NCBI RefSeq assembly: GCF_019599405.1
Contig: NZ_RKLQ01000004.1
Span: forward strand, 62,001-126,000
Source: Haloarcula salinisoli
GTDB lineage: Archaea > Halobacteriota > Halobacteria > Halobacteriales > Haloarculaceae
Direction of reading: 5' to 3'
Length of the DNA stretch: 64,000 bases
Positions 1 through 64,000 of the stretch are shown here, piece after piece (position 1 is the stretch's first letter; each line of letters opens with the position of its first letter). The notes below the pieces were generated by a model. It saw only the letters and a list, made by a program, of their open reading frames with translations. It was not told the origin of the DNA and did no database searches. The position numbers were made by a program, and so were the translations under genes.

Positions 1-216
1 AACGTTAGCGACGACCTACTCAAGTTCCAGAAGGGGTACCGAACCCAAAAAGACGGCCGGCCGAAGATCGAGTTCGGCTGTCTGGTGGTGCCGGTGAACT
101 ATCTCGGGCGACATAACCTCTACCGGCACAGCCTGACCAAGCTCGACTTCATGAAGGGCGTCCTGTTCATTGACGACGTCGCTGTCATCGGCTATCGGGA
201 TCCGCGAACGGACTGA
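1..216 (+). CDS. C-terminal end of a protein that starts before the window
   Basis: Frame 1 is open from the first base to a TGA at 214-216 and gives 71 residues ending in GYRDPRTD. No start lies inside, so the 5' part is outside the window. The fragment mixes basic and hydrophobic segments (VVPVNYLGRHNLYRH, FMKGVLFIDDVAVIGY). I do not recognise a family. It is called because the frame is open to the edge, codon third positions are G/C rich as in the neighbours, and the next gene follows on the same strand after 72 bp. Confidence 0.5.
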   Translation, partial: NVSDDLLKFQKGYRTQKDGRPKIEFGCLVVPVNYLGRHNLYRHSLTKLDFMKGVLFIDDVAVIGYRDPRTD

Positions 217-288
217 CGCTGTCCGCCCTAGCTGTTTGTCGGCGCCGGGGGGCGTGCAGCGCGCGACAAATGCGCGACGTGACTTACC

Positions 289-579
289 ATGCCTGGTCCC
301 GATCCTCACGACGACACGAGTTCCGACTACGAACAGTTCGAGAAAGAACAGCTCGCACAAGAACGCGACGCCGCCGGGGTCGACACAGCGGATGTCGACG
401 ACGCGACGGCTCAGAACCTGGTCAACGACCTCGTCGACGCGGACGTCGTCACTCCGATTCCCGAGGACCGAGTTCTGGTTCACGAACCGAGCGGTACCGC
501 ATTCGACTCATCGATGCAGCTGGCCGTCTTCCACCGTGGCTGGACGGCCGGTCACGGCACCGGTGAGGAAGACGAGTGA
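289..579 (+). CDS. small acidic haloarchaeal protein of unknown function
   Basis: 96 residues, very acidic in the N-terminal half (DDTSSDYEQFEKEQ), which is typical of cytoplasmic haloarchaeal proteins. The middle (DDATAQNLVNDLVDADVVTPIPEDRVLVHEPSGTAF) could form a short helical unit followed by beta strands. No catalytic motif is visible. The stop codon TGA at 577-579 overlaps the ATG of the next gene by one base, so the two are probably translated as a pair. Function unknown. Confidence 0.65.
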   Translation: MPGPDPHDDTSSDYEQFEKEQLAQERDAAGVDTADVDDATAQNLVNDLVDADVVTPIPEDRVLVHEPSGTAFDSSMQLAVFHRGWTAGHGTGEEDE

Positions 580-914
580 TGCAGCAATCGCTCACAGGGT
601 GTGCATTCTGCGACGCTCCGGACGCCACCGAGACTGGTGAAGCCCACACTTGGGGACAGGACGAGCGGGTCACCCACCCAATCTGTGTCGACTGTGCCAT
701 CCAGGTGGAGCCGCATCCCGACGATCGCGACCATCATGCCTGCGATGGGTGTGGGCTGGTCGTCGACACGCTCGCAGCGCTGACGCGATTCCGCGTGGAA
801 TTTGGACACCTCGAGGGGCCGCTGCAACTGTGCGAGCCCTGTAGTCCTGGCGGGCTCGCTATCTACTGGACGCGCGACATTGAGGGGCACCTTATCGCGG
901 CGCCGGCGGAGTGA
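579..914 (+). CDS. small protein with four zinc-binding CxxC-type knuckles
   Basis: 111 residues from the ATG at 579; a GTG one codon earlier is possible. Four cysteine pairs are visible: CAFC near residue 9, CVDC near 37, CDGC near 56 and CEPC near 86. That fits two zinc-ribbon or treble-clef-like units. Small multi-CxxC proteins are common on haloarchaeal plasmids and are presumed to bind nucleic acid or protein. The gene overlaps the stop of the upstream acidic protein, which suggests one transcript. No catalytic domain is seen. Confidence 0.7.
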   Translation: MQQSLTGCAFCDAPDATETGEAHTWGQDERVTHPICVDCAIQVEPHPDDRDHHACDGCGLVVDTLAALTRFRVEFGHLEGPLQLCEPCSPGGLAIYWTRDIEGHLIAAPAE

Positions 915-926
915 ACCTAACCACTC

Positions 927-1652
927 TTACTCGCTGAAGGGTATCCTGTCCGAAAGTGTGATGAGGTGTTCTATATCGCCCAAGACATAGTCCGAGATCA
1001 TCCGCTCCGTATGCTCTAGATTACACGAACCAATATCATCGTGACTTTCCGAACGAGCGTGGAGCCACGTTTCCATGATTCCGGGGATATCGCCGCTATC
1101 GACGTAGTCGGTGTCTGCACCAGCCGGGCGAATCCTCTGGAGCTCTAATCTATGAGCATAGTCGTCGAAGAACGTCCGTCGGAGCCCGACCTCCTGATGT
1201 TGGATGAGATCGTCCAGTCCAGTTCCATATCCGTATGCCTCCGCTGCGAAGTCGCCCAAATCAACGGATTTGGCACTCTCGATGATAGTCTTCAAATCAC
1301 CAGCGAGCCCATCACCGGCAGGGCCGTCAGCAGCATATACTGGTCGCTTTTTCAGCATCGGTAAGTCGAAGAAATCGCCCGCATACGTTACGATCTCGTC
1401 CGGTTGATAGGCCCACAGTTCAGCATTGATCCGTCGTAGGAGATCCAGCTCGGACTCAAGTCCTGGAGCGCGCCGAGTGAGAATCTGTGTTCGGGGTAAG
1501 CGACCGCCTGCTTCGGGACCGTCATACGCGAATCCGATTGCCGCAAGCTGGAAATCCTCCGGATCCTCCCAGTCAGGATCGTCATCAGGCGTGAGGTGCG
1601 GGCTGATGGTCTCTATATCGAGGGCGAGTCGCCTAGTACTACTAAATGACAT
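927..1652 (-). CDS. DnaQ/PolB-type 3'-5' exonuclease-like protein
   Basis: 241 residues. An N-terminal LDIET (D12, E14) is the ExoI DxE motif of the RNase H-like DEDD fold. A second acidic motif lies in YAGDFFDLPML, resembling the Exo II region (NxxFDxP) of predicted PolB-like exonucleases. The C-terminal part ends with helices and an aspartate-rich DYVLGDIEHL that could hold Exo III. Two-metal 3'-5' exonuclease activity on DNA or RNA is expected if the residues are all in place. It converges with the plus-strand genes upstream and is divergent from the gene at 1761. No operon partner is evident. Confidence 0.65.
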   Translation of the reverse strand: MSFSSTRRLALDIETISPHLTPDDDPDWEDPEDFQLAAIGFAYDGPEAGGRLPRTQILTRRAPGLESELDLLRRINAELWAYQPDEIVTYAGDFFDLPMLKKRPVYAADGPAGDGLAGDLKTIIESAKSVDLGDFAAEAYGYGTGLDDLIQHQEVGLRRTFFDDYAHRLELQRIRPAGADTDYVDSGDIPGIMETWLHARSESHDDIGSCNLEHTERMISDYVLGDIEHLITLSDRIPFSE

Positions 1653-1760
1653 AGCGGGTTATTCAAGTCTGGATATTTAAATCGAAGTGAAGTGTATGGG
1701 TTCAGCTGTCAGTGTCCCGGTCGTGAATACTTTTGCCGGGGTAGGCGTCATAAGATAAGT

Positions 1761-2522
1761 ATGAATCAGGCAGACGTCTCTTGGCCAACAGCTCCCACTG
1801 GAATAGCCCCTATGGGCCGGGTTTCCGATCTGGAATTGCGTGACCTCGTCAAGTTGCTCCGGGAAGACAGTACGTCGCGGTGGTTCGAACTGGTGAAGCC
1901 TCCGAAAGACCCGCATCCGACAGTCACCAAGTTGCCGGACTACGACCACGAAGAAGAGTTCGCCGCGGTCCCAGAAGAGCCAACGGAGGGCTACCGACAG
2001 CAGGCTCTTGAGTACGTTGAGGGCGTCATCGAAGCTAGGGACTCGGTACGGCCGGATACACTCCAGCCAGCATCTGAACTTCCAGATGGAATCAGTCGTT
2101 CAACCTCCCGTCAGTGGGTCTGGTACCATACGACCGACAGCATCCAAGAACGGACCGATGACCGGCCACAATCGATGGCTGGAACGACTGACCATGGCAA
2201 ATATTTGTTCTTCACACCAGATGAAACGGGCGTCCTCGAGGACATCATCGTCGAGCAATTTCAGTCTCGACCGTTCGACTCTGCAAAGGTCCCAACGATT
2301 CCGAACAGAAAACCGGATGCAGTCCTCTGCCTCTATTATTCGGACGACCGATATCGAGCTGATCTTCGAGAGACGTATCAGAACGAGTCTGAAGACGACA
2401 CCTACGAGGTCGCATCCCAATATGACTCAGAGCAGCCAACCATCAAACCCCGAGGATTTAAAACCGACTCTGCAACGCGGCGAAATGAGTACTCTGATGA
2501 ATTCGAGCAGGCGTCAGAGTAG
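1761..2522 (+). CDS. hypothetical haloarchaeal protein
   Basis: 253 residues from the ATG at 1761. The frame is open further upstream, but those extra residues are Cys/Arg rich and lack haloarchaeal composition. The N-terminus (VSDLELRDLVKLLREDSTSRWFELVK) looks helical. The centre holds FFTPDETGVLEDIIVEQFQSRPFDSAKVPTIPNRKPDAVLCLYYSDDRYR, a possible alpha/beta domain, and the tail is low-complexity and acidic. No known motif is recognised. It ends three bases before the convergent regulator gene on the other strand. Confidence 0.6.
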   Translation: MNQADVSWPTAPTGIAPMGRVSDLELRDLVKLLREDSTSRWFELVKPPKDPHPTVTKLPDYDHEEEFAAVPEEPTEGYRQQALEYVEGVIEARDSVRPDTLQPASELPDGISRSTSRQWVWYHTTDSIQERTDDRPQSMAGTTDHGKYLFFTPDETGVLEDIIVEQFQSRPFDSAKVPTIPNRKPDAVLCLYYSDDRYRADLRETYQNESEDDTYEVASQYDSEQPTIKPRGFKTDSATRRNEYSDEFEQASE

Positions 2523-2525
2523 GCG

Positions 2526-3128
2526 TTACTTGTTGAGTTTCTCTTTGGCCTGTCGCACATTCTTTCGCACCGCCTCAGGATGGACATCACGTTGGGATGC
2601 CCATTCTTTCGGGGCGTTCCCCATCTCCCCCGTCATCCAGTAGTCGAGGACCTCAGGTGGGGTGAGGCCATCCTCTGCCAGCTCTTGGAACCACCAGGAC
2701 AGGACTATTCTCGATCGCTGCCAGACCTCGATATCTTGAATCGGTACAACGAGATATGAGTGATTTTCCCCAAATTCATGAGAGGAGCCGCTGGTCTCGA
2801 GGAGTTTACGTGCGCGGGTGGAATGCCACTGTTTCGCTGCAGTCGCCTCGTCCTCCTCAATATCTATCGATTCGAAAACAGTGTCCCACTCAGAATCAGG
2901 TATAATGAAGACGAAGTCACTCCGTGGATTATGAAATGCTAGCTCGACCGTCGATGAGGAATTGCGCCATGCCTTCTCGAGGTAATCATCGATAATGGTC
3001 ACGTCGGCGATCTGTTCCAAGAGTTCCGTAAGGCGCGACTTTGACACGGTAGTTTCGGCAGCAACCTGCTGAATTTGTCCTCGATGAACACGTCGTTCTT
3101 GAGCCATAAACAACCCATTGTTTGACAT
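2526..3128 (-). CDS. HTH protein, probable autoregulated transcriptional regulator
   Basis: 200 residues from 3128; an ATG at 3107 would give a 193-residue form beginning MAQERRVHRG. The N-terminal segment (RGQIQQVAAETTVSKSRLTELLEQI) has the spacing of a winged helix-turn-helix. The C-terminal segment (WASQRDVHPEAVRKNVRQAKEKL) resembles a sigma-region-4-like HTH. The middle is a hydrophobic alpha/beta region of unknown role. Two near-identical direct repeats lie at the start; with the shorter start both would be upstream and could be its own operator. Confidence 0.6.
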   Translation of the reverse strand: MSNNGLFMAQERRVHRGQIQQVAAETTVSKSRLTELLEQIADVTIIDDYLEKAWRNSSSTVELAFHNPRSDFVFIIPDSEWDTVFESIDIEEDEATAAKQWHSTRARKLLETSGSSHEFGENHSYLVVPIQDIEVWQRSRIVLSWWFQELAEDGLTPPEVLDYWMTGEMGNAPKEWASQRDVHPEAVRKNVRQAKEKLNK

Positions 3129-3167
3129 CGCTTAAATTTACCTAAAAAACAACCTGTAGTTTGATAT
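3111..3167 (-). promoter_or_regulatory. two direct repeats at the start of the HTH gene, candidate operator
   Basis: CAACC, five variable bases, then TTTGAYAT occurs at 3111-3128 and again at 3150-3167, 39 bp apart, which is close to four helical turns. On the coding strand the first copy covers the first codons of the longer reading of the HTH gene. The spacing and position suggest an operator for that regulator. Confidence 0.4.
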
Positions 3168-3237
3168 TGCCCCCATGGGTGGGGTTTCAGAAGGAGGTGT
3201 CTCAGGCAGGGGCAAGTTCAATGGCAACTAGAGACAT

Positions 3238-4155
3238 CTATGTTTGCTCTTGCTCCACCGCAGTACACATTGGATTAGTGAACACGAGGGGGTGGCCCCA
3301 GAGCGTAATTTCTTCAGGCTTGTAGGCGGTTGCACTTTTAACACGGTACTCCACTTCATTCTCGAAGCCGAGAGTGCCACCGTTGACTCGGAACGTTAGA
3401 TGGGATGTTTTGTCAAATGCTTCGCCAATCTCCTCATCGTCGCTGTCGACGGTGTTCTTTGTGAAGGGGTTCTTTCCACCGATAATATCTGCATCTCCTT
3501 TATCGGCGGATTGGTCGAGCGGATAGGCCTCTCGAACGGGTTGCTCCTGTACCTCCGCTCTTGCGGTGGTCAACTCGGTTGCTTCTTGGACAATCGGGCG
3601 ACCATTTGTATCAATTATCTCTTCTAAATTCGGCCAGGAGGTAACCGGGTCATCGACTATGACTCCGGACTTGGTATGGTAAGCCGGTTCCCATTCAGAT
3701 TTGTCATCTGATGTGTAGTTCTTCCCCCCTCGAAGTAGCATATAGAACAAACCGTATTCGACAGCTGTCAGAATAATAAAGCAGGGCCGATGAGAGTCAA
3801 GCTCTTTTCCGAATCTCTCCTCTAGCGTTGCACCAAGTTGCTCACGCAACTCGAAGGGGTTCTGAAGGTCTTCTTCCAGTTGCTTAATTCCACTAGCGCT
3901 TAGACCGAAGTCCTGACATTGGAAGCTGTAATACATCTTACCTTGCCCGAGATCACCATTCAGATTTTCAGAAACTTGGTCAAGTTTGTCTAAAATATCA
4001 TCAGGGGAGGGAGTTTGGTCTATCGGAATTGGAATATATCTTGACATCCCGGGCTTTGCTGGATCAAGACTAGAGATTCCATGGAATGGAACCGCGCTCC
4101 CGTATCCGCCAAGTGAAACAGCTCGTTTCTCGTATGAATCCCCAATTGATTCCAT
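3238..4155 (-). CDS. hypothetical protein
   Basis: 305 residues from the ATG at 4155; the frame continues to a TTG at 4164. The sequence starts MESIGDSYEKRAVSLGGYG. It contains a mixed alpha/beta region (GKMYYSFQCQDFGLSASGIKQLEEDL; CFIILTAVEYGLFYMLLRGG) and an acidic linker, and ends in a beta-rich domain (HLTFRVNGGTLGFENEVEYRVKSATAYKPEEITLWGHPLVF). It has no transmembrane profile strong enough to call and no known motif. Its composition is less acidic and its codons more AT-rich than the neighbours, which hints at separate acquisition. Confidence 0.55.
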   Translation of the reverse strand: MESIGDSYEKRAVSLGGYGSAVPFHGISSLDPAKPGMSRYIPIPIDQTPSPDDILDKLDQVSENLNGDLGQGKMYYSFQCQDFGLSASGIKQLEEDLQNPFELREQLGATLEERFGKELDSHRPCFIILTAVEYGLFYMLLRGGKNYTSDDKSEWEPAYHTKSGVIVDDPVTSWPNLEEIIDTNGRPIVQEATELTTARAEVQEQPVREAYPLDQSADKGDADIIGGKNPFTKNTVDSDDEEIGEAFDKTSHLTFRVNGGTLGFENEVEYRVKSATAYKPEEITLWGHPLVFTNPMCTAVEQEQT

Positions 4156-4171
4156 GAAGAACAAAAATACT

Positions 4172-4181
4172 TATTTTTAGA
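4172..4181 (-). promoter_or_regulatory. TATA-like box for the gene ending at 3238
   Basis: The minus strand reads CTAAAAATAA centred about 22 bp upstream of the ATG at 4155. That placement suits a leaderless haloarchaeal transcript. The rest of the 390-bp gap up to 4547 is AT-rich; I see no further gene in it. Confidence 0.4.
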
Positions 4182-4547
4182 TATGCTTTGTGAAGTAGAC
4201 CTGATTACGTAAACACTCATCTTTCTGGAATTCAATCATTCTTATCTATAATCTATATTAAAAAGGTATATCTTCCAATAAGTTTTGTCACTCTGCCTTA
4301 TTCGCGAAGCATACCATGGACTGGATGACTCTCGGGCTAGAGGTTCATTTCTGTTCATATCTTTTATATGACTGCATTTTTCATAGTCTGCTCCGCTTGG
4401 AATGCATCGAAGGGAAGAATAGAGATCTGAGTTTGTCGCTGAACTCGGGGGGGTGTTAGTGGTCGTTACAGTTCTGTTGGACAGTTGCAGCACTCTCGTT
4501 GGTGAGAGAGACGTACCGTGAGATCCAAACGACGGTTCCAGTGGTGT

Positions 4548-6437
4548 TCAGTGGTGAACCTCCTGGGACCGGAGTTCTTCGTACTCAGAGCAGCTGTCGA
4601 CACCAGCACGGCCGAGGCAGATTGGGTGATAGAACGCCCGGACATCGCTGTCGTAGGACATCGAGCCGGATCGCTGTTGGCACACCCAGCAGGCTGAGGA
4701 ATCCCATGCACTATCCGAAGATAGGTGGGTATCAGTCTGCTCATCCGCTCCGTTGGAGACAGTCTCCTCGGCGGTGGGCTGTGCTATCGTCGATTGACGG
4801 GTGACGGTAGCGATCTCGGCAGACATAATCCAATTCAGCCAGTCCGAATCGGGCCATTCAGTCGAGGTATCGCCAACATATCTCGCCATTGCGTTCGCAG
4901 ATTCGCCCGTAGACTCGTCTTCACTGGCAGCGTTGCTGCGCTTGTGGGTCGGAGGCGTAGGGCGGTGTTGCGTTGGCGGTCGCCTCGTCGACGTTCGCGC
5001 GGCCTTCTCGAGGATGCGAATGTCGCTATCCCATCGAGAATTTAGCGAGGGCTGGTCGTTGAATTCGCCTTTGCGGAAGTCCGTGAGACGAACCAAATCG
5101 CCTTCGTTCGGTTCCACAAAGATGCTCTCAGACACAATCACCTCGCCATCGGCATCGTCTGGGTCCGAGGTCGAACGGGTGAGAACTCGTTCGCTGGGTT
5201 TCCAGACTGCAACGTACGCGAAGCCGGAATCATCCTCCAGAATAAACCCGAACTTGATTTTCGGATTATCCGGATAATACACTCGCTTCACTCGTCCCTG
5301 AGTGGAGACATACCCTCTCGTAGAGTAGGTATTGGTGTACTGGATGTTGCCGATCTTCAGTACGTTCCGAGGATCGTGTTTCTCCAGTTCTGACTGGCTC
5401 AGGACTGCAGATGAAAGATCCCGTCCATCTAACACGCAGCGTGCTAAGACAGATGCCATCTGGACAGGCGTCTTCGTTCGAATTTCGTGGGCATGCGGGA
5501 AGTCCGTGTAGAAGCGCTTGGCTTCAGCTAGGACTTCAGGCACACTCTCAGGATAGCTTGCTTCGAGTTCTCGAAGCGGGTCTGACTGTTCCTGAATCGA
5601 TTGTTCGAATTGCTCGCTACGTCGCTGTGGGACGATGCTGTTCTGCTCCTCGCGATAGATCGCTAAGGCATCAGTGTGTGCATCGAGTACAGCAGCAACG
5701 CCAGACGTCTGACCGTGTTGGTCGATTCCGTTGGTCACCTTCTTGAGCTCGTAATCGAGTGCAAGTCGGCGTTCGATACCTGGAATCGAGGACCGCGAGT
5801 ACTGCTCCGGGTTTGGAACGATTGCTCCGAGTGGGAGCGTCGAACCATCAGGGAGTGATACTTCGAGGTCGCTCGGTTCTATCCCTAAAGCAGACGCAGG
5901 CGTCTGCTCTGCGTTCGGGATGTAGTCACGCGAACGGAGTCGAAGCGTCCGGAAATCGAGTTGATTCCACGGGACGAGCTTCTGGTCCGTTGGCGTCGTG
6001 GTATCAGCGGAACCACTGGGGTAAGATTCATCGAGGCCAGAGGATACACCAACTAACTGATCGCCAGTCGGGTCGGTGAGTTTGTCTGCGCCTTTCAGGA
6101 TGAGCGCGCTGCTCGGCGGAACAGAGTCAGGTTCGGACAGTGCATCGGGTGCGCTGCCAATCACGTTGATCTCTGCCCTCCGTTCGTCGCTACGAGAGGG
6201 AACCATGGGTTGCCCATCGAACCATCCGTAGCAGTCGCTCTCGGAGAGCGTTGCGCTATCTTGCCCAGCCACGTCCCAGTCTGCCGGAATGTCGTCACTG
6301 CGAGCCTCGACCGCATCGAGGCCCATGTAGCGTCGGACATACGGGGACTGGGGAACGTCGCCATGGTGGGTGTCGGTACTACCGCTCTTCTTGTGATCGT
6401 CCTCGTTGGAGCGATCGCTATTGCTGTCGCTGCACAT
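4548..6437 (-). CDS. large OB-fold (RPA-like) protein with C-terminal cysteine cluster
   Basis: 629 residues. A long acidic N-terminus is followed by a helical middle (residues about 230-330). An OB-fold-like segment follows (RGYVSTQGRVKRVYYPDNPKIKFGFILEDDSGFAYVAVW, then EGDLVRLTDFRKGEFNDQPSLN). A Ser/Thr/Pro-rich linker leads to a C-terminal CWVCQQ...HPICLG that could bind zinc. The OB region has the same plan (G.V..L/V..P, GxIxDDxG, EGDLVRI, YND/FNDQ) as the protein at 9953-11758, so the two look like distant paralogues. A single-stranded DNA binding role on the replicon is inferred. The minus-strand neighbours show no clear operon. Confidence 0.6.
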   Translation of the reverse strand: MCSDSNSDRSNEDDHKKSGSTDTHHGDVPQSPYVRRYMGLDAVEARSDDIPADWDVAGQDSATLSESDCYGWFDGQPMVPSRSDERRAEINVIGSAPDALSEPDSVPPSSALILKGADKLTDPTGDQLVGVSSGLDESYPSGSADTTTPTDQKLVPWNQLDFRTLRLRSRDYIPNAEQTPASALGIEPSDLEVSLPDGSTLPLGAIVPNPEQYSRSSIPGIERRLALDYELKKVTNGIDQHGQTSGVAAVLDAHTDALAIYREEQNSIVPQRRSEQFEQSIQEQSDPLRELEASYPESVPEVLAEAKRFYTDFPHAHEIRTKTPVQMASVLARCVLDGRDLSSAVLSQSELEKHDPRNVLKIGNIQYTNTYSTRGYVSTQGRVKRVYYPDNPKIKFGFILEDDSGFAYVAVWKPSERVLTRSTSDPDDADGEVIVSESIFVEPNEGDLVRLTDFRKGEFNDQPSLNSRWDSDIRILEKAARTSTRRPPTQHRPTPPTHKRSNAASEDESTGESANAMARYVGDTSTEWPDSDWLNWIMSAEIATVTRQSTIAQPTAEETVSNGADEQTDTHLSSDSAWDSSACWVCQQRSGSMSYDSDVRAFYHPICLGRAGVDSCSEYEELRSQEVHH

Positions 6438-6837
6438 GATCTAAGAAAGCAAGCCGATGCTTTCCGATTTCTACAACGCTTGAACTGAGTATAACTGTAG
6501 CTGATGATTAGAGAGCTGTCTGGCGATCTTGAAGGATAGCCACACAAAATCCACACATTGGCTGTGGAGTCTGGCTTCGGCTTCTGGGCGGGGCAATAGT
6601 GACTGTGGCTACACGCCAATCTCGCATCTCAGCAGCGGCTCAGAAGTATCGAAAGGAAAGGCGAGGTTCGCCTTCCTAGATCATGTGGGACCGTTCAAGG
6701 TCCAATTCTCCGTACGCTGAGTGTGGATATAACCATAGCGGTGTAGGTGGTTTTGATCCGGACGGTGTATCACGGCTTCAGAGGCAAGCAGGGGGGTAGA
6801 TGCACTATTCTACAGTCGAGATATTCCCGAGTCAAGA

Positions 6838-6887
6838 ATGATACTCCAAAGTATCATACTCTAGAGTACGATTCTCCAAAGTATTAT
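6838..6887 (+). promoter_or_regulatory. palindromic operator array and TATA box upstream of the ATPase gene
   Basis: A 20-bp inverted repeat (ATGATACT, CCAA, AGTATCAT) lies at 6838-6857. It is followed by ACTCTAGAGT and by a second imperfect copy built around TTCTCCAAAGTATTATCAT. TATTAT at 6882-6887 is 25-30 bp before the ATG at 6912. The array probably binds a regulator over the promoter. The rest of the gap 6438-6837 shows no gene. Confidence 0.5.
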
Positions 6888-6911
6888 CATCTGTGAGGGG
6901 TTATGTGGACT

Positions 6912-8318
6912 ATGGTGGATTTCGTAAATCGGACAGAGGAGCTCTCTCGGCTTCATTCCCTATATGAGTCCGAGGAAGCTGAACTCGCCGTGATATTCGG
7001 ACGACGTCGACTTGGAAAAACAGCGTTGGTTAAGCAGTCTCTCGAAGCCTATGATGATGCCGTGGTGTATCAAGCGAAACAGAAAACCACGGACCTTCAG
7101 CTCCAGCAGTTCATCGATGCGGCTTCTGACACATATCCGGGCGTGAAACGAATTAGAGAGGACTGGGAGGACGTTCTTGGATATCTCGCTGAAGAGGATG
7201 CGATTATCGTTCTCGACGAATTTCCGTATCTCGTTGAGCAGGACGAGAGTCTTCCGTCCGTATTACAAGCGATGTTCGATCACGAACTCGATGAGTCTGC
7301 TGCGACGTTCGTGCTTGTCGGGTCGTCAATCAGTATGATGGAAGAAGCTGCGCTGCTGGGCAATAGTCCACTGTATGGCCGCTCGTCGCTCAAGCTGGAT
7401 ATCAGACAGCTCCCGTTCGCGGCTGCGATGGAGTTTTTCGATGACGCCTATACCCCGGCTGAACAGGTCCTTACGTGGGGTGTCTTCGGTGGCGTTCCAT
7501 ACTATTTAGAAGAGGTCTCTCCTGGGGCCTCACTCGGAGAGAACATTCAGGAAACCATCCTTTCCCGGCACGGGACGCTCCATGACGAACCAGACTACGT
7601 CCTCCGTATGGAACTCAGGGAACCGACGCGATACTTCTCGATTCTTGAGGCCATTGCAGGTGGGAGCACAAGTCGGAACGAAATTGCGGGGACGACTGGC
7701 ATCGCTTACAACCAGCTCTCAAAGTATCTCAAACGGTTGTCTCGGCTCCGTTTGGTCGACCAGCACGTTCCGATCACAGAGCAAAAAGAGCGGAGTAAGC
7801 GGAGTCAGTATCGTATCCGGGACCCGTTCTTCCGTTTTTGGTTCCACTTCGTCTACGGTACTGGAGAGCAATATGACGAACTCGGTATCGATGCATATGA
7901 AACACTGATAGAACCTGAGTTACCAGATTTCGTAAGTCGATCATTTGAAGACCTCTCTTGTTCGGCGCTGCGTACCCTCTACCCAGACCATACTATTACG
8001 CAAACCGGGCAGTGGTGGTACGATGACCACGAAATCGATGTTGTTGGTCTCACCACTGCTGAGACGCTAATCGTTGGTGAATGTAAGTTCCAACAGTCAC
8101 CGCTGGGATACGACGCACTCTCGAAACTCGAGAGTCACACAGCAGAACTTAGATGGACGCCTGATTCTGGTGGAGATCGAACTGAGCGATATGCACTTTT
8201 CTCACGCAGTGGCTTCAAATCGTCAGTCGAAGAAGCTGCTGCAGAACGTGACGACCTCCGGCTCTTCACCGTTGGAGATGTTGTGACAGCACTGGATGGG
8301 TCAGAGAGTGCTCCTTAA
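6912..8318 (+). CDS. archaeal ATPase_2 / DUF234 family protein
   Basis: 468 residues from the ATG at 6912 (MVDFVNRTEEL). An upstream ATG at 6903 is in frame, but the start chosen fits the family and a leaderless promoter. Walker A is FGRRRLGKTAL, Walker B is AIIVLDEFPYL, and a sensor region GSSISMM follows: the ATPase_2 (STAND-like) fold. A wHTH segment (GGSTSRNEIAGTTGIAYNQLSKYLKRL) links to a C-terminal DUF234-type nuclease-like domain with FRFWFHFVY, DDHEIDVVG and VGECKF, that is D and ExK of a PD-(D/E)XK fold. This family is frequent in archaea with poorly known function, possibly mobile-element or defence related. It stands alone behind a palindromic operator. Confidence 0.85.
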   Translation: MVDFVNRTEELSRLHSLYESEEAELAVIFGRRRLGKTALVKQSLEAYDDAVVYQAKQKTTDLQLQQFIDAASDTYPGVKRIREDWEDVLGYLAEEDAIIVLDEFPYLVEQDESLPSVLQAMFDHELDESAATFVLVGSSISMMEEAALLGNSPLYGRSSLKLDIRQLPFAAAMEFFDDAYTPAEQVLTWGVFGGVPYYLEEVSPGASLGENIQETILSRHGTLHDEPDYVLRMELREPTRYFSILEAIAGGSTSRNEIAGTTGIAYNQLSKYLKRLSRLRLVDQHVPITEQKERSKRSQYRIRDPFFRFWFHFVYGTGEQYDELGIDAYETLIEPELPDFVSRSFEDLSCSALRTLYPDHTITQTGQWWYDDHEIDVVGLTTAETLIVGECKFQQSPLGYDALSKLESHTAELRWTPDSGGDRTERYALFSRSGFKSSVEEAAAERDDLRLFTVGDVVTALDGSESAP

Positions 8319-8647
8319 TCTCTTGCCACCGATGTCGTTTTGAACGACGGCTTAGCCGGATACAGAGTAGATTTGGCAGATCTGGGTATTCATCGTCAGG
8401 TGGTGAGAGTTTCGTTTACCGACCTCTGCTTGCGGTGATCGCTTCCACGCTAACAGGTTTGTAGCCTCCAAAGCAGGTGGCGAGGAGCCCAGTAATGCTA
8501 TACGAGACTCCTTCGTAAACCGACCCAGAATGTGGTTGGTGTCAATTGCTCCATTGGCTTGAGCTGGGTGCTGCTCCCTGCGGTTGACCGACGGATGAAC
8601 TGGTTCAGCAGCTGTGAATTCCTCCCGAGCCAGAACCGGAACTTACC
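8319..8647 (+). other. intergenic region without a recognisable gene
   Basis: About 330 bp between two plus-strand genes. A weak match to the hairpin leader found elsewhere (CAATTGCTCCATTGGCTTGAG, about 8549-8569) is present, but without the CCCC/GGGG arms. No ORF with haloarchaeal composition was seen. Confidence 0.4.
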
Positions 8648-9847
8648 ATGACTGACAATCAGCGACCAGACGAGATTGCGCACCAACTCGTGACGAATGT
8701 CGATTCCCCTGTACGGATCTATCTCGAAGATAGCACGGCGACGATTCCGCTGGAGCCGTGTCGAGGTACCACGCCCACCACAACGACTGTCCCACTTGAG
8801 TACTTTGACGCCGTCATAGAGCAGGCTTCGATAGAAGACGGTGGACTCACCCTGTTTAGTATGGATGGGCTCCATCTTCCAGAATCCGAGTGGTCTCGGA
8901 CCGGCCTTGATCGCCACTGGCGCCACGAAGATGCTGATCTTGCTGATCCGTTCTTTCCACCACAGCGCAAGCTTGAGGTCTGGGCGAGTCGGGAGGATGG
9001 GCTCTACAATGCGACTGAGCCATATGATTTCTCACACCTCGATGGCATTCCTGCAGACTCACCACTGTTGCTCGAATGGAAAGCAAGCGCCCCAGAGGAG
9101 GATCCCGAACGCCCTCCTGTCCCCTTTGACCGCCCAAAGCTCTCCGTTCGAGCGGTGCGTGCCGAGGGAGTTACCGATGTGCAAGGCTTCGACCGTGTGG
9201 ATGTCGGCCGAATAGCCCGAGTCGAGATTCTCGAAGCAATTCCCGAACAGCCAACAAACCCGGACATTCAGCCCCGCGAGGTGGATCTCTCGCCGCCATC
9301 ACTCCATCCGGAGATTGATTACGAGGAGATTGACCCACTGGCACAGTCAAAGAGGGTAATTCAAGCAGTGTTCACGATCAACCGGCATGCAAAGCGTCTC
9401 GACGAGGAGGCAGATATGGCTTATCAGTGTGGCGACGGGGCGAAAGCGCGAGTGAAGGCGCTCCAAAAGCGCGCACTTTATCGGACGAAGACCGTCGCAC
9501 TTCACCGACTCGGTAAGTCTGAGCCAGATTCGATTCGTGTCGTTCGCCACGAGATAGACGGCAGCTATGAACTATTGTGCTTCTATTTTGCGGACTATTC
9601 GTTTCATCAGCCCCTTGAGGCAGTGGAGTCTGAGTTGCTCGAAGCGACGGCTGGAAGTGATGACTGTTCTGAGATTGAACTTGAGAAAATAGAGTTGGAG
9701 CCGTCATCAGCAACTGACTCCTTGGAACTATCACTTCCCGAGGCCGTTGAAGTCCTCCGTCAAAATGGTCTCGAGCCAAACGACTATCTGGACAGTGATG
9801 TCGTTGAGGACTTTACTTCCGGGATTAAGATATCCACCACGTTTTAG
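8648..9847 (+). CDS. hypothetical acidic protein of the replicon core
   Basis: 399 residues, acidic. The N-terminal half is beta-rich with repeated charged turns (VRIYLEDSTATIPLEP; GLTLFSMDGLHLPESEW). The C-terminal half has a helical segment (AVFTINRHAKRLDEEADMAYQCGDGAKARVKALQKRALYRTKTVALHRL) and a second beta domain (DSIRVVRHEIDGSYELLCFYFADYSFHQPL). No catalytic motif is recognised. It lies directly upstream of the hairpin element and the OB-fold gene at 9953 and may share transcription or a role in replication with it. Function unknown. Confidence 0.65.
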   Translation: MTDNQRPDEIAHQLVTNVDSPVRIYLEDSTATIPLEPCRGTTPTTTTVPLEYFDAVIEQASIEDGGLTLFSMDGLHLPESEWSRTGLDRHWRHEDADLADPFFPPQRKLEVWASREDGLYNATEPYDFSHLDGIPADSPLLLEWKASAPEEDPERPPVPFDRPKLSVRAVRAEGVTDVQGFDRVDVGRIARVEILEAIPEQPTNPDIQPREVDLSPPSLHPEIDYEEIDPLAQSKRVIQAVFTINRHAKRLDEEADMAYQCGDGAKARVKALQKRALYRTKTVALHRLGKSEPDSIRVVRHEIDGSYELLCFYFADYSFHQPLEAVESELLEATAGSDDCSEIELEKIELEPSSATDSLELSLPEAVEVLRQNGLEPNDYLDSDVVEDFTSGIKISTTF

Positions 9848-9865
9848 AGATCTAATACTCCCGCC

Positions 9866-9893
9866 AGTATTTGCCCCCAAAGGGGGCTGAGGG
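9866..9893 (+). promoter_or_regulatory. hairpin leader element, copy 1
   Basis: AGTATTTG, CCCCC, AAA, GGGGG, CTGAGGG: a perfect 5-bp G/C stem with a three-base loop, 60 bp upstream of the ATG at 9953. It is one of seven plus-strand copies in the window. Confidence 0.6.
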
Positions 9894-9952
9894 AGTTCGA
9901 GAGGAGGCGATAGTGACATCGTGGCCTTCGTCCTCACGTGGTGTTCCAAGCT

Positions 9953-11758
9953 ATGAGAGCCAACTACAGACAGCGTGGACAGAACCGACTGACGAACGCA
10001 GAAATCGAGCAAGGTAGCCGCTTCGACGAATTAGATATGCGCGGCCTCTACGTGAGCCCCCATCTGCAGAGTGACTGCTTGGGGACTCGCTTGGAGAACG
10101 CCGGCGAACTGTTGCTCGCCGTTCGTTCCGAACCCGAATACGATGAATTCGGGGAGCCAATCGAAGGTACCGGTCAGGTAGAACTTGACGCCCACTGGGT
10201 GAACGCTAGCCTCCGAACGAGCGTTGCCACGGATATCGACCCGATAGATCTGGCTGACGAGAATCTCACTGGCCTCCCACTGGAAGCACAGGAGCGTCTG
10301 CATGGGCTTCGATCCGAGCGCAAACGCCAGCGTGAGAAAGCCTTGGCTGCAGCTGTGATCGGTATCGACCGCGAGGCTCGTCGACGGGATGAGCTCCTTG
10401 ATGAGCAGCATGATCGTCGGGGGGACTACCTGGACCGCATACTCGGCGCCGGATTCACTCGCTACGATCCGTTTGCCCGACTCGACGACGAGACGGCAGC
10501 TAGTGTTCGCGAGACGGCCGCGAAACTGTCTGATCGGTTGCTCACTGGCCCAACACTCGAGGCGCTCGAACACCGCCTTGCGGGCAAGGTTCTCGGTGGA
10601 CAGTCACTCTACACAGCGATGTCGAACCTTCAGGATGAGTGCTTCCAGGAGGCAGGCGTTATTCAGCCCATCGCGACGGTCCCTGTAATCCCATCGAAGT
10701 ACAACGTTGAGGCCGACATCCAGGGCGAGGTCACGACACTCTGGCAGCCAAAATCGTCGTCCCAACAGCAGGTCGGCATCATCAAAGACGACACGGGGAC
10801 AATCAAGTTCACTATCTGGACTCGTTCAGGGCAAGATGTCATTCTCCACGAAGGCGACCTCGTCCGAATCGTCGCCGGAAAGGTCGGAAAGTACAACGAC
10901 CAAGCGACGCTTGCGGCGGATTCTGAGACGCTCATTACCGTCATTGACCGGGGGGATGGTCCGGCGCCGCGGGGCGACATCGCGGAAGTCGACTGGGAAG
11001 TGGTCAAAGAGCGCAACATCACGCGTGGAATCGAACAACCCCACCAAGTGCATTCAGCGAAGACGATCCCGGCTATGGGTGCGCCTAGTGTTGAGAAGGT
11101 TTCTCGTCCGGTCCATACGCCACCCGACCGGCTTGATGAGTCGAAAGGCAACGGCGTCGACGCCGGCGAGTGGCTGAAGGCCACGGAAATCTACGAAGAA
11201 GGTGGTGCAATTCCACTCCCCGAGTGGTGGCGGACTCAGGATAACGTCGTCACCGTCAATGTCGACGATGATGCTTCCAGTCAAGCAGTCAACGCTGCTA
11301 TCCAAGAAGTGGTCGCGAATACGTCAGCACCGGATTCTGACCCTGCACCGGCCGGATTAGAGGTCACTGATATTGCTGAGGCGGGTGACGAACAGTTGGT
11401 CGTTCCCGATGGCGGGCAGGCCATACACACGACTCCGATTCCTCCAGGGAAACGCCGATTCTGGGCGCTCATTCGTGATGATGCGTTGTTCGGAACTGCA
11501 TTGCAGTCACCGAGTGAATCCGCGCCATCGTTGACCGGAGCCAGCGAACTCGTGGGTGTCGCAGAGCGTCAGGAAGACGTCGAAACGACGGCTACCTCGG
11601 AGCCGGATATTAGCCTCCCGTCGACAACTGCGACGTGCCCGGAGTGTACTCACGACCGGGCACACTATCGCCTCGTCCAGCTGCGTTCTATCGACGAACC
11701 ACCGACGCGGATGTTGACCTGCTGTGAGTGTGCTAATCGATGGCGTGAGGACAACTGA
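9953..11758 (+). CDS. RPA-like OB-fold protein with C-terminal TFIIS-type zinc ribbon
   Basis: 601 residues from the ATG at 9953; two in-frame GTG codons lie just upstream. The N-terminal third is highly charged and helical (ERLHGLRSERKRQREKALAAAV). An OB-fold of RPA type lies at about residues 240-330: IQGEVTTLWQP, QVGIIKDDTGTIKFTIW, LHEGDLVRIVAGKVGKYNDQATL. After an acidic linker the C-terminus is a TFIIS-like zinc ribbon, CPEC near 559-562 and CCEC with CANRWRED at the end. Single-stranded DNA binding in plasmid replication is the likely role. It follows hairpin element copy 1 and resembles the protein at 4548-6437 in the OB region. Confidence 0.75.
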   Translation: MRANYRQRGQNRLTNAEIEQGSRFDELDMRGLYVSPHLQSDCLGTRLENAGELLLAVRSEPEYDEFGEPIEGTGQVELDAHWVNASLRTSVATDIDPIDLADENLTGLPLEAQERLHGLRSERKRQREKALAAAVIGIDREARRRDELLDEQHDRRGDYLDRILGAGFTRYDPFARLDDETAASVRETAAKLSDRLLTGPTLEALEHRLAGKVLGGQSLYTAMSNLQDECFQEAGVIQPIATVPVIPSKYNVEADIQGEVTTLWQPKSSSQQQVGIIKDDTGTIKFTIWTRSGQDVILHEGDLVRIVAGKVGKYNDQATLAADSETLITVIDRGDGPAPRGDIAEVDWEVVKERNITRGIEQPHQVHSAKTIPAMGAPSVEKVSRPVHTPPDRLDESKGNGVDAGEWLKATEIYEEGGAIPLPEWWRTQDNVVTVNVDDDASSQAVNAAIQEVVANTSAPDSDPAPAGLEVTDIAEAGDEQLVVPDGGQAIHTTPIPPGKRRFWALIRDDALFGTALQSPSESAPSLTGASELVGVAERQEDVETTATSEPDISLPSTTATCPECTHDRAHYRLVQLRSIDEPPTRMLTCCECANRWREDN

Positions 11759-11967
11759 TTCAGAATCGTAAACAAAATTCCAGAATCATATAAATACGAT
11801 TTGCACTCTAAGTTAACGAGATCCTCCTCAAACCGTTCAATACTGCCCGTTTATTTTCTCCCGGTGAAGGAAGAGAAGAGCCGGTGAGTCTCTCACTTTG
11901 GGATTGTTCTTCCCGCTTTCAGTTTCACGTGTCGTGAACGCACTCATCAGCACTTCCAAGCACTATC

Positions 11968-12486
11968 ATGAGCTTTTACGCTTCTATTGCCGGCTACATT
12001 ACGTACCGTTCGAACGACCATCTCGAAGCTGTCCTTGATTATCTCAAAAAAGGAAACTGGATGAATGACAGCGAACAGTGGCGTGTCTACGGTGATTCAA
12101 CTCACACCCGAGGCCAGCCCGCTGTCAATCACCACAGCAATTCTCTCCTCATCCCATTTGGACACTATCGCAATTTGGCCCGAGTGACGACGGAACTTTT
12201 TGCAGGAGCGACTGATGGGTGCGTCGTCAGCGCATCTACCGATGGTTGCTTCGATGCCTGGCGTGAGACACCGCTCGACAGTGCTTCTGGTGTTTCACCG
12301 GGGGCAGGCGGGCCTGTTTCTTTGGTCGAATGCATTGATCTCGTTGACTACGCACGGCTCCGAGGGCTGGGAACGAGAACCCCCTGTGAACCTGGATATA
12401 TTGAGTGGCAGCAATCTGTAGTCGGCGCATTTCACGATGAGTACTATCCTGATCTCTCTGAGTCTCTGAGACCGGTCAATGGTTGA
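11968..12486 (+). CDS. hypothetical haloarchaeal protein
   Basis: 172 residues starting MSFYASIAGYITYRSNDHLEAVLDYLKKGNWM. The first segment suggests a small beta-alpha fold with a DxxxxVLDYL helix. The middle contains HHSNSLLIPFGHYRNLARVTTELFAGATDGCVVSASTDGCFDAW, rich in small residues and with two cysteines. No motif is recognised. It is separated by 86 bp from the AbiE-like pair and probably has its own promoter. Function unknown. Confidence 0.6.
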   Translation: MSFYASIAGYITYRSNDHLEAVLDYLKKGNWMNDSEQWRVYGDSTHTRGQPAVNHHSNSLLIPFGHYRNLARVTTELFAGATDGCVVSASTDGCFDAWRETPLDSASGVSPGAGGPVSLVECIDLVDYARLRGLGTRTPCEPGYIEWQQSVVGAFHDEYYPDLSESLRPVNG

Positions 12487-12494
12487 GAAAACGC

Positions 12495-12571
12495 TATCGT
12501 TATACCGATAACTCTTAGTGATTTTCACGGGGCAACACTAATACTGTTAGCTGTGATAACGATAACTAGTG
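12495..12571 (+). promoter_or_regulatory. inverted/direct repeats in the promoter of the AbiE-like pair
   Basis: ATCGTTAT at 12496-12503, a nearby CGATAACT and a further TGATAACGATAACTAGTGAT at 12554-12573 form related half sites, some inverted. The second copy reaches the start codon. This is what is expected for negative autoregulation by the HTH protein downstream. Confidence 0.45.
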
Positions 12572-13246
12572 ATGATGGAGTATAACGACGAGACGGCGGC
12601 TAAAATCATGTTGGCGATTCGTCCGGGGGATTCTATCCGACGGATCGCCCAGAAGATTGACGCCTCATACTCCTGGGTCTATGACTGGATTGAACGATTA
12701 GACGACGCGGACTTCATTCGTCGGGACGGCGGTGTCTATGTCGAGAACTACGCTATTAGAGATCGCTATTTCGATCTCATGGCGGCAATCTCACAGTCGG
12801 TTTCTCCCTCAATAGACGATGGATACGTTATCCCCCACTTTGCCGAAATGTCGTTCGCCTACACGAAAATTGACAGTGTCTATGTCTGGACTCATGGGGG
12901 ATATCAGATAGCTCGGGGTCACGACGATTATCCGATCTTTCTCAAAGTTCGTGACCAGGATGTCGAGCGCTGGACCGCCTTCTTTGATGAGTTCGGCATC
13001 CTCAACTCTGTTGAAGAGCGATTAGATGAAAGTGTGCTTGATTCGCCGGTCTCGTATGTCCTCTTCCCCTCCGCTGACGAGCTCGAACCTGAGTGGGTTG
13101 AGGGCAACCCTGTTATTTCACTCGACGAGACGATTTCTCATATGATGGAGAACCGTGTGAACTACGAACCGGCTTTGGAGATGATCGCTACAGAATACGA
13201 TCGGGATCTCGACGCTAGTCACGAGGATCCACGGTTGAAATCATGA
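12572..13246 (+). CDS. AbiEi-like wHTH antitoxin/regulator
   Basis: 224 residues; three consecutive in-frame starts (GTG 12569, ATG 12572, ATG 12575). The N-terminal wHTH (AKIMLAIRPGDSIRRIAQKIDASYSWVYDWIERLDDADFIRRDGGVYV) is clear. The rest is an alpha/beta domain with VWTHGGYQIARGHDDYPIFLKV. It overlaps the nucleotidyltransferase gene by four bases (ATGA). The order HTH then nucleotidyltransferase is that of type IV AbiE toxin-antitoxin systems, in which the first protein represses the operon. The AbiEi identity is inferred from gene order and the HTH. Confidence 0.7.
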   Translation: MMEYNDETAAKIMLAIRPGDSIRRIAQKIDASYSWVYDWIERLDDADFIRRDGGVYVENYAIRDRYFDLMAAISQSVSPSIDDGYVIPHFAEMSFAYTKIDSVYVWTHGGYQIARGHDDYPIFLKVRDQDVERWTAFFDEFGILNSVEERLDESVLDSPVSYVLFPSADELEPEWVEGNPVISLDETISHMMENRVNYEPALEMIATEYDRDLDASHEDPRLKS

Positions 13247-13938
13247 GTCTGGGTGAACGTGAAGCGGAGCTGTTAGACACACTTGAGGCTGTAATTGGGG
13301 CTGAACTCCCATATGTTCTAGTCGGAGGATGGGCAATTGCAGCCTTTAATCAGCGTTTCACGACCGATGTCGACGTTGTCATACCGGCTCAAGCACTAGA
13401 GGCGTATACCGATCTTCTGACTGAACGTAACTACGAGGTCACCGCCGATGTGAAGCGAAACGACCTGTATGAGGGGCGGACTGTCCGGTTCACAAAAGAT
13501 GTTGGGAATCCAGTCCAGTTCGATGCGATGGTTGATGCTTTGGGCTGTCGACAAACAGAGGCTGAGTGGTCTTATCGACACCTGGCAGAGCATTCTATAG
13601 AGAAAGAACTGCGCACTGCTCGTCCGATTACAGCTCGGATTCCGGAACAAGAGTTACTGTTTTCTCTGAAACTTCACAGTGGTCGAAAAGCAGACACACG
13701 CGATCTGGTTGTTCTCGCTGCCGATGCTGATTTTGAACGAATCGGTCGACATCTTCACCGTGGAGAGCCAGAAAAACTCGCAGCACGCATCGAAATCGTT
13801 CTTGAGCGCCTCACCTCTCCAGATTTCGAAGATGCATTTAAAGGGGTCTTCGAGCAAGCATCAGTACCAACACAGGATATTGATGCAGTAGCTGCCTTCC
13901 TTCGCGATCAGCTTCGACGTCTCGATACTGATCAGTGA
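13243..13938 (+). CDS. AbiEii-like nucleotidyltransferase toxin
   Basis: 231 residues. The DNA polymerase beta-type signature is complete: GGW at residues 28-30, then D42xD44 in TTDVDVV, followed by a third acidic position in QFDAMVD. A helical C-terminus is present, as in AbiEii/DUF1814-like nucleotidyltransferases. In characterised AbiE systems the enzyme transfers nucleotides to tRNA or proteins and causes reversible bacteriostasis. Its start lies within the stop of the HTH gene, so translation is coupled. It could also be a DUF6036-type enzyme of similar fold. Confidence 0.75.
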   Translation: MSLGEREAELLDTLEAVIGAELPYVLVGGWAIAAFNQRFTTDVDVVIPAQALEAYTDLLTERNYEVTADVKRNDLYEGRTVRFTKDVGNPVQFDAMVDALGCRQTEAEWSYRHLAEHSIEKELRTARPITARIPEQELLFSLKLHSGRKADTRDLVVLAADADFERIGRHLHRGEPEKLAARIEIVLERLTSPDFEDAFKGVFEQASVPTQDIDAVAAFLRDQLRRLDTDQ

Positions 13939-13970
13939 CTACCACTCTCATTTAGCCAGATAGCGCTTCA

Positions 13971-14005
13971 CGCTGATTTGTGCGCCCCCCGTTGGATAGG
14001 GGCCG
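13971..14005 (+). promoter_or_regulatory. hairpin leader element, copy 2
   Basis: GCTGATTTGTGCG, CCCCC, nine-base loop, GGGG, located 20-55 bp upstream of the TFB ATG. The G/C arms are GCCCC and GGGGC. A T-rich TTTAG sequence about 25 bp upstream could be the promoter, putting the element at the mRNA 5' end. Confidence 0.55.
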
Positions 14006-14027
14006 ACGAACTGTTGTCCCGTAATCA

Positions 14028-15074
14028 ATGTCCACAGAATCTTCACCCGCAACTGGTCGTCGACATCAGAAACAAGAACGCTCAAACCTCTCTACGGAAG
14101 AAACGCCAACGTCCCGGCTAGCATCGGAGCGCTGCTGTCCTGAGTGTGAGAGCGACGACTTGGTCGTTCAACAAAACGAAACTTACTGCGAGAGATGTGG
14201 CCTCGTTGTCCACCGTGACGACCTCGATCGTCGCCGGAGGTGGAACTACACCGAGAGTGGACGTGAGTCCGAACGGACTGGCTCTCCAACCACCCATCGG
14301 CTTCACGACCGAGGCCTCTCGACCGATATCGGCTACTACCGAGACGGCGCCGGAAACCCGCTCGATTCGAATACTCAACGGCTGTTTTCGCGCCTCCGTC
14401 GCTGGGATGCTCAGTCGAAAGTTCCCTCAAAACGGGATAAATCGCTGAGGGATGGTCTTAGCGAGATTGCTCGGTTAATTAGCGTTCTAGACCTCTCTGA
14501 CTCGATATTCGACGAAGCCGTGGATATCTATCGGAAAGCGTGGGATGCGAACTTGCTCAAGGGTCGCTCCATTGAGGCGATTGCCAGTGGTAGTGTGTTC
14601 GCTGCCTGCCGACTGGAACAGCTACCCCGGCATAGAAGTGAGGTCGCCGACGTCGCCCGTGTCGACAGTGATGCGATCGATAACGCCTATGGGCAGCTGA
14701 ATCGGGAATTGGAATTGGCAATCCCACCATCTCTTCCGCAAGATTTCCTCCCACGTATTGCGTCGGTAATCGGGGCGGCCAATCACGTTGAACAACGTGC
14801 CCGAGAGCTGCTTCTTTGTCCTGCGGTCGGCAGACTTTCGAATGGACGACCGCCGTCTGGGGTTGCAGCCGCCGCATTATATCACGTTCAGCAGGCTGAG
14901 ACCGGTGAAAAACGTGTATCTCAAAAGGCCATTGCTGAAGCTGGCTTCACTTCCGCACTCACCATTCGAACGATTTGGCGGAAGCTTCAGGAGCTCGAAA
15001 AGGAGGGGAAATTGTGCGACAACGCCGATACGATGCCTACGTTACACACCGGCGGTAATCCAGCCAAGCGGTAG
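14028..15074 (+). CDS. tfb: transcription initiation factor TFB
   Basis: 348 residues. An N-terminal zinc ribbon has C37, C40, C54 and C57 (CPEC...CERC), followed by the B-reader-like RRRRWNYTESGRESERTGSPTT. Two cyclin-like repeats follow (LSEIARLISVLDLSDSIFDEAVDIYRKAW... and LPRIASVIGAANHVEQRARELLL...). It recruits RNA polymerase to TATA/BRE promoters. Haloarchaea carry several TFB genes that act as alternative general factors, and this one could favour genes of its own replicon. It sits between two hairpin leader elements and upstream of PCNA. Confidence 0.95.
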   Translation: MSTESSPATGRRHQKQERSNLSTEETPTSRLASERCCPECESDDLVVQQNETYCERCGLVVHRDDLDRRRRWNYTESGRESERTGSPTTHRLHDRGLSTDIGYYRDGAGNPLDSNTQRLFSRLRRWDAQSKVPSKRDKSLRDGLSEIARLISVLDLSDSIFDEAVDIYRKAWDANLLKGRSIEAIASGSVFAACRLEQLPRHRSEVADVARVDSDAIDNAYGQLNRELELAIPPSLPQDFLPRIASVIGAANHVEQRARELLLCPAVGRLSNGRPPSGVAAAALYHVQQAETGEKRVSQKAIAEAGFTSALTIRTIWRKLQELEKEGKLCDNADTMPTLHTGGNPAKR

Positions 15075-15103
15075 CGTAGGACGATTGAAAAAGAACATCT
15101 CCA

Positions 15104-15140
15104 ATGCTGATTTGTCACCCCCGGTGCGGTGAGGGGAGAT
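15104..15140 (+). promoter_or_regulatory. hairpin leader element, copy 3
   Basis: TGCTGATTTGTCA, CCCCC, loop, GAGGGGAG. Here the ATG of pcn is 87 bp downstream and a separate TATA-like box (15156-15164) lies between, so the element may not be in every pcn transcript. Confidence 0.5.
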
Positions 15141-15155
15141 AGGCCTGCAAGTGTG

Positions 15156-15164
15156 CTATAAAAG
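15156..15164 (+). promoter_or_regulatory. TATA box for pcn
   Basis: CTATAAAAG is a near-consensus archaeal TATA box. It would start transcription near 15183-15190, about 40 bp before the ATG at 15227. Confidence 0.5.
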
Positions 15165-15226
15165 AGCCACTGCATTCCTTGGACTTTCCCGCCACTGCGA
15201 ATCTATCGCAGAGCAACTAATCGATT

Positions 15227-16243
15227 ATGAGCACGAACACTGAATCCACAGCAGACGCACAACCTGAAGACGATATCGACAATCTGGAAATCGAAGCCGA
15301 CCCGGAAGGTACGGTTGAGGAAGACGCTACTGACGCAACAACAAACGAAGAGGTCGATGGTGAGGCTAATATCGACAGTGAGCCAGCAGCCGACCTGACC
15401 GACGAGCAAGACACCAGTGAGGAGTCGATAGCAGAGGCTTCCGACGAAGCTGATGCCGAAGACGAGACTGAGGAGGAAAGCGTACTCACGGGCCCTCCAG
15501 AGCGCTTCCAGGCTGCGATCTTGGGTGGCGAACTCAAGAATTTCGTCTCAACCCTGCGAGTCATCGTCGACGAGGCGAAACTGACTGTTGGACCGGACGG
15601 CATTACTAGCAGAGCGGTTGACCCAGCGAACGTCGCGATGTACGATCTAGAGCTGTCGGCTGCTGCATTCGAATCCTACGAGTCCAGTGACGGCTTGCTG
15701 GGAGTCAATCTGGAGCGATTCGAGTCCGTTCTCAAACTCGCAAAGAAAGATGATCTCGTCCAGGTTTCGTTCGACACTTCCACGTACAAGCTTCTCATCG
15801 TCATCGACGGTGTCGAGTTCACGATGGCGTGTATCGACCCCGATAGTATACGGCAGGAGCCCGAAATTCCGGAGATGGAACTCCCAATCAGCCTTACCGT
15901 CGGGGGGAGCCAGATATCGCGAGCGGTGAAGGCTGCTGACATGGTCTCCGATCACATCGGATTCCGCTGCGTAGAAGCTGACGAGACAGTGTTCATCGAG
16001 GCTGAAGGCGATACCGATGACGTCTCGCTCAGACTCACTGCTGACGAATACGAGAGTCTAGACGCCGTTGACGGACGAGCACTATTCAGTCTTGACTATA
16101 TCAAGAACATCTCCAAAAAGCTCCCCAAGACTGACGATGTCACTCTCACATTCGGAGACCAATTCCCGATGCTGGTAGACTACGAAATTGCAGACGGCGA
16201 GTGTAGTGTCGCAGCGATGGTGGCCCCACGTATCGAGACCTGA
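15227..16243 (+). CDS. pcn: DNA sliding clamp PCNA with long acidic N-terminal extension
   Basis: 338 residues against about 245-250 for usual archaeal PCNA. Residues 93-338 are a complete clamp: FQAAILGGELKNFVSTLRVIVDEAKLTV, SRAVDPANVAMYDLELSAAAFESYE, FTMACIDPDSIRQEPEIP (interdomain region), LPKTDDVTLTFGDQFPM. Residues 1-92 are an almost purely Asp/Glu/Ser/Thr/Ala tail without hydrophobic core. PCNA tethers DNA polymerase and nucleases to DNA. The extension could be a flexible regulatory tail. A plasmid-borne second clamp next to TFB suggests a replicon-specific replication module. Confidence 0.95.
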   Translation: MSTNTESTADAQPEDDIDNLEIEADPEGTVEEDATDATTNEEVDGEANIDSEPAADLTDEQDTSEESIAEASDEADAEDETEEESVLTGPPERFQAAILGGELKNFVSTLRVIVDEAKLTVGPDGITSRAVDPANVAMYDLELSAAAFESYESSDGLLGVNLERFESVLKLAKKDDLVQVSFDTSTYKLLIVIDGVEFTMACIDPDSIRQEPEIPEMELPISLTVGGSQISRAVKAADMVSDHIGFRCVEADETVFIEAEGDTDDVSLRLTADEYESLDAVDGRALFSLDYIKNISKKLPKTDDVTLTFGDQFPMLVDYEIADGECSVAAMVAPRIET

Positions 16244-16449
16244 TGACGGCCAGAGAGCGGCTCCGAATGCATCTCGTACAGGCATTGACGCGGGCGGAAT
16301 CTCCAGATGTAATCGTGCATCTCCAGGCGGCAATTCGAGAATGCGATTCTCTGCCGCCGGCATCGTTAACCGAGTGTCCGATCTGTGGTTGCTGTGGTCT
16401 ACCAGAACGCCTGCTTTCACATGACTGTTGCAACGGATGCGATGGGTAG
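16243..16449 (+). CDS. small zinc-binding protein coupled to pcn
   Basis: 68 residues. The ATG at 16243 uses the last base of the pcn stop (TGATG). The N-terminus is a helix (RERLRMHLVQALTRAESPDVIVHLQAAIRECDSL). The C-terminus has CPICGCCG and CCNGCDG, enough ligands for one zinc. Similar helix-plus-zinc-knuckle proteins are common beside haloarchaeal replication genes. The overlap argues for co-translation with the clamp. Function unknown. Confidence 0.75.
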   Translation: MTARERLRMHLVQALTRAESPDVIVHLQAAIRECDSLPPASLTECPICGCCGLPERLLSHDCCNGCDG

Positions 16450-16704
16450 CCGAATGTTCGATGGTTCACGCGGAAATCGAGGATCCAGGTCTCTTGCGGA
16501 TTTACCAACAAAAAGTACACTCTGAGTCTTTGTTGATCAAATTTTCGCTGTTTTCCAGAATTGGAGAGCGTCTGTACCATTGTACTGAATGATAGAGCCT
16601 CCGGCGACAACCCCCTAATCAGTCAGTATTCAGCGGCACGACCATACCTCACCCAGGATTGCCGATGCAACACGCAAAGACACGAAGCCAGCCACACTGC
16701 GTAG

Positions 16705-16746
16705 TTAACCAACATTGGCGAGTGAAAATAGCCGAGTGTTGGTTAA
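16705..16746. repeat. inverted repeat with 10-bp arms in a gene-free stretch
   Basis: TTAACCAACA at 16705-16714 and TGTTGGTTAA at 16737-16746 are exact complements with a 22-base spacer. The surrounding gap 16450-16909 holds no convincing gene. The same 11-mer TGTTGGTTAAC appears at 23446-23456 beside the origin repeats. Confidence 0.5.
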
Positions 16747-16909
16747 GGTACTATCGGGAACTCTCGCCCAACGCTAGCACATATGTCCCCGCACCATCCA
16801 CGCCACAGTCAAGAAAGTCGACAGGGCTTGAGATGTCCTTCTTTCTCATAGGAACTTCACCGAAGATTCATGTTTATCTCGGTATTGTATCCTCTAAATT
16901 GGCGATTAT

Positions 16910-17671
16910 ATGGACTTAAGCGCTGAGAAAATTTCTGAATACAGAGAGAAGGTCACAGAGAGAGCATCAAAAGCTGCCGATCAGGTATCTCATATTCCCC
17001 GCGGTCGGACGATGCCAGATTTAGAGCAGATGACCATATCCGAGACAAAAGAGTTTGGTATGGGTGTTGTTTTTGTAGATATCGTACAATCAGGAAAATA
17101 CCTGACCGATAATGGCCCCCGCAAAACAATGCTCATGTTGAATGTATTTATCCCGCAGGTTATGGATTTGGTCAATGACTTCGATGGCCATTTTGAGAAA
17201 AATACCGGCGACGGTGTCTTGGCATACTTTGGTGTTGAGAAAACAGAAAGGTCAGCTGTTGAAGATCTCTTAGAGTACTTCGCCTGCCTCAGATACGTTG
17301 TAGACGAAATTGTCAACCCTGAACTTCAAGAATACAATGTCCCACCCATTTCTATCAGCGTCGGTGCTGCATACGCACAGGATGTCTATCTTTCCCGGAT
17401 TGGGGTCTGGGGACAGAACCGTTTAACAGCAGTTTCGACGGCCGCCAACGTCGCCTTCGAACTTCAGGAGCGTGCAGGGGCAGACGAATACCTAGTTGAC
17501 GAAGGTATACGAACTTTTGCTGATAGCGAGGACGGATGGGGACAGCATCTAGAAAAAGAGGGGGTGCTGCGTGGCTTCCGCTGGGGTTCATCAGAGGAAG
17601 GACGCCATACCTCACGCTACTACTCGTTTATCGGTGGCTTTGAACAATCACGGAGTGATGAAAATGACTGA
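16910..17671 (+). CDS. Pycsar-type class III nucleotidyl cyclase (PycC-like)
   Basis: 253 residues. The class III cyclase core is visible: MGVVFVDIVQSGKYL with metal ligand D57, FEKNTGDGVLAYF with the second ligand D101, and ISISVGAAYAQDVYL. The block NRLTAVSTAANVAFELQERAGADEYLVDEGI follows, where N180 matches the usual transition-state Asn but E184 stands where many cyclases have Arg. The next gene, overlapping by eight bases, encodes a three-helix membrane protein of the PycTM type. That pairing is the Pycsar defence layout, in which the cyclase makes cCMP or cUMP on infection. The substrate cannot be read from sequence. The gene is more AT-rich than its neighbours, suggesting transfer. Confidence 0.75.
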   Translation: MDLSAEKISEYREKVTERASKAADQVSHIPRGRTMPDLEQMTISETKEFGMGVVFVDIVQSGKYLTDNGPRKTMLMLNVFIPQVMDLVNDFDGHFEKNTGDGVLAYFGVEKTERSAVEDLLEYFACLRYVVDEIVNPELQEYNVPPISISVGAAYAQDVYLSRIGVWGQNRLTAVSTAANVAFELQERAGADEYLVDEGIRTFADSEDGWGQHLEKEGVLRGFRWGSSEEGRHTSRYYSFIGGFEQSRSDEND

Positions 17672-18158
17672 CAAGGAGACTATTGGGTCCCAAGAGTTCG
17701 CTTCACGTATTCAGGACCATCTGAATCACTATATCAAGGCCGCTGACCGGAAGGCGTCAATTTTACTAACTGGTCATCTTGCCTTTTTAGGACTGTATGC
17801 TAATCTGGTAAAACCAGTATTTAGTGAACCGACGTGGCTTGAATTATTACTGATTGCGGCTACCGCCGTTTTAACGATCATCGCTGGAGGATTATCTTTG
17901 AGTGTCGTATATCCTCGCACCCCTGAAACACCGCAAGGATATATGCTCTGGACTTCAATCCTCGACCATGATGAAGAAGAGTATCGAGAGGAGCTGAAGG
18001 ACTTAGATCCAGACTCTATTCTCACTGAGATGGTGGATGAAAATTATGCACTAGCGGAGGTGGCTGACCAGAAGTACCGGCACTTTCGGTGGAGTGTACA
18101 TATAACAATCGCGATGGTTGCCTCGGCGCTGGCTTCGTATCTATTCGTCGTCGTATAA
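17664..18158 (+). CDS. Pycsar effector-like membrane protein (PycTM type)
   Basis: 164 residues from the ATG at 17664, chosen because GGAG lies eight bases before it. The N-terminus HLNHYIKAADRKASILLTGHLAFLGLYANLV carries the (A)D-x-KAS-I-L-L pattern of Pycsar effector/DUF5706 proteins. Membrane segments lie at about 32-48, 58-82 and 146-163. A charged cytoplasmic region (DHDEEEYREELKDLDPDSILTEMVDENYALAEVADQKYRHFRW) is between the last two. Known PycTM effectors perturb the membrane when bound by cyclic pyrimidine nucleotides. It is coupled to the cyclase and ends one base before the convergent methylase gene. Confidence 0.75.
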   Translation: MTDKETIGSQEFASRIQDHLNHYIKAADRKASILLTGHLAFLGLYANLVKPVFSEPTWLELLLIAATAVLTIIAGGLSLSVVYPRTPETPQGYMLWTSILDHDEEEYREELKDLDPDSILTEMVDENYALAEVADQKYRHFRWSVHITIAMVASALASYLFVVV

Positions 18159-18159
18159 A

Positions 18160-19272
18160 TCAATCAGAGCCGACGATGAGCAGCTCTTCATCTGAATCAT
18201 TTTCACTCAGAGCGTACTGGTGATTCAGACGGTACGTAGTGACATTACGTTTATATTCAGCCAACGTGTCCTCAACTGTCTCGGGAAGCGGTGCAGCCTC
18301 AGTATTATATGAGAGTGCAATATGTCTGTCGGAGAATCTATTAAATATTGTATGGAACGCGTCAAGAATGAGCTCGGGGTCATTCCACGGTTCTCGACTG
18401 TGCTTCAGCCGCTTTGTTTTTAAAGAGCGATTGATTTTGTCTGCCCAGTTATCGTAGTCAATGTATCCATCCAAAAAATGGTAATAAAGTTTGTAATTCG
18501 ACACTGGCTGTGATCGATCACGAACATAGTATGGCGGGTCAAAATAAACTAGATCAGTCTCAGGCGGTGATTTCCACGAAATGATATCACGATTATATGC
18601 TCTATGGTCATACGGATTTGCGAAGACAGCAGAGTTGTACTCGACAATGAACTTCCTAACCAATTTTTCAAATGGTTTCTCCCATGTCGTCTTGTTCCCA
18701 AAGGAACGCTCAACATCTCGGGTTCGCATGTTCAAGTTCGCCCGGTGGAACAAATTATATGGTCGTTTGACCAGACAAGCTTGAGAGAGTGCGGCAAAGA
18801 CAATTGCCTTTTTATAGGGTTCGTCGATGATGCGGTCGATATTACTTCGGAATTTATCTAACCACTCATTCTCTTCGTCAGTAAAATAGAGCCCTTCGAA
18901 CTCATCACGGACCGTTGTCGGATAGGCTTCTGCTGGCTGATCAAACCGAAATAATTCATCTACCGTTTGATGGTCAACTCTAGTAGCATCGTTCTCAATA
19001 ATTGCCGTGCCAACTTGATGGTTGAACCGTAGAAAGTCGTTGTAATCCGCTCGAAGACCCTCCGTTTTGGCTTTATAAGAAAAAACACCGGTACCACCAA
19101 ATCCGTCAAGGACTGAATCGAACGAATAATCAGACAGACAGTCCCAAATCCAGTCGATGATTTTGTTTTTAGACCCTTGGTATCGAGTGGATGGGAATTT
19201 CGCTATATCCCGATTTTTTCCGGCGATTTTGATGTCAGCAGACGACGTGTCAGCGCGAACCAACGGGGCCAT
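18160..19272 (-). CDS. D12-class N6-adenine DNA methyltransferase
   Basis: 370 residues. TRYQGSKNKI (residues 29-38) and DGFGGTGVFSYKAK (56-69) match motifs X and I of Dam/D12 methylases. The catalytic motif IV is FDPPYY (residues 244-249). The enzyme transfers methyl from SAM to the adenine N6 of a specific duplex sequence. It lies 47 bp downstream of a MORC-like GHKL ATPase gene on the same strand, probably one operon, with no restriction endonuclease in sight. That arrangement suggests self-marking in a defence system, though an orphan methylase is possible. The codon and base composition is AT-richer than the rest of the window. Confidence 0.85.
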   Translation of the reverse strand: MAPLVRADTSSADIKIAGKNRDIAKFPSTRYQGSKNKIIDWIWDCLSDYSFDSVLDGFGGTGVFSYKAKTEGLRADYNDFLRFNHQVGTAIIENDATRVDHQTVDELFRFDQPAEAYPTTVRDEFEGLYFTDEENEWLDKFRSNIDRIIDEPYKKAIVFAALSQACLVKRPYNLFHRANLNMRTRDVERSFGNKTTWEKPFEKLVRKFIVEYNSAVFANPYDHRAYNRDIISWKSPPETDLVYFDPPYYVRDRSQPVSNYKLYYHFLDGYIDYDNWADKINRSLKTKRLKHSREPWNDPELILDAFHTIFNRFSDRHIALSYNTEAAPLPETVEDTLAEYKRNVTTYRLNHQYALSENDSDEELLIVGSD

Positions 19273-19319
19273 ATCCCTTCATAATATTGCTTCACAAAAA
19301 GTCTTGATATCGCCTTAAT

Positions 19320-21434
19320 TCAGTTGTCCAGTAACTCCGAGAGAATCACCCTTTTGAGTTCGGGCTCAACATCCTCTTCGATGTCACTGTCCGAATCTAC
19401 ACCCAGATAAGCGCACAACTGCTGCCAATCATCTAAATCAAAGTCCAAAACGACTGTTTTCTTATCAGGTTTTGACTGTCTGTGTCCTTTCAGATCATCC
19501 GGCCCTTGCGAGTTCTGAGATGACTCAGGTATCTCTTGCGAGGTGTTGTTGTCGTTTTCAGACTCGGAGCTATCTGATGAGTCTGAAGAGTCGGTATCAG
19601 ACGATATTGTCTCACTCGCGTCTTCGGTTGTGGTGTGCCCTGTGGTTTGTGTCTCCCGGGGCGTTTCTCCGTCTGTCTCGTCTTCTGTAACTTCTGAGTC
19701 GGTCTGTGACTCTTGATGCGACCCTAGCGTTGCTTGGCTATCTGAGTCGCTATTCTCTGACTCTGTGGTATCTCCCCTCGCCGGAGTCTTTTCGTTAGCT
19801 GGGTCGTCCTCTTCAGATTCTACAGACTCTACTCCATCATTACTCGCAACCGAGGTGAGTGAGTCGTAGTCTGCGTAGTGTCGCAAATACGCTTTATATA
19901 CCGGAACCCACCACTCATCAGAAAAGTTCTGTCGTCTCCCTCTGTTTGCGTCCTCTTGAGCGGTAGCCCGAACTTCTTCGATAGTGTCTGCCAGCTCTTT
20001 ATCACTGGTATCGGCTGGACAGTCAGGTACAGGAACCAGTTTATTGAGGGCGACCTCCTCTACTTCGGCTACGTTGGTATCGTTGACTATCTCCCTATAT
20101 GTGGGTCGGAATCGCTCGTCAACCAGATGGGGAGCGGTAATACCAGCCTCAACATGAGTGTCGATCGTCTGTTCAAGCCAGTCTTTGTCATCATAATCCC
20201 GATTTGGCTTATCATTAACCCGCTGACGGCCACGGTAGTCGAATTCGTAAAGGTGGCCATTGTTTGCTTGCCATTCGCCAGTACTGGAGTACGGTTGAAG
20301 AAATGCCGCAGGAAATGTGCTGTATCTGGCTGCCCGCCAGTACGGCTCAACGATGCTGTCGAACCACTCCTCATAAACTTCCTGCATCAACGAATCGTAC
20401 TCGTCAATGTCGTTCTTCTGAGTGTCCCACGGAAGACGTTCGGCATCACCAGTAGTTTTGAAGAACAGACGTACTTTGAGGCGACCACGTGATGGGCCAA
20501 CCTCTCCAACATTCTCAGTATGCTCGGTGTTGTAACCACCTTTAGCGTCGGTGTTTCCAGTAATTACTTTCCGGTTCTGACAAAAAATATCTGTTCCGGC
20601 TTCGTCCTCATTTGCCGTAGCCATCAGGCCAACTTGAATAGTGATTGAAACATCGTGATCCAAGTTGTGCCTCCGGAGAGTGATGTTCTCGTATGACCGT
20701 GGATGAAATCCATCAAATGGCGTAAATGACCAATCAATTGGCTCGGGCACCCGTACTTCTTCTCCGTTGAGCGAAATAGAGAGGTGACCAGTGAAATCGG
20801 GCGAAGATTGTAGAAACACTTCGTATGTCTGGCTGAGTTGGTGACGCAATCCATCTATGAACTGTTCTGTATCAATTCCACTGGCATCTACGTCCATTTC
20901 TTCGCCTGCTTCATCAAGATCTAAGGCCAAATCGGTAATCGAGATAGTCGTCGTACCAGCCTCCATATCGGTGTACGGCCGCTTTTCAACCTCCCAATCC
21001 TCTGGTTTCTCTATCCATTCTTCACTGATTGAAAAGCCATACCCGAACTCTTGTTCTTTATAACGGCTCCGTAGCTCGGCGTTACGCCCCAGTTTGACGA
21101 TTGCTTTCTTCGCGCCAACACCATATGCCCCGATTGGCGTATTTACCGTTTCCTTGGTTGACTCACCCAATGCGAACAACTTTCCAATCTGGTCTTCCTC
21201 GAGCCCACCACTGTTGTCGGTAATTTCGAAGAGATCTTCGCTGGGGTCATACGTGATGTCGATATCAAGATCCGTCTGACGACCATGGACGCGCTCCCAA
21301 TTGTCCAAGGCGTTATCGATTAGCTCTTTTATTGCACCGACTGGGCTCACGTCTGATTGGATTGAGCGATATGTTTCCTTGCTAGGACTGAGATCCATTG
21401 TCTCTGAGTCAGGAAGTTTCCGTTCCTCTGGCAT
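19320..21434 (-). CDS. GHKL (MORC/MutL/Hsp90-like) ATPase
   Basis: 704 residues. The Bergerat ATP site is complete: N-box KELIDNALDN (E37, N41), G1 box DNSGG (73-77), and G2 box GAYGVGAKKA (102-111). An S5-like region follows (RLKVRLFFKTTGDAERLPWDTQKNDIDE), as in MORC and MutL proteins. Residues about 540-650 are a Ser/Asp/Glu low-complexity linker, and the end (VVLDFDLDDWQQLCAYLGVDSDSDIEEDV...LKRVILSELLDN) is a small separate domain. Prokaryotic MORC-like ATPases occur in restriction-modification-like conflict systems. It is the first gene of a probable two-gene operon with the D12 methylase. Confidence 0.8.
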   Translation of the reverse strand: MPEERKLPDSETMDLSPSKETYRSIQSDVSPVGAIKELIDNALDNWERVHGRQTDLDIDITYDPSEDLFEITDNSGGLEEDQIGKLFALGESTKETVNTPIGAYGVGAKKAIVKLGRNAELRSRYKEQEFGYGFSISEEWIEKPEDWEVEKRPYTDMEAGTTTISITDLALDLDEAGEEMDVDASGIDTEQFIDGLRHQLSQTYEVFLQSSPDFTGHLSISLNGEEVRVPEPIDWSFTPFDGFHPRSYENITLRRHNLDHDVSITIQVGLMATANEDEAGTDIFCQNRKVITGNTDAKGGYNTEHTENVGEVGPSRGRLKVRLFFKTTGDAERLPWDTQKNDIDEYDSLMQEVYEEWFDSIVEPYWRAARYSTFPAAFLQPYSSTGEWQANNGHLYEFDYRGRQRVNDKPNRDYDDKDWLEQTIDTHVEAGITAPHLVDERFRPTYREIVNDTNVAEVEEVALNKLVPVPDCPADTSDKELADTIEEVRATAQEDANRGRRQNFSDEWWVPVYKAYLRHYADYDSLTSVASNDGVESVESEEDDPANEKTPARGDTTESENSDSDSQATLGSHQESQTDSEVTEDETDGETPRETQTTGHTTTEDASETISSDTDSSDSSDSSESENDNNTSQEIPESSQNSQGPDDLKGHRQSKPDKKTVVLDFDLDDWQQLCAYLGVDSDSDIEEDVEPELKRVILSELLDN

Positions 21435-21649
21435 CTTTATGGTAAGAAATCATATTGTACTTGCAAAAACCTATTGTTGAAATCTATCTTTGAAACAGAT
21501 CCAGGCAGTTGAATCAACTACTGTTCCTAAGAGGTTATATCATATCTGAGCAGGATTAGCCTATGACTGAATAAGAACCCACGGTCTATGTTGTTGAACA
21601 CAGGTTAGCGGGGGCTGGCAACATAGGAACTCATCTGTGTCGAACGTCT

Positions 21650-21850
21650 CGGTATCTTCGAGGTCCTCTGCGGCCCGAGGCGTTCGTCGAGTGGCTTGAC
21701 GCCAGTGAAGGTGGACGAGCACCCCAGTTCTATCACTTCGGTACGCTCTATGACGAACTCAGCTACAAAGAGCAGCAGGCCATCGCACACGGTGTTCCTC
21801 GATTTCCGGCGACATCGATAGCCCCTTGGAGGAGGGCGGCAAATCGGCTC
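21650..21850 (+). pseudogene. decayed fragment of a haloarchaeal gene
   Basis: The frame starting at 21650 gives RYLRGPLRPEAFVEWLDASEG, then GGRAPQFYHFGTLYDELSYK and EQQAIAHGVPRFPATS before decaying, with no start and no good end. The composition is that of a real haloarchaeal protein, so it looks like a remnant. Parental family not recognised. The surrounding gap 21435-22009 contains no intact gene. Confidence 0.4.
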
Positions 21851-22009
21851 ACCGGCAGTTCAACGGCCAGTGAGCCATTATAACGTATAAACCCCACACA
21901 GACGAGGCGACAGATATCAGCTGGCGGCTGTTCAACACCCATGAGGCTACTTACTCTTCAGCGGTAATTGGGAACAAACGATATCGACGGAATATACTTC
22001 GCGAAGAAA

Positions 22010-23230
22010 TCACGCATCCAGTGAGAGGACGATATCCGCATCCCACAGGAGGGTGTATTGGCTGTAATGTCCTTTTCCTTCACCAGTCCCCCGTCGGCTG
22101 CCCGCAATTTCTAGGAAACAGAGTTCATTGAGCAATTGCCGTGTTCGTTCGGCTGATAGCGGATCGGCACCACTCTGCTCACACACGTCGAGATACGTCT
22201 CGCGTATCTTCATCGTCCGGAACCACTCCCGCTCAGGCTGGTTTTTCGTGAGATTTGCCAGCGCGATCAAGACATGCTTGCTGTGAGGAGGCAATCCCGA
22301 TATGAGTTCGAGTAGACGATCCACTTCCGCCGAAGCCCGTGCATCGGAGAGGTGAGATTCCTTCACCCGGTCGGCGTTTTCCTTATTGGCTTGGTCACCG
22401 GCATACCGAAGGAGTCGCATGGCCTTTCGAGCATCTCCGTGTTCTTTCGCGCTCAGAGCGGCCGCACGAGGAATCACCCCGTCGTCGAGAACTCCATTGG
22501 CAAAGGCATCAGTCCGATTCTGGAGAATTTCCCGGATTTGACTGGCGTCGTAGGGCTCAAAGATGAATTCGTTGTGCCCGAACGAGCTCTTTGTCCGCTC
22601 GCTCATCTTCTCCCGGTAGTTAATTTTGTTCGACACTGCGATCACGCCAATCGGAACATCCACACTCCCGTCTTCTCCTGCCCGGGAAAGCGCCATCAAC
22701 AGGTCGTCGTTATTGAGTTTGTCAACTTCATCGAGGATGATGATCGCAGCATCATAGAACTCGTTCAGGACTGACCAAACTCGCTCGAAATACTCATTCT
22801 CGGAAATCCCTCGAGCCGGGAACGTCATACTGCTCTCTGGTGGGTTGATTGCCCGACCGTACTTGCTCAGTGCATCGGAGTTGCCCTTTGCCTGCTGGCA
22901 ATTGACGTATCCCGTTGCAAGCCTCACACCGCGATTCTCAGCTTCTTCTTTAGCGATTTTTGAGACGTGCTTTGCGACGAGGGACTTTCCACAGCCCGTT
23001 TTCCCGTAGATGATGATCGAATTCGGCGGCTGACCAACGACTATTGGCCCGATCTCTTCTGCCACCTTCTCAATTTGTTCATCGCGACCGACGATGCGCT
23101 TCTCACTGGGGACATAGTCGATTTGGAGTATCTCTCGTTGTTCAAAGATTCCCCCACCACCCTCGTCGACATTCTCAAAGACACTGTGGATGGTGTCTGA
23201 CCCGTCTTCGCTATCCATTGTCAGAGTCAA
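22010..23230 (-). CDS. orc1/cdc6: Orc1/Cdc6 replication initiator
   Basis: 406 residues; an internal ATG at 23218 is an alternative start. Walker A is YGKTGCGKSLVAK (residues 75-87), Walker B is AAIIILDEVDKL, sensor 1 is VIAVSNK, and a sensor 2-like region is HGDARKAMRLLRYAG. The C-terminal part (LPPHSKHVLIALANLTKN... through RTRQLLNELCFLEIAGSRRGTGEGKGHY) is the winged-helix domain that reads origin repeats. Orc1/Cdc6 binds ORB-type repeats beside its own gene and loads MCM. Matching repeats lie immediately upstream (23321-23400) and beyond an inserted element (25001-25098). Confidence 0.95.
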   Translation of the reverse strand: MTLTMDSEDGSDTIHSVFENVDEGGGGIFEQREILQIDYVPSEKRIVGRDEQIEKVAEEIGPIVVGQPPNSIIIYGKTGCGKSLVAKHVSKIAKEEAENRGVRLATGYVNCQQAKGNSDALSKYGRAINPPESSMTFPARGISENEYFERVWSVLNEFYDAAIIILDEVDKLNNDDLLMALSRAGEDGSVDVPIGVIAVSNKINYREKMSERTKSSFGHNEFIFEPYDASQIREILQNRTDAFANGVLDDGVIPRAAALSAKEHGDARKAMRLLRYAGDQANKENADRVKESHLSDARASAEVDRLLELISGLPPHSKHVLIALANLTKNQPEREWFRTMKIRETYLDVCEQSGADPLSAERTRQLLNELCFLEIAGSRRGTGEGKGHYSQYTLLWDADIVLSLDA

Positions 23231-23320
23231 ACAGCTGTAACCGCCATAAAGATTAGGGGGACTGGATTAGGAGTAATAGTGTGAGTATAGACCGTGAAAA
23301 TCCTGATATATAGATTTCCT

Positions 23321-23400
23321 CCTTACGCAAAACTCAGTCGAGACACACCAGATTTTGAGTAAGGGGCTGCAGAGACACACACCAAATTTGGAGTAAGAAA
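23321..23400. repeat. origin-type repeats, first part
   Basis: Three related units: an inverted copy CCTTACGCAAAACTCAG (23321-23337), GAGACACACC-AGATTTTGAGTAAGG (23340-23364) and a longer copy with CACACCAAATTTGGAGTAAG (23376-23395, unit 23372-23400). They sit 90-170 bp from the orc1/cdc6 start. Opposed orientation and an AT-rich neighbourhood (CCTGATATATAGATTTCC) fit an archaeal origin. Confidence 0.6.
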
Positions 23401-23469
23401 TGGAAGAGAGGTGAGGTCGGAAAGAACTGCAGTTAGAACTATGCTTGTTGGTTAACAGCTTCTATATCT

Positions 23470-24967
23470 ACAGGTGGAGCAGGCCGAGTGCCTCGGGGTC
23501 TTCAGAAGACTTCGTCTTCCGTGATGACGAGACGCGATGCGTCTCGAACCACTTGACCCAGAGGGTGAAGGCCGTAAGCTCAGGGTGTTCCACTTTCACT
23601 GTGGATGGCTGGCATTCAAGATAATCGCACTACTACACTGGTACTGGAGCGAATGACCGACGCACAGGCTCTCGTCAAGACGCTGGACTTCCAACTCGAC
23701 ATCCAGAGTGACAACGAGGGCCTGCTGTACGACGCCACGGTCGAAGCCCGCCGAGTGTACAACGAAACCATCCGACTCGCCAAAGAAGGCGTGGACTGGG
23801 ACGCCATTCCCGACAGGGTAGCCGACGACGCTGACCTCGTGAAGAACACTACTCAGCGTGTCGTTGCGAAGGCACTCGGTGCGATGGAGAACTACTACGA
23901 ATACGACGACTTCGGCCAACCGAGCCACACCAAGGGCGGAACGTACCCGCTTCGTGCGAACTACGAGGAGGGGTACAACCTGTCGCTCACCGACGACGGC
24001 GACGTGGCGTTCCGAATCAGCGCGAAGCCGTACAAGCACGTCAAAGGCGTTCTCGAAGGTGACGACGCGCACCTCGATATTCTCAAGACTGCCCTCACGA
24101 GTGATGAGTGGAAGGTCGGGACGGCTGAAGCCCTATTCCACAACGACAACCCCGAGTTGCACGTCAACGTCACCAACACCAAGCAATCCGTTCGAGACAA
24201 GCAGGACTCACGGACGGTTGTCGGTGTGGACGTGAACGAGGACAACGTGGCCCTCACCGCTCTGTCCGAAGATGGCGTGGAGGACACGCTGGTTATCGAC
24301 TTTCCCGAAATCAAGTTCGAGCGTCACCGCTACTTCACGATGCGGAAGCGCGTCCAGAACGCGGGGAAGGACAGCATCCACGACACGTTGGAAGGGTGTG
24401 AGGAACGGTTCGTCCGCGACCGACTCCACAAAGTGAGCCGTCACATCGTGGAGTGGAGCCAGCAGTTCGAGAAGCCGTGCATCGTCTTTGAAGACCTCAA
24501 AGAGATGCGCGACAGTATCGACTACGGCACGCGGATGAATCGACGCTTGCACCACCTCCCGTTCCGCGCCCTCCAGTTATATACGTCGTACAAGGCGTCG
24601 TTCGAGCGCATCCCGACTGCGTGGATTAACCCCGAATACACGAGCCAGCGGTGTCCGATGTGTGGGCATACGGAACGGGCGAACCGCAACAAAAAGCGGT
24701 TCAAGTGCCGGTCGTGTTCGCATCAAGACCACAGCGACCGTGGTGCAAGCGTCAATATCGCTGTGAAAGGCATGAAGAAACTCGATTGGAATGTGCCTGC
24801 TCTCAATAGCCTTCCCGTTGTTCGGAAGGTGCGACGGCAGGCATCGGGGGCTGTGGACGCCCCGACCGTGACCCACCCAACCGTTCGAGGCTATCAGGCC
24901 GATGGTCGGATGGGAGTGTCCGACTAAACCACGGGAAGCCTCGGGGCTTGACCTCGAGGCGGTTCAC
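23470..24967 (+). mobile_element. tnpB-only (IS1341-type, IS200/IS605 family) element inserted in the origin repeats
   Basis: It holds one tnpB gene and no TnpA. Subterminal palindromes lie at the left (GAAGACTTCGTCTTC at 23506-23520, GAGACGCGATGCGTCTC at 23530-23546). The right end reads GGAAGCCTCGGGGCTTGACC (24933-24952) and finishes GGCGGTTCAC at 24967. The left boundary is approximate. Origin-type repeats lie on both sides. The bases after the right end (TACACTACTACTTACTAGAA) would be the natural guide of the element's right-end RNA. Confidence 0.7.
23653..24927 (+). CDS. tnpB: TnpB RNA-guided nuclease, copy 1
   Basis: 424 residues from the ATG at 23653 (MTDAQALVKTLDFQL); the open frame begins 16 codons earlier. 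RuvC residues are present: D in VVGVDVNEDN, E in IVFEDLKEMRD, and D in HSDRGASVNIA. A four-cysteine zinc finger is CPMC...CRSC. TnpB proteins are RNA-guided DNA endonucleases that use the element's right-end transcript. No TnpA transposase is nearby, so movement would need one in trans. It is clearly different from the other three copies in the window. Confidence 0.9.
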   Translation: MTDAQALVKTLDFQLDIQSDNEGLLYDATVEARRVYNETIRLAKEGVDWDAIPDRVADDADLVKNTTQRVVAKALGAMENYYEYDDFGQPSHTKGGTYPLRANYEEGYNLSLTDDGDVAFRISAKPYKHVKGVLEGDDAHLDILKTALTSDEWKVGTAEALFHNDNPELHVNVTNTKQSVRDKQDSRTVVGVDVNEDNVALTALSEDGVEDTLVIDFPEIKFERHRYFTMRKRVQNAGKDSIHDTLEGCEERFVRDRLHKVSRHIVEWSQQFEKPCIVFEDLKEMRDSIDYGTRMNRRLHHLPFRALQLYTSYKASFERIPTAWINPEYTSQRCPMCGHTERANRNKKRFKCRSCSHQDHSDRGASVNIAVKGMKKLDWNVPALNSLPVVRKVRRQASGAVDAPTVTHPTVRGYQADGRMGVSD

Positions 24968-25000
24968 TACACTACTACTTACTAGAATAGCTAGACTAGA

Positions 25001-25098
25001 GAGACACACCTAGTTTGGAGTAAGAAACCCTCTATAGACACCAGTATCCGACCCCCTACCCCACTGGCTCTACATTCCTTAGTCAAAATCAGGTGTGT
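25001..25098. repeat. origin-type repeats, second part
   Basis: GAGACACACC-TAGTTTGGAGTAAG (25001-25027) repeats the 23372 unit. An inverted copy, CCTTAGTCAAAATCAGGTGT (25077-25096), is the reverse complement of the 23340 type. The two lie beyond the inserted tnpB element and make, with 23321-23400, an array with copies in both orientations. Confidence 0.6.
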
Positions 25099-25162
25099 AT
25101 GTCGTCTGCTGACCCTCCAGATACTGATATTTCACTTGGCACAATGGCCGCTTCCATTACCT

Positions 25163-25193
25163 GCCAATTTGTTACCCCGAGGCGGTGTGGGGT
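25163..25193 (+). promoter_or_regulatory. hairpin leader element, copy 4
   Basis: GCCAATTTGTTA, CCCC, GAGGCGGTGT, GGGG. It is 150 bp upstream of the ATG at 25344, with no plus-strand gene just before it, so it is not simply the terminator of an upstream gene. Confidence 0.5.
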
Positions 25194-25343
25194 TGATGCC
25201 TGACTGGAATTACTCCTGAGTCCAGTGGCGCTCTCTCTCTAAGTCAACACCGGGGAAGTCTCGGTCAGGCTTGTCACACTCCCACTCCGCTGTCTGCTCC
25301 ATTTGCGGCTCTCCCTTTCTCTTTTATACAATACCACAGTACA

Positions 25344-26846
25344 ATGTCAGCAAACTCACCCACGTGTTCTGACCAGCAGAGCGCAGTGACGCCCAGTGAA
25401 CAGAGCGCCGATGGATTGGCTGAACAAACTTCACAGAAGAATGACTCGCCAGCTGTACCGATAGCCGACCTTCTGAAACAGGAATCTGTCCTTCGGTTCG
25501 CTGGTCTCACTGAACACGACTCTCAGGACTATCCAAACGAACTCGAGAGTAACCTGTGGTGTCGGTCGAGTACTCCACGGACGTTCAAAGATGTCGTAAA
25601 GGCACTCCCAGCAGCGTCTTCTGGTGAACTGTGGGCGACAAACGAGTTTATCGGGACTTCCGGAGACGTTGATATCGACGCTATACGCTCCGTCGAGGGG
25701 CTGGATATCGAGGCTCTGGAACGAGGCACTGGCTCAGCTCTGGAGACGATAGCACAACAGTCGGCTGCTGAACCTGTAGTAGAAGTACAGGACCACCAGG
25801 ACATCGTCGACGAGCGACGAAAAGCGTTGCACGCACTCGGCTACGATGTCAAATTCCGGTGGCAAATCGCCAGCGACTCATACACCATCATCAATCCACA
25901 AGAGGCGTATCTCCCCATCATCAGCGCACTCCAGCAACGTGGAGAAGATGACGTATTCGGATGGGCTTCCTACCGGGATTGGGGCGGACTATTGAAGATG
26001 GTCGTCATCTGTCCGAGTCTTCGCCGTATCGTCTCTGCCGGTGAGGAAGATCTGGAAGAACTGGATGGCGATGGTCTCACAGCTGCCACCCTCGAAGACG
26101 AAGCTCCGGAAACAGTGGTGTATGGGGGCTTTCAAACTGGCTACGATTTCCGGGGGACACAGACACTCTGGGCACGGCCTATTCTATTCTTCCCTGCTTC
26201 TGGAACTGTCCTTCCCGACACGGGAAAGCGATACACCCGCCGTCACTACGGAAAGGCCACAGATGCGGCTCACGAACGGGCAAACAATCGGACTCCTATC
26301 AACGACTGGTGGCGGTCGATCTACGACGACATCGATACCCGGATGGTCACAGTCGAAACGGCAATTCAGCGGTCGCGGGCAATCGCGTATGACTTCGACG
26401 AACTCCCGTTCAGTCTGCAGGAGTGTTACACGTACTGGGGGATCGCGAAGAAGTACGCCGAGCGGGCGGCGAATCGAGCACAGACAATTGCCCGTCCGAC
26501 AACTCGCCCAACCGTGTTCAATATCCAGTTGTCGTTGCTCATTGCGCTTCTTGAAGAGTATAACGGGTCGATGGCTTCGAATTCCTATCAAGAGTATATC
26601 GAAGTAGCCGGCGAGCTCTACCGGACGCCGTCGATGATGATTCAACTGGCCATGCAGGAGCACGATAGGCAAACTACCGATTCAACTGACCGAGTGCTAC
26701 CTGAGGACCAGCAGACTCTATCTGATTCGTTAGAAGATCTCATCGACCTTCCTGGAATCTCCGTTGACTCGGAAGTGGACCTCTCGAACAAACAGGCGCA
26801 GCGTGTCCAACACGGTGTTCAGCGGCAATTGGACCACCTGGGATGA
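25344..26846 (+). CDS. hypothetical replicon protein, possibly DUF932-like
   Basis: 500 residues. The N-terminal 100 residues are acidic and low in structure. Residues about 165-250 (YDVKFRWQIASDSYTIINPQEAYLPIISALQQRGEDDVFGWASYRDWGGLLKMVVICPSLRR) resemble the DUF932 pattern of phage and plasmid proteins (wrhVNpxevl...wGG). The C-terminal half is helical (WWRSIYDDIDTRMVTVETAIQRSRAIAYDF...). The DUF932 link is an impression from the spacing of conserved residues. It lies downstream of the origin repeats and hairpin element copy 4. Confidence 0.6.
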   Translation: MSANSPTCSDQQSAVTPSEQSADGLAEQTSQKNDSPAVPIADLLKQESVLRFAGLTEHDSQDYPNELESNLWCRSSTPRTFKDVVKALPAASSGELWATNEFIGTSGDVDIDAIRSVEGLDIEALERGTGSALETIAQQSAAEPVVEVQDHQDIVDERRKALHALGYDVKFRWQIASDSYTIINPQEAYLPIISALQQRGEDDVFGWASYRDWGGLLKMVVICPSLRRIVSAGEEDLEELDGDGLTAATLEDEAPETVVYGGFQTGYDFRGTQTLWARPILFFPASGTVLPDTGKRYTRRHYGKATDAAHERANNRTPINDWWRSIYDDIDTRMVTVETAIQRSRAIAYDFDELPFSLQECYTYWGIAKKYAERAANRAQTIARPTTRPTVFNIQLSLLIALLEEYNGSMASNSYQEYIEVAGELYRTPSMMIQLAMQEHDRQTTDSTDRVLPEDQQTLSDSLEDLIDLPGISVDSEVDLSNKQAQRVQHGVQRQLDHLG

Positions 26847-26903
26847 CTGACTCTGCAGCAGCACGATGATACTATTTTATAGATTCCGCGGAAAATATAA
26901 TAT

Positions 26904-27485
26904 ATGTCTGAGAGTCCTGCTCGACACTCCCATCCCCTCGATTTGATGCTCGCAGTATCTGATGTCGTGGTGAATAAGCGGTATGCCCAAATCTACGCTC
27001 AAGTGCTTACACTCGATACCCCGACTGTCGAGGAGCTCTCTGAAGATCTTGATAGTTCGACCACCACTGTCTATGAAGACATGAAGCACCTAGTCGAGAG
27101 TGACATCCTTGAGCGCGTTACTGAAACGCAACCACACCGATATCAGGCCCGAGAGATCGATCTCAACGTCCAAGCCGGAGATGAAACCTACGAGATTACG
27201 CCGGCGCTGTTCGTTGCTCTAGCTCGCAGTGAAACGAATGAGAATCTTCGATTGTTTATAGACCGTCACGGCACAGGCGGGCTTGCAGGCGCACTCGAGT
27301 ACGCTCGTAACTACGTTCAGGGTCAGATGAACGCCCGAATTATGGCACGCGAGCAGGATATACCGGTCCTCGAAGCGGAGACCATTCTACAGGAACTGCG
27401 TGACGTGCTCCTCGATGTCGAACCGGATCGAGAACAGAGTCCAGATATCGAGGAGTTGGAAGCCGAAGTTGACGATAGAAATTAG
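26904..27485 (+). CDS. winged-HTH regulator
   Basis: 193 residues. The N-terminal half is a wHTH of the TrmB/ArsR-like kind (VVNKRYAQIYAQVLTLDTPTVEELSEDLDSSTTTVYEDMKHLVESDILERV). The rest is helical with a conserved-looking ITPALFVALARSETNENLRLFIDRHGTGGLAGALEYAR. It is a cytoplasmic DNA-binding regulator by architecture. It precedes the VapBC-like pair on the same strand by 92 bp and could control it. The TATA-like ATAATATAT lies just before the ATG. Confidence 0.75.
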   Translation: MSESPARHSHPLDLMLAVSDVVVNKRYAQIYAQVLTLDTPTVEELSEDLDSSTTTVYEDMKHLVESDILERVTETQPHRYQAREIDLNVQAGDETYEITPALFVALARSETNENLRLFIDRHGTGGLAGALEYARNYVQGQMNARIMAREQDIPVLEAETILQELRDVLLDVEPDREQSPDIEELEAEVDDRN

Positions 27486-27490
27486 GAGTG

Positions 27491-27541
27491 AACGGCGTCA
27501 AATTACGCCGTACCCCCGGGGACGCCTCCCAAATTTGGAGG
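27491..27541 (+). promoter_or_regulatory. palindromes upstream of the VapBC-like pair
   Basis: A hairpin GGCGT/ACGCC at 27494-27509 and the palindrome CTCCCAAATTTGGAG (27526-27540) lie between the regulator and the antitoxin. The 12-mer CCAAATTTGGAG is shared exactly with the origin repeat at 23382-23393. AAATTATTTTTG just after it may be the TATA box. Confidence 0.45.
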
Positions 27542-27576
27542 CAAATTATTTTTGCGAGCAACTGTAATCTCTAACC

Positions 27577-27825
27577 ATGTCTCAGGAAGTCGAAGACGAA
27601 ACTACGGTGAACGAGAGCTACTCGGTCACGGTTCCAGCAGCGGTACGCCGAGAAGCAGGTGTTGAGGCAGGCGATAAACTCCGTTGGCACGTCGACGAGG
27701 ATGGGACACTCTCTGTTAAACTCGTGAAGCAACAGTACGGGGCATTTTCAGAGCTAGAGCCAGTTGATGTGGGTGAAGCAACTGACGCCGCCGAGGACCA
27801 CGATCTCATCGCTGGAGACTATTGA
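27577..27825 (+). CDS. AbrB/SpoVT-type antitoxin (VapB-like)
   Basis: 82 residues. The swapped-hairpin AbrB fold is readable in ESYSVTVPAAVRREAGVEAGDKLRWHVDEDGTLSVKLV, including the V-P-x-x-x-R core. The acidic C-terminus (DVGEATDAAEDHDLIAGDY) would contact the PIN toxin. Its stop overlaps the toxin ATG by one base. VapB-type antitoxins bind the operon promoter and neutralise the PIN RNase. Confidence 0.85.
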   Translation: MSQEVEDETTVNESYSVTVPAAVRREAGVEAGDKLRWHVDEDGTLSVKLVKQQYGAFSELEPVDVGEATDAAEDHDLIAGDY

Positions 27826-28256
27826 TGGCCGCAGTCGTGGTTGACGCGAATGTTCTCATTGCCGCCCGACTGTCTCGCGACCAGAACCACGAGCGCGGTG
27901 TCGCTATCTCCGAAGCTATCGATCAGGGCCAACTCCCCACAGCATATGTCCTTAGTGATGTCCTCGAAGAGGTCATCAATTATCTGCAAGCCCGGGGTGG
28001 GCATGACGTCGCTACTGAGACGCTGGATGCACTCATCGAAAGTAGCGGATTCTCACTCAAACAGACACCAAAATCCGACTTTGACGCCGGCCGTTCGGTG
28101 TTCCGTCAGTACGAATCCCTCTCGTTAACTGACGCTGTTATCGTGGCAGCGATGCAGCGTGAGAACATTGAGTATCTCTACAGCTTCGATGACGGATTCG
28201 ACGGTGTTCCTGAGATCACTCGTCTCAGCACGCCGGACAATCCGTTTAACCAATAG
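27825..28256 (+). CDS. PIN-domain toxin (VapC-like RNase)
   Basis: 143 residues from the ATG at 27825. PIN residues are visible: VVDANVLI with D7, an E in LSDVLEEVINYL, D in LSLTDAVIVAAM, and a C-terminal SFDDGFDGV. PIN toxins cleave tRNA or rRNA when freed from the antitoxin. It is translationally coupled to the AbrB-type antitoxin, so the pair is a type II toxin-antitoxin module helping plasmid maintenance. Confidence 0.85.
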   Translation: MAAVVVDANVLIAARLSRDQNHERGVAISEAIDQGQLPTAYVLSDVLEEVINYLQARGGHDVATETLDALIESSGFSLKQTPKSDFDAGRSVFRQYESLSLTDAVIVAAMQRENIEYLYSFDDGFDGVPEITRLSTPDNPFNQ

Positions 28257-28380
28257 ACACAGTAGTTGGGACTTGCAATTCAGCGGCTCTGTTGAGATTC
28301 TTCGTGGCCAAAGGGCCGATACAGTGAATCGTTCGACACAGTTGTAGAGGTTATAAACCAACAACCCGTTCTGCTTATTA

Positions 28381-29262
28381 ATGGAACCGGCTGAGATGCC
28401 GTACGAACCCGGTGAGGTCGTCCATGTTCGTCACAATGGGGAATCCGAGGGGCGGACGCATCGCTTCGGCTGCGAGGTTCTGACCGTTTCAGAGGCCGAC
28501 GAGGTTAACGACTACGCGTATTCGCTTTTCTCGTTCGGCTGGGAGCGGGTCCTTGCTACGGATTATAGACACTCGCAACTCTACCCGTCACCTCGGGGAT
28601 ATCCGAACATCGACGAGTTCCTTGGCGACGGGTACGTGCAGGGCGAGAGGCTTCTGGGAAAGTTCAAGCGGCGCGATTTGGAGGTAATCAATGAGTGCCT
28701 GGCGGTGGTGGACAATGAGGAAGACGCGACAAAGGATTGGTTCAACGAGCTGCGGAAGGAGGATGTCGACCGCATCAATTCTGTCTTTGCGGAACTTGTG
28801 CTGTTGTATCACCTGCGGACAGTTTACGGGCGTGAACGTGTGTCGTTGAACGCGTGTGTTGGCGAGAAGGATTTTGATCTGCGCTTGACGACGGAAGAGG
28901 TAGACGTCTGGATCGAGGTGACGAAGCCGGACTTCGCTGATTCTCTGTCCGATAGTTTCGGGTGGGGGCTTCCGAAGACAACGCAGAACTCCATCGACCG
29001 CAAGCTCAAGAGCAAGTTTGAGGAGGCCCGCAATCGTGCTCCTGAGGATGCTGTCCTGATCCTTGGAATATACTGCGAGGTGCAGATCAACCAGGGCTTT
29101 GCGATGGGGCAATGGCTCGACGAGGAATATTACGACGTTGGCGAGATTTGTGATGGCTGGCTTTCCTACACCCACCTGATCGACACGCAAATCGGGTATC
29201 AGTCCTTCACAGACGCCGGTGAACGATGTCGGGCTCTGTTTGACCGGATGGTTGAGGAGTGA
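28381..29262 (+). CDS. putative PD-(D/E)XK nuclease-like protein
   Basis: 293 residues. Residues 138-182 fit the fold: E138 in FAELVLLYHL, DFDLRL (D164, D166), then VWIEVTK (E179, K182). That is the order E, D, ExK of restriction-like nucleases. The N-terminal 130 residues are an uncharacterised alpha/beta region. It follows the VapBC pair on the same strand, but 124 bp away with its own start region. Nuclease activity is inferred from these residues only. No partner methylase or ATPase is adjacent. Confidence 0.55.
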   Translation: MEPAEMPYEPGEVVHVRHNGESEGRTHRFGCEVLTVSEADEVNDYAYSLFSFGWERVLATDYRHSQLYPSPRGYPNIDEFLGDGYVQGERLLGKFKRRDLEVINECLAVVDNEEDATKDWFNELRKEDVDRINSVFAELVLLYHLRTVYGRERVSLNACVGEKDFDLRLTTEEVDVWIEVTKPDFADSLSDSFGWGLPKTTQNSIDRKLKSKFEEARNRAPEDAVLILGIYCEVQINQGFAMGQWLDEEYYDVGEICDGWLSYTHLIDTQIGYQSFTDAGERCRALFDRMVEE

Positions 29263-29526
29263 GACTAGATTCCTGCTCGGTTTTTCCAGCACCGGTGGCC
29301 GCAGCACAGTATTTTTTGCCGTCGATGTGCGGCCGATGACGACCCCTTCGGACAGGCAGTTCTGAATGGTGAATTCATTGGTTCGCATTCGTACAAAGCG
29401 GTCAGCCCACTTACTACCGGATAATACGATTTCGACAGAAATAGCCCAGCGAATGACTGGTTCAAAGCCGAATTTATGCCTCCCTGCTGGATGAGGTGTC
29501 CAGAACACGCCTCCACACATAGACGC

Positions 29527-31140
29527 ATGTCTACCAATTCATCTACGACACAGACGAGTAGCGATGGGTCGCCAGAGGGACAGCAGATTCTCTCCCATCT
29601 GGTGAATCGACTCCTGCGAGCCGAAGGAGGGAGCGTACCTGTCGAACGGGTCACGCTCAGAGTCTCGGATTTCACTGACTTGAGCGACCAGCAGGCAGCG
29701 GACCTAATTGACGAAGGAGAGAAGAGCGGCATCTACACACTCACACGCTCGAGTAGCGGTAGCGCAACTATCGACAACGTCGTTTCTCAGGGAGAGGAAC
29801 CCGAAGTGATTACTGCCGCATTTGGTCAGCGTCAAACAGACGGCAATACAGACTTCCGTATCCTCGGTGTTGTAACCGATTCAATCAACGATGCACTTCA
29901 GGATGCCGGCTACACTGACTTTCGGGCGCTCTCGGAGGCAGACATCGACGACCTCGAACACTTGACTAATACCCTCACTGAGAGCCGTGCTGAGGCTATC
30001 GTTGCGGAAGCTAAGCAACACGTTCCTGTTGGTCATGCGCTGGCCGAGCGAGCGGCGTCGTACTATGCCCAGCGAAGCAATCCAGCAAGTGGCGTCGGTG
30101 AGGCCCGCGTTACTGATCTAACCAACATTACAGAGACAGTCGGTGAGCCCCGCTATCTCTCTAAAGGATGGGATGCTGGGGATGAACGCGGGATGTACGT
30201 CTCTGATGTCGGTCGCAACACGACTGAGCCCATTCCGACTGGATTGCACATCCTCGATAATCCGGACTACCCAGGTGTTCCCAAAGCGGAGACTCATCCC
30301 GATGCCAGCTACGATGCCCTGCCTGTTGATGAGGATGGGGAGGTTATCCCTCCCGCTGTCCCGATAGATCCGCGTCTTCAGCTGCCACTCGACGAACTCA
30401 TTGCGAAGAAACTCGCACGAGGGCTCGTTCCTATCCGAGTGGTAGGCCCGCGAGGGTCGGGGAAGAACTATCTTATCAAGTACCTCTGCCACAAGACAAA
30501 TCGTGGCTATCAGTCCATCGACGTGGACCGGGCGACAGAACCCGAGGACCTCTTTGGGCCACTCATTCCCGACGGCGACGTGATCGTCCCACGCAACGGC
30601 GCCGTGAAACAGGGGCTGATCAACGGCGATACAATCGTCATCAACGAGTTCCCTGTTATGCAAGCCGGAGCAGCGATTGCGCTGCACCGACTTCTAAACG
30701 AGGGGACGCTCCTGGTCAAGAGCCACGGCGAACTCGTCGAACCACACCCCTCGGCGCGACTCATCATCACGATGAATCCGCCAACCAGAGAATACAGAGA
30801 CTCGGAACCGATGAACTCGGCGACGAGGGGGCGCTTTCGGTCGTTCGAGCAATCGTACATCCAAGATATCGACGAGGAAGTCGAGACATTGTATCCGCAG
30901 GTCAACGGTGACACCGAAGTTGTTGACCGTACGACGCTGAAACGGATCGTCCGATTTGCTCACAAGACTCGCGAAAACGAGAACTGGCCGACTCTCAGCA
31001 CACGGAATCTCACAATCCTCTGTGAACACATCGAAGACGGCGCGTCACCGAAAGCCGCTACAAAAAATGAACTCTGGGCCGTGGCAGAACCCAATCAGTA
31101 TCCGGAAGATGCTCACGAGACGCTGAACGATATTTTGTGA
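29527..31140 (+). CDS. MoxR-type AAA+ ATPase with N-terminal helical region
   Basis: 537 residues from the ATG at 29527. The first 180 residues hold a helix-hairpin-helix-like unit (ALQDAGYTDFRALSEADIDDLEHLTNTLTESRAEAIVAEAK). The AAA+ domain has Walker A GPRGSGKNYLIK (about residues 307-318), a Walker B in which VINEF replaces the usual DE, then NEGTLLVKSHGELVEPHPSARLIITMNPP, the MoxR-type sensor region. MoxR ATPases work with VWA proteins as chaperone pairs. The VWA partner is probably the gene at 33519, now separated by a reversed two-gene module. Confidence 0.8.
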   Translation: MSTNSSTTQTSSDGSPEGQQILSHLVNRLLRAEGGSVPVERVTLRVSDFTDLSDQQAADLIDEGEKSGIYTLTRSSSGSATIDNVVSQGEEPEVITAAFGQRQTDGNTDFRILGVVTDSINDALQDAGYTDFRALSEADIDDLEHLTNTLTESRAEAIVAEAKQHVPVGHALAERAASYYAQRSNPASGVGEARVTDLTNITETVGEPRYLSKGWDAGDERGMYVSDVGRNTTEPIPTGLHILDNPDYPGVPKAETHPDASYDALPVDEDGEVIPPAVPIDPRLQLPLDELIAKKLARGLVPIRVVGPRGSGKNYLIKYLCHKTNRGYQSIDVDRATEPEDLFGPLIPDGDVIVPRNGAVKQGLINGDTIVINEFPVMQAGAAIALHRLLNEGTLLVKSHGELVEPHPSARLIITMNPPTREYRDSEPMNSATRGRFRSFEQSYIQDIDEEVETLYPQVNGDTEVVDRTTLKRIVRFAHKTRENENWPTLSTRNLTILCEHIEDGASPKAATKNELWAVAEPNQYPEDAHETLNDIL

Positions 31141-31302
31141 ATCTGCCTACGGCGGGAAGGGAGGTAGCCACTATCCGTCGTCATACTTACTCGCTCATCC
31201 TCTGTCTATGTCACGTACTGCCGGTCTATCTCTGAGGGGCGACTGAGCCGTGTAGGCTTGCAAAAAGTGTATGCACCACTTTCAGTTTCTACCCCCTCGT
31301 GG

Positions 31303-32115
31303 TCAGATAGTCGTTGAGCGACGTTCTACACGCCCATTGTTTACCGCGACGGCGTCTTTCCCTTCTAGACGTCCCACAATCTCCTGTACGTCCGCTGCAG
31401 GCCAGTCGAGTTCCTGTTGTAAGTCGGTCACAGACTTCGGCTCATCGAGGACGTGCAGCACTTCGAGTTCCTCGTAGACGCGCTCGGTGATCTCCGCAAC
31501 GGTATCGTGCAATGGTGTCGTGAGGTTGTGTTCTTCGGTGAGATCAGCCAATGCTTCGTTCACATACGTCACGAACAGTTCTTGTTCAAGCAATTCGACT
31601 TGCGTCTCTAGCTCCGCTTCGACGATGTCGAAGTCGAGGCCGGTCTGTATCAACGAGAACATATCTTCGATGTCATCCACCCGACCGGCGACCGCTTTGA
31701 ACAGAAAGATATCTTCTGGACTCACGAGCTCAACGACGAGATTTCCCGGGTCGAGATACCGTTCGCTCCGCTCACGAATGCCTGGTGAAAGGATTAGCTT
31801 GCCGATCACCTGCTGGTTGAAGATGTCGATGCGACACCCATCATCGTTCTCGAGGATGCGTTGGGCACCGAGTTCTTCGTACTCTTCGTCCGGTTCCTGA
31901 ACGATCTCATATCCAAGTTCGAGAAGCACCACCTGTAGCTGACTCAGATCGTCGCCAGAGGAGACGATAAGATCGATATCTTTGGTCGTCTCTTTGAGTT
32001 CGCGAAACGCCATCGATCCTCCGCCAATCAAGAAGACGAAAAGTGGATCGTCCAGCTGCTGGCCGATGCGCTCGAGTTCCGAGCGAATGTATGAACTATC
32101 AAATCGCGCTCTCAT
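31303..32115 (-). CDS. nucleotidyltransferase (DUF6036/AbiEii-like) with C-terminal wHTH-like tail
   Basis: 270 residues. GGGS (31-34) followed by TTKDIDLIV (D46, D48) is the nucleotidyltransferase signature, with a third acid in CRIDIFN. The C-terminal 60 residues (VLDEPKSVTDLQQELDWPAADVQEIVGRLEGKDAVAVNNGRV) look like a winged helix. The gene overlaps the upstream HTH gene by four bases. HTH-nucleotidyltransferase pairs of this kind are common in haloarchaea and resemble AbiE toxin-antitoxin modules; activity here is inferred. Confidence 0.7.
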   Translation of the reverse strand: MRARFDSSYIRSELERIGQQLDDPLFVFLIGGGSMAFRELKETTKDIDLIVSSGDDLSQLQVVLLELGYEIVQEPDEEYEELGAQRILENDDGCRIDIFNQQVIGKLILSPGIRERSERYLDPGNLVVELVSPEDIFLFKAVAGRVDDIEDMFSLIQTGLDFDIVEAELETQVELLEQELFVTYVNEALADLTEEHNLTTPLHDTVAEITERVYEELEVLHVLDEPKSVTDLQQELDWPAADVQEIVGRLEGKDAVAVNNGRVERRSTTI

Positions 32116-33035
32116 GGCGTCACCTCGTACTCTGCAGCCAGTTCCTGGAAGTCATCCCACTCGGGAAGACGGGATGTCCGCTGGTCACCGCTGGTGTCGA
32201 GGTATGTGCAAAGATCGTCGACGACGTCGTCGACGCCGTACTTGGTGGCCTGAGCTCGGAGATCATCCCTGTCGATACTGGTGTGACTGAGCAAGAGTAG
32301 GCAATATGACTGAGCCCGTGCACCCGAATCAATCACGAGCATATGGCAGCACAATATTTCCGGTGAGAGTTCACTCGTCGACTCCGAATAGAGGTAGTAT
32401 CGGCGGTCACGTGCCAACAGCGGCAGGCCATATCGCTGGAATTGGTCCGGCCCTGTCGGAATGAAGTGTTCTTCGGTAATCTCAGTCGTCGTTTGGACCA
32501 AGAATTCATCGAGGGATTCCCACAGAATGGTGTACGTGTCGGTCTGTTTTTCGACAGTCTGTCGGTGGACGTGATGGGCAAGCTCACGAGCGAATGCACT
32601 CAACTGTTCGAAGCCGTCATTCAGTGTATACGCGCCGTTGTCGGTTTGGTAAACGATTCCGCGATGCTGAAGCGGGGAAAGCGCACGGTGGACGGTACTC
32701 CTGTGGACATCGGTGTGACGTGCGAGATCAGTTACAGTCTGTGGGGTATCGAGAAAGTAGCAAACACGGAGAGCAGCCCCAGACAACAGCTCCGGCCAGT
32801 CGATGTGTGAATACTGCTGCGTGAGAGCGGCGAGTAACTCGAGTGCTTTTGCGTCCGATAGTCGAATCTGCTTTGTTTTTCCTTGTCGACGTGTCTCAAC
32901 GAGTCCAGACGTTTCGAGCTGTTCGACGAGTTCTGAGGTATAGCTGAGACTTTGATCAAGATTCGCCGCGAGCTCAGAGACCGTCTGCTCACCGCGGAGG
33001 GCAGTGAGGGCGCGAACCTCGCCTTCTGTGAGCAT
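32112..33035 (-). CDS. double wHTH regulator paired with the nucleotidyltransferase
   Basis: 307 residues from the ATG at 33035, because TTTATATA stands about 25 bp upstream and the longer frame has Arg/Trp-rich non-haloarchaeal composition. Two MarR/ArsR-like wHTH units are readable: EVRALTALRGEQTVSELAANLDQSLSYTSELVEQLETSGLV and CYFLDTPQTVTDLARHTDVHRSTVHRALSPLQHRGIV. The rest is an alpha/beta domain. It probably acts as antitoxin or repressor of the pair. The pair lies in reverse between the MoxR and VWA genes and looks like an insertion. Confidence 0.75.
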   Translation of the reverse strand: MLTEGEVRALTALRGEQTVSELAANLDQSLSYTSELVEQLETSGLVETRRQGKTKQIRLSDAKALELLAALTQQYSHIDWPELLSGAALRVCYFLDTPQTVTDLARHTDVHRSTVHRALSPLQHRGIVYQTDNGAYTLNDGFEQLSAFARELAHHVHRQTVEKQTDTYTILWESLDEFLVQTTTEITEEHFIPTGPDQFQRYGLPLLARDRRYYLYSESTSELSPEILCCHMLVIDSGARAQSYCLLLLSHTSIDRDDLRAQATKYGVDDVVDDLCTYLDTSGDQRTSRLPEWDDFQELAAEYEVTP

Positions 33036-33202
33036 ACTGTTGCATACTAGCGAATCGATATATAAACCACTTCGGTATTTTGCAACTCCAACTGCTATTT
33101 CACAGAGTGTTTGTTGCCATCGCCGAACTGATAGCAGGTGTTCCCACCAGTGCTGAATTAGAGAGCGAGGGTCGGTCAGTAAAGGCTGTGCAGTGAGTAC
33201 GA

Positions 33203-33322
33203 GTGTCCGCCGAGCGGAGCGAGGCGGTTCACCGGACACGAGGAAACGAAGTGACCGAGCCGTCCGGTAGTTTTTCCCATGTTTTTGCGAGGAGTGGTGC
33301 GCGAAGCGATAGCGAGCGCACC
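33203..33322. other. structured intergenic sequence with nested inverted repeats
   Basis: GTGTCCG/CGGACAC (33203/33233), CCGGAC/GTCCGG (33232/33262, followed by TAGTTTTT) and GGTGCGC/GCGCACC (33296/33316) overlap in a 120-bp stretch. It may be a terminator or a small RNA, or the remains of a mobile element. No protein gene is visible in 33036-33463. Confidence 0.4.
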
Positions 33323-33463
33323 CGACGAAGTAAAAAGTGGGCATACCTACTGAGCAGATAATTCAGTAGTCTCTGAGTGGTACAAATTCAGGCATCGTGC
33401 TGACTACACTGTTTATATTCCGCACCAAAGCAAAATTTGGCGAAAAGAATATCTTTCAGGACC

Positions 33464-33495
33464 GGCTGGTTTGTGTCCCCCAACTCACAGAGGGC
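33464..33495 (+). promoter_or_regulatory. hairpin leader element, copy 5
   Basis: GCTGGTTTGTGT, CCCCC, loop, AGAGGGCG, ending about 24 bp before the GTG start of the VWA gene. The upstream gene is divergent, so the element belongs to this gene. A TATA-like TTTATATTCC lies at about 33411-33420. Confidence 0.55.
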
Positions 33496-33518
33496 GTTCC
33501 ATTCAGGAGTTTTCAACC

Positions 33519-36290
33519 GTGCCGCAATCCGCCACTAAGCTCACCGCAAGGAGTATCGTCAACGAACTCAATCCCCAGGTGACTGAAGTTACTCGCCTGT
33601 CGTCCCAGCGGGCTGACCGACTGCGAGAGTTTATCTGCGGCCATCTACCTCCCGACATATCGGTCGCTGTCCGAGTCTCACTGGGTGTGCAGACCGCAGC
33701 AGTGCTCCCTGCCGACGTCGACGCAGTTGTCTCATCAGATGCGACTGAAATCGAACGCGTTCAAGCGGAGGCCCTCTTAGCCGATATCGATGCAGACTAC
33801 CTGGTGCTGATAACGGGGAATGAGGCCGACTTAGACCGAATCCCACTCAACGACCAGCTCACTGCCGATCATGCACACCAGTTCGGACTCGCATTTCACG
33901 AACTGCTCCACATCCTCAAAACCGCTATTAGTGGCATCGGTGACCTCATCGAAGCTAACGTCGAATCCCAGTTCCACGAGCAGGTTCACGACCTCATCAA
34001 TCTCATCGAGGATGGGGCAATCGAGTCAGAAGCGATTCACGGCGACAATTTCAGTGACAACGCTGGCATCCGTCTGGAATTGACTCGACGTCTCCACTCA
34101 CAGACGCCAGAGGATTTACCTGCGGACAAGTGCCTCAAATATTCTTTCTGGGACGCAGTGACTGGATATCTCTACGACAGAGCTATCTTCGAGACTGGCA
34201 CAATCGACTGCTTGCTCAACCCGAAGGATACACGACTCGAGTTCTTGACCGAGGCCGATAGAGATGCGTTTCTCACTGTCCAGAAGCAGTTGGATGAGAT
34301 GGTCGACAGCGCCCTGAAAATACGGAGCGCAAGTCGAGATGATACCGACCACGGACATGATAAGGCCGCTTCACTCCACAGAGCACGGGTCGTAATCGAC
34401 ACCTGGAACAATGCCATCGAGCCGTTGCTCGAAGTAGACGACGAGCCCAAGCAAACTTCCAGCGAAGACGGTGCTACCGCTCCGGAAGTAGACAACAATG
34501 CTGCAAGGGGTGCTGAAGCAACCCACGAATCACAAAATGGTGATCGAGATGCAGATTCGAGCCGAAACGAAGGGAGGTTGTCAGATTCACAGACGAAAGA
34601 ACCCGCTGGTGAACAGGACGAGAATTTCGACACGGACGTTACACTCGACCGTCAAGCCACGGAGACCTCTGGACAGGATATCTTTGAGCAGCCGCTGATT
34701 ACACCTGAGCCTGATTCGACCAAAGCGGGGAGGTTAGATCCGTCTGGTGGAGGCGGCGGAATTGAGCCAGAAGCTGCTTTGGCATCGAATAGTCCCCTCT
34801 CCCAAGGAAGTCCAGAACGATCGTCGGATAATTTGGATAATATGGATAATCCGAGTTATCAAGATACTGTAGATGACCGGGCTGAGGACGAAACTGTTGA
34901 ACCACAAACGAAGGCGCAGGCAATCGCACAAGCGACAGAACGTGCAAGGGAGACACAGCAGGCCGATGATGGTCATCGTGGGCAAGATGCGGTAGACGAT
35001 GGTGACGACAAGCTGGAGTCAACGGCGAGTCAACTCACACTCGATACTTTCGAGCGAGACAGCCAACAAACCTCTGGAGATAGTCCACACTCCGAAAGCA
35101 AGGAAAGCACCGGCAAGGGGGACGAAGGTACAATCGATCTTCCAACTCCCAATTTAGCCGGCGCGACATCATCACCCGACGCTGAGAGCAACAGTGGTGA
35201 CGCGGAGATGGACCAGAGTGGCTTAGATGAGAGTATGGCTCCCGAACTGCCAAGCGTTGCTGAAATCCCGTCAGGACCGGCTCACGGCCAGCAAGAAGAT
35301 AGGTCCTCGAGAGGAGATACCGAGACCTTCGAGACGGCGCTCTCTCAAGACAAGCGAGCAGCCCACGGTGAAGCCACAAGAAATGGTATCGATGAAGAGG
35401 CCCTCGAAATTGAATTCGAGGCGCTAGCGGACCACTTTGCTCGTGCTACAGGAGAAGAGCAGGAGAAATCGTCCGCTCCCTTAGAACAAGATGAAGGCTC
35501 GGCAGGCGGCCCCGGCAGCCTTGAGGAATTGAATGTCTTGCCAGTGGGTGGAACTCCCGTTCCGAGAAACGAGTGGGCTGACGTAGAGAAAGGTGCTGAG
35601 CGGGTCGGAGACACGCTCGATATGTATCTCAGGTTAGATCGGCGAAAGAGTGTTCGTCGAGGACTCACAGCCGGCGCGTACGACACCAAGGCAGGACATC
35701 GGTTGGCAATCGGAGACCCTCGTGTGTGTAAGAGTCGGACCCTCGGAAACGAGAAGCAGTACTCCTTGGTCCTTATTCTCGATCGGTCGGGGTCGATGCG
35801 GAGAGGGACACCCGCAAAAATTGATGTCGCCACGAAAGCCGTCGCACGATTCGCTGTCGCAGCCGAAGGGCTGGGAATCAACGTTGCAATCGTCGACTTC
35901 ATCGACAACGAAGCCCGTCTTGCCAAGCCGTTCAGTGTCGACAGCAGGCACCTCCAGGCAACGTTGCTCGATACCTCCTGTGGCGGTGGGACGCCTCTGG
36001 CAGACGCTATCTCACTTGGGAACCAACTAGTGGAAACACAGCGTGACGAGCCGCTTATCATCACAATGACGGATGGACTCCCCAGTGACAGCGACGATGT
36101 CGAAGTTCAGATTCGGGACTCAATCGCTCCAGTCTGTTCGCTGACGCTCGCAACGGATTGTACCCCTGGGTCTCCTCCAGCTAGAGCAGAAGAACTAGCC
36201 CCGTATTTCGAGCGGGAGTCAGTAATCTACTCGGCCGAACGGCTTGATGATCGGCTCGAACAGTTCGCGAGTTTGCTCGCGGGCTTTTAG
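33519..36290 (+). CDS. large VWA-domain protein, partner of the MoxR ATPase
   Basis: 923 residues from the GTG at 33519. The listed frame also opens earlier at a TTG that would translate the hairpin element. The N-terminal 300 residues are helical and contain HELLH in a zinc-protease-like context (FHELLHILKTAISG). The centre (about 310-680) is an Asp/Glu/Ser/Gln-rich linker. The C-terminal VWA domain has the MIDAS motif DRSGS (from D755), a conserved Thr in GGGTPLADAI, and TDGLPSD. The layout resembles CobT-like VWA proteins. It probably forms a complex with the MoxR ATPase. The linker DNA includes four 9-bp partition-type units. Confidence 0.8.
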   Translation: MPQSATKLTARSIVNELNPQVTEVTRLSSQRADRLREFICGHLPPDISVAVRVSLGVQTAAVLPADVDAVVSSDATEIERVQAEALLADIDADYLVLITGNEADLDRIPLNDQLTADHAHQFGLAFHELLHILKTAISGIGDLIEANVESQFHEQVHDLINLIEDGAIESEAIHGDNFSDNAGIRLELTRRLHSQTPEDLPADKCLKYSFWDAVTGYLYDRAIFETGTIDCLLNPKDTRLEFLTEADRDAFLTVQKQLDEMVDSALKIRSASRDDTDHGHDKAASLHRARVVIDTWNNAIEPLLEVDDEPKQTSSEDGATAPEVDNNAARGAEATHESQNGDRDADSSRNEGRLSDSQTKEPAGEQDENFDTDVTLDRQATETSGQDIFEQPLITPEPDSTKAGRLDPSGGGGGIEPEAALASNSPLSQGSPERSSDNLDNMDNPSYQDTVDDRAEDETVEPQTKAQAIAQATERARETQQADDGHRGQDAVDDGDDKLESTASQLTLDTFERDSQQTSGDSPHSESKESTGKGDEGTIDLPTPNLAGATSSPDAESNSGDAEMDQSGLDESMAPELPSVAEIPSGPAHGQQEDRSSRGDTETFETALSQDKRAAHGEATRNGIDEEALEIEFEALADHFARATGEEQEKSSAPLEQDEGSAGGPGSLEELNVLPVGGTPVPRNEWADVEKGAERVGDTLDMYLRLDRRKSVRRGLTAGAYDTKAGHRLAIGDPRVCKSRTLGNEKQYSLVLILDRSGSMRRGTPAKIDVATKAVARFAVAAEGLGINVAIVDFIDNEARLAKPFSVDSRHLQATLLDTSCGGGTPLADAISLGNQLVETQRDEPLIITMTDGLPSDSDDVEVQIRDSIAPVCSLTLATDCTPGSPPARAEELAPYFERESVIYSAERLDDRLEQFASLLAGF
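34825..34860. repeat. four in-phase 9-bp partition-type units inside the VWA gene
   Basis: CGGATAATT, TGGATAATA, TGGATAATC, CGAGTTATC follow without gaps and encode SDNLDNMDNPSYQ. The same unit and phase occur upstream of parA at 54164-54496. Since nine bases are three codons, the site is compatible with coding. Confidence 0.6.
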
Positions 36291-36314
36291 CCCCAGTTAG
36301 ACGTCTGAGATCAC

Positions 36315-36346
36315 CGCTAGTTTGTGGCCCCCAGTGGGGTGAGGGC
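36315..36346 (+). promoter_or_regulatory. hairpin leader element, copy 6
   Basis: CGCTAGTTTGTGG, CCCCC, AGT, GGGG, TGAGGGCG; the stem end is 21-25 bp before the ATG at 36363. The GGTGA within it could also pair with the 16S 3' end. Confidence 0.6.
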
Positions 36347-36362
36347 GCTTCGTCCGAACTCC

Positions 36363-37364
36363 ATGAGCAATCCGACTATCGAATCTGCAGACGACCGTGT
36401 GCCACCGCTCTCGTTACCAGCTGGATCTCTCTCCCGTAGCGACCGGCGGTATGGGTACGAGGTAGGCGTCGATCCGCCAGATATCGAACCCATAGAGCAT
36501 CAAATCCGTCTCGATTTCATTAACGGCGAGCGGATTCGGTCCGACCACCTACTGAGCGATTACAACCATTGGACCTACGATGCTGATGATCCGTCTACCG
36601 ACCCTTGGCTCCGAGGGCCGGCGAAACCGAATGGGCTGCAATTAGCTGAGGAGTCCTGTCTTTACCGGGTGAAAGAAGAAGAACGCTTCTTCGAATGCCC
36701 AGAGGACAGCGCTGTGATAGCGGATGCCCCAGTCTACCTTGCAGCACAATTAGAGGAGGTCAGAGAGCACGACGACACCGAAAGCGCACTCGAAAAAGCG
36801 AGAGAACGACGCGTAAACTGGTACCGAGAATCGATTCCCGGTAAGAATCTGTACCAGATACTCAAGAAGTCGTCATATGGGACGCTCATCAGTGGCGGCA
36901 AAGGGCCATCACTGGCCACTGCTGCATTGACCGAGGACAATGTGTTTGAGGGAACAGTCGTTGTCAGTGAGGATACGGACCCGAAAAAATACGCCAGACA
37001 GCAGAACCTCCCGGAAGAGTTCGTCTATCGTGAGTCAGAATTCACCCATGCGGATTCGGATCCTGCTCCCTCTATCGTGGACTTTGGAATCGAATTGCCT
37101 GCACCACTCTTGATTGGTTGCTTCGTTAACGGCAGTCGGTATCCCTTCATTCCCTGGGGAGATGGATTGACCTGCTCCTGCCCGTACAAGCATGACCAGG
37201 CGTGGCGGGTCATGTGCAAACACGAATTGCTTGCGAGCAATATCTGTGGGTTCGAATCGTCATCGATCTTCATCCCGAGTGTCAGGGGTATCGATATTCC
37301 ACATCGGGCACGGCGATTCGTCAGTCCCGAAATTGCTGCGACGCACCGATCGACTACAAACTGA
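36363..37364 (+). CDS. SWIM zinc-finger protein
   Basis: 333 residues from the ATG at 36363, placed after hairpin element copy 6. The C-terminal SWIM motif is CSCPYKHDQAWRVMCKHEL: CxC, then CxH. The rest is acidic alpha/beta sequence. SWIM fingers bind DNA or protein; haloarchaeal versions often lie on plasmids and near recombination genes. It follows the VWA gene by 72 bp and could belong to the same functional set. Specific role unknown. Confidence 0.8.
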   Translation: MSNPTIESADDRVPPLSLPAGSLSRSDRRYGYEVGVDPPDIEPIEHQIRLDFINGERIRSDHLLSDYNHWTYDADDPSTDPWLRGPAKPNGLQLAEESCLYRVKEEERFFECPEDSAVIADAPVYLAAQLEEVREHDDTESALEKARERRVNWYRESIPGKNLYQILKKSSYGTLISGGKGPSLATAALTEDNVFEGTVVVSEDTDPKKYARQQNLPEEFVYRESEFTHADSDPAPSIVDFGIELPAPLLIGCFVNGSRYPFIPWGDGLTCSCPYKHDQAWRVMCKHELLASNICGFESSSIFIPSVRGIDIPHRARRFVSPEIAATHRSTTN

Positions 37365-37386
37365 GCCGCCTTTCATTTGTACTCCC

Positions 37387-37546
37387 ATGACTACATTACT
37401 GGACGACGATATCCGAAAGAGGGTCACCAACCCTCTCGATTCGGTTCACCAAGAAACCGGAGACACCCCGTTTCGAGTGTTTTCCGACTGGGTCAACCTA
37501 ACACTCGCTAGCTTCACCGGTGATGAAGAAAACTATCTTTCTTCGA
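37387..37546 (+). pseudogene. 5' piece of a GQYFTP-type methylase-like gene
   Basis: Starts MTTLLDDDIRKRVTNPLDSVHQETGDTPFRVFSDWVNLTLASFTGDEENYLSS, then the frame enters a tnpB element. It continues beyond that element at 38986. The ATG is 22 bp after the SWIM gene. Confidence 0.65.
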
Positions 37547-37672
37547 GGAGAGAATCCCGTCGTTTACGACGGGAGTGAATCCGATAACCCTGACGCCAAC
37601 TCCCGCCGATAGCAGCCCGGATATTCAACGATAATCCGGGCCATTAAGTAATATTACCGACATAGGCTATGT

Positions 37673-38923
37673 ATGGCGATTGAGGCCACTCGAACCTATG
37701 TTGGTTCCATCCAGAACCACCGGCAGGTCTGTGGCGGCCTCGATTCGCTCGGTGATTCCGCCTCCAAAATTTGGAACGTCGCGCGATGGACAGCAGAACG
37801 CATCTGGGATGCAACTGGCGAAATACCAGATGAGGGCGTGCTGAAATCGTACCTGAAGAACCAAGCGTGCTGGAAAGATTTGAACGCACAATCCAGTCAG
37901 AAAGTCATCGAAGAACTTTCGGACGCTTTCCAGTCATGGTTTGACCTGCGACAGAAAGACGACACGGCGAATCCGCCCGGCTACCGCAAACACGGCGACA
38001 AACGACCACGGAGCACGGTCACATTCAAAGAAGACGGATTCAAATACGACGCCGAGAACAACCGCGTCCGCCTCTCGAAAGGCTCGAATCTGAAAGACCA
38101 CTTCTCGGACTTCCTCCTCTGTGAGTACCAGATGCGCCCGGATGTTGACCTCTCAGAAGTCAACTCGGTGCAGAACGTCCGAGCGGTCTGGAACGGCGAC
38201 GAATGGGAGCTGCATTTCGTCTGCAAAGTTGAACTCGAAACGAACGACTCAGCAGGCGACGGCGTGGCAGGAATCGACCTCGGCATCACGAACATCGCCA
38301 CGGTTGCCTTCCCTGACGAATACGTGCTGTACCCCGGCAACTCGCTCAAGCAAGACAAGCACTACTTCAAGCGTTCTGAGTACGATACTGAAGGGGAGGA
38401 CGGCCCGTCTGAGAAGTCGATGTGGGCACGGCGAAAACTCACAGAGCGTGAGACGCACTTTTACCACACGCTGACGGATGCCATCATCACGGAGTGTGTC
38501 GAACGCGGTGTTGGCACGCTGGCGGTGAGTTGGCCCGAAAATGTGCGAGAGTCGGATTGGGGCAAGACCGGCAACAAGAAGTTGCACTCGTGGGCGTTCG
38601 ACCGCATCTACCAATACCTCGAATACAAAGGCGAGATCCGTGGCGTTGAGGTGCTGAAGGAGAACGAATGGGGAACCAGTAAGACCTGTTCACGGTGTGG
38701 TTCCGAGCAGAAGTCGAACCGAAAGCACCGTGGTCTGTACGTCTGCTCGTCGTGTGAATTGGTCGGGAACGCAGATTGCAACGGGGCGGAGAATATGCGG
38801 CAGAAGATAACTCCGAGTCCTCACGGCGAGGATAGGAGTAACGGCTGTGTGGCACAGCCATCGACATACTTGTTCGACCGCGAGAGCGGGACGTTTCGCA
38901 CGAGAGAGCAAGCCGTGTCGTAG
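37673..38923 (+). CDS. tnpB: TnpB RNA-guided nuclease, copy 2
   Basis: 416 residues. RuvC motifs: GIDLGITNIA (D), SWPENVRESDWGK (E) and GNADCNGAENM (D). The zinc finger is CSRCGS...CSSCEL. The catalytic acids look intact. The C-terminus extends beyond the last RuvC motif with a variable tail (DRSNGCVAQPST...). The gene lies wholly within the element 37547-38985. It should be an active RNA-guided nuclease, by comparison with the family. Confidence 0.9.
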   Translation: MAIEATRTYVGSIQNHRQVCGGLDSLGDSASKIWNVARWTAERIWDATGEIPDEGVLKSYLKNQACWKDLNAQSSQKVIEELSDAFQSWFDLRQKDDTANPPGYRKHGDKRPRSTVTFKEDGFKYDAENNRVRLSKGSNLKDHFSDFLLCEYQMRPDVDLSEVNSVQNVRAVWNGDEWELHFVCKVELETNDSAGDGVAGIDLGITNIATVAFPDEYVLYPGNSLKQDKHYFKRSEYDTEGEDGPSEKSMWARRKLTERETHFYHTLTDAIITECVERGVGTLAVSWPENVRESDWGKTGNKKLHSWAFDRIYQYLEYKGEIRGVEVLKENEWGTSKTCSRCGSEQKSNRKHRGLYVCSSCELVGNADCNGAENMRQKITPSPHGEDRSNGCVAQPSTYLFDRESGTFRTREQAVS

Positions 38924-38947
38924 ACCAGCAAATATCCCACCTTCGGT

Positions 38948-38985
38948 ACGGGAAGCCTCGCCGTTTACGGCGAGGAGGATGTCAC
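38948..38985 (+). ncRNA. right-end (omega-type) RNA region of copy 2
   Basis: Stem CCTCGCCG/CGGCGAGG with loop TTTA, preceded by CGGGAAG and followed by AGGATGTCAC. The same structure in copy 4 (44936-44973) has compensatory changes, as expected for a guide-RNA scaffold. Confidence 0.55.
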
Positions 38986-39459
38986 CAGAAGATACTCAGC
39001 CGATACAGGATCGACGGATTCGATGAGGATGCTGTAGACCAACTAGTCAACCTTCATGTCGAGGCTCTCGGAGGGTTAGTCCTCGGGTTGGAAGAGTCAA
39101 ACGAGGATATTCTGGGAGGGGTGTACGAACACTACGGCCTTACTAGCGACCGCTTTGGTCAGTACTTCACACCAGGCCCGGTGAGCCGAGCGATGGCAGC
39201 GATGACTATTCCAGACGACGGGGAGCTACGAGAGGCAACACTTGATGATCCACTGGTCATCGGTGACATATCCGGGTGTGGGAGTGGACGACTCATTGTA
39301 GACACTGCTCGGCAGTTACGGGCAGTTGCCCCCGAGGTTCCGGCTGTCTTCCTTGGATACGAAAAGGATTCGCTGTGTGCAAAGATGGCAGTAATCAATT
39401 GCGTACTCAACGACATCACCGGATACGTTCTCCTCGGTGACGCTGTAAACTACCCTACT
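38986..39459 (+). pseudogene. middle piece of the methylase-like gene
   Basis: Frame continues QKILSRYRIDGFDEDAVDQL... then GQYFTPGPVSRAMAAM (HsdM-type N6-methylase signature), and the SAM-binding-like DISGCGSGRL, through GDAVNY where the next element begins. It carries the recognisable domain of the gene. Confidence 0.7.
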
Positions 39460-40899
39460 CCCTCAGCGCATACGCGCCTCGGTGCTTGAGTGTAGGGCTT
39501 TGATGTGGACTCCCGGCAATCAGTCACCGGCAATAGGCTGGTGACTCTCGCCGCTCAACGTCCCACCATTCAGACGCACGTCTACTGGTGCGTCTCCGGT
39601 CCTCGACGTGGGCGAGGACCGGAGTCTGTGTTTCCGCTTCCGGGCGTATCGTAGCCCGATGTTCTTCGCGGCGTTATAGTCCGCGTTGACCTCGTAGCCG
39701 CACTTCTGGCAGTGAAAGTGTTCGCCATCACGGTTTGCTTCGTGCGTGAACCCACAGTCTGTCCGAGAGCAGCGCTGGGACGTGTGGTTCGATGCAACCT
39801 GCTTCGCCGTAACGCCGCGTTCGGCGCCCTTGTACTCGACGTACTCGACCAAGCGACGGAACGCCCACACGTGATGCCACTTCGCCTGTGGAAGTCGCTC
39901 TCGGATGTCCGTTAAGTCCTCGAACACGATCACGTCGCAATCATGTTCGACGGCTTCAGTGACGATTTCGTTGGCGACAGTGTGGATGTACTGCTTTCGC
40001 CACGATTCTTCACGCTTACCCAGACGAAGAAGCGCGTTGTGCGCAGCTTGCGTTCCACGCTGTTGCATCTCACTCCGCCGTTTCTCAAACTCACGGCACC
40101 AATGGTCGTATTCATCGCCCTGCCAGAACGTACCGGTTGAAGCTACTGCGAGGCTGTTGACGCCGAGGTCGATACCGAGGACTGTTTGGTGCTCGGTATC
40201 TTCCGAAACCTCAGGCTTGTCATCATCAGAATCGTACTTCCGGGTCGTGATGTGGAAGTAGAACTCGTCAGTTGCCTTATCGTATTGCAGTGTGCTCGCC
40301 CGGAACTCGTACTCCTCCGAGAGAACATACCGCTCGTAGGGGGTCGGACTGTCTGCCGGAAGCTCAAAGTCGCACTCAACGCGCCCGTTAACGGTCGAGA
40401 GGGACACACGGTTACGATAAAACGTAGCGCTCCGCTTATCATAGAGCATACTCCATGACGTGAACTCAGGCTGACTCACCCGCTGGCCTTGCTTCCACCG
40501 TTCGACACATCCATTTACGGCTTGGACGGCGCGTCGGATGGCTTCTTGAACGAGATTCGCGGTGAGGTCGGTTTCCACGCGGAGTTCCCCGTAGAGCGCG
40601 TCCCGTGCAGTTGTGTTGGCCGTTATACATTCTGTGTAAGAGACGTCAGACCAACAGAAATCTGCAGCACGGTTGGCGCAGTGAAGGAACTGCTGAGCAG
40701 ATTCGTGGAGATCCTCATGTCGCTCGTCGGGAACGACAAGTTTGACGGGCGCAGTACGCCGGACCTCCATGTTTCAGATTTGGGCTTAACGGTTCTTATA
40801 CATTCGGGGGTCGGGTAGCTACCGTCGTACAGTTATCTCGTCCTTCGTCGGTTTCCCCTCCGACCTACTCACTCGCTTTGCTCGCTCCTTAATCTCGTA
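39460..40899 (-). mobile_element. tnpB-only (IS1341-type) element, copy 3, minus orientation
   Basis: The right end (lower coordinate) has CCTACTCCCTCAGCGCATAC (39460-39479), pairing with TTGAGTGTAGG downstream. The left end has CCTAC/GTAGG-type repeats around 40860-40900. It belongs to a different subgroup from copies 2 and 4. Boundaries are approximate. It interrupts the methylase-like gene a second time. Confidence 0.65.
39520..40770 (-). CDS. tnpB: TnpB RNA-guided nuclease, copy 3
   Basis: 416 residues. RuvC motifs: LGIDLGVNSLAVAS (D), VIVFEDLTDIRERL (E) and VNADYNAAKNIG (D). Cys ligands: CSRTDCGF and CQKCGY. All catalytic acids are present. It lies on the minus strand inside the element 39460-40899. 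It has a Gln/His-rich N-terminus (ESAQQFLHCANRAADFCW), the usual WED/REC start of this TnpB group. Confidence 0.9.
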   Translation of the reverse strand: MEVRRTAPVKLVVPDERHEDLHESAQQFLHCANRAADFCWSDVSYTECITANTTARDALYGELRVETDLTANLVQEAIRRAVQAVNGCVERWKQGQRVSQPEFTSWSMLYDKRSATFYRNRVSLSTVNGRVECDFELPADSPTPYERYVLSEEYEFRASTLQYDKATDEFYFHITTRKYDSDDDKPEVSEDTEHQTVLGIDLGVNSLAVASTGTFWQGDEYDHWCREFEKRRSEMQQRGTQAAHNALLRLGKREESWRKQYIHTVANEIVTEAVEHDCDVIVFEDLTDIRERLPQAKWHHVWAFRRLVEYVEYKGAERGVTAKQVASNHTSQRCSRTDCGFTHEANRDGEHFHCQKCGYEVNADYNAAKNIGLRYARKRKHRLRSSPTSRTGDAPVDVRLNGGTLSGESHQPIAGD

Positions 40900-41104
40900 G
40901 GCTCTACATCAAATCAAGCTGAAACTCAAGCCTCAGAAAGTGTGGTCAGCTGGAACAGGACGGATGCTCAAGGGGGAACGACCAGTATCCGTATTGACTG
41001 TTGAAGAGACGGATTGGGTTGTGTCACGATTCTTCGGAGAGGAAGACAGAATCGCTGCTGAAGAAACCTCACAGGGATCTCTTGTCGACTTTGAACTCGG
41101 CTAG
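40900..41104 (+). pseudogene. 3' piece of the methylase-like gene
   Basis: The frame reads LHQIKLKLKPQKVWSAGTGRMLKGERPVSVLTVEETDWVVSRFFGEEDRIAAEETSQGSLVDFELG and stops at 41104. It is in the position expected for the C-terminus of the interrupted gene. No NPPY/F motif is seen in any piece, so the parent may have been catalytically inactive or part was lost. Confidence 0.5.
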
Positions 41105-41168
41105 CCGATGTGGAGAGACTGAAATCGCCGATAGATCGGGTTGTAACGGTTGTAAACTCCTCTATTAT

Positions 41169-41462
41169 ATGCGGAATCTCGACGTATTGCAAACCGTGAA
41201 TGTCGCCCAAAGATATCCCACTCTCAGTCCTAAATCCGATGTCGAAGTCGATTCTTACAGGATACTAACAATAATGGATGGTCCAGGAGTGACAGGGTTA
41301 GAGCGGTATTGGCTCGGTTATTATCGAGAAGATCTACACGACGATGATGGATCGTTTCTGGCACGGCCAGTGGGACATCACGAGCTACCCCACCCGATGA
41401 CACGACCTGAAATCGAAGACTGGGCACTTGACCGGTTGAGTATTCCTGACGACGCGTTCTAG
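41169..41462 (+). CDS. small hypothetical protein
   Basis: 97 residues from the ATG at 41169. It contains VDSYRILTIMDGPGVTGLERYWLGYYREDLHDDDGSFLARPVGHHELPHPMTRPEIEDWALDRLSIPDDAF. The composition is typical for haloarchaea. No family is recognised. It follows the broken methylase gene by 64 bp. Confidence 0.6.
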   Translation: MRNLDVLQTVNVAQRYPTLSPKSDVEVDSYRILTIMDGPGVTGLERYWLGYYREDLHDDDGSFLARPVGHHELPHPMTRPEIEDWALDRLSIPDDAF

Positions 41463-41611
41463 AAATTGGGAGTATCAGATAGAGTTTGAGTCGGTAGGTG
41501 GTCCCACCCTCCGCAAACGACTCTGGTTTATTTTCCGCGGGCGGACTGGCGGGACAGTGACGGCTATCCAGTTGCGCCGTTGACGGAGTCTTTTCCGCCG
41601 ATGGGGATACC

Positions 41612-42025
41612 ATGGTTACAGAGAATACTAAGAAAAGCAGCTGCACAGAGCGATCGTTTGCGGTCCATCATCAGAGTGTATTTGTGGAAGATACGGCCAG
41701 CTCTGACGGTAGCGGCGAGACTGAACTGCTCGAAATCGATGACACACCCTTCGAAACCACACTGTCTGACCACGGGCTGGATATCGACACACAGGCCAGA
41801 ACCCCACGAATCGACAGTGGAGGGAGCCAAGAGTTCATCGATGACCGACCGTTGTCAGCTATCCGGGCGAGCAACGGAGGGGACGGCACAGAGGGGAGAC
41901 AAGAAGCACTTTTCGTCAACACCGAGGTTGACCAGCGGACGTTGGGTGGCGGCCAAGCCAACGCCAGGTGCCTGTTCGAAACTGAACCTCGACAGAAATC
42001 CAGACTCAATGCCGATGAGGAATAG
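41612..42025 (+). CDS. acidic hypothetical protein
   Basis: 137 residues with Asp/Glu/Thr-rich, probably disordered sequence (ETELLEIDDTPFETTLSDHGLDIDTQ). An overlapping frame (41580-42086) is basic and Ser/Arg-rich and is judged the shadow. The C-terminus holds QEALFVNTEVDQRTLGGGQANARCLFE. No family is recognised. Confidence 0.5.
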   Translation: MVTENTKKSSCTERSFAVHHQSVFVEDTASSDGSGETELLEIDDTPFETTLSDHGLDIDTQARTPRIDSGGSQEFIDDRPLSAIRASNGGDGTEGRQEALFVNTEVDQRTLGGGQANARCLFETEPRQKSRLNADEE

Positions 42026-42060
42026 CTTGTATCTCCTGCAGGTTTGTCTCACCCGACGAG

Positions 42061-42354
42061 ATGATGGCTTCGAGAAGTACAGATAGGAAACCTGGCCGGG
42101 AACAGCAAGTCTACGATGTCGTAATCGAAATAACTCTGGAAAATACCGACCGAGGGGTAGCTGATGAGTTCTCGATGGCACTGCAGATTAGGGAACTCGA
42201 CCTCGCCTCAATCGAGGTGATTCTATCGGTGGTTGCGCCAAACCAATGCGCTGCCTACGCCAGAGGGAACGCGCTAGCCCGGGCCGTACTGGATGCTGCC
42301 GGTCTCGTCGATGCATATCGTATCGGAGACGTCTCTCTAATCGAGGTACGATGA
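42061..42354 (+). CDS. small hypothetical protein
   Basis: 97 residues, VYDVVIEITLENTDRGVADEFSMALQIRELDLASIEVILSVVAPNQCAAYARGNALARAVLDAAGL. It looks like a compact alpha/beta protein. The next gene starts inside its last codons (ATGA-type overlap at 42351), so the two are co-translated. Function unknown. Confidence 0.65.
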   Translation: MMASRSTDRKPGREQQVYDVVIEITLENTDRGVADEFSMALQIRELDLASIEVILSVVAPNQCAAYARGNALARAVLDAAGLVDAYRIGDVSLIEVR

Positions 42355-42599
42355 TGCTCGTCTGTCCGGAGTGTCTGGAGGGTAAATTCTCGTGGGTTGT
42401 CGAACAGGTTCAGTTCGGTGCAGTGTACGAACTGGAGAACGGGGGATACACCGAAGAGACTTGGAAAAACGGGGATATTGTGGGTGACGACATCGCTGAC
42501 AACGGGGTATTCTGCTGTAGGTGCATGGAAGCTCGAGCCCACGAAGATCTTGTCCCGGCAAAAGGGGCTACTGACGACGCTGCAGTCGGGGCAGAATAA
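42351..42599 (+). CDS. small zinc-knuckle protein
   Basis: 82 residues from the first of two adjacent ATG codons. CPEC near residue 5 and CCRC near 61 could share a zinc. The middle (SWVVEQVQFGAVYELENGGYTEETWKNGDIVGDD) is beta-like. It overlaps the upstream gene by four bases. Function unknown. Confidence 0.65.
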   Translation: MMLVCPECLEGKFSWVVEQVQFGAVYELENGGYTEETWKNGDIVGDDIADNGVFCCRCMEARAHEDLVPAKGATDDAAVGAE

Positions 42600-42717
42600 G
42601 GCCGGTTTCTACCTGTGTAGATCCAGTAGTGTTAAAAAACGGTTTTCAGAGCTTTCTATCAAGCCGTAGGATGTGTGAAACGGACTCAACCGAGATAGAT
42701 GCAGGAAATAGATACTA

Positions 42718-43179
42718 ATGAATGAATCCTTCCCAAAGACAGAGAGTGGTGAACCGGATTACGAACAGGCGATTGCGGAATTGACGTTCGACGAAGCCAC
42801 CCCGGCTTCGCCAGTGTATATCTCCGATGGTACGGAAACGCTGGGAGTTACCGGTGTGGATGAGAAGAGCGGCTCAGTCCGGTTGGAACATCACAGAGGC
42901 GGAACTGCGACAGCCGACATAGAACAGCTCTGGAACGACTGGGTAGACGGGGGACTCATTTACAAGCAAAAGCGATTCCTGAACACCGAAGAGAGCGTGT
43001 ATAATACAGAGACACATGCGCCAGTCGCTCGAACGGTTATTGCTGACGCACTGAGTATTGCCCGAGATGAGCTGGGGGATCTCGAATCACGTGCACCTGA
43101 GGGTGGTCCCTGGACAGAAGATGTTCGTAATACCATTACCCAGTTGCAGATGGCATTAGAGACGGGTGCAGAGCGGTAG
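42718..43179 (+). CDS. hypothetical acidic protein
   Basis: 153 residues. The N-terminal half is beta-rich (YISDGTETLGVTGVDEKSGSVRLEHH), ending in WNDWVDGGLIYKQKRF. The C-terminal half is helical (ARTVIADALSIARDELGDLESRAPEGGPWTEDVRNTITQLQMAL). No motif is recognised. It has plus-strand neighbours on both sides at 100-170 bp. Confidence 0.6.
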   Translation: MNESFPKTESGEPDYEQAIAELTFDEATPASPVYISDGTETLGVTGVDEKSGSVRLEHHRGGTATADIEQLWNDWVDGGLIYKQKRFLNTEESVYNTETHAPVARTVIADALSIARDELGDLESRAPEGGPWTEDVRNTITQLQMALETGAER

Positions 43180-43346
43180 CAATTGGATTTTGGCGGATTA
43201 AGACGTACCAGAGTACACGATTTCGGCAATCTCAGCATAACGGAGCGATCCAGCACTACGCTGTGGAGAACTTCGGAACGTGAGATACAACTGAATTTGT
43301 CAGCGACGAGCCTGTGGGCCGCCAAATACCCGGTTACACCTTCATC

Positions 43347-44432
43347 ATGGGAAACTCCATTACTTCTAAGAATGTCGCGTCAGGGTCGACTGTTCAACCT
43401 GAAAGACGCTCAGAGGTACTCAATGACCACACCGATGTCGCCGAGAAAGTCGCACGAGCCCGACAAGCAAACTATGTTGCATTTCTGTCTCGGCACCCAT
43501 TCGCGACAGACGCATATGAGGCAGGCTTCGTGACCGGGATTCGTGAAGACTGTAGCCTGCAGACAAATGCTCTACGTAACGTCGACGTCCCAATACTGAT
43601 GTTGGATAATGACTTCAAGAATCCAGACCTGCAGAGATATCTGTCGCGATTTCGGGAGATCGAGCCCGAAATTGGTGTCGTCGGAGACGCACGTTCAGCC
43701 GATGAGGCACATATCTTAGTTGAGGAGGCCCGTAAGCTGAAAACAGAGTACCCAGACTCAACGCTCATCATAGTCCCAAAATGCCACGAGGCAATCGAGA
43801 TCATCGGTTCAGCCGATGTACCGGGCACAGAGATTGTATTAGGCTACTCAATGGGATACTCAGATATCCTGGCCTCAGACTTCTCGGACTACTCGGACTG
43901 GCGTGGACGGCGTGTACACCTGCTAGGAGCAAGCCCCACCAAACAGTGGGAGGTGATTCAACAGTTGACCTCACCAACATTGTTCGGCGATCCACCTGCA
44001 GATATCGTCGGGCTGGATTGGAACGGTGCGCACAAAGTCGCCTACATCGGTGAATATTGGAGTCGGGAAGGCTGGCAACGAAGCGACCATCTCTCCATCA
44101 GGGAAACAGTGAAGAAGAGCCTTCGTGAGATGCGCTTGTTCTGGAAAGAACGCGGTGTCTGGCCTCGTGAGGGGACGACCCCGGTTGACCGTTTAGGTGA
44201 GGCTGTCCAGGTGCCAGACGATGAGGTGTTTGCAAACGGAATGCACATCTCTGAAGCGGGTGACTACGAGGGTCCGGATGATTGGGAGGATCGACTTGAC
44301 CCCGAAGACGATGAGACGATACCACTCGAACATGCAATCGTTCACCAGTATACCGACGGCAGTATCCGGGCATTTCGCTCAGAAACCGAGCGGGTATACA
44401 CCGAATACCACGAGGGCTTGATTACGCCGTAG
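43347..44432 (+). CDS. TIM-barrel-like protein, possible DpdA/TGT relative (DUF6610-type)
   Basis: 361 residues from the ATG at 43347. The order of motifs is that of a tRNA-guanine transglycosylase-like barrel: PILMLDNDFKNPD, then LIIVPKCHEAIEIIG, RRVHLLGASPTKQWEVIQ, and DIVGLDWNGAHKVAYIGEYW. DpdA proteins of viruses and genomic islands insert 7-deazaguanine precursors into DNA and carry comparable VPK and HLLG blocks. Two aspartates (in MLDND and GLDWN) would be the catalytic pair. No queuosine or preQ0 genes lie nearby. The call is by motif order only; DUF6610 is the other name that comes to mind. Confidence 0.5.
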   Translation: MGNSITSKNVASGSTVQPERRSEVLNDHTDVAEKVARARQANYVAFLSRHPFATDAYEAGFVTGIREDCSLQTNALRNVDVPILMLDNDFKNPDLQRYLSRFREIEPEIGVVGDARSADEAHILVEEARKLKTEYPDSTLIIVPKCHEAIEIIGSADVPGTEIVLGYSMGYSDILASDFSDYSDWRGRRVHLLGASPTKQWEVIQQLTSPTLFGDPPADIVGLDWNGAHKVAYIGEYWSREGWQRSDHLSIRETVKKSLREMRLFWKERGVWPREGTTPVDRLGEAVQVPDDEVFANGMHISEAGDYEGPDDWEDRLDPEDDETIPLEHAIVHQYTDGSIRAFRSETERVYTEYHEGLITP

Positions 44433-44539
44433 ACAGTCCGTAGATAGCAAAACCCACAATCACCACAGACTGTGGGCGAGCCTGTCAGCCATCAACTCTG
44501 CAAGGGGATTGATAGCGTAAAAGAAGAACTCCACTGTGC

Positions 44540-44569
44540 CGAATTTGTCTCCCCTAATAGAGGTGAGGG
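44540..44569 (+). promoter_or_regulatory. hairpin leader element, copy 7
   Basis: CGAATTTGTCT, CCCC, TAATAGA, GG, TGAGGG. The last G is 11 bases before the ATG at 44580. A TATA-like GCGTAAAAG lies about 25 bp upstream (near 44515-44523), which would put the element at the transcript 5' end. Confidence 0.5.
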
Positions 44570-44579
44570 CTTGAATTCA

Positions 44580-44936
44580 ATGGACTCTATCACAGCGTCA
44601 CAAACCGCTTCTCGACCACCCGGTTTCTCAGAGGAAAGCATCGCGCACATCCGCCGTGTAAAGCACCTTCGCGCTATCGTCAGAGAAGATCTCGGTCCGG
44701 ATGTTGAGTGTGGCGGTCTGGAACAAAAAGTAGCCAGTTCACTGTATCACCACCATCCGTCGATTCGGCTCGAAGATGCACTGGAACTGAAGTGCCATCT
44801 GAAAGAGCCGTCTACGGAGGGTTCGACAGACTCTGCTATCAAGGGCATCGTCGACGAAGCTTGTACACTACTGGAGAGCTGGGGTCGTCTCGGTCAGACC
44901 CAGTCTGAGGACCCGAATGCAGCCTTTGACTACTAG
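44580..44936 (+). CDS. small helical hypothetical protein
   Basis: 118 residues from the ATG at 44580, chosen because the earlier in-frame ATG would translate the hairpin element. The sequence is helical (SEESIAHIRRVKHLRAIVREDLGPDVECG...). Its stop TAG is exactly where a tnpB element's right end begins, so the gene may have lost its natural 3' end. Confidence 0.6.
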   Translation: MDSITASQTASRPPGFSEESIAHIRRVKHLRAIVREDLGPDVECGGLEQKVASSLYHHHPSIRLEDALELKCHLKEPSTEGSTDSAIKGIVDEACTLLESWGRLGQTQSEDPNAAFDY

Positions 44937-44973
44937 TGACATCCTCCCCGTCGTAAACGACGGGGCTTCCCAC
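44936..44973 (-). ncRNA. right-end (omega-type) RNA region of copy 4
   Basis: Minus strand: GGGAAG, stem CCCCGTCG, loop TTTA, CGACGGGG, then AGGATGTCAC. Compared with copy 2 three stem pairs differ by compensating changes, so the structure rather than the sequence is kept. Confidence 0.55.
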
Positions 44974-44989
44974 ACGGTGGGAATGCCAG

Positions 44990-46264
44990 TCAGTCGTCGC
45001 TGGCAGTGGGTTTCGACTCTTGAAACGTTGTGAGTGTCATCTGCGAGGGTGTCTCGCTCTGCTCACACTGAGTCGTGGCGGTGTCACAACCGCTCCCGTC
45101 CTGTGGCGAGTCATCGCCTGCTTGTTTCCACGGCAGACTCTCTCCCCACGGGTCTACGCGACGTGCGATGTTCGCACTCGCGTTAATATCTGCTTGGAAC
45201 GTCGATACGTGGCACTCTGAGTTCTTGCACTTGAACTCGGCTTGCCGAGGGCGATACCCGATGTGCTTGCACGAGTGGCACGTCTTCGAGGTGTACTGCG
45301 GGTGAACGTACCTGACTGGAATCCCGGCGTCCTTCGCCTTGTCCTCGATACGTCCCTGCAAGCGAGCGAAGGCCCACGAGTGCAAGCGTCGATTCATGTA
45401 CTTCCCGTAGTCCAGTGATTCGCGGATGTACGCCAAGTCCTCCATCACGATAACTGGATTCACGAACTGACGAGCATACTCCACGGACTCACGAGAAGCC
45501 TTCTCGATGATGTCAGTGAGACGGTTCTGGTAGTACGAGAAACGTTCCTCGATACGCCACTCAGATGCGTCACGCTCTTGGAGTCGCTTGAGAGTAGTGA
45601 ACATCTCTTTGCGGATTCGCTTGGCTTCCCTCCCGTTGATGAGGAGTGGTTTCGTGGGAGTGTCGTGTTGGAGGGCACAGCCCGTGACCAACATCGACTC
45701 GCCAATATCGAACCCAACCCGAGTCGGATTCTCGGGCAACTCAGAAGTGTCCTCGATTTCGTATTCAACAGTAACGTGGAGTGTCCACGTCTTCTGGTGT
45801 TTCTGCAAGCGAAGTTCGCCCACTTTGGTACTCGATTCCTCATCGAGCATCTCATCCCACAACTCCCCTTGTTCGGGATTCAAACGGAGTGGTATCCAGA
45901 AGTTGGTTCCCCGACCGGGTTGCGGAACGTTCCAACAGATTTCGTACTCACGCGATGTGTCGCGGTCGAACTTCCCGGCTCGATTCACGAATCGGAGCGG
46001 GTGTTCGTCGTCCAACTCGTTGGCGTTGTACGTGTTGTGGAGTTTCGGGACGTAGGATTTGAGGGCGTCTTTCGCTTGGTACGGTAAGTTGTACGGTGTC
46101 ACCACTTTGTTCGTGGCGCTCATCGTCTCACAGTCTTGCTCGAAGGCATCGTGGAGTGCGTCTCGGTATTCGGACAGCGTTTGCTGGAGGCGTTGCTCTT
46201 TGCACCACGTTGGGGGTGCGAGCGTGGCTTCCAGCGTTTTATTCGCCGTCTGAGTCGTTGACAT
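44990..46264 (-). CDS. tnpB: TnpB RNA-guided nuclease, copy 4
   Basis: 424 residues. RuvC motifs: VGFDIGESMLV (D), VIVMEDLAYIRESL (E) and QADINASANIARR (D). Zinc ligands: CHSCKH and CKNSEC. All catalytic acids are present. It starts 26 bases upstream of the end of a small ORF on the same strand, so the two are coupled. The right end resembles copy 2, but the protein differs at length. Confidence 0.9.
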   Translation of the reverse strand: MSTTQTANKTLEATLAPPTWCKEQRLQQTLSEYRDALHDAFEQDCETMSATNKVVTPYNLPYQAKDALKSYVPKLHNTYNANELDDEHPLRFVNRAGKFDRDTSREYEICWNVPQPGRGTNFWIPLRLNPEQGELWDEMLDEESSTKVGELRLQKHQKTWTLHVTVEYEIEDTSELPENPTRVGFDIGESMLVTGCALQHDTPTKPLLINGREAKRIRKEMFTTLKRLQERDASEWRIEERFSYYQNRLTDIIEKASRESVEYARQFVNPVIVMEDLAYIRESLDYGKYMNRRLHSWAFARLQGRIEDKAKDAGIPVRYVHPQYTSKTCHSCKHIGYRPRQAEFKCKNSECHVSTFQADINASANIARRVDPWGESLPWKQAGDDSPQDGSGCDTATTQCEQSETPSQMTLTTFQESKPTASDD

Positions 46265-46400
46265 CGTAGCCTTCGGATTCGAGTGCTTTGCGGAGGAGTT
46301 CGGGGTACGCTCGTGAGTGGCGTATCCCGTGGTCCCGGGCGTATTCCTTCAAGGCTTCGTGAAGTGGCCCGCCTCGCTCCATATCGAAGTCGGCCCTCAT
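46239..46400 (-). CDS. small protein encoded just upstream of tnpB copy 4
   Basis: 53 residues, MRADFDMERGGPLHEALKEY and ARDHGIRHSRAYPELLRKAL, ending ESEGYDVNDSDGE. The ATG is at 46398-46400 and the stop overlaps the tnpB start by 26 bases in another frame. The amphipathic helix and basic centre could bind DNA, RNA or TnpB. It was found by reading the left end of the element on the minus strand and is shorter than typical ORF cut-offs. Function unknown. Confidence 0.6.
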   Translation of the reverse strand: MRADFDMERGGPLHEALKEYARDHGIRHSRAYPELLRKALESEGYDVNDSDGE

Positions 46401-46532
46401 CCATCAAAACGTAAGAAGTAGCGTAAGTTAAAGATAACGGTCGGCATTCGGATTGAGCGTCAGAGCGTGGTTTGTTCAGGAATTGTCGATTCCCTCCCGG
46501 CCTGAAGGCCGGGATTCCCTCCTTGAAGGAAG

Positions 46533-46877
46533 ATGGCCACTGACCAGGCGGTGCTTGAAACGCTTCCTCCAGAGAAACTTCTCGCTGCTACAAGATTACG
46601 TGTCATCAGGGCAGCGATTCGAATGTTTACCGAGGTAGAGAGTCTCGACTACTATATTTCTCACGAGAGAAATAGTGGAGGACGGGAGGGGATACTCAGA
46701 ATGCTTCGTGACCGGAAAAACGAACTCAGTGAGGCATCCGGCGGAAGCCCCCAAGATGGAAAATTGAAACAGTATCCAACAAAGGCCGCCCACACGGAAC
46801 CATTAGAGATGATCCACACGGAATACGAACCCCGTTTGATACGACGAGAGTTTGCACCGGACTGGAATGAGCTATAG
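46533..46877 (+). CDS. hypothetical protein next to tnpB copy 4
   Basis: 114 residues. A helical N-terminus (AVLETLPPEKLLAATRLRVIRAAIRMFTEVESLDYYISHE) is followed by REGILRMLRDRKNELSEA and an extended tail. The element's left end lies directly before the ATG, so its original promoter or upstream partner (44580-44936) has been separated. Function unknown. Confidence 0.6.
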   Translation: MATDQAVLETLPPEKLLAATRLRVIRAAIRMFTEVESLDYYISHERNSGGREGILRMLRDRKNELSEASGGSPQDGKLKQYPTKAAHTEPLEMIHTEYEPRLIRREFAPDWNEL

Positions 46878-46894
46878 ATAGTCGTGAGAAGAGT

Positions 46895-47578
46895 TCAGCC
46901 CGTCTCGCTGAAAACTTGCTTGACGGGGTGACGAAGCGCTGCTAGCCGGCTCAGATCGCCTTTTCGATACGGGACTGACCAGGTGCGAGTGTTCCCTTTC
47001 AGGTCTTTGCGGCCGATAATGATTCGTACCGGACCTCTCGGAGTCTTTGCGAGAGATAACCAACTCTCGCATAATGATGTTCCACGGAAACTTATTGATG
47101 GTCCTGATACCCACTGGTTGCTATTCTCGTTCGAATACCCACGTTTGAACCAGGTTTGAGCGCTGTCCATGAACTGTTCAAACCGATCTGGTAATTCTTC
47201 GCCGATATGGCAGATGAGATATGATGAATTTCCCTTGTCAATGTCTTTCTTCCAGAACTCTAAGAAGACGTGATCAGACGGAGCTTGAATCACATTTACC
47301 CATGCTCGCTCTGTTCCCTTTCCGTGGAGCGATATAGAGGAAATTTTCTGCCAGCCGTCCGGTGATGTGCCCGAGTCATAGTAGCCCCGAAGCGGGGGGA
47401 CCACTTCGAGGGCATGGGCACGGAGATATTCATCCGGGAACGGGACAGAAATCTCAACCGCATCGGGGGAGTCTGGTTTGAGGAGCTGTTGGACAACTTC
47501 AGAGTAGCCGTCGATATCTTCAGTAATTGGGATAGCGTGAGGCCATGGAGTCCGAAGTTGGTCTTCTCTAAAGCTCAT
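46895..47578 (-). CDS. hypothetical protein
   Basis: 227 residues from the ATG at 47578; the open frame goes 39 codons further, in sequence that is not clearly coding. Beta-rich repeats are visible: HDVFLEF-type strands and ENSNQWVSGPSISFRGTSLCESWLSLAKTPRGPVRIIIGRKDLKG. Two segments (KISSISLHGKGTERAWVNV and GPSISFRGTSLCESWLSL) look like internal repeats. The AT content is higher than the average here. Function unknown. Confidence 0.5.
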   Translation of the reverse strand: MSFREDQLRTPWPHAIPITEDIDGYSEVVQQLLKPDSPDAVEISVPFPDEYLRAHALEVVPPLRGYYDSGTSPDGWQKISSISLHGKGTERAWVNVIQAPSDHVFLEFWKKDIDKGNSSYLICHIGEELPDRFEQFMDSAQTWFKRGYSNENSNQWVSGPSISFRGTSLCESWLSLAKTPRGPVRIIIGRKDLKGNTRTWSVPYRKGDLSRLAALRHPVKQVFSETG

Positions 47579-48063
47579 ATCATGGCCGTCGAAATCTTCC
47601 TGATAAGCCCAGTAGACTGTGTAGCCCGCCAGGAGAAGCTGAGGGGTTCCGAAGATAGGGAATAATGCACAGGTCGAGTGCCGACTGTTCAGCACTCTGA
47701 ACTAGGTCTGGCACTCTGATTTACGACTGAAATAGGGATATTTGCCATTTCTCGTACATTATATACTCGTCAGCCGCGCCAAACGAGTTTTCGAGATGTG
47801 CCGGAAGCTGGATGAGTTCCTGGAATACAGAGGAGTGACCTCGATCTCGCTAAGGAGCTATCTGAAAACAGCTGCCAGGCTATTTATGCAGAACACATCC
47901 GATGAAACATCTGCTCAGTAAGCGTGCACACTGATGAGCTCATTCAATAAAAGTGTCTAATGGAGTGATGCCACGGTGCTGACTACACGCTTTCTGAGAA
48001 AAGACGGCGATATCATTCAGTCACAGGTACTGATACCCAGAGTAGCATCCGTCTCTAATATGG
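47579..48063. other. intergenic stretch without a supported gene
   Basis: The 485-bp divergent region is AT-rich. A 41-codon ORF (47796-47921, MCRKLDEFLEYRG...) has no supporting feature. A 13-mer GTGCTGACTACAC near 47977-47989 also occurs near 33399-33411 ahead of the VWA gene, meaning unknown. Confidence 0.4.
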
Positions 48064-49341
48064 ATGAACCAGAAAACATATATCAGATCTATATCCATTA
48101 CATCTATCTTGCAAAGAAGAGACTCAGCCGCTTCATTCACCCGAGCACGCTTGGCACTCGGGTTCGGGATTTCTCTCGGTATTGCATATTTCCTCTATCG
48201 GCTTACTATCACTCCCGGTCAATTTGGAATTGATTTTGAGATATATCGAGCCGCCGCTGCAGACCTGCATGCGGGCAAGGTGGTCTATGGTCGTTCTCCT
48301 GTCGGCGTCTCAAATCTCACGTACCGCTATCCAATCGTATTATTGGCCCCGTTTTCGCTGTATCTCTTGGTTTCTCCGATTACCGGCTTTGCTATCCATA
48401 TTGCCGGGACAGTTCTTGTCAGCGTTTTACTTGGACTCACCATTGCGAAGGCAACCGAATCATACGGGCTGCAGCTGTCGAATTATGATCGTATCCTGAT
48501 CTGTGGATTTATTGTAATCAGCCCAATTAGCGCACCATCGTTGGTAAATGGTAATATCAACCACCACATTGCATTGGCGCTGGGAATCGGTCTAATATGG
48601 ATGGAACAGAACCGAGAACAACACGCTGGTGTTGCTCTTGGATTAGCAGCGCTTCCAAAGGTCTTCCCCGCTGCTATCGGCATTTGGTTAGTCTGGCGGC
48701 GAAAATGGTATACTAGTTTGGTTGCTATAATCACCGGTATCGGGGCGCTTACGGCTGGTGCCGTACTTTTTGGTTTAAACCGCACACAGAGATATTTCGT
48801 TGAGGAGCTTCTCCCACGAGGGACTGCAAACGCTGTTTCAGGCGGCCTTTCACCGTCAAGTCTATACGTCACACTTCAGCGGCCTCTTTCCGTTATTTTC
48901 ACCGATGCAAGCGGAACGGCTCTAACAGTACTCTCTCTTATAATAGTCGCCCCGGTAGTGGCCTACGCATATCTACAGAGTGAAGGTCGTATTCAACAGC
49001 TCATTGCGCTCCTCTCGACGTTGTGCGGAATTTTGCTAGTGATCCCCTCGTATACTATGTATTTCGTCCTCGTTTTTTATCCGCTAATTCCGCTATTATA
49101 TCTTCTCTCAGGATGGCCTGGTAGGATTTTCACGGCGGGTGTAATTTTCATGCAATTCACGTTGAAACTCCATGATGCGACTATGCTGGTTCGCATGCTC
49201 AACTTACCTGTCTGGGGTACTGAAACGCTAGTTGTTAGCCTTCAAGCCTTCTATACGCTAGGCACGCCTGTCCTCTGGGGAACCATCGCTGTTCTCATAG
49301 CTGGCATTTGGCAGGTACATTCACAGCAATCTGAAAATTAG
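48064..49341 (+). CDS. integral membrane GT87 (DUF2029)-like glycosyltransferase
   Basis: 425 residues with about 10-11 hydrophobic segments. The first loop, GIDFEIYRAAAADLHAGKVVYGRSP...LTYRYPIVLL, is the DUF2029/GT87 signature (DF..Y..aa.al..G...Y......y.YpP). GT87 enzymes use polyprenyl-linked mannose or similar donors at the outer face of the membrane. The substrate is unknown here. Two upstream ATG codons in other frames were not used. It stands alone on its strand. Confidence 0.8.
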   Translation: MNQKTYIRSISITSILQRRDSAASFTRARLALGFGISLGIAYFLYRLTITPGQFGIDFEIYRAAAADLHAGKVVYGRSPVGVSNLTYRYPIVLLAPFSLYLLVSPITGFAIHIAGTVLVSVLLGLTIAKATESYGLQLSNYDRILICGFIVISPISAPSLVNGNINHHIALALGIGLIWMEQNREQHAGVALGLAALPKVFPAAIGIWLVWRRKWYTSLVAIITGIGALTAGAVLFGLNRTQRYFVEELLPRGTANAVSGGLSPSSLYVTLQRPLSVIFTDASGTALTVLSLIIVAPVVAYAYLQSEGRIQQLIALLSTLCGILLVIPSYTMYFVLVFYPLIPLLYLLSGWPGRIFTAGVIFMQFTLKLHDATMLVRMLNLPVWGTETLVVSLQAFYTLGTPVLWGTIAVLIAGIWQVHSQQSEN

Positions 49342-49473
49342 CGTAATAACACTGTGTTTTATCAGTATATTTCTGCCGAGCTATTAATTCGGCAAAGTGA
49401 TATTAGAAAGAGTTGATATATGAATGTGCAAACCGACCATTGGGTATTGTGAAATAGAGATTGGTGTTACGGG

Positions 49474-49656
49474 TCAGTATCCCGGCAGAGTCGCAATAAC
49501 CCCAATCACACCAATGAAAAATCCGGCAAGGAGTAACCAGAAGGAACCATCGCCTGCGAAGACACCAATTATACTCAATTGGAGAGCAAAGAGTACAAAT
49601 GCGATTCCTCTAAGAGTGGCAAGAATGTCAGACCGGACATCGCCATTATCACTCAT
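49474..49656 (-). CDS. small two-helix membrane protein
   Basis: 60 residues: a charged start MSDNGDVRSDILATLRGIAF, then VLFALQLSIIGVFAG and FWLLLAGFFIGVIGVIATL as two transmembrane helices. Very similar small membrane proteins are familiar in haloarchaeal genomes. Function unknown. Confidence 0.65.
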   Translation of the reverse strand: MSDNGDVRSDILATLRGIAFVLFALQLSIIGVFAGDGSFWLLLAGFFIGVIGVIATLPGY

Positions 49657-49942
49657 AGAGCAGAGTGATTTTCACCTGTATTTCAATTTTGGCATCAAGT
49701 CTGGCCCGTGATGGCTATTCTGTGTTCGTTCGGTCGCTCTTTAATCTGTACTGACCACTGGTCATCCATTCTGACCGGCGATCTGGAATCTGACTATGCG
49801 CCCGGTTTGAACACATAGTAGAGAGAGCAGACACGCTGTGAGAACGGTTCTATGACACTCTCGACAAGTGTATACTCCCGTTGCTTTACTTTCACCATAG
49901 TTGTCGTGGACTTATAAGGAATCCACTCCAAACACAACCTAC

Positions 49943-51922
49943 GTGACGGGAACCGCTGCACGGGCACCAACAAATTCACGATGGGAACGAATTGGCCCGC
50001 CGATACGTCTCGATAGTGCTGGCTACGTATCAACGCCCAAAGACTACGAGGTTGAAGGCCTCTACGCCACCAGCACTGACGGTGCCATCACGGCCCACTC
50101 GTTGGATCTGACGTTCCGGGAGATGGTAGATGGAATTTTGAAATCGTATCCGTATGAGCAACAGTATCGCTACGACCGCTCTACATCACTTGAAGACCTT
50201 GTTGCCAACGTTCCTGCGAGTTATCTCTGCTTCTATGATTCATATGATCACGCTCAAGGTGAACCCAAACCTTGGAGCGCCGTCTTCAAAGCGCACGTTC
50301 TCCGGTGCGTGAAGGGATGGAAAAACTCGACAGCACTCTACCGCTACCTGAAACAGAAGCCATTCCTCTGCACACAGCTCGGCTTCGAAGATATTCCCGA
50401 CCAGTCAACGCTCTGGCGAGCGTGGGACGACCGCCTCACCGACGTGCAGGATGCCGTCCGTGACGCTGCCGAGGTCGTTGTAGACATCGCTCGGTACCAC
50501 GATATCTCCGCTCCCGAACCGGAGTTCCTACCCAACCAGCCGACCGAGGCGGTCACAACATCGAAAAGTAAGGACACGCTCGCCCGCGAGAAGGCACGAC
50601 AGGTCTGGAAGGGTGCGAAGCCTATCGTCACCGATTGCTTCAATCTCGACCGCGCCAGTAACGCCTCCGTTCCAGAAAGTGCATTTTGGGAGCAACACGC
50701 CTACATCGGGATGCGGACAGACATGCACGCCAACGACGGCGCACAGTCGTTCACGGAGGATACTACCCGGCAGCGAACACCATCCGGTGACTCCCATCGT
50801 CTCCAAACGAAGACACTCGGTGTGGCTCGCGTCCGGCGGATGCTCCGAGAAACTGCTCGCACGCTCGTCGCCCGCGCAAAGTCCAAGGACAAGATGGGCC
50901 GCGAGGTGACGGCAGCCATAGACATCACGAAGGGCCAGCCGTGGGGCGGTGAGGTCGAGCGCGACCGTAGCGGAAGCAATACCGACCCATGGATACTCGG
51001 CTACAAAGGCGACGACGGGCCGTACTTCCAGTGGGCAGTCATCAAAATTGTCGGCCACGACGTTCCGTTGATTCTCGACGCCGTACCAGTCCAGCGTGGC
51101 CGCAGTCGAGCAGACCTTGTTGACGATCTGCTTGACGGTGCGACCGACATCGTGCCTGGTCTGGATCTCGTGATGATGGACCGTGAGTTCGCCCACGACG
51201 GCGTGAAGGACGCTTGTGAGAAACACGCGGTCTCGTATCTGAACCCTGGTATGGTCCGCTCCAGCAGTGACCATGAGAGTAATATTGCACGCATGGCGGC
51301 CGCTGACGAGGACTTCAACGTCGTTGTGCAGGAGCGACTCGACGATGGCCCAACGCGGAAGGCCGTCTATCTCCCCAAGCGTGAGTGGGAACGGGAAGAA
51401 GAGAACGACGATGGTCCGGACATAACGATTCGCCAGGAATTGCTTGAGGACTTCAGTGATGTTGGCGACACCAAACCCTTCTCGGAAGGTAGCGACAGTG
51501 ACTCTCCATTAGGAAATCTACTTGATGATATACGGGAAGAGGAAGATATCGAGGAACCGGACCGGGTTGACGCACCGACAGTTCCGTTTGAGACGAATCT
51601 GGAGTTCGTGGAGAGTGACCCACAGGACGAAGCGGAGATGAAACATCAAGTCGGCCGCCTGATGTCGAAATACAAGCGTCGGTGGGGAATCGAGAACGGC
51701 TTCAAGAAACTGAAGACGTTCCTTGCGGAGACGAAGTCACCAGATCACCGTTATCGGTACTTCAACTTCGCGTTCGCCTGCGTACTGTACAACTGTTGGC
51801 GGCTCGTGGACATCCTAGTCCAGATGGAGATGGACGGTGAGGTTTCTGACGAACCTGCGATCACGGCGAACTCGTTCCTAACACTGGCGAAGAAAAGCTA
51901 CGGGCTTGACCCACCCGACTAA
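49943..51922 (+). CDS. IS4-superfamily-like DDE transposase
   Basis: 659 residues from the GTG at 49943; the open frame starts at a TTG at 49901. DDE acids are visible: AIDITKGQPWGG (D), LVMMDREFAHDGV (D), and RWGIENGFKKLK (E in the Y/R-E-K-like region) close to the C-terminus. Length and the long acidic insert (about 480-570) suit a haloarchaeal DDE family transposase. Terminal inverted repeats could not be fixed by eye. It lies next to the truncated CoiA-like gene and may have caused it. Confidence 0.75.
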   Translation: MTGTAARAPTNSRWERIGPPIRLDSAGYVSTPKDYEVEGLYATSTDGAITAHSLDLTFREMVDGILKSYPYEQQYRYDRSTSLEDLVANVPASYLCFYDSYDHAQGEPKPWSAVFKAHVLRCVKGWKNSTALYRYLKQKPFLCTQLGFEDIPDQSTLWRAWDDRLTDVQDAVRDAAEVVVDIARYHDISAPEPEFLPNQPTEAVTTSKSKDTLAREKARQVWKGAKPIVTDCFNLDRASNASVPESAFWEQHAYIGMRTDMHANDGAQSFTEDTTRQRTPSGDSHRLQTKTLGVARVRRMLRETARTLVARAKSKDKMGREVTAAIDITKGQPWGGEVERDRSGSNTDPWILGYKGDDGPYFQWAVIKIVGHDVPLILDAVPVQRGRSRADLVDDLLDGATDIVPGLDLVMMDREFAHDGVKDACEKHAVSYLNPGMVRSSSDHESNIARMAAADEDFNVVVQERLDDGPTRKAVYLPKREWEREEENDDGPDITIRQELLEDFSDVGDTKPFSEGSDSDSPLGNLLDDIREEEDIEEPDRVDAPTVPFETNLEFVESDPQDEAEMKHQVGRLMSKYKRRWGIENGFKKLKTFLAETKSPDHRYRYFNFAFACVLYNCWRLVDILVQMEMDGEVSDEPAITANSFLTLAKKSYGLDPPD

Positions 51923-52107
51923 TCTCGCTGTTCCTTACGGGCTTATTGATTCGTGAGCGGCGGCGCTGTCCTGAACGCGGCTATCATCGATATTTTGTGA
52001 CCGAAATTCAATAGGTTTCTCAGAAGCACACTCTTGGAGACTCGGTGAATATAATTACAGCACTTCTATGTGCGAAACCTATACATCATAGAGCCATATT
52101 CGGAGGA

Positions 52108-52518
52108 TCAGAGAAGCTCACTCGATATAGCGTCTACTTGTTTATCGTCATTCGTTGGCCGAAACTCGACGGCAATGCCGTTCCCGTACGGAAACACGGG
52201 CCTTTCGAAGGTAGCAAGGACATCAGCAGTATGCTCTATCTTTGGGATCGGTTCTTCGTGGGCAACAGATGCCGACGGAAAGATCTCCCTGAGCTTCATT
52301 GCCGCAACGGTTTTCATTTTTGCTTGAACAGTAGATTCTCCCGGACACATCGACCCCGCAGGATGAAAGAAATGCTCTGCAACAAAGTTACCACGATTAT
52401 AATGGGAGCTTCGAACGCGCAGATTGCACTCACACAGTGGGCACAGGACGTGGTCATTTACCCCGACGTCGAGCGGAAGGACACGATCTCCGTCGGGATT
52501 CATTGCTAGATAGGGCAT
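52108..52518 (-). pseudogene. truncated CoiA-like nuclease gene
   Basis: 136 residues: CPLCECNLRVRSSHYNRGNFVAEHFFHPAG with Cys/His ligands, then GESTVQAKMKTVAAMKLREIFPSASV and a PD-(D/E)XK-like core ADVLATFERPVFPYGNGIAVEFRPTNDD, as in CoiA family competence proteins. The frame ends soon after, and the reading continues in another phase, so the C-terminal part is lost beside the DDE transposase. It may be inactive. Confidence 0.5.
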
Positions 52519-52758
52519 TACAATCGGTGACGAAAGTCTCTCTTCGCAAGCTAGTACGTGATACGATGAGAAATACAGAATAGACCGTTCAGGTCCAGAA
52601 CCTCATAATATCCACACATACGCACTATCGGGAGTCCTCGCCAGACTGGCTGTAGCTCAACTCTGATGAGAAGGCGACTTCACACTCACGTCTACCCGCA
52701 CCGATAGTCAAACACCCTCCAATGGTGCAGCTATCGTCGAAGCACCCTCCTAAAGGCT

Positions 52759-52779
52759 GAAAATGATTTGCTCATTTTC
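52759..52779. repeat. perfect inverted repeat in a gene-free gap
   Basis: GAAAATGA, TTTGC, TCATTTTC: an 8-bp stem with a five-base loop. The gap 52519-52912 holds no supported gene. It may mark a terminator for the minus-strand partition genes or an element end. Confidence 0.4.
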
Positions 52780-52912
52780 TGCGGGTCAGACTTGATGAGT
52801 ATGCTTGTCGCTGTGGTATATCGATGGCTGAGGTATATATCAGTACCTGTCAACCTCTCGGAACTGATATTCACCAGAAGCGATGTGGGCAGTAAGTGGG
52901 TTATCTTCAAAT

Positions 52913-53347
52913 CTATTTGTTGCGCTGATTCAAAACAATCTCCTCAAGATCATCATGATCTAGACCAGCCTTGATCAGACCTTCAAAGAAGTGTTTGTGC
53001 TTCTCGATTTCTTCCTTGCCGTCGATCATCAGCTGGCCATTGATCTTCCGGTATCGCTCGTCGACTTTCTCCACGAGATCCTCTGAAATGTAAATCGCAG
53101 TATGCGGCCTCGACCGTCTGGTATCAGTATCCGATGAGTTAGAATCACCGGAGGTCTCACTGTCCGATTCGCTGTTTTTCGACGAGGTCTCGGTTGTCTC
53201 CTCTGCTTGTACCGCTTCTGTATTGTCCAAGTTATCCGTATTATCCGAAGACGCTGTCTCGTCGCCCGTTGAGGAGTCTTCATCCTCGTCACTGCTCTGA
53301 GGTTTATGCTCCTCAAACCGGTCCATCAGTGGGTTATCGTCGCTCAT
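52913..53347 (-). CDS. RHH-like partition partner of ParA
   Basis: 144 residues. The first 75 are an acidic, Ser/Thr/Asp-rich linker. Residues about 80-140 (PHTAIYISEDLVEKVDERYRKINGQLMIDGKEEIEKHKHFFEGLIKAGLDHDDLEEIV) look like a ribbon-helix-helix unit. It overlaps parA by four bases. Small RHH partners of ParA (ParG/omega-like) bind short direct repeats near par genes, matching the 9-bp iterons here. Three such units are also inside this gene (53221-53247). Confidence 0.7.
   Translation of the reverse strand: MSDDNPLMDRFEEHKPQSSDEDEDSSTGDETASSDNTDNLDNTEAVQAEETTETSSKNSESDSETSGDSNSSDTDTRRSRPHTAIYISEDLVEKVDERYRKINGQLMIDGKEEIEKHKHFFEGLIKAGLDHDDLEEIVLNQRNK
53221..53247. repeat. three partition-type units inside the ParA-partner gene
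   Basis: TATTGTCCA, AGTTATCCG, TATTATCCG in the same 9-bp phase; on the coding strand they encode SDNTDNLDNTE. Same unit as upstream of parA. Confidence 0.6.
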
Positions 53348-54153
53348 TGGTATTGCTCCAGGTGATCCGCGATACGGTCGTACGCTGCGATCACATCCTG
53401 CTGGGGACCGTCATCCCATGGATATCCGGCATCTTCAGGGTCGTACTCGAATATCGATGTCCGATATTCTATCGCGTGTTCTACGACATCGCGTTCGGGA
53501 ACATCGAAGACATGGTCTTCACCGAAAGTCTCGAAAAACCACTCCTCGACCTCACGAGCGACATTACCTTGAGACGGAACTTCATTGAGTACGGCTCCAA
53601 GCGTCGTGATACTGTACTGGTCGAATTTCGCCTCGATTGTATCTATCTCCTCGAACAGTATCTCGAGACTGTCTCGCGCAATCGTGTTGGGATGACTCGG
53701 GAATAGGACGTTTTCAGCTGCTATTAGTGCCCCGTCAGAAAGTGGGCCAAGGTTTGGCGGACTGTCAATGACGATGAAGTCGTAATCTGTGTCCAGCCTA
53801 TCTACGGCCTTTCGCAAAGATTCGTGGCCGCCAGCTTCGGAGTACAGGTATTTTTCGAGGTTGAAGTTCTTCAGGTGGCTAGGGACGATATCAAACTCTG
53901 CAGAGTCGATAATTAACCGGTCTAAATCATCATATGTGAGGTCGCCCATATCGCTGAGAACGTCAAACAACGCAAACTCACCAGACCGGTACTCCTCTCG
54001 AAGCCCCATTTTGAGTGTTGCACCCCCTTGTGGGTCGGTGTCAACGACGAGAACATCGTGGCCTCTGGCATTTAGCGCCCCTGCGGTATTGATACTGGTC
54101 GTCGACTTTCCAACGCCGCCCTTCTGCATTGATATTGTAACTCTAAACGTCAT
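53344..54153 (-). CDS. parA: ParA partition ATPase
   Basis: 269 residues. The deviant Walker A is KGGVGKST (residues 11-18), VVDTDPQGGAT is the A' motif, and Walker B is FIVIDSPP. ParA ATPases segregate plasmids through nucleoid-bound gradients stimulated by a centromere-binding partner. The overlapping downstream gene is that partner by position. Upstream, iterons of 9 bp form the candidate centromere and operator. Confidence 0.95.
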   Translation of the reverse strand: MTFRVTISMQKGGVGKSTTSINTAGALNARGHDVLVVDTDPQGGATLKMGLREEYRSGEFALFDVLSDMGDLTYDDLDRLIIDSAEFDIVPSHLKNFNLEKYLYSEAGGHESLRKAVDRLDTDYDFIVIDSPPNLGPLSDGALIAAENVLFPSHPNTIARDSLEILFEEIDTIEAKFDQYSITTLGAVLNEVPSQGNVAREVEEWFFETFGEDHVFDVPERDVVEHAIEYRTSIFEYDPEDAGYPWDDGPQQDVIAAYDRIADHLEQYQ

Positions 54154-54163
54154 GGATTGTTTG

Positions 54164-54496
54164 TATTAGTCGTATTATCCGGATTATCCGTCTTATCCGA
54201 CCCATCCGTGTTATCTACATTATCTCTCTGTGACAGCCAATCTTATAAAATTACGTCAGACACAGTATTTACGGAGTGTTTAGCGTTCTAAGGGAACTTT
54301 GACCATACTGGATTATACGGATAATACGTATGTGAGGGGACTCTGGAACAGAGTGAAATACGGATAATCTATATAATCCAGATAATCAAGATAATCCGTC
54401 AGTCCACATGTCGGGGATAATTTGGGTTACCTGGATAATCTGTTTAATCCAGCTAACATCAGTAATCCCGATTGCTGCGGATTATCCGTATAATCC
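54164..54496. repeat. 9-bp partition iterons upstream of parA
   Basis: Seven units in direct contact fill 54164-54226 (NNTTATCCG type). Two are at 54310-54327, four at 54361-54396 (NNGATAATC), six at 54414-54467 and two at 54479-54496. Orientation changes from block to block. Nine-bp periodicity with a fixed TTATCC/GGATAA core marks a protein-binding array, probably the centromere and par promoter operator. Confidence 0.75.
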
Positions 54497-54519
54497 ATTG
54501 AGGCACAAAAAGACGGAAT

Positions 54520-55740
54520 CTACTCAGTCGAATCTTGATTATCCGATTGGGGGGCTTCGTCGAAGGCTTCAGCAGCGAGATCAGCGAGCTCTCCGGCCTC
54601 GATATGTGAGTAGTGCTCTCGAACAACCTGCTCAGAGTTATCCAGCAGTCGGGCAGCTTCACCATGTCCGTATTTTCGGACCATTACTTCACCAGCCGCT
54701 CGACGAGCCCCATGAGGAGCGAGATATCCGTGGGTGTCATCGTCTAATTCAATTCCCGCCCGATCAGTGAGACGCTTCATGACGTCGCGACCGCCATGCG
54801 TCGTCATCGCGGAGGGTGCTACCCCGTACTCAGCACAGAGTTCTATCATCGAGAGTTCCCCTTCAGAGACTTTTTCAAGGCGTATTTCTTCTATTTCTTC
54901 GTTATCGTACCCCCTCTCCAGTAGACTGTTAGAGAAGTCCTGAACGAGCGTTGAATACGAGAGCGAAGGGAAGACAGGCCAATCATCAGATGGTGGGTCC
55001 AGAACCTGCTTCAACCGTTCCAGGGACGGTACAGCGGGTGCTGGCAGTGCTCGGTCATCCCAACGCTGCTTCTTCGCGAGCACCTGGAGACTGTTATCCC
55101 CAAGCGAAAGGTCGGACCATCGTAGGCCATCTCGACCACGGCGGCCGTCGTCGATGTCAGCAAGAATCTCAGCACCGCGAACACCGGAAAAGCAGAGCAA
55201 ATTGACCAATGCTCGGTTTCGGCAGTCTTTGATCGCGGCTTTCGGGTCATCACTGATAGCGTCAATCGCGTTGTAGGCCTGCTCGTCGACATATGAAAGC
55301 AACTGCTCCCGGTGCTCACGGGACCACGCCTGTTGCTCACCCGATTTTCGTCCCGTGTCTTCTGGCAGCGGTTCCTTGGCCCGAGTGCGCTGGGCTGGGT
55401 TCTCTGAGAGATGCCCTTCCCGAGATGCCCATCCGAGGAAGCCCGATACGTGCGCGTAGTAGTTCTTGATAGTGCCTTCAGCCCAGCCCTGGCGGGAGAG
55501 ATATCGAGCGTACTCTCGAAGGTCAGCGACAGACAGCGCTTCGAAGGTCGCAGGAGAACCAGGTCGGTCAGAGAGGAATTCGAGGAATCGGTCGATCTCA
55601 CGCTCCGCGTGTCGTCGATAGTTCCCACTCTCGCCGTCCCGCCCTTTTCCCTTGTCGAGCAGATAGTCCTCGACCACCGAGGAGATTGCGACGGCATCCG
55701 TCTCAGTGCCGTCGGAGCCTGTCTTCGGCTCGGATGGCAT
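54520..55740 (-). CDS. tyrosine recombinase (XerC/D-like integrase)
   Basis: 406 residues from the ATG at 55740; the frame opens 11 codons earlier. An N-terminal SAM-like core-binding domain (RFLEFLSDRPGSPATFEALSVADLREYARYLSRQGWAEGTIKNYYAHVSGFLGWA) precedes the catalytic domain: R in LLCFSGVRGAEIL, HGARR (APHGARRAAGEV) and the nucleophile Y in VREHYSHIEAG. It probably resolves plasmid dimers or integrates the element. Its 3' end carries one partition-type unit (54537-54545). An inverted repeat lies 138 bp upstream. Confidence 0.9.
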   Translation of the reverse strand: MPSEPKTGSDGTETDAVAISSVVEDYLLDKGKGRDGESGNYRRHAEREIDRFLEFLSDRPGSPATFEALSVADLREYARYLSRQGWAEGTIKNYYAHVSGFLGWASREGHLSENPAQRTRAKEPLPEDTGRKSGEQQAWSREHREQLLSYVDEQAYNAIDAISDDPKAAIKDCRNRALVNLLCFSGVRGAEILADIDDGRRGRDGLRWSDLSLGDNSLQVLAKKQRWDDRALPAPAVPSLERLKQVLDPPSDDWPVFPSLSYSTLVQDFSNSLLERGYDNEEIEEIRLEKVSEGELSMIELCAEYGVAPSAMTTHGGRDVMKRLTDRAGIELDDDTHGYLAPHGARRAAGEVMVRKYGHGEAARLLDNSEQVVREHYSHIEAGELADLAAEAFDEAPQSDNQDSTE

Positions 55741-55877
55741 CAGTACGTCACTCCAGGAAGAGCGGTGTCCCAAGGTACTGGACCCGACAGAGGTGTTCGG
55801 GCGATTTGATGGGGTTTAGCCGGGGTTCTGGGCCGAGACATGGTGTTCGCGTTGGGGGAGGGCGGCCATATTGAAAA

Positions 55878-55913
55878 AAGTGCTTACGTTTATTGGAGTA
55901 AACGTAAGCACTT
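55878..55913. repeat. perfect 15-bp inverted repeat upstream of the recombinase gene
   Basis: AAGTGCTTACGTTTA (55878-55892), loop TTGGAG, TAAACGTAAGCACTT (55899-55913). Fifteen-bp arms with a six-base centre are compatible with a tyrosine-recombinase core site or an operator. No gene is seen in the gap 55741-56022 around it. Confidence 0.55.
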
Positions 55914-56022
55914 GAGCTCAAGTCTGTGTTGTCCATATTCGGGGGTTTAAAGGCTCATACACACGGTTTTAGGACTAGCCGACACACCATATACTGTATG
56001 CCGCTATACTATTTTTAGCTCG

Positions 56023-56727
56023 TTGGAAGTTGATTACTTCGGAGTTCGGGAGTACAGAGCCAACCCTGTGGATCATCCCTGGATCTGCTTTCCGTGCAGA
56101 GAAAGTACCGCCTCAGCCGGTCGCAGACCCTTTAGTAACAATCGTGAGCTGCTCGCTAGTGATATCTGCAAGACTGAGACGGTTCATAAAATCGCTGCAG
56201 TTGAGCGATTAGAGGAGACATCGGAGACAATCGATAATACCGCTGGCGAACTCTCGGAAGAAGCGACAGTGCTAGAGTTCGAAATTACACAAGAAACTGG
56301 ACTGGTGTATCTTGAGTACCAGCCGTCGCCGTCAATGACGAGCATGTTCGATGTCCTCGCCGCATACTCACTCATCGTCGTGCCACCGATAGAGTACACA
56401 GACAACTATGGCAAGCGTGGCATTCGACTCACAGTGGCTGGCACCGAGTCCGCGATTACTGCTATCTCTGCAGAGGTGCCCCACGGAATCGAATTGCATC
56501 CCGAACAAGTCGGGGAATACGTCCCCGAACGGCCTGGGCTATCGGGCCTGTTGACTGATCGGCAACAGACCGTGTTCGAGGTTGCCGTCGAGGTCGGGTA
56601 TTACGAAGTCCCACGGGAAACGACGCACGAACAGATCGCTACCGAAGTCTATCGGTCCCCGGCGACGATCTCTGAACAGCTCCAGCGCATCGAATCAAAA
56701 TTCCTGCTCCAGTATCTCGGTGACTAA
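56023..56727 (+). CDS. Bat-type HTH-10 transcriptional regulator
   Basis: 234 residues from a TTG at 56023; the true start is uncertain because the first 40 residues look unlike the family. The C-terminal LTDRQQTVFEVAVEVGYYEVPRETTHEQIATEVYRSPATISEQLQRIESKFL is the haloarchaeal HTH_10 domain of bacterio-opsin activator-like regulators. The N-terminal region (ATVLEFEITQETGLVYLEYQPSPSMTSMFDVLAAY) would be a sensory alpha/beta domain. It lies 68 bp before a Rossmann-fold gene and may regulate it. Confidence 0.75.
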   Translation: MEVDYFGVREYRANPVDHPWICFPCRESTASAGRRPFSNNRELLASDICKTETVHKIAAVERLEETSETIDNTAGELSEEATVLEFEITQETGLVYLEYQPSPSMTSMFDVLAAYSLIVVPPIEYTDNYGKRGIRLTVAGTESAITAISAEVPHGIELHPEQVGEYVPERPGLSGLLTDRQQTVFEVAVEVGYYEVPRETTHEQIATEVYRSPATISEQLQRIESKFLLQYLGD

Positions 56728-56730
56728 GTA

Positions 56731-56740
56731 GATTTTATAT
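56731..56740 (+). promoter_or_regulatory. TATA-like box upstream of the saccharopine dehydrogenase-like gene
   Basis: GATTTTATAT ahead of the gene at 56796, with CCTAAATTGGGAG directly before the ATG. It would give a short leader. Confidence 0.35.
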
Positions 56741-56795
56741 ATACTCCAAGAATACTCGGGATTAAAGCTACTAGCAACCGTCCTAAATTGGGAGT

Positions 56796-57887
56796 ATGAC
56801 TGCTACCGGTGACGCGATTCTCGTTGTCGGCGGATACGGGACCATCGGCCGCACGGTCTGTAATGAATTGGCCAATAGCGTGTCAGAAGAGGTTATTGCG
56901 GCTGGCCGTTCCCCCGAAAAGGCACATCGCTTCGCCGACACTATTGCAGGAGTGAATGCTCGTACGCTCGACGTGAACGAGGAGTCATTCGATGAGTCCC
57001 TCGCTGGCGTCGGAACGGTCGTCATGTGTCTCGATGCAGCGGACGCCACGTTCGCCAGATCTTGTTTCGAGCGCGGTATCGACTACGTCGACATCTCACC
57101 GGACGATTCACTTCTCCGAGACATCGAAACAGCCGATGGCATCGCCCGTAAGAACGGATCTACAGCTGTCCTCAGCGTGGGTCTGTCCCCAGGAATGACA
57201 AACCTGTTTGTTTCCGATGCGGCTGCCGAACTCGATACCGTCGACAGGGCCGACATCACGTTGCTCCTCGGTCTCGGCGAAGCATTCGGCCCGGATACGA
57301 TCAAATGGACCGTCGAAGACGCGTTCGGGCGCTTTTCAGTGCAGAATTCCGAGCAATCAATTTCTGTGACTGGTCTCACGGAGCCGCGAATGGTCAGGAT
57401 TCCGGAGTGGGGGCGACGGCGGGCGTATCGAGCGAATCTCGCGGATCAACAGGTGCTCGCCCGGACTACGGACATCCCCACGGTGGAAAGCCGACTCTGT
57501 TACGACTCTCGTGTTGTCACCCGCTACCTGGCAGCGTTACGTCGGACTGGGCTGTTCCAGCCGGTCGTGTCGATGCTCGGCGTCAACATTATCGTGAAAC
57601 TGGCCGACACCCTTCCGGTTGGTTCCGACGAATCGGTCATCAAGACGGCGGTTCGCGGCTCGAAGAACGGTCGCCTCAGCCGCATCGAACAATGGGTTCG
57701 TGGGCCAGACCAGGCCCGCGCGACGGCACTCGTTGCAGTTCAAGTTACATCGGAACTGGTGGGATCGTCACAACCAGCGGGCGTCTTGCACATTCAGGAA
57801 CTGTTCGACAGTTCGCCGTTCGTCGAGACGCTACTGGAGGGAAATTACGAAGTTGGCCGTACACAGCAGCAGGGTCGAGTATCCTGA
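56796..57887 (+). CDS. saccharopine dehydrogenase-like NADP-binding protein
   Basis: 363 residues. The Rossmann fingerprint GGYGTIGRTVCNEL is at residues 12-25, with AAGRSPEKAHRFA following, as in saccharopine dehydrogenase-family (Sacchrp_dh_NADP) proteins. Later DYVDISPDDSLLRDIE and LSPGMTNLFVSDAA match the family's second half. The substrate is not known; such proteins occur as uncharacterised oxidoreductases. The gene stands between a Bat-type regulator and the copper cluster. Confidence 0.8.
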   Translation: MTATGDAILVVGGYGTIGRTVCNELANSVSEEVIAAGRSPEKAHRFADTIAGVNARTLDVNEESFDESLAGVGTVVMCLDAADATFARSCFERGIDYVDISPDDSLLRDIETADGIARKNGSTAVLSVGLSPGMTNLFVSDAAAELDTVDRADITLLLGLGEAFGPDTIKWTVEDAFGRFSVQNSEQSISVTGLTEPRMVRIPEWGRRRAYRANLADQQVLARTTDIPTVESRLCYDSRVVTRYLAALRRTGLFQPVVSMLGVNIIVKLADTLPVGSDESVIKTAVRGSKNGRLSRIEQWVRGPDQARATALVAVQVTSELVGSSQPAGVLHIQELFDSSPFVETLLEGNYEVGRTQQQGRVS

Positions 57888-58044
57888 GGTCACGGTTGAG
57901 GTAGCCCCACCAGAACAGGTCCTCGACCTGATAATCGAATTCGGTGGCGAGCTTCAGGGCTAGTTCAAAACTCGGGTCTACCGGTCACACTCTCACTGGG
58001 GCTTCAAACCAAACATATTGAGGCCCATCAGACCGAGTTTTAGT

Positions 58045-58075
58045 TTAGACTCATTCTAACTTTAGATGGGTCTAA
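58045..58075 (+). promoter_or_regulatory. two palindromic metal-regulator-like sites before the copper oxidase
   Basis: TTAGA-CTCAT-TCTAA (58045-58059) and TTAGA-TGGG-TCTAA (58062-58075), the second touching the TATA box (TTTATATG, 58077-58084). The spacing and TTAGR/YCTAA arms resemble DtxR-family (SirR/Idr) operators. The core GATGGGTCT recurs at 63759-63767. Confidence 0.5.
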
Positions 58076-58139
58076 TTTATATGTTGGGCGAGGAATAAGC
58101 GTACATGGCTATGCTAAGGCTTGACCAGCGGAGGAGATC

Positions 58140-59399
58140 ATGCCATCGATAGATTACAACAGCGCAGCGAAGGTCACAGAACGCCTCGAAGAGCGACTGG
58201 TCGAATCACTCACCGGTGAAACGAACGTCAGTCGCCGCACCGTCCTCGGCGGTCTCGGTGTTGCCGGGAGTGCAGCAGTTGGACTGGGGAGTTCCCGAGC
58301 AAGTGCCTCGTCCGGTCACGACGATGAAGACGAACACGGTAACTTCGGTGCGGTGGGCGAATATCGAGATTTGAATTTCGATCCGCATGAGTTTCTCACC
58401 GCGTTCAATACAGGAGAGAGTGGGCAGGATAACATTCCTCAACAGGTTTACGAAGAGGACGGCCGAACCGTACGGGAATTCGAGTTCACTGCCGTCGACA
58501 CGACGATAACTATCGCGCCGGGCGTCGAGTTTCAAGCGTGGGCGTACAACGGCCAAGTGCCGGGTCCGACGATCCGCGCCGTCGAGGGCGACCTGATTCG
58601 CGTGGAGTTTACGAATCTCGGACGACACGCGCACACGATTCATCCACACCTGAAGAACCTCAACCCGCGAATGGACGGGATTCCCCAGAACGGCCCCGGC
58701 GTCCTTGATACGGGTGAATCCTTCACCTATGAGTGGATCGCCCAGCCCGCCGGTACGCACTTCTATCACTGCCACTCGCTCCCCCTGAAAGAGCACATCC
58801 ATCGCGGACTCTACGGCACGATCATCGTTGATCCGGACCCCGACCGCGTCAGGGAAAACCCACGCGATTACGTCAATTACCCCGGTCCGATTACCGACGA
58901 CTTCCGGGCGCAGCTCGTCGAAGAGGCAAAGAGCCGGAATCACGAGTACGCCGAAAACGACGCCGTGAACGAGATGGTGATGGTGATGAACTCGTTCGAT
59001 ACCAACTTCGACGGCGGAAACGAGGTCTACGCGGCGAACACACGGGCGTTCGGATATGGAGTCGGTGACACCGACGGACAGGGCAACTGGACGGCGGGTG
59101 AGACGAAACGCCCCATCCAAATCGACAAGAATGAACGCCAGCGCGTGTACCTCTCCAATGCGACGGAGTTCGATCTCATCAATTCGTTCCACACGCACTC
59201 GCAGTTCTTCGACTACTACGACCACGGGACAACGCTGACGCCGACGAGCAAAACCGTGGACACGATTATGCAGTGCCAAGCACAGCGCGGCATCATCGAG
59301 ATGGACTACTCCAACCACGAGCCAGGACTGTACATGTTCCACGCCCACCAGTCCGAGTTCGCCGAACTCGGCTGGATGAGTTTCTTCGAGGTGGTCTAA
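58140..59399 (+). CDS. secreted multicopper oxidase
   Basis: 419 residues from the ATG at 58140, with GGAGGAG ten bases before it. A Tat signal (SRRTVLGGLGVAG) is at residues 31-43. Copper ligands are visible: HAHTIHPH, HFYHCHS...HIH in the first cupredoxin domain and SFHTHSQF, MFHAHQSE in the second. It is likely a two- or three-domain oxidase (nitrite reductase- or laccase-like) working outside the cell. It is the first gene of a cluster with a ZIP transporter and a halocyanin. Confidence 0.85.
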   Translation: MPSIDYNSAAKVTERLEERLVESLTGETNVSRRTVLGGLGVAGSAAVGLGSSRASASSGHDDEDEHGNFGAVGEYRDLNFDPHEFLTAFNTGESGQDNIPQQVYEEDGRTVREFEFTAVDTTITIAPGVEFQAWAYNGQVPGPTIRAVEGDLIRVEFTNLGRHAHTIHPHLKNLNPRMDGIPQNGPGVLDTGESFTYEWIAQPAGTHFYHCHSLPLKEHIHRGLYGTIIVDPDPDRVRENPRDYVNYPGPITDDFRAQLVEEAKSRNHEYAENDAVNEMVMVMNSFDTNFDGGNEVYAANTRAFGYGVGDTDGQGNWTAGETKRPIQIDKNERQRVYLSNATEFDLINSFHTHSQFFDYYDHGTTLTPTSKTVDTIMQCQAQRGIIEMDYSNHEPGLYMFHAHQSEFAELGWMSFFEVV

Positions 59400-59400
59400 T

Positions 59401-60651
59401 ATGACGGACAAGACACGAGATTCGACGACGGACGGTGGTGTACCAGCCGAGAACGAGAGCATACAACCGCTCGGGCTTCCGCGATGGGTCAGCGCGTTAC
59501 TCCCGATCGTGTTGCTCGTGCTCGTCCTGGGCTTATTCGCGTTCACATCACCGCTCGCCGGTGTTCAGAGCGGCACCCCGCTCCCAGACGTGACGGTCAC
59601 GCATACGACGCTTCCGAGCGACGAAACGGTCGTACTGCACGTGACGAACAACGGGCCCGAATCCGTGACGATATCACAGGTCCTCGTCGACGAAGCCTAC
59701 TGGGATTTCCGGGTTGAAGGAGCTGGTGGTGACCAAACGCTCGCCCCGATGGAAAGCGCACAGATTGTGATCCCGTATCACTGGAATCCGGGATGGGATC
59801 TCGAAGTCGCTCTCGTACTGTCTGACGGGGCGACGTTCCATAACACGATCGTCGCTCCGAGTCAGTCACCCGGGTTTAGTCTCAGTCTGCTCGGAACGCT
59901 GGCAGTCATCGGGCTGTTCGTCGGCGTAATCCCGGTCGCCTTGGGGATGCTCTGGTTCCCCTACATCAAGACGATGAGCGATCGGTGGCTACACGCCGTG
60001 CTCATATTTGCGGCCGGCGTACTGGGCTTCTTGGCGTTTGACGCCGGGTTCGAGGCGTTCGAACTCGCCGAGCGGGTTCCAGGCGCGTACGAGGGTAACC
60101 TCTTGGTCGTCTTCGGAATCTTCGGCGCTCTTCTCCTCGTCCAGGCGATCAGCGCGTGGCGTGAGGGCCGCGTCGCCGCTGGTGATAGCCGGGCGAGCAG
60201 CGGCCTCTGGATCGCCTATCTGGTCGCGGTAGGAATCGGCCTGCACAACCTCGCGGAGGGGCTTGCTATCGGGAGTTCGTTTGCACTCGGACGTGTGTCA
60301 CTCGGTGCATTCCTCGTAATCGGGTTCATGCTTCACAACGTGACGGAAGGTCCGGCTGTCGTTGCGCCGGTCGCCCGCGGGGAACGTCCGGCGCTCAAGC
60401 ACTTCGCCGCGCTCGGCGTCATCGCCGGGGCACCCGTCATCCTCGGTGGCTGGATCGGCAGCCTCGCCTACTCACCGACGATCGGCGCCTTCTTCCTCGC
60501 GATCGGTGTTGGCGCTATCCTGCAGGTCAACTGGGAGATTGCGAGCATGGTTCGTGATGCAGGGGGTCGCGTGGCCAGTGCCACGAATCTGCTTGCATTT
60601 CTGCTCGGACTCGGCATTATGTACGTGACCGACCTTTTCGTGGCGCTCTAA
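59401..60651 (+). CDS. ZIP-family metal transporter with N-terminal extracellular domain
   Basis: 416 residues. One N-terminal membrane segment (WVSALLPIVLLVLVLGLFAF) anchors a beta-sandwich-like outer domain. Then come ZIP helices with HNLAEG (IGLHNLAEGLAIG) and HNVTEG (MLHNVTEGPAVV), the metal-binding signatures of helices IV and V. It should move Zn, Fe or similar divalent metal into the cell. It starts one base after the oxidase stop, so the two are one operon. The extra N-terminal domain is unusual. Confidence 0.85.
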   Translation: MTDKTRDSTTDGGVPAENESIQPLGLPRWVSALLPIVLLVLVLGLFAFTSPLAGVQSGTPLPDVTVTHTTLPSDETVVLHVTNNGPESVTISQVLVDEAYWDFRVEGAGGDQTLAPMESAQIVIPYHWNPGWDLEVALVLSDGATFHNTIVAPSQSPGFSLSLLGTLAVIGLFVGVIPVALGMLWFPYIKTMSDRWLHAVLIFAAGVLGFLAFDAGFEAFELAERVPGAYEGNLLVVFGIFGALLLVQAISAWREGRVAAGDSRASSGLWIAYLVAVGIGLHNLAEGLAIGSSFALGRVSLGAFLVIGFMLHNVTEGPAVVAPVARGERPALKHFAALGVIAGAPVILGGWIGSLAYSPTIGAFFLAIGVGAILQVNWEIASMVRDAGGRVASATNLLAFLLGLGIMYVTDLFVAL

Positions 60652-60675
60652 TAAGCACTACCCATTTCTGTTACA

Positions 60676-61098
60676 ATGTCACTCGAAATCTACGATCGGC
60701 GAACGGTGTTACGACTCAGCACTGCCACCATGGCGACGCTCAGCACGGCTGGGTGTTTGGGTGGACAATCCTCGTCGGTACAGACCGTCACGATGCCCGG
60801 CGACCTCAAATTTGACCCGAAGACCGCGATGATCAAACCTGGTGGGTCGGTTACGTGGACGAACGAGAGTGAGATCGAGCACACGGTTACGGCGTATGAA
60901 GACGAGATTCCAGACGCGGCGGCGTACTTCGCAAGTGGTGGCTTCGAGTCAGAGCGTGCCGCGAGGAACCGGGTCTCCGAGGGGCTCATCGCTCCGGGAG
61001 AGAGCTACGAGCAAACGTTCGATCAGCCGGGAACGTACGGGTACTTCTGTATCCCACATGAGGGGTCTGGAATGGTCGGGACAGTGCGAGTGAGGTAA
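60676..61098 (+). CDS. halocyanin/plastocyanin-like lipoprotein
   Basis: 140 residues. A twin-arginine start (DRRTVLRLSTATMATLSTAGC) ends in a lipobox with the modified Cys. Type I copper ligands are readable: H in EIEHTVTAY, then C and H in YFCIPHEGSGM with the axial Met. The protein would carry electrons at the outer membrane face, perhaps for the copper oxidase two genes upstream. It lies 24 bp after the ZIP gene. Confidence 0.9.
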   Translation: MSLEIYDRRTVLRLSTATMATLSTAGCLGGQSSSVQTVTMPGDLKFDPKTAMIKPGGSVTWTNESEIEHTVTAYEDEIPDAAAYFASGGFESERAARNRVSEGLIAPGESYEQTFDQPGTYGYFCIPHEGSGMVGTVRVR

Positions 61099-61205
61099 GC
61101 GGACAACCGACATTCAATTCTCCAAGCCGTCGTCGTCCCTATTACACATATGGTTGAGGCACTCACTCATACTATACTTATCTTCCGTGACGACGTACAA
61201 ATGGT

Positions 61206-62153
61206 ATGTTCATCGGACATTTTCTGGCTGCGTTCGCCATAGCGGCGAGTGTCGCCGTATGGCGGGGATGGCCAGAAGAGCGCGCGCTTGCGGTCGGGGC
61301 GGTGGCTGGCTCGTTCGCGACGCTCCCAGATATTGATATGCTGTACGCCGTAGTTGGGCTTGTCGGAAGCCTGGAAGGCGCCTTCGTAACCTCCGACGCG
61401 TTCTGGGCTATCGCAAACGAGATCCATCGCGGGGCCACCCACTCGCTGATCGTCGGTGTCTTCGCAGCAATCGGGTTTGCCGCTTGGCGCGCTCGCGATG
61501 GCTACAATTCTGGGGCCGGCACACTCGGTGGCCTCATCCTCGGCGGCCTGGTCCTCATCGTGACGGTCGTCGGCGGGATAGCTCCGGGCGCTGTGGTCGC
61601 CGTGTTCGTTCTTGCTGGAGTCGGGTTGGTTACATTTGCCGAGCGCGTCGGTCTCGGCCCGAGAGCCGTTCTCGGTGCTGGAGCCCTCGGGCTCTTATCG
61701 CACCCGTTCGGAGATGTGTTAGCCGGCCCGTCGCCGGCGTTATTCTATCCACTTCCTACCGAATCCGGTGTATTGAACGGCCAGATTATCCTCAACCCCG
61801 ATCCGACACTACATCTTCTCACCGCCTTCTTCATTGAGCTCACGATTATTTGGATGGGACTCTTTGTCGTTGCACAACTGCGAGGATGGCGCCTCAAACA
61901 GCACATCAACCGGCGTGCAGCGCTCGGGGTTGCTTACGCAAGTGCGATTTTCGCGATTCCCGTACCGACTGTTGAGACAGCATCACCTTTCGTATTCACC
62001 GTCCTCACAGTCGGTTTTATCGGCACTCCGAGTCGTTCGGGTTGGCGAGAAGATAGATCGATTCAGCTGATCGATGCTGTTGCGACTGCGCTTGCTGCCA
62101 TTACGCTCGCGGCCGCCGCGTACACCGTGACATATCTAGTGCTCCTCGGGTAG
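61206..62153 (+). CDS. DUF457/YdjM-type membrane-bound metal-dependent hydrolase
   Basis: 315 residues with about seven membrane helices. The signature HRGATHSLIVG with DIDMLY upstream and HPFGDVLAG downstream is that of the YdjM/DUF457 family. Family members are membrane proteins with predicted metal-dependent hydrolase activity, of unknown substrate. It follows the halocyanin gene by 107 bp with its own start region. Confidence 0.75.
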   Translation: MFIGHFLAAFAIAASVAVWRGWPEERALAVGAVAGSFATLPDIDMLYAVVGLVGSLEGAFVTSDAFWAIANEIHRGATHSLIVGVFAAIGFAAWRARDGYNSGAGTLGGLILGGLVLIVTVVGGIAPGAVVAVFVLAGVGLVTFAERVGLGPRAVLGAGALGLLSHPFGDVLAGPSPALFYPLPTESGVLNGQIILNPDPTLHLLTAFFIELTIIWMGLFVVAQLRGWRLKQHINRRAALGVAYASAIFAIPVPTVETASPFVFTVLTVGFIGTPSRSGWREDRSIQLIDAVATALAAITLAAAAYTVTYLVLLG

Positions 62154-62319
62154 TCATACAGTCCCTTGAGAGATGGTCGATCCTGGTCGTGTGAAAATCA
62201 AGCTTGTTGTGAACCGGGATATATTAGACATGGAAAATCAACGTTTTCCATTCATTTTCTAGTTCTGACAGTCAAAACCGTGCTATCCAGAGATCAATCA
62301 GAGCTGGAAGTTGGAATTG

Positions 62320-63714
62320 TTAAGATTGTCGTCGCCAGACTATCTCTATCCCAGCCCACAGCAGGCAACTAGTGAGGAGGACCACGAGTTCGAGGACCTC
62401 CAGAAATCCCATCCAGACCGGTGTGATGTACATAAGACCATTCAAGTATTTCCCGGGAATGAGCTGTTTAGCAATGATAAGTAAACTATCACGCAAACTG
62501 CCTGTTCGTGAGTCAAGATTCGCTTGCGTCGCACTCGGCCCACCGGCACTCTCGTCTCCAGTCCCGAGACGTTCCGCCTCGTATGGGAAAGCGATATTGA
62601 CGCTCCAAACCACCTCACCTTGTTTGTCAACTTCGAATACACGATTCCCGTTCGAATCTGTAATCAAAGTGTGACCGTTCGGGAGCCGGTCGGCGTCCCG
62701 TGGCCACTGCATCCGCGTGTCTCGCCACACCCACGACTGTTCCCAGCTGTCTCCCGTTCGTTGGTACTCAACGACACGGTTGTTCTCCGAATCTCCGACG
62801 AGGACTGCGGGACCGCCACGCTCAGTGGGGATGTAATCCGGATTGTGCTGTTCGTAGAGGATACTGTAGTTGTCCTCCTCGCCGAGCGTCCATCCTTCGA
62901 TGAGACCACTCCGGTTGAGGAACACGACCCGGTCCTGGTTCCGGGCACTCACCATGAGCCGGCCATCCTCGAGCACTTCGATGTCATTGATATGTGTCCA
63001 ATCCTCAGGGTATGGACCACCCGTTTCTCTGGGGAATGCGCTACTGGCGTTCCACGTCCACTCGGTCTGGCCGGAGGTGGTATTCACAACGAATACCCGG
63101 TCGAGGTAGATATCTGCGACGGCCAAGTGTGTCTCGTTGAGCCGGTCGGCATCGTGGTAGCGTGTTGCTTCCTTCCCGGGGGTGGTTTCGCTCCAGACGC
63201 GCGTTACCTCGCCGGTCGTCAAGTTGACGCGTTCGTATCCGTTGCGCGTGCAAGCGTCGGTCGAGCGAGCAGCCTCATATTCGTTCCAGACTTCCTCGTC
63301 AACCCGGCGCTGGACAAAATTAGTGGTGTTTGGACAGGCCGACGGCTCGAGGTGGTCTGCGAACATATACTCTACAGTGGTTCTCGTTTCAGGTACCGGA
63401 TCGACGTCCCAGTACCGCGTATGTGAGTCGTTGTAGTAGAGGATACTTCCGTCCGGGTTGAATGCGACAAGTTCTGCTCGGGCACGAGGCCCGCTACTCG
63501 CTTCACCTCGCCACGAATTTGAATCAGTCGCGACGACAGTAATATTGTCGCGAGGTTCGACGGCCTGTTGCTGTGGGTTCGCAACCCCCTGGTTCGTGAG
63601 ATGGCTCTCGAAGGTATCGTTGGTTGCGCCAAGCGTATATCCGTAGGCTAAACCAATACTGGATAAACCGATTATGATGATGAAGAATATACGGAGAAAA
63701 GACTTGGATGCCAC
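62320..63714 (-). CDS. arylsulfotransferase (ASST)-like membrane-anchored beta-propeller protein
   Basis: 464 residues. A signal or membrane segment at the N-terminus (FFIIIIGLSSIGLAYGYTLGA) and another at the C-terminus (VWMGFLEVLELVVLLTSCLLWAGIEIVW) bracket a beta-propeller with repeats NRVVEYQRTG, DADRLPNGHTLITDSNGNRVFEVD. This matches the ASST-type (Arylsulfotran) propeller. The enzyme family transfers sulfate between phenols; the haloarchaeal substrate is not known. Its promoter carries an operator-like palindrome shared with the copper cluster. Confidence 0.75.
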   Translation of the reverse strand: MASKSFLRIFFIIIIGLSSIGLAYGYTLGATNDTFESHLTNQGVANPQQQAVEPRDNITVVATDSNSWRGEASSGPRARAELVAFNPDGSILYYNDSHTRYWDVDPVPETRTTVEYMFADHLEPSACPNTTNFVQRRVDEEVWNEYEAARSTDACTRNGYERVNLTTGEVTRVWSETTPGKEATRYHDADRLNETHLAVADIYLDRVFVVNTTSGQTEWTWNASSAFPRETGGPYPEDWTHINDIEVLEDGRLMVSARNQDRVVFLNRSGLIEGWTLGEEDNYSILYEQHNPDYIPTERGGPAVLVGDSENNRVVEYQRTGDSWEQSWVWRDTRMQWPRDADRLPNGHTLITDSNGNRVFEVDKQGEVVWSVNIAFPYEAERLGTGDESAGGPSATQANLDSRTGSLRDSLLIIAKQLIPGKYLNGLMYITPVWMGFLEVLELVVLLTSCLLWAGIEIVWRRQS

Positions 63715-63753
63715 AATAGATTCTCTGACCAGAGACTAGTTGGTTATGCGTGG

Positions 63754-63771
63754 GTTAAGATGGGTCTTAAC
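63754..63771 (-). promoter_or_regulatory. operator-like palindrome upstream of the ASST-like gene
   Basis: GTTAAGA, TGGG, TCTTAAC, about 40 bp before the start at 63714. The core GATGGGTCT is the same as in the site 58062-58075. The remaining 230 bp to the window end hold no supported gene. Confidence 0.45.
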
Positions 63772-64000
63772 TTTAGAGAATCGCACCGTAGAGCACTGCA
63801 AAGGCTGTGATTCTCTTTCTGGTCGATTCTCGGATACTGGAGTGGGGAAACCGGTGTCTGAATAGCACGGGTCGAAATTTCAGCACACCGAGCCATGTTC
63901 GATGAGTCAGCGTTCTCCCCACGTTTCACGCTCCAGTTCGCACACAAGTATATCGAGTGGCCAGTCTCAAATACAGGCCAAACCTCGTTTTGCGCCCCAG

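Follow-up and report, generated by a model that had tools for sequence, protein, structure and literature searches.

A MORC-like ATPase and a D12 DNA methylase in one four-gene unit with a Pycsar pair in haloarchaea: a candidate modification-gated defence cassette

Pycsar systems consist of a cyclase and a receptor, and activation of the cyclase PycC has been modelled as a response to phage infection and/or a change in pH (PMC11224242); the direct trigger of these cyclases is not settled. Prokaryotic MORC and paraMORC ATPases were described by Iyer, Abhiman and Aravind (2008; PMC2292703) in operons that resemble restriction-modification systems, a minority of which combine MORC with methylases or restriction enzymes without a helicase, and the text of that paper nowhere uses the word 'cyclase'. 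The DndFGH restriction module has been treated as stand-alone in an account that mentions neither MORC nor GHKL (PMC10853773). Across the open-licence literature searched, Pycsar and GHKL are named together in a single paper, on a DNA-damage kinase. From these three papers and this search, a union of MORC, methylase and Pycsar appears to be undescribed in that literature, and it should be noted that Pycsar was not yet known in 2008.

The locus described here lies in a window (the whole stretch of 64,000 nucleotides that was analysed) which is part of a 219-kb contig in a haloarchaeal genome of 4.0 Mb. Its features are as follows:

16910-17671, + strand: PycC, a class III nucleotide cyclase of Pycsar type (253 aa; PADLOC 3.7e-25)
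17664-18158, + strand: PycTM, the Pycsar membrane effector (164 aa; Pfam 8.3e-13, PADLOC 7.8e-28)
18160-19272, - strand: D12-class adenine-N6 DNA methyltransferase (370 aa; DPPY motif; Pfam)
19306-19311, no strand: GATATC site in the gap between the ATPase and methylase genes, beginning 39 nt ahead of the methylase start
19320-21434, - strand: MORC-like GHKL ATPase (704 aa; Pfam, MORC3 match, Foldseek)

The first-pass annotation had placed the ATPase and methylase genes on one strand, 47 bp apart, in AT-rich DNA and with no separate endonuclease, and each of these points holds: both genes are read from the - strand with a 47 bp gap, the GC content at the locus is 44-49% (53.5% for the window), no nuclease gene was found among the four genes or in their immediate flanks, and a search of the genome aimed at the EcoRV family found no EcoRV-type nuclease. 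The PycC and PycTM genes adjoin the methylase gene in convergent orientation, the PycTM stop codon lying 1 bp from that of the methylase. Read from the ATG at 17664, PycTM overlaps the end of PycC, and its reading frame is open from a GTG at 17571. A search of 21434-22010 for a hidden gene gave no ORF of at least 60 aa as far as 21600; at 21640-21830 on the + strand, between the genes for the ATPase and Orc1/Cdc6, there is what looks like the remnant of a coding sequence, with no intact ORF noted.

PycC retains both metal-binding aspartates (D57 and D101, invariant among relatives) and its matches in the structure database include the solved PycC cyclases 8jsf, 7r65 and 8jsz. Both Pfam and PADLOC identify the gene adjoining it as PycTM, giving the adjacent effector by which Pycsar systems are recognized. 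In its class III cyclase with both metal Asp residues, its PycTM effector and its overlapping genes the pair is therefore like described Pycsar systems (clades A-E), and it differs from them in its link, seen in four genomes, with genes for a MORC ATPase and a DNA methylase. Pycsar systems are further characterized by synthesis of cUMP or cCMP and by protection against viruses, and on its genes the present pair is a putative system of this kind.

The identities proposed for the other two proteins in the first pass were borne out. In Pfam the methylase, which keeps the DPPY motif, matches MethyltransfD12 at 2.8e-17 and the ATPase matches HATPase_c_3 at 2.8e-10. By sequence, MORC3 is the solved protein closest to the ATPase (1.1e-7), and a profile of the ATPase family ranks MORC3, MORC4 and MORC2 ahead of HtpG and MutL. 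Within its GHKL domain the N-box (ELIDNALDN; E37, N41), the G1 motif (DNSGG; D73, G76, G77) and the G2 motif (GAYGVGAKK) are all present, and in alignments E37, N41, D73, G76, G77, G102, G107 and K109 are invariant among relatives, i.e. the ATP-binding motifs are complete. The S5/transducer region carries GTDIFCQNRKV (280-290) and LPWDTQK, the latter containing the conserved basic residue (K340, invariant in the alignments). The sequence GTDIFCQNRKV is two positions off the S5 motif found only in MORCs (GhXhhpXXRhl), and at this point the consensus of the family profile gives a weak alignment with GIMMYHKNRLI of MORC3. An AlphaFold model made with 11 sequences is confident in its GHKL core, the mean pLDDT over the whole being 59, and in a Foldseek search with this model the best match was MORC3, with MORC2 also among the top matches and TRAP1/Hsp90 structures close behind. 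The link to restriction-like systems drawn earlier from Iyer et al. is supported. A GHKL + S5 ATPase lies beside a DNA methylase in both cases, whereas the partners in the published operons are nucleases and helicases and the MORC-specific S5 motif is matched only in part in the window.

It had also been suggested that the C-terminus of the ATPase might hold the effector activity. Beyond the S5 region the protein consists of a helical middle region to about residue 528, a disordered acidic linker (about 529-661) and a helical tail some 40 residues long; Pfam shows no nuclease domain in the protein, including the part after the GHKL/S5 region, and we therefore rejected a C-terminal effector. 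A tail of similar kind is seen in the alignment in ATPase relatives that have quite different partners. The same findings, together with the absence of an EcoRV-type nuclease from the genome, tell against reading the locus as a plain restriction system, in which unmarked DNA would be cut by the C-terminal part of the ATPase or by a nuclease from another locus and Pycsar would be irrelevant. Nuclease tails are indeed predicted in some paraMORCs (Iyer et al., 2008; PMC2292703), but for this protein we regard such a reading as very improbable.

The distribution of the genes was followed through 391 sampled haloarchaeal genomes, with a cut-off of E<=1e-30 for relatives of both the MORC protein and PycC; flanks were taken for ATPase relatives at this cut-off and for weaker ones, and genes were called around each. 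MORC relatives are present in 19 of the 391 genomes and PycC relatives in 12, and four genomes hold both (those of the window, G319, Halarchaeum nitratireducens and Natronomonas sp. LN261) where 0.58 would be expected (P=0.0016, adjacency not counted). All four have the two genes adjacent, which would be far less likely to come about by chance, even if defence genes cluster strongly. At the three loci other than that of the window the genes are all read from a single strand, -4 to 60 bp apart, and show two gene orders. G319 (L049) has MORC, D12 (58% identical to that of the window), PycC and PycTM, with gaps of 42, 23 and 2 bp; H. nitratireducens (L041, the same locus as L094) has D12, MORC, PycC and PycTM, with gaps of 60, 2 and -4 bp, and LN261 (L042, the same locus as L091) has this second order also. 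An insertion sequence breaks the MORC gene of G319 and the D12, PycC and PycTM genes there are open, so these three can persist without MORC, at least temporarily. The Pycsar genes of the window are on the opposite strand from the ATPase and methylase genes, which makes co-transcription with them impossible there. PycTM occurs once in every one of the four genomes, and that copy lies within the cassette.

In a tree of 27 MORC sequences the four Pycsar-linked proteins form one clade (support 97/98), outside which no MORC has Pycsar. A tree of 14 PycC sequences splits the four linked proteins from ten stand-alone ones (95/95), and the PycTM tree agrees with this split at lower support (78/83). 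When the four loci were compared, all gene similarities fell inside the four-gene core and no flanking gene was held in common, indicating a cassette rather than a shared region. The methylases of the window and L049 belong to a different D12 subfamily from those of L041 and L042 and BLAST finds no match between the two subfamilies, so that the link between MORC and Pycsar has outlived an exchange of methylase. On these comparisons the unit is a cassette which has passed from one background to another with its parts kept together, and the conservation of the window's genes from 16910 to 21434 as a unit is well supported. The first-pass annotation had proposed looking for the ATPase-methylase pair across haloarchaea and would have given up its reading had the two genes occurred together nowhere else; MORC and D12 genes were found together elsewhere. 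It had also put Pycsar next to the pair, and the adjacency stands; the standing of Pycsar as a separate neighbour does not, as the relatives place it in the same cassette.

The alternative that a MORC-methylase pair (a defective restriction system) and Pycsar merely lie side by side in a defence cluster has to be judged against these data. Defence genes do cluster, the Pycsar genes are convergent in the window and the sample contains eight other haloarchaeal PycC loci that have neither such an ATPase nor such a methylase close by, so that PycC does not generally require MORC. In Haloplanus sp. GX21, moreover, Pycsar lies 1.3 kb from an unrelated methylase + GHKL pair. Against this, Pycsar accompanies all four members of the MORC clade, in two gene orders plus a convergent form, with congruent trees and unrelated flanks, and we think coincidence improbable. 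At the Haloplanus locus (L123, on a plasmid) the pair near PycC-PycTM consists of a cytosine methylase and a GHKL protein of 677 aa whose C-terminus may be nuclease-like, and this is perhaps another association of Pycsar, GHKL and methylase.

All instances of the four-gene unit are haloarchaeal (n=4, two of them close to each other). Two haloarchaeal families searched whole gave no members beyond those known, and the strong matches in a scan of contigs were the known loci and Haloquadratum LUM.47, which lacks Pycsar. No MORC or window-type methylase match was found near PycC relatives of methanogen type, and neither MORC nor methylase lies alongside PycC at three loci on bacterial plasmids. 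Viral spread of the cassette was considered and rejected, since viral contigs gave only weak MORC matches and no methylase relative; the single PycC on viral contigs has no MORC or methylase match nearby. The idea that the gene beside the L039 ATPase encodes another cyclase was not supported.

The conserved unit, taken with the lack of a nuclease, suggests that the marking of DNA decides when the Pycsar alarm is raised, the Pycsar pair probably being the missing effector of the MORC-methylase pair. We consider the chances evenly balanced that the four genes at 16910-21434 are a single anti-virus cassette of this kind, a modification-gated Pycsar system. In such a system the D12 methylase would mark host DNA at its target and the MORC protein, by analogy with MORC, MutL and Hsp90, would be a dimerizing, ATP-driven DNA clamp that engages DNA without the mark, for example incoming viral or plasmid DNA. 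MORC on unmarked DNA would then switch on PycC, directly or by contact, PycC would make a cyclic pyrimidine nucleotide and PycTM would respond by damaging the membrane, so that the infected cell is sacrificed. The signalling module would thus occupy the slot of the nuclease in ordinary restriction-modification. What is observed is the identity of the genes, their intact catalytic motifs, the unit in four genomes, the congruent trees and the absence of a nuclease. What we infer is the joint action of the parts, the direction of gating, the clamp, the messenger and the sacrifice of the cell. If the scheme is right, unmarked DNA becomes a concrete trigger for PycC, and restriction-modification and cyclic-nucleotide signalling, branches of immunity that are treated separately, are joined.

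The main rival to modification gating is a two-tier arrangement in which MORC and the methylase would act by themselves, for example by clamping unmarked DNA or by compacting or silencing it, much as the MORCs of eukaryotes compact chromatin. Pycsar would then be a separate second line that kills the cell once the first has been disabled, a part played by PrrC beside a type I restriction system. The linkage of MORC and Pycsar is equally evidence for this arrangement, the convergent and separately transcribed genes of the window fit it, and many other MORC relatives are found without Pycsar. The tightly co-transcribed MORC and PycC genes of L041 and L042, spaced by 2 or -4 bp, suggest direct coupling instead, and we rate two tiers as unlikely.

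The methylase provides a further comparison. The type found in the window is rare, occurring in three of the 391 genomes, and the third (G383, L119; 53% identical to the window's) has its gene directly after that of an EcoRV-type nuclease (Pfam 1.5e-25 for the nuclease); no MORC match was found at this locus, and an EcoRV-family gene is absent from all four MORC-Pycsar genomes. More distant bacterial relatives adjoin AlwI-family or other type II nucleases. As a methylase of the same family has an EcoRV-like nuclease as its partner in G383 and MORC and Pycsar with no nuclease in the window, the same kind of enzyme serves both ordinary restriction-modification and the cassette. Measured against a type II system, the cassette has the methylase (D12) and no cognate nuclease was found, the EcoRV family having been searched genome-wide.

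EcoRV cuts GATATC, and the presence of this site just upstream of the methylase agrees with the pairing of a related methylase with an EcoRV-like nuclease. In L049 the GATATC in the corresponding gap starts 40 nt before the methylase start (39 nt in the window), within the shared stretch CGATATCAAGA[C/T]TTTTT; the best 18-base match between the two gaps is 15/18, a value reached in 1 of 3000 Markov shuffles. Such conservation suggests that the methylase could act at GATATC and may control its own promoter. Avoidance of GATATC as proof of specificity was rejected: the window shows none (48 sites found, 44 expected under the strictest model), and the 0 found against 3-4 expected in L119 are too few to use, many other palindromes behaving alike. 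As a separate observation, GATC is strongly depleted in the 19-kb L119 region (7 found, about 90-120 expected).

This site is also the mainstay of a different explanation, that the methylase, perhaps with MORC, regulates expression of the cassette by methylating sites within the promoters and that MORC is no sensor of foreign DNA. The near-identical placing of GATATC in the window and L049, with 15 of 18 bases alike despite 58% protein identity, and the EcoRV-type nuclease that sits with such a methylase elsewhere both favour it. No GATATC element was identified, however, for L041 and L042, where the methylase differs, and what is conserved may simply be a promoter element; we judge epigenetic control to be improbable, to much the same degree as coincidence or slightly more so.

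Returning to the modification-gated reading, relatives of the ATPase and methylase are also found with other effectors. A sister MORC clade with a D12/Dam-type methylase lies directly upstream of DptF-DptG-DptH in one operon in L045 (9274-20000), L047 (9030-19999) likewise has a MORC ATPase and D12 methylase followed by DptF-DptG-DptH in one operon, and in Natronorubrum aibiense a sister MORC-Dam pair adjoins dptF/dptG. The layout of L045 and L047 is like that of the present cassette in joining a sister MORC and a D12 methylase to an effector module, and differs in its effector, which there restricts DNA as a complex where the present one would signal through a second messenger. No dndC was found in three genomes tested that carry MORC-Dam-Dpt loci, among them those of L045 and L047, which makes it probable that they lack the usual phosphorothioate mark, and Dpt restriction gated by adenine methylation, without phosphorothioation, is possible at these two loci. 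On the reverse strand of L043 (the same as L092, Natronorubrum thiooxidans) a MORC-Dam pair precedes the genes for McrB, McrC and a helicase (SF2, dnd_restrict_1 family). With Pycsar, DptFGH and McrBC + helicase as partners, the MORC-methylase pair looks like a front end whose effectors can be exchanged. Tentatively, at somewhat under an even chance, we would go on to propose that the methylase's self-mark, read by the MORC ATPase, controls the cyclase and that MORC-methylase modules in general are sensors for such exchangeable effectors (Pycsar, DptFGH, McrBC with helicase). Were this so, prokaryotic MORCs would be sensors, with a bearing on the origin of the eukaryotic MORC silencing proteins.

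A shorter MORC-like ATPase (about 445 aa) followed by a 317-aa protein was seen in L055, L056, L058 and phage PfAC20 (L038:280-3711). The 317-aa protein of L055 matches Methyltransf_35, and a cytosine methylase gene lies beside the short-MORC pair in PfAC20 and apparently also in L056.

The surroundings of the cassette in the window (14028-16243 and 22010-23230) encode an extra TFIIB, a PCNA-like protein with an N-terminal extension of about 100 aa, and Orc1/Cdc6, a gene content of the type seen in plasmids or integrated elements. A TnpB/Cas12f-like gene (23605-24927) adjoins the Orc1/Cdc6 gene, and at 12569-13938 the gene for an HTH protein overlaps a nucleotidyltransferase-like gene in a manner resembling a toxin-antitoxin pair (Pfam matches weak).

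Follow-up and report, generated by a model that had tools for sequence, protein, structure and literature searches.

Two tnpB elements of Haloarcula salinisoli end in hairpins that differ at bases which nevertheless pair in both. The question raised by this locus is what such compensation preserves: a stem in a guide RNA, a folded single-stranded DNA site for a transposase, or both. The window, the stretch of 64,000 nucleotides that was analysed and to which coordinates refer, is part of a 219-kb contig in a genome of 4.03 Mb and 10 contigs. The organisms in which close relatives of copy 2 occur, and Rfam, agree with a haloarchaeal origin. Judging from sequence comparison, we consider it very probable that the right-end hairpin of these two tnpB-only elements, copies 2 and 4, is used twice, as a DNA site for TnpA and as the omegaRNA stem-loop that precedes the guide.

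Copies 2 and 4 are tnpB-only elements of two TnpB lineages

The two elements and their genes are:
37537..38985, + strand: copy 2 element, tnpB only (near-empty site in the same-genus genomes G028, 92% protein identity, and G025)
44936..46532, - strand: copy 4 element, tnpB only (ends placed as in copy 2; G028 has an identical copy)
37673..38923, + strand: tnpB of copy 2; RuvC D202 and D368, S286 at the canonical glutamate, alternative glutamate E332 (Pfam; alignment of 90 relatives)
44990..46264, - strand: tnpB of copy 4, with the canonical RuvC glutamate (Pfam; alignment)

No Y1 transposase TnpA was found inside either copy, and the whole genome contains a single Y1_Tnp match, on a contig other than that of the window. 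Copies 2 and 4 are therefore tnpB-only elements of the IS1341 type, an accepted subgroup of IS200/IS605. The sole Y1 gene adjoins a tnpB 64% identical to that of copy 4, and the right-end layout there is alike. Its element (G000:C2:384621-386500; loci L014 and L017) has a tandemly duplicated left end, each left hairpin carrying a hairpin-bearing insert between the TT and CA of its loop.

The two TnpB proteins are 25% identical over 242 aligned residues, and both contain a Cas12f1-like TNB domain (Pfam). Each has the RuvC D-E-D residues of a TnpB nuclease, canonical in copy 4 and with an alternative glutamate in copy 2. We gathered 90 relatives for copy 2 and 30 for copy 4, the query copies counted in. 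In the copy 2 family, the canonical RuvC-II glutamate is absent from 90/90 rows, which have S or G instead, while E332, just before the zinc finger, is present in all 89 rows scored; an alternative RuvC glutamate at such a position has been described (PMC10711439). With E332 in the copy 2 family and the canonical glutamate in copy 4, two TnpB lineages that differ in their active sites thus have one common style of transposon end. The copy 2 lineage has the alternative glutamate, yet its ends are of the IS605 type and not the IS607 type.

Two further observations concern copy 4. In G028 (contig C10), exact identity extends for ~3.3 kb through and around the element. When aligned to copy 4, many of its relatives at 61-66% contain a single in-frame TGA, in several cases where the alignment stops near residue 417.

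Right-end hairpins vary by compensatory change

The right-end hairpins, read directly from the sequence, are:
38956..38975, + strand: right-end hairpin of copy 2, from which this analysis started
44946..44965, - strand: right-end hairpin of copy 4, CCCCGTCG TTTA CGACGGGG

On the + strand, the right end of copy 2 consists of GGGAAG (38950-38955), CCTCGCCG (38956-38963), the loop TTTA (38964-38967), CGGCGAGG (38968-38975) and AGGATGTCAC (38976-38985). That of copy 4, on the - strand, consists of GGGAAG, CCCCGTCG (44965-44958), TTTA (44957-44954), CGACGGGG (44953-44946) and AGGATGTCAC (44945-44936), the last being identical to the flank of copy 2. Two of the 8 pairs differ between the stems, both by compensatory change. 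The preliminary description was accurate on this point: each right end is a perfect 8-bp hairpin with a TTTA loop, the flanks are the same, and the bases that differ are paired in both. Among relatives, the 94 in-register rows contain 54 distinct 20-mers, with double-sided changes at several pairs (120 loci, less 14 that bear an insert, 1 unmatched and 11 off-register).

Since the stem of copy 2 is GC-rich and lies shortly 3' of the stop codon, the hairpin might be taken for a plain transcription terminator or for a palindrome that arose by chance. However, no T run follows the stem, and in relatives the flanks are conserved and the spacing to the element end is near-constant. Such hairpins are also commoner in the window than expected: 8 perfect 8-bp hairpins with 4-nt loops were found, compared with 1.3 expected under a first-order Markov model (maximum 3 in 20 draws), and half of these coincide with the left and right ends of copies 2 and 4, which argues against chance. 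A terminator or a fortuitous palindrome is accordingly an extremely unlikely explanation. Taken alone, AGGATGTCAC is unremarkable, with 5 matches in the window at one mismatch or fewer against 5.08 expected. One of its three exact matches, at 27100-27109, was considered as a third right end and rejected, as no hairpin of this kind adjoins it. The end of copy 1 (24926-24975) has GGGAAG, a GC-rich hairpin and GGTTCAC, repeating the GAAG/TCAC pairing with another stem.

Separately, a two-hairpin module of ~47 nt, CGTCGTCGGGC-TAC-GCCCGACTGC...GAGGGA...TCCCTC, was observed within the right-end hairpin loop of unrelated tnpB elements (L041, L045, L050, L051, L053-L055, L062, L066, L084, L120, L133 and L149, and L009 in this genome). 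Its own stems vary by compensatory change, and its pattern occurs in 43 of 146 genomes. Of 30 module loci, 28 were examined; most of these are in right ends, with one in a left end and several elsewhere. The module resembles the SMR-A repeats of Haloquadratum, which target IS605 palindromes and whose mobilisation was called enigmatic (PMC3119063).

Left ends and transposase pairing at the DNA level

The sites at the element ends are:
37533..37536, + strand: left cleavage site (CL) of copy 2, CTAT, the presumed TAM, outside the element (CL/GL pairing; G028 without the element)
37551..37554, + strand: left guide tetranucleotide (GL) of copy 2, AGAA (fixed register 5' of the left hairpin)
37555..37574, + strand: left-end hairpin of copy 2, TCCCGTCG TTTA CGACGGGA
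38952..38955, + strand: right guide tetranucleotide (GR) of copy 2, GAAG (register at the hairpin 5' foot)
38980..38985, + strand: last six bases of copy 2, TGTCAC, a pseudoknot arm that includes the right cleavage site (CR), TCAC (covariation)
46533..46536, - strand: left cleavage site of copy 4, CCAT (register by analogy with copy 2)
46495..46514, - strand: left-end hairpin of copy 4, TCCCGGCC TTCA GGCCGGGA, with GL GGAA just before it
44936..44941, - strand: last six bases of copy 4, TGTCAC (pseudoknot pairing)

As in other IS200/IS605 elements, subterminal hairpins are present at both ends, and the foot of the hairpin carries a guide tetranucleotide that pairs with the cleavage site. The left hairpin of copy 2, which had been equated with the right stem-loop of copy 4, matches it at 18 of 20 bases; the identity holds for an 18-nt core and fails at the outermost pair (T-A versus C-G). 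That some elements have identical left and right stems was rejected as a sign of co-evolution, since this occurs in 7 of 61 elements against 3.0 when shuffled (shuffle maximum 10).

In the guide/cleavage pairing scheme of IS608, g1 pairs with c2, g2 with c1 and g4 with c4. A left end was called in 74 of 119 elements, 68 of them usable, and CL/GL pairing at the three positions was observed in 64, 66 and 67 of these (shuffle maxima 61, 48 and 52), with control pairings at chance level or lower. At the right end, the hairpin-foot base and the element's last base (GR4/CR4) are paired in 97 of 102 loci (shuffle maximum 59), the fixed register having been applied to 102 of 120 loci, excluding 14 with inserts, a duplicate element and three more. 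In a third TnpB family, for which expectations for GR4/CR4, -6 and -1 were set in advance of inspection, they are paired in 66 of 71 (shuffle maximum 48; 71 of 81 loci). The fit of the left ends to the IS608 scheme, together with the agreement of GR4/CR4, marks the right-end hairpin as a transposase site.

Left-end stems, 39 of them distinct and drawn from 73 of 119 elements, also show compensatory changes, although they lie outside the omegaRNA. Taken with the GR4/CR4 pairing, this means that stem covariation cannot separate RNA from single-stranded DNA, and we rejected it as proof of an RNA. Moreover, with IS608-type pairing at both hairpins, selection on single-stranded DNA would suffice for the right stem. 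G-T intermediates outnumber A-C intermediates at the left (14:5) and at the right (23:10), and because the lean is alike at both ends it does not help to tell the two levels apart.

These data bear on two simpler readings. The first holds that the hairpin is a transposase DNA site only, that no omegaRNA of consequence exists, and that the needs of TnpA drive the covariation; the covarying left-end hairpins outside the RNA and the GL/CL and GR/CR pairing are in its favour. The second, implied by the preliminary description, makes the stem purely a guide RNA feature with no DNA role. The stem does lie inside the Rfam sot0042 model (see below), and the TTTA loop of copy 2, at -22 to -19, is near the UUUA loop beside the guide in the ISDra2 omegaRNA, at -20 to -17 (PMC10097598); the left end, however, carries the same hairpin, likewise accompanied by guide tetranucleotides, which makes a stem serving RNA exclusively extremely improbable.

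A covarying pseudoknot joins the element end to the tnpB ORF

The partners of the element ends are:
38849..38854, + strand: pseudoknot loop of copy 2, GTGGCA, a hairpin loop in the tnpB ORF (covariation with the element end)
45082..45087, - strand: pseudoknot loop of copy 4, GTGACA, in the tnpB ORF (covariation with the element end)

The terminal TGTCAC is able to pair with GTGGCA in copy 2 and with GTGACA in copy 4. Position -6, which is outside the cleavage tetranucleotide and has its partner within the tnpB ORF, forms a Watson-Crick pair with its loop base in 116 of 119 elements (shuffle maximum 89), and position -1 is paired in 103 of 119 (shuffle maximum 62); the patterns used to find the loop held its inner bases constant and, for relatives of copy 4, the partner of -1 as well. 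Among the named close relatives, -6 is paired in 71 of 73 usable cases (7 of 80 gave no loop). Elements ending in TCAT have an ATGGC loop in 12 of 13 cases, as expected from TCAC and TCAA ends. In the third family, -6 is paired in 75/75, with all four pair types (75 of 81 loci). The broader idea that pseudoknot pairing always includes the last base was rejected, as 36 of those 75, the TCAA members, have A opposite A.

On the protein tree, the fewest changes required are seven at -6, eight at its partner and nine jointly, and three at -1, six at its partner and six jointly, so that the row counts above overstate independence. Changes at these positions and their partners are mostly coincident but small in number; tests on independent pairs were few and did not reach significance.

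The last base of elements in the lineage of copy 2 may be read twice, in the DNA pairing for TnpA cleavage and in closing the RNA pseudoknot, a suggestion we put forward tentatively and think rather unlikely to hold. If true, any retargeting of the transposase would require the guide RNA scaffold to change in step and, by way of the loop, the nuclease gene too.

Internal structure of the predicted omegaRNA

The predicted RNA is:
38805..38985, + strand: omegaRNA scaffold of copy 2 (sot0042 match at 38805-38976 plus the last element bases)

Copy 2 matches the full 174-position model of Rfam sot0042 (RF02656) with 93.8 bits (gathering score 88), which places an RNA family over its tnpB 3' end and right end, as expected of an omegaRNA, and the pairing of the element end with an upstream loop is likewise as expected. 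Copy 4 matches no Rfam family at the gathering score, RF02656 included, but has covarying structure. In an alignment of 26 of the 30 loci of its family, the tnpB 3' end contains 19 internal pairs, which are paired in 97.8% of cells, and 14 of these pairs show double changes, compared with 9.5 when shuffled and 2 to 5 in slid controls. In copy 2 relatives (26 of 76 rows aligned), the internal helices hardly vary: a single helix shows covariation, and one covariation measure was not above shuffles.

The preliminary description thus reached a conclusion that stands, a structured guide RNA, through an argument that does not: it is the sot0042 match, the internal helices and the pseudoknot that support an RNA, the end stems being shared with DNA. 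The same evidence weighs against a hairpin acting as transposase DNA alone. Helices inside the tnpB 3' end covary, -6 covaries with a loop in the ORF, copy 2 matches sot0042, and sotRNAs are expressed in Halobacterium (PMC12558985). We regard the DNA-only reading as very unlikely.

Boundaries, target and predicted guide of copy 2

Joining the flanks of copy 2, CTATCTT to CAGAAG, leaves an intact N-6 methylase frame. Two same-genus genomes have this gene without copy 2, G025 (94% protein identity) and G028 (92%), and in G028 the DNA at the site reads GCTAT followed directly by CAGAAG. This near-empty site sets copy 2 at 37537-38985 (+/- one base, C), its target motif as CTAT and its guide as beginning at 38986. 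Insertion 3' of a short motif without target duplication, as in IS200/IS605, was accordingly found for copy 2, the copy for which an empty site was sought. The gene itself (37387-39489) is split by copy 2 and apparently again downstream by copy 3.

The guide is predicted as:
38986..39001, + strand: native guide of copy 2, CAGAAGATACTCAGCC, 16 nt (from the element boundary; length as in ISDra2)

The genome contains no second exact copy of these 16 bases, and three sites with two mismatches.

A model for doubly used transposon ends

We propose that the top strand of the right end, when single-stranded, would fold and be cut in trans by the lone Y1 TnpA. In the manner of IS608, GAAG at the hairpin 5' foot would pair with TCAC, the cleavage site at the terminus. 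The same strand would be transcribed into an omegaRNA containing the stem-loop, then AGGATGTCAC, then the flank as guide. The last six bases of AGGATGTCAC would form the pseudoknot with the loop in the tnpB coding region, and the last stem, the pseudoknot and the flank-derived guide would together load TnpB. Other TnpBs are established to cut the empty site left by excision; here, TnpB may bind and cut CTAT plus flank in the same way.

The analysis offers a way to tell DNA-level from RNA-level constraint at doubly used transposon ends, a separation of which we found no earlier instance in a limited literature search. It also carries a caution, that compensatory changes in end hairpins are by themselves no evidence for a guide RNA. 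Copy 2 gains boundaries, a predicted native guide and a target motif, and its covarying pseudoknot can be mutated directly.

Comparison with known systems

Haloarchaeal RNAs overlapping tnpB, the right-end hairpin and the pseudoknot are already published: the sotRNAs of Halobacterium IS1341-type tnpB genes are now termed omegaRNAs, and in H. salinarum the second hairpin loop forms a pseudoknot with the element end, which has a right-end hairpin (PMC12558985). Copy 2 resembles these in model match, pseudoknot and right-end hairpin, while copy 4 lies outside the Rfam models at threshold. The right ends also match HgcC RNA (RF00062), at 34.8 and 30.6 bits against a gathering score of 50, which does not place them in that family; most of the similarity comes from the terminal hairpin and the GAGGA-GUCA end. 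In T. kodakarensis, three HgcC RNAs begin within transposase genes (PMC4247193).

ISDra2 likewise has a UUUA-capped stem beside the guide and last bases pseudoknotted with an upstream loop, but there -5 to -3 pair canonically and -1A stands between pseudoknot and guide (PMC10097598), whereas here -6 covaries, and -1 does so in the family of copy 2 only. The IS608 TnpA tetranucleotides are CL TTAC with GL AAAG and CR TCAA with GR GAAT (PMC5934647), and some relatives have exactly these. Unlike IS608, copy 2 combines CTAT/AGAA with TCAC/GAAG and copy 4 CCAT/GGAA with TCAC/GAAG, in elements without tnpA.
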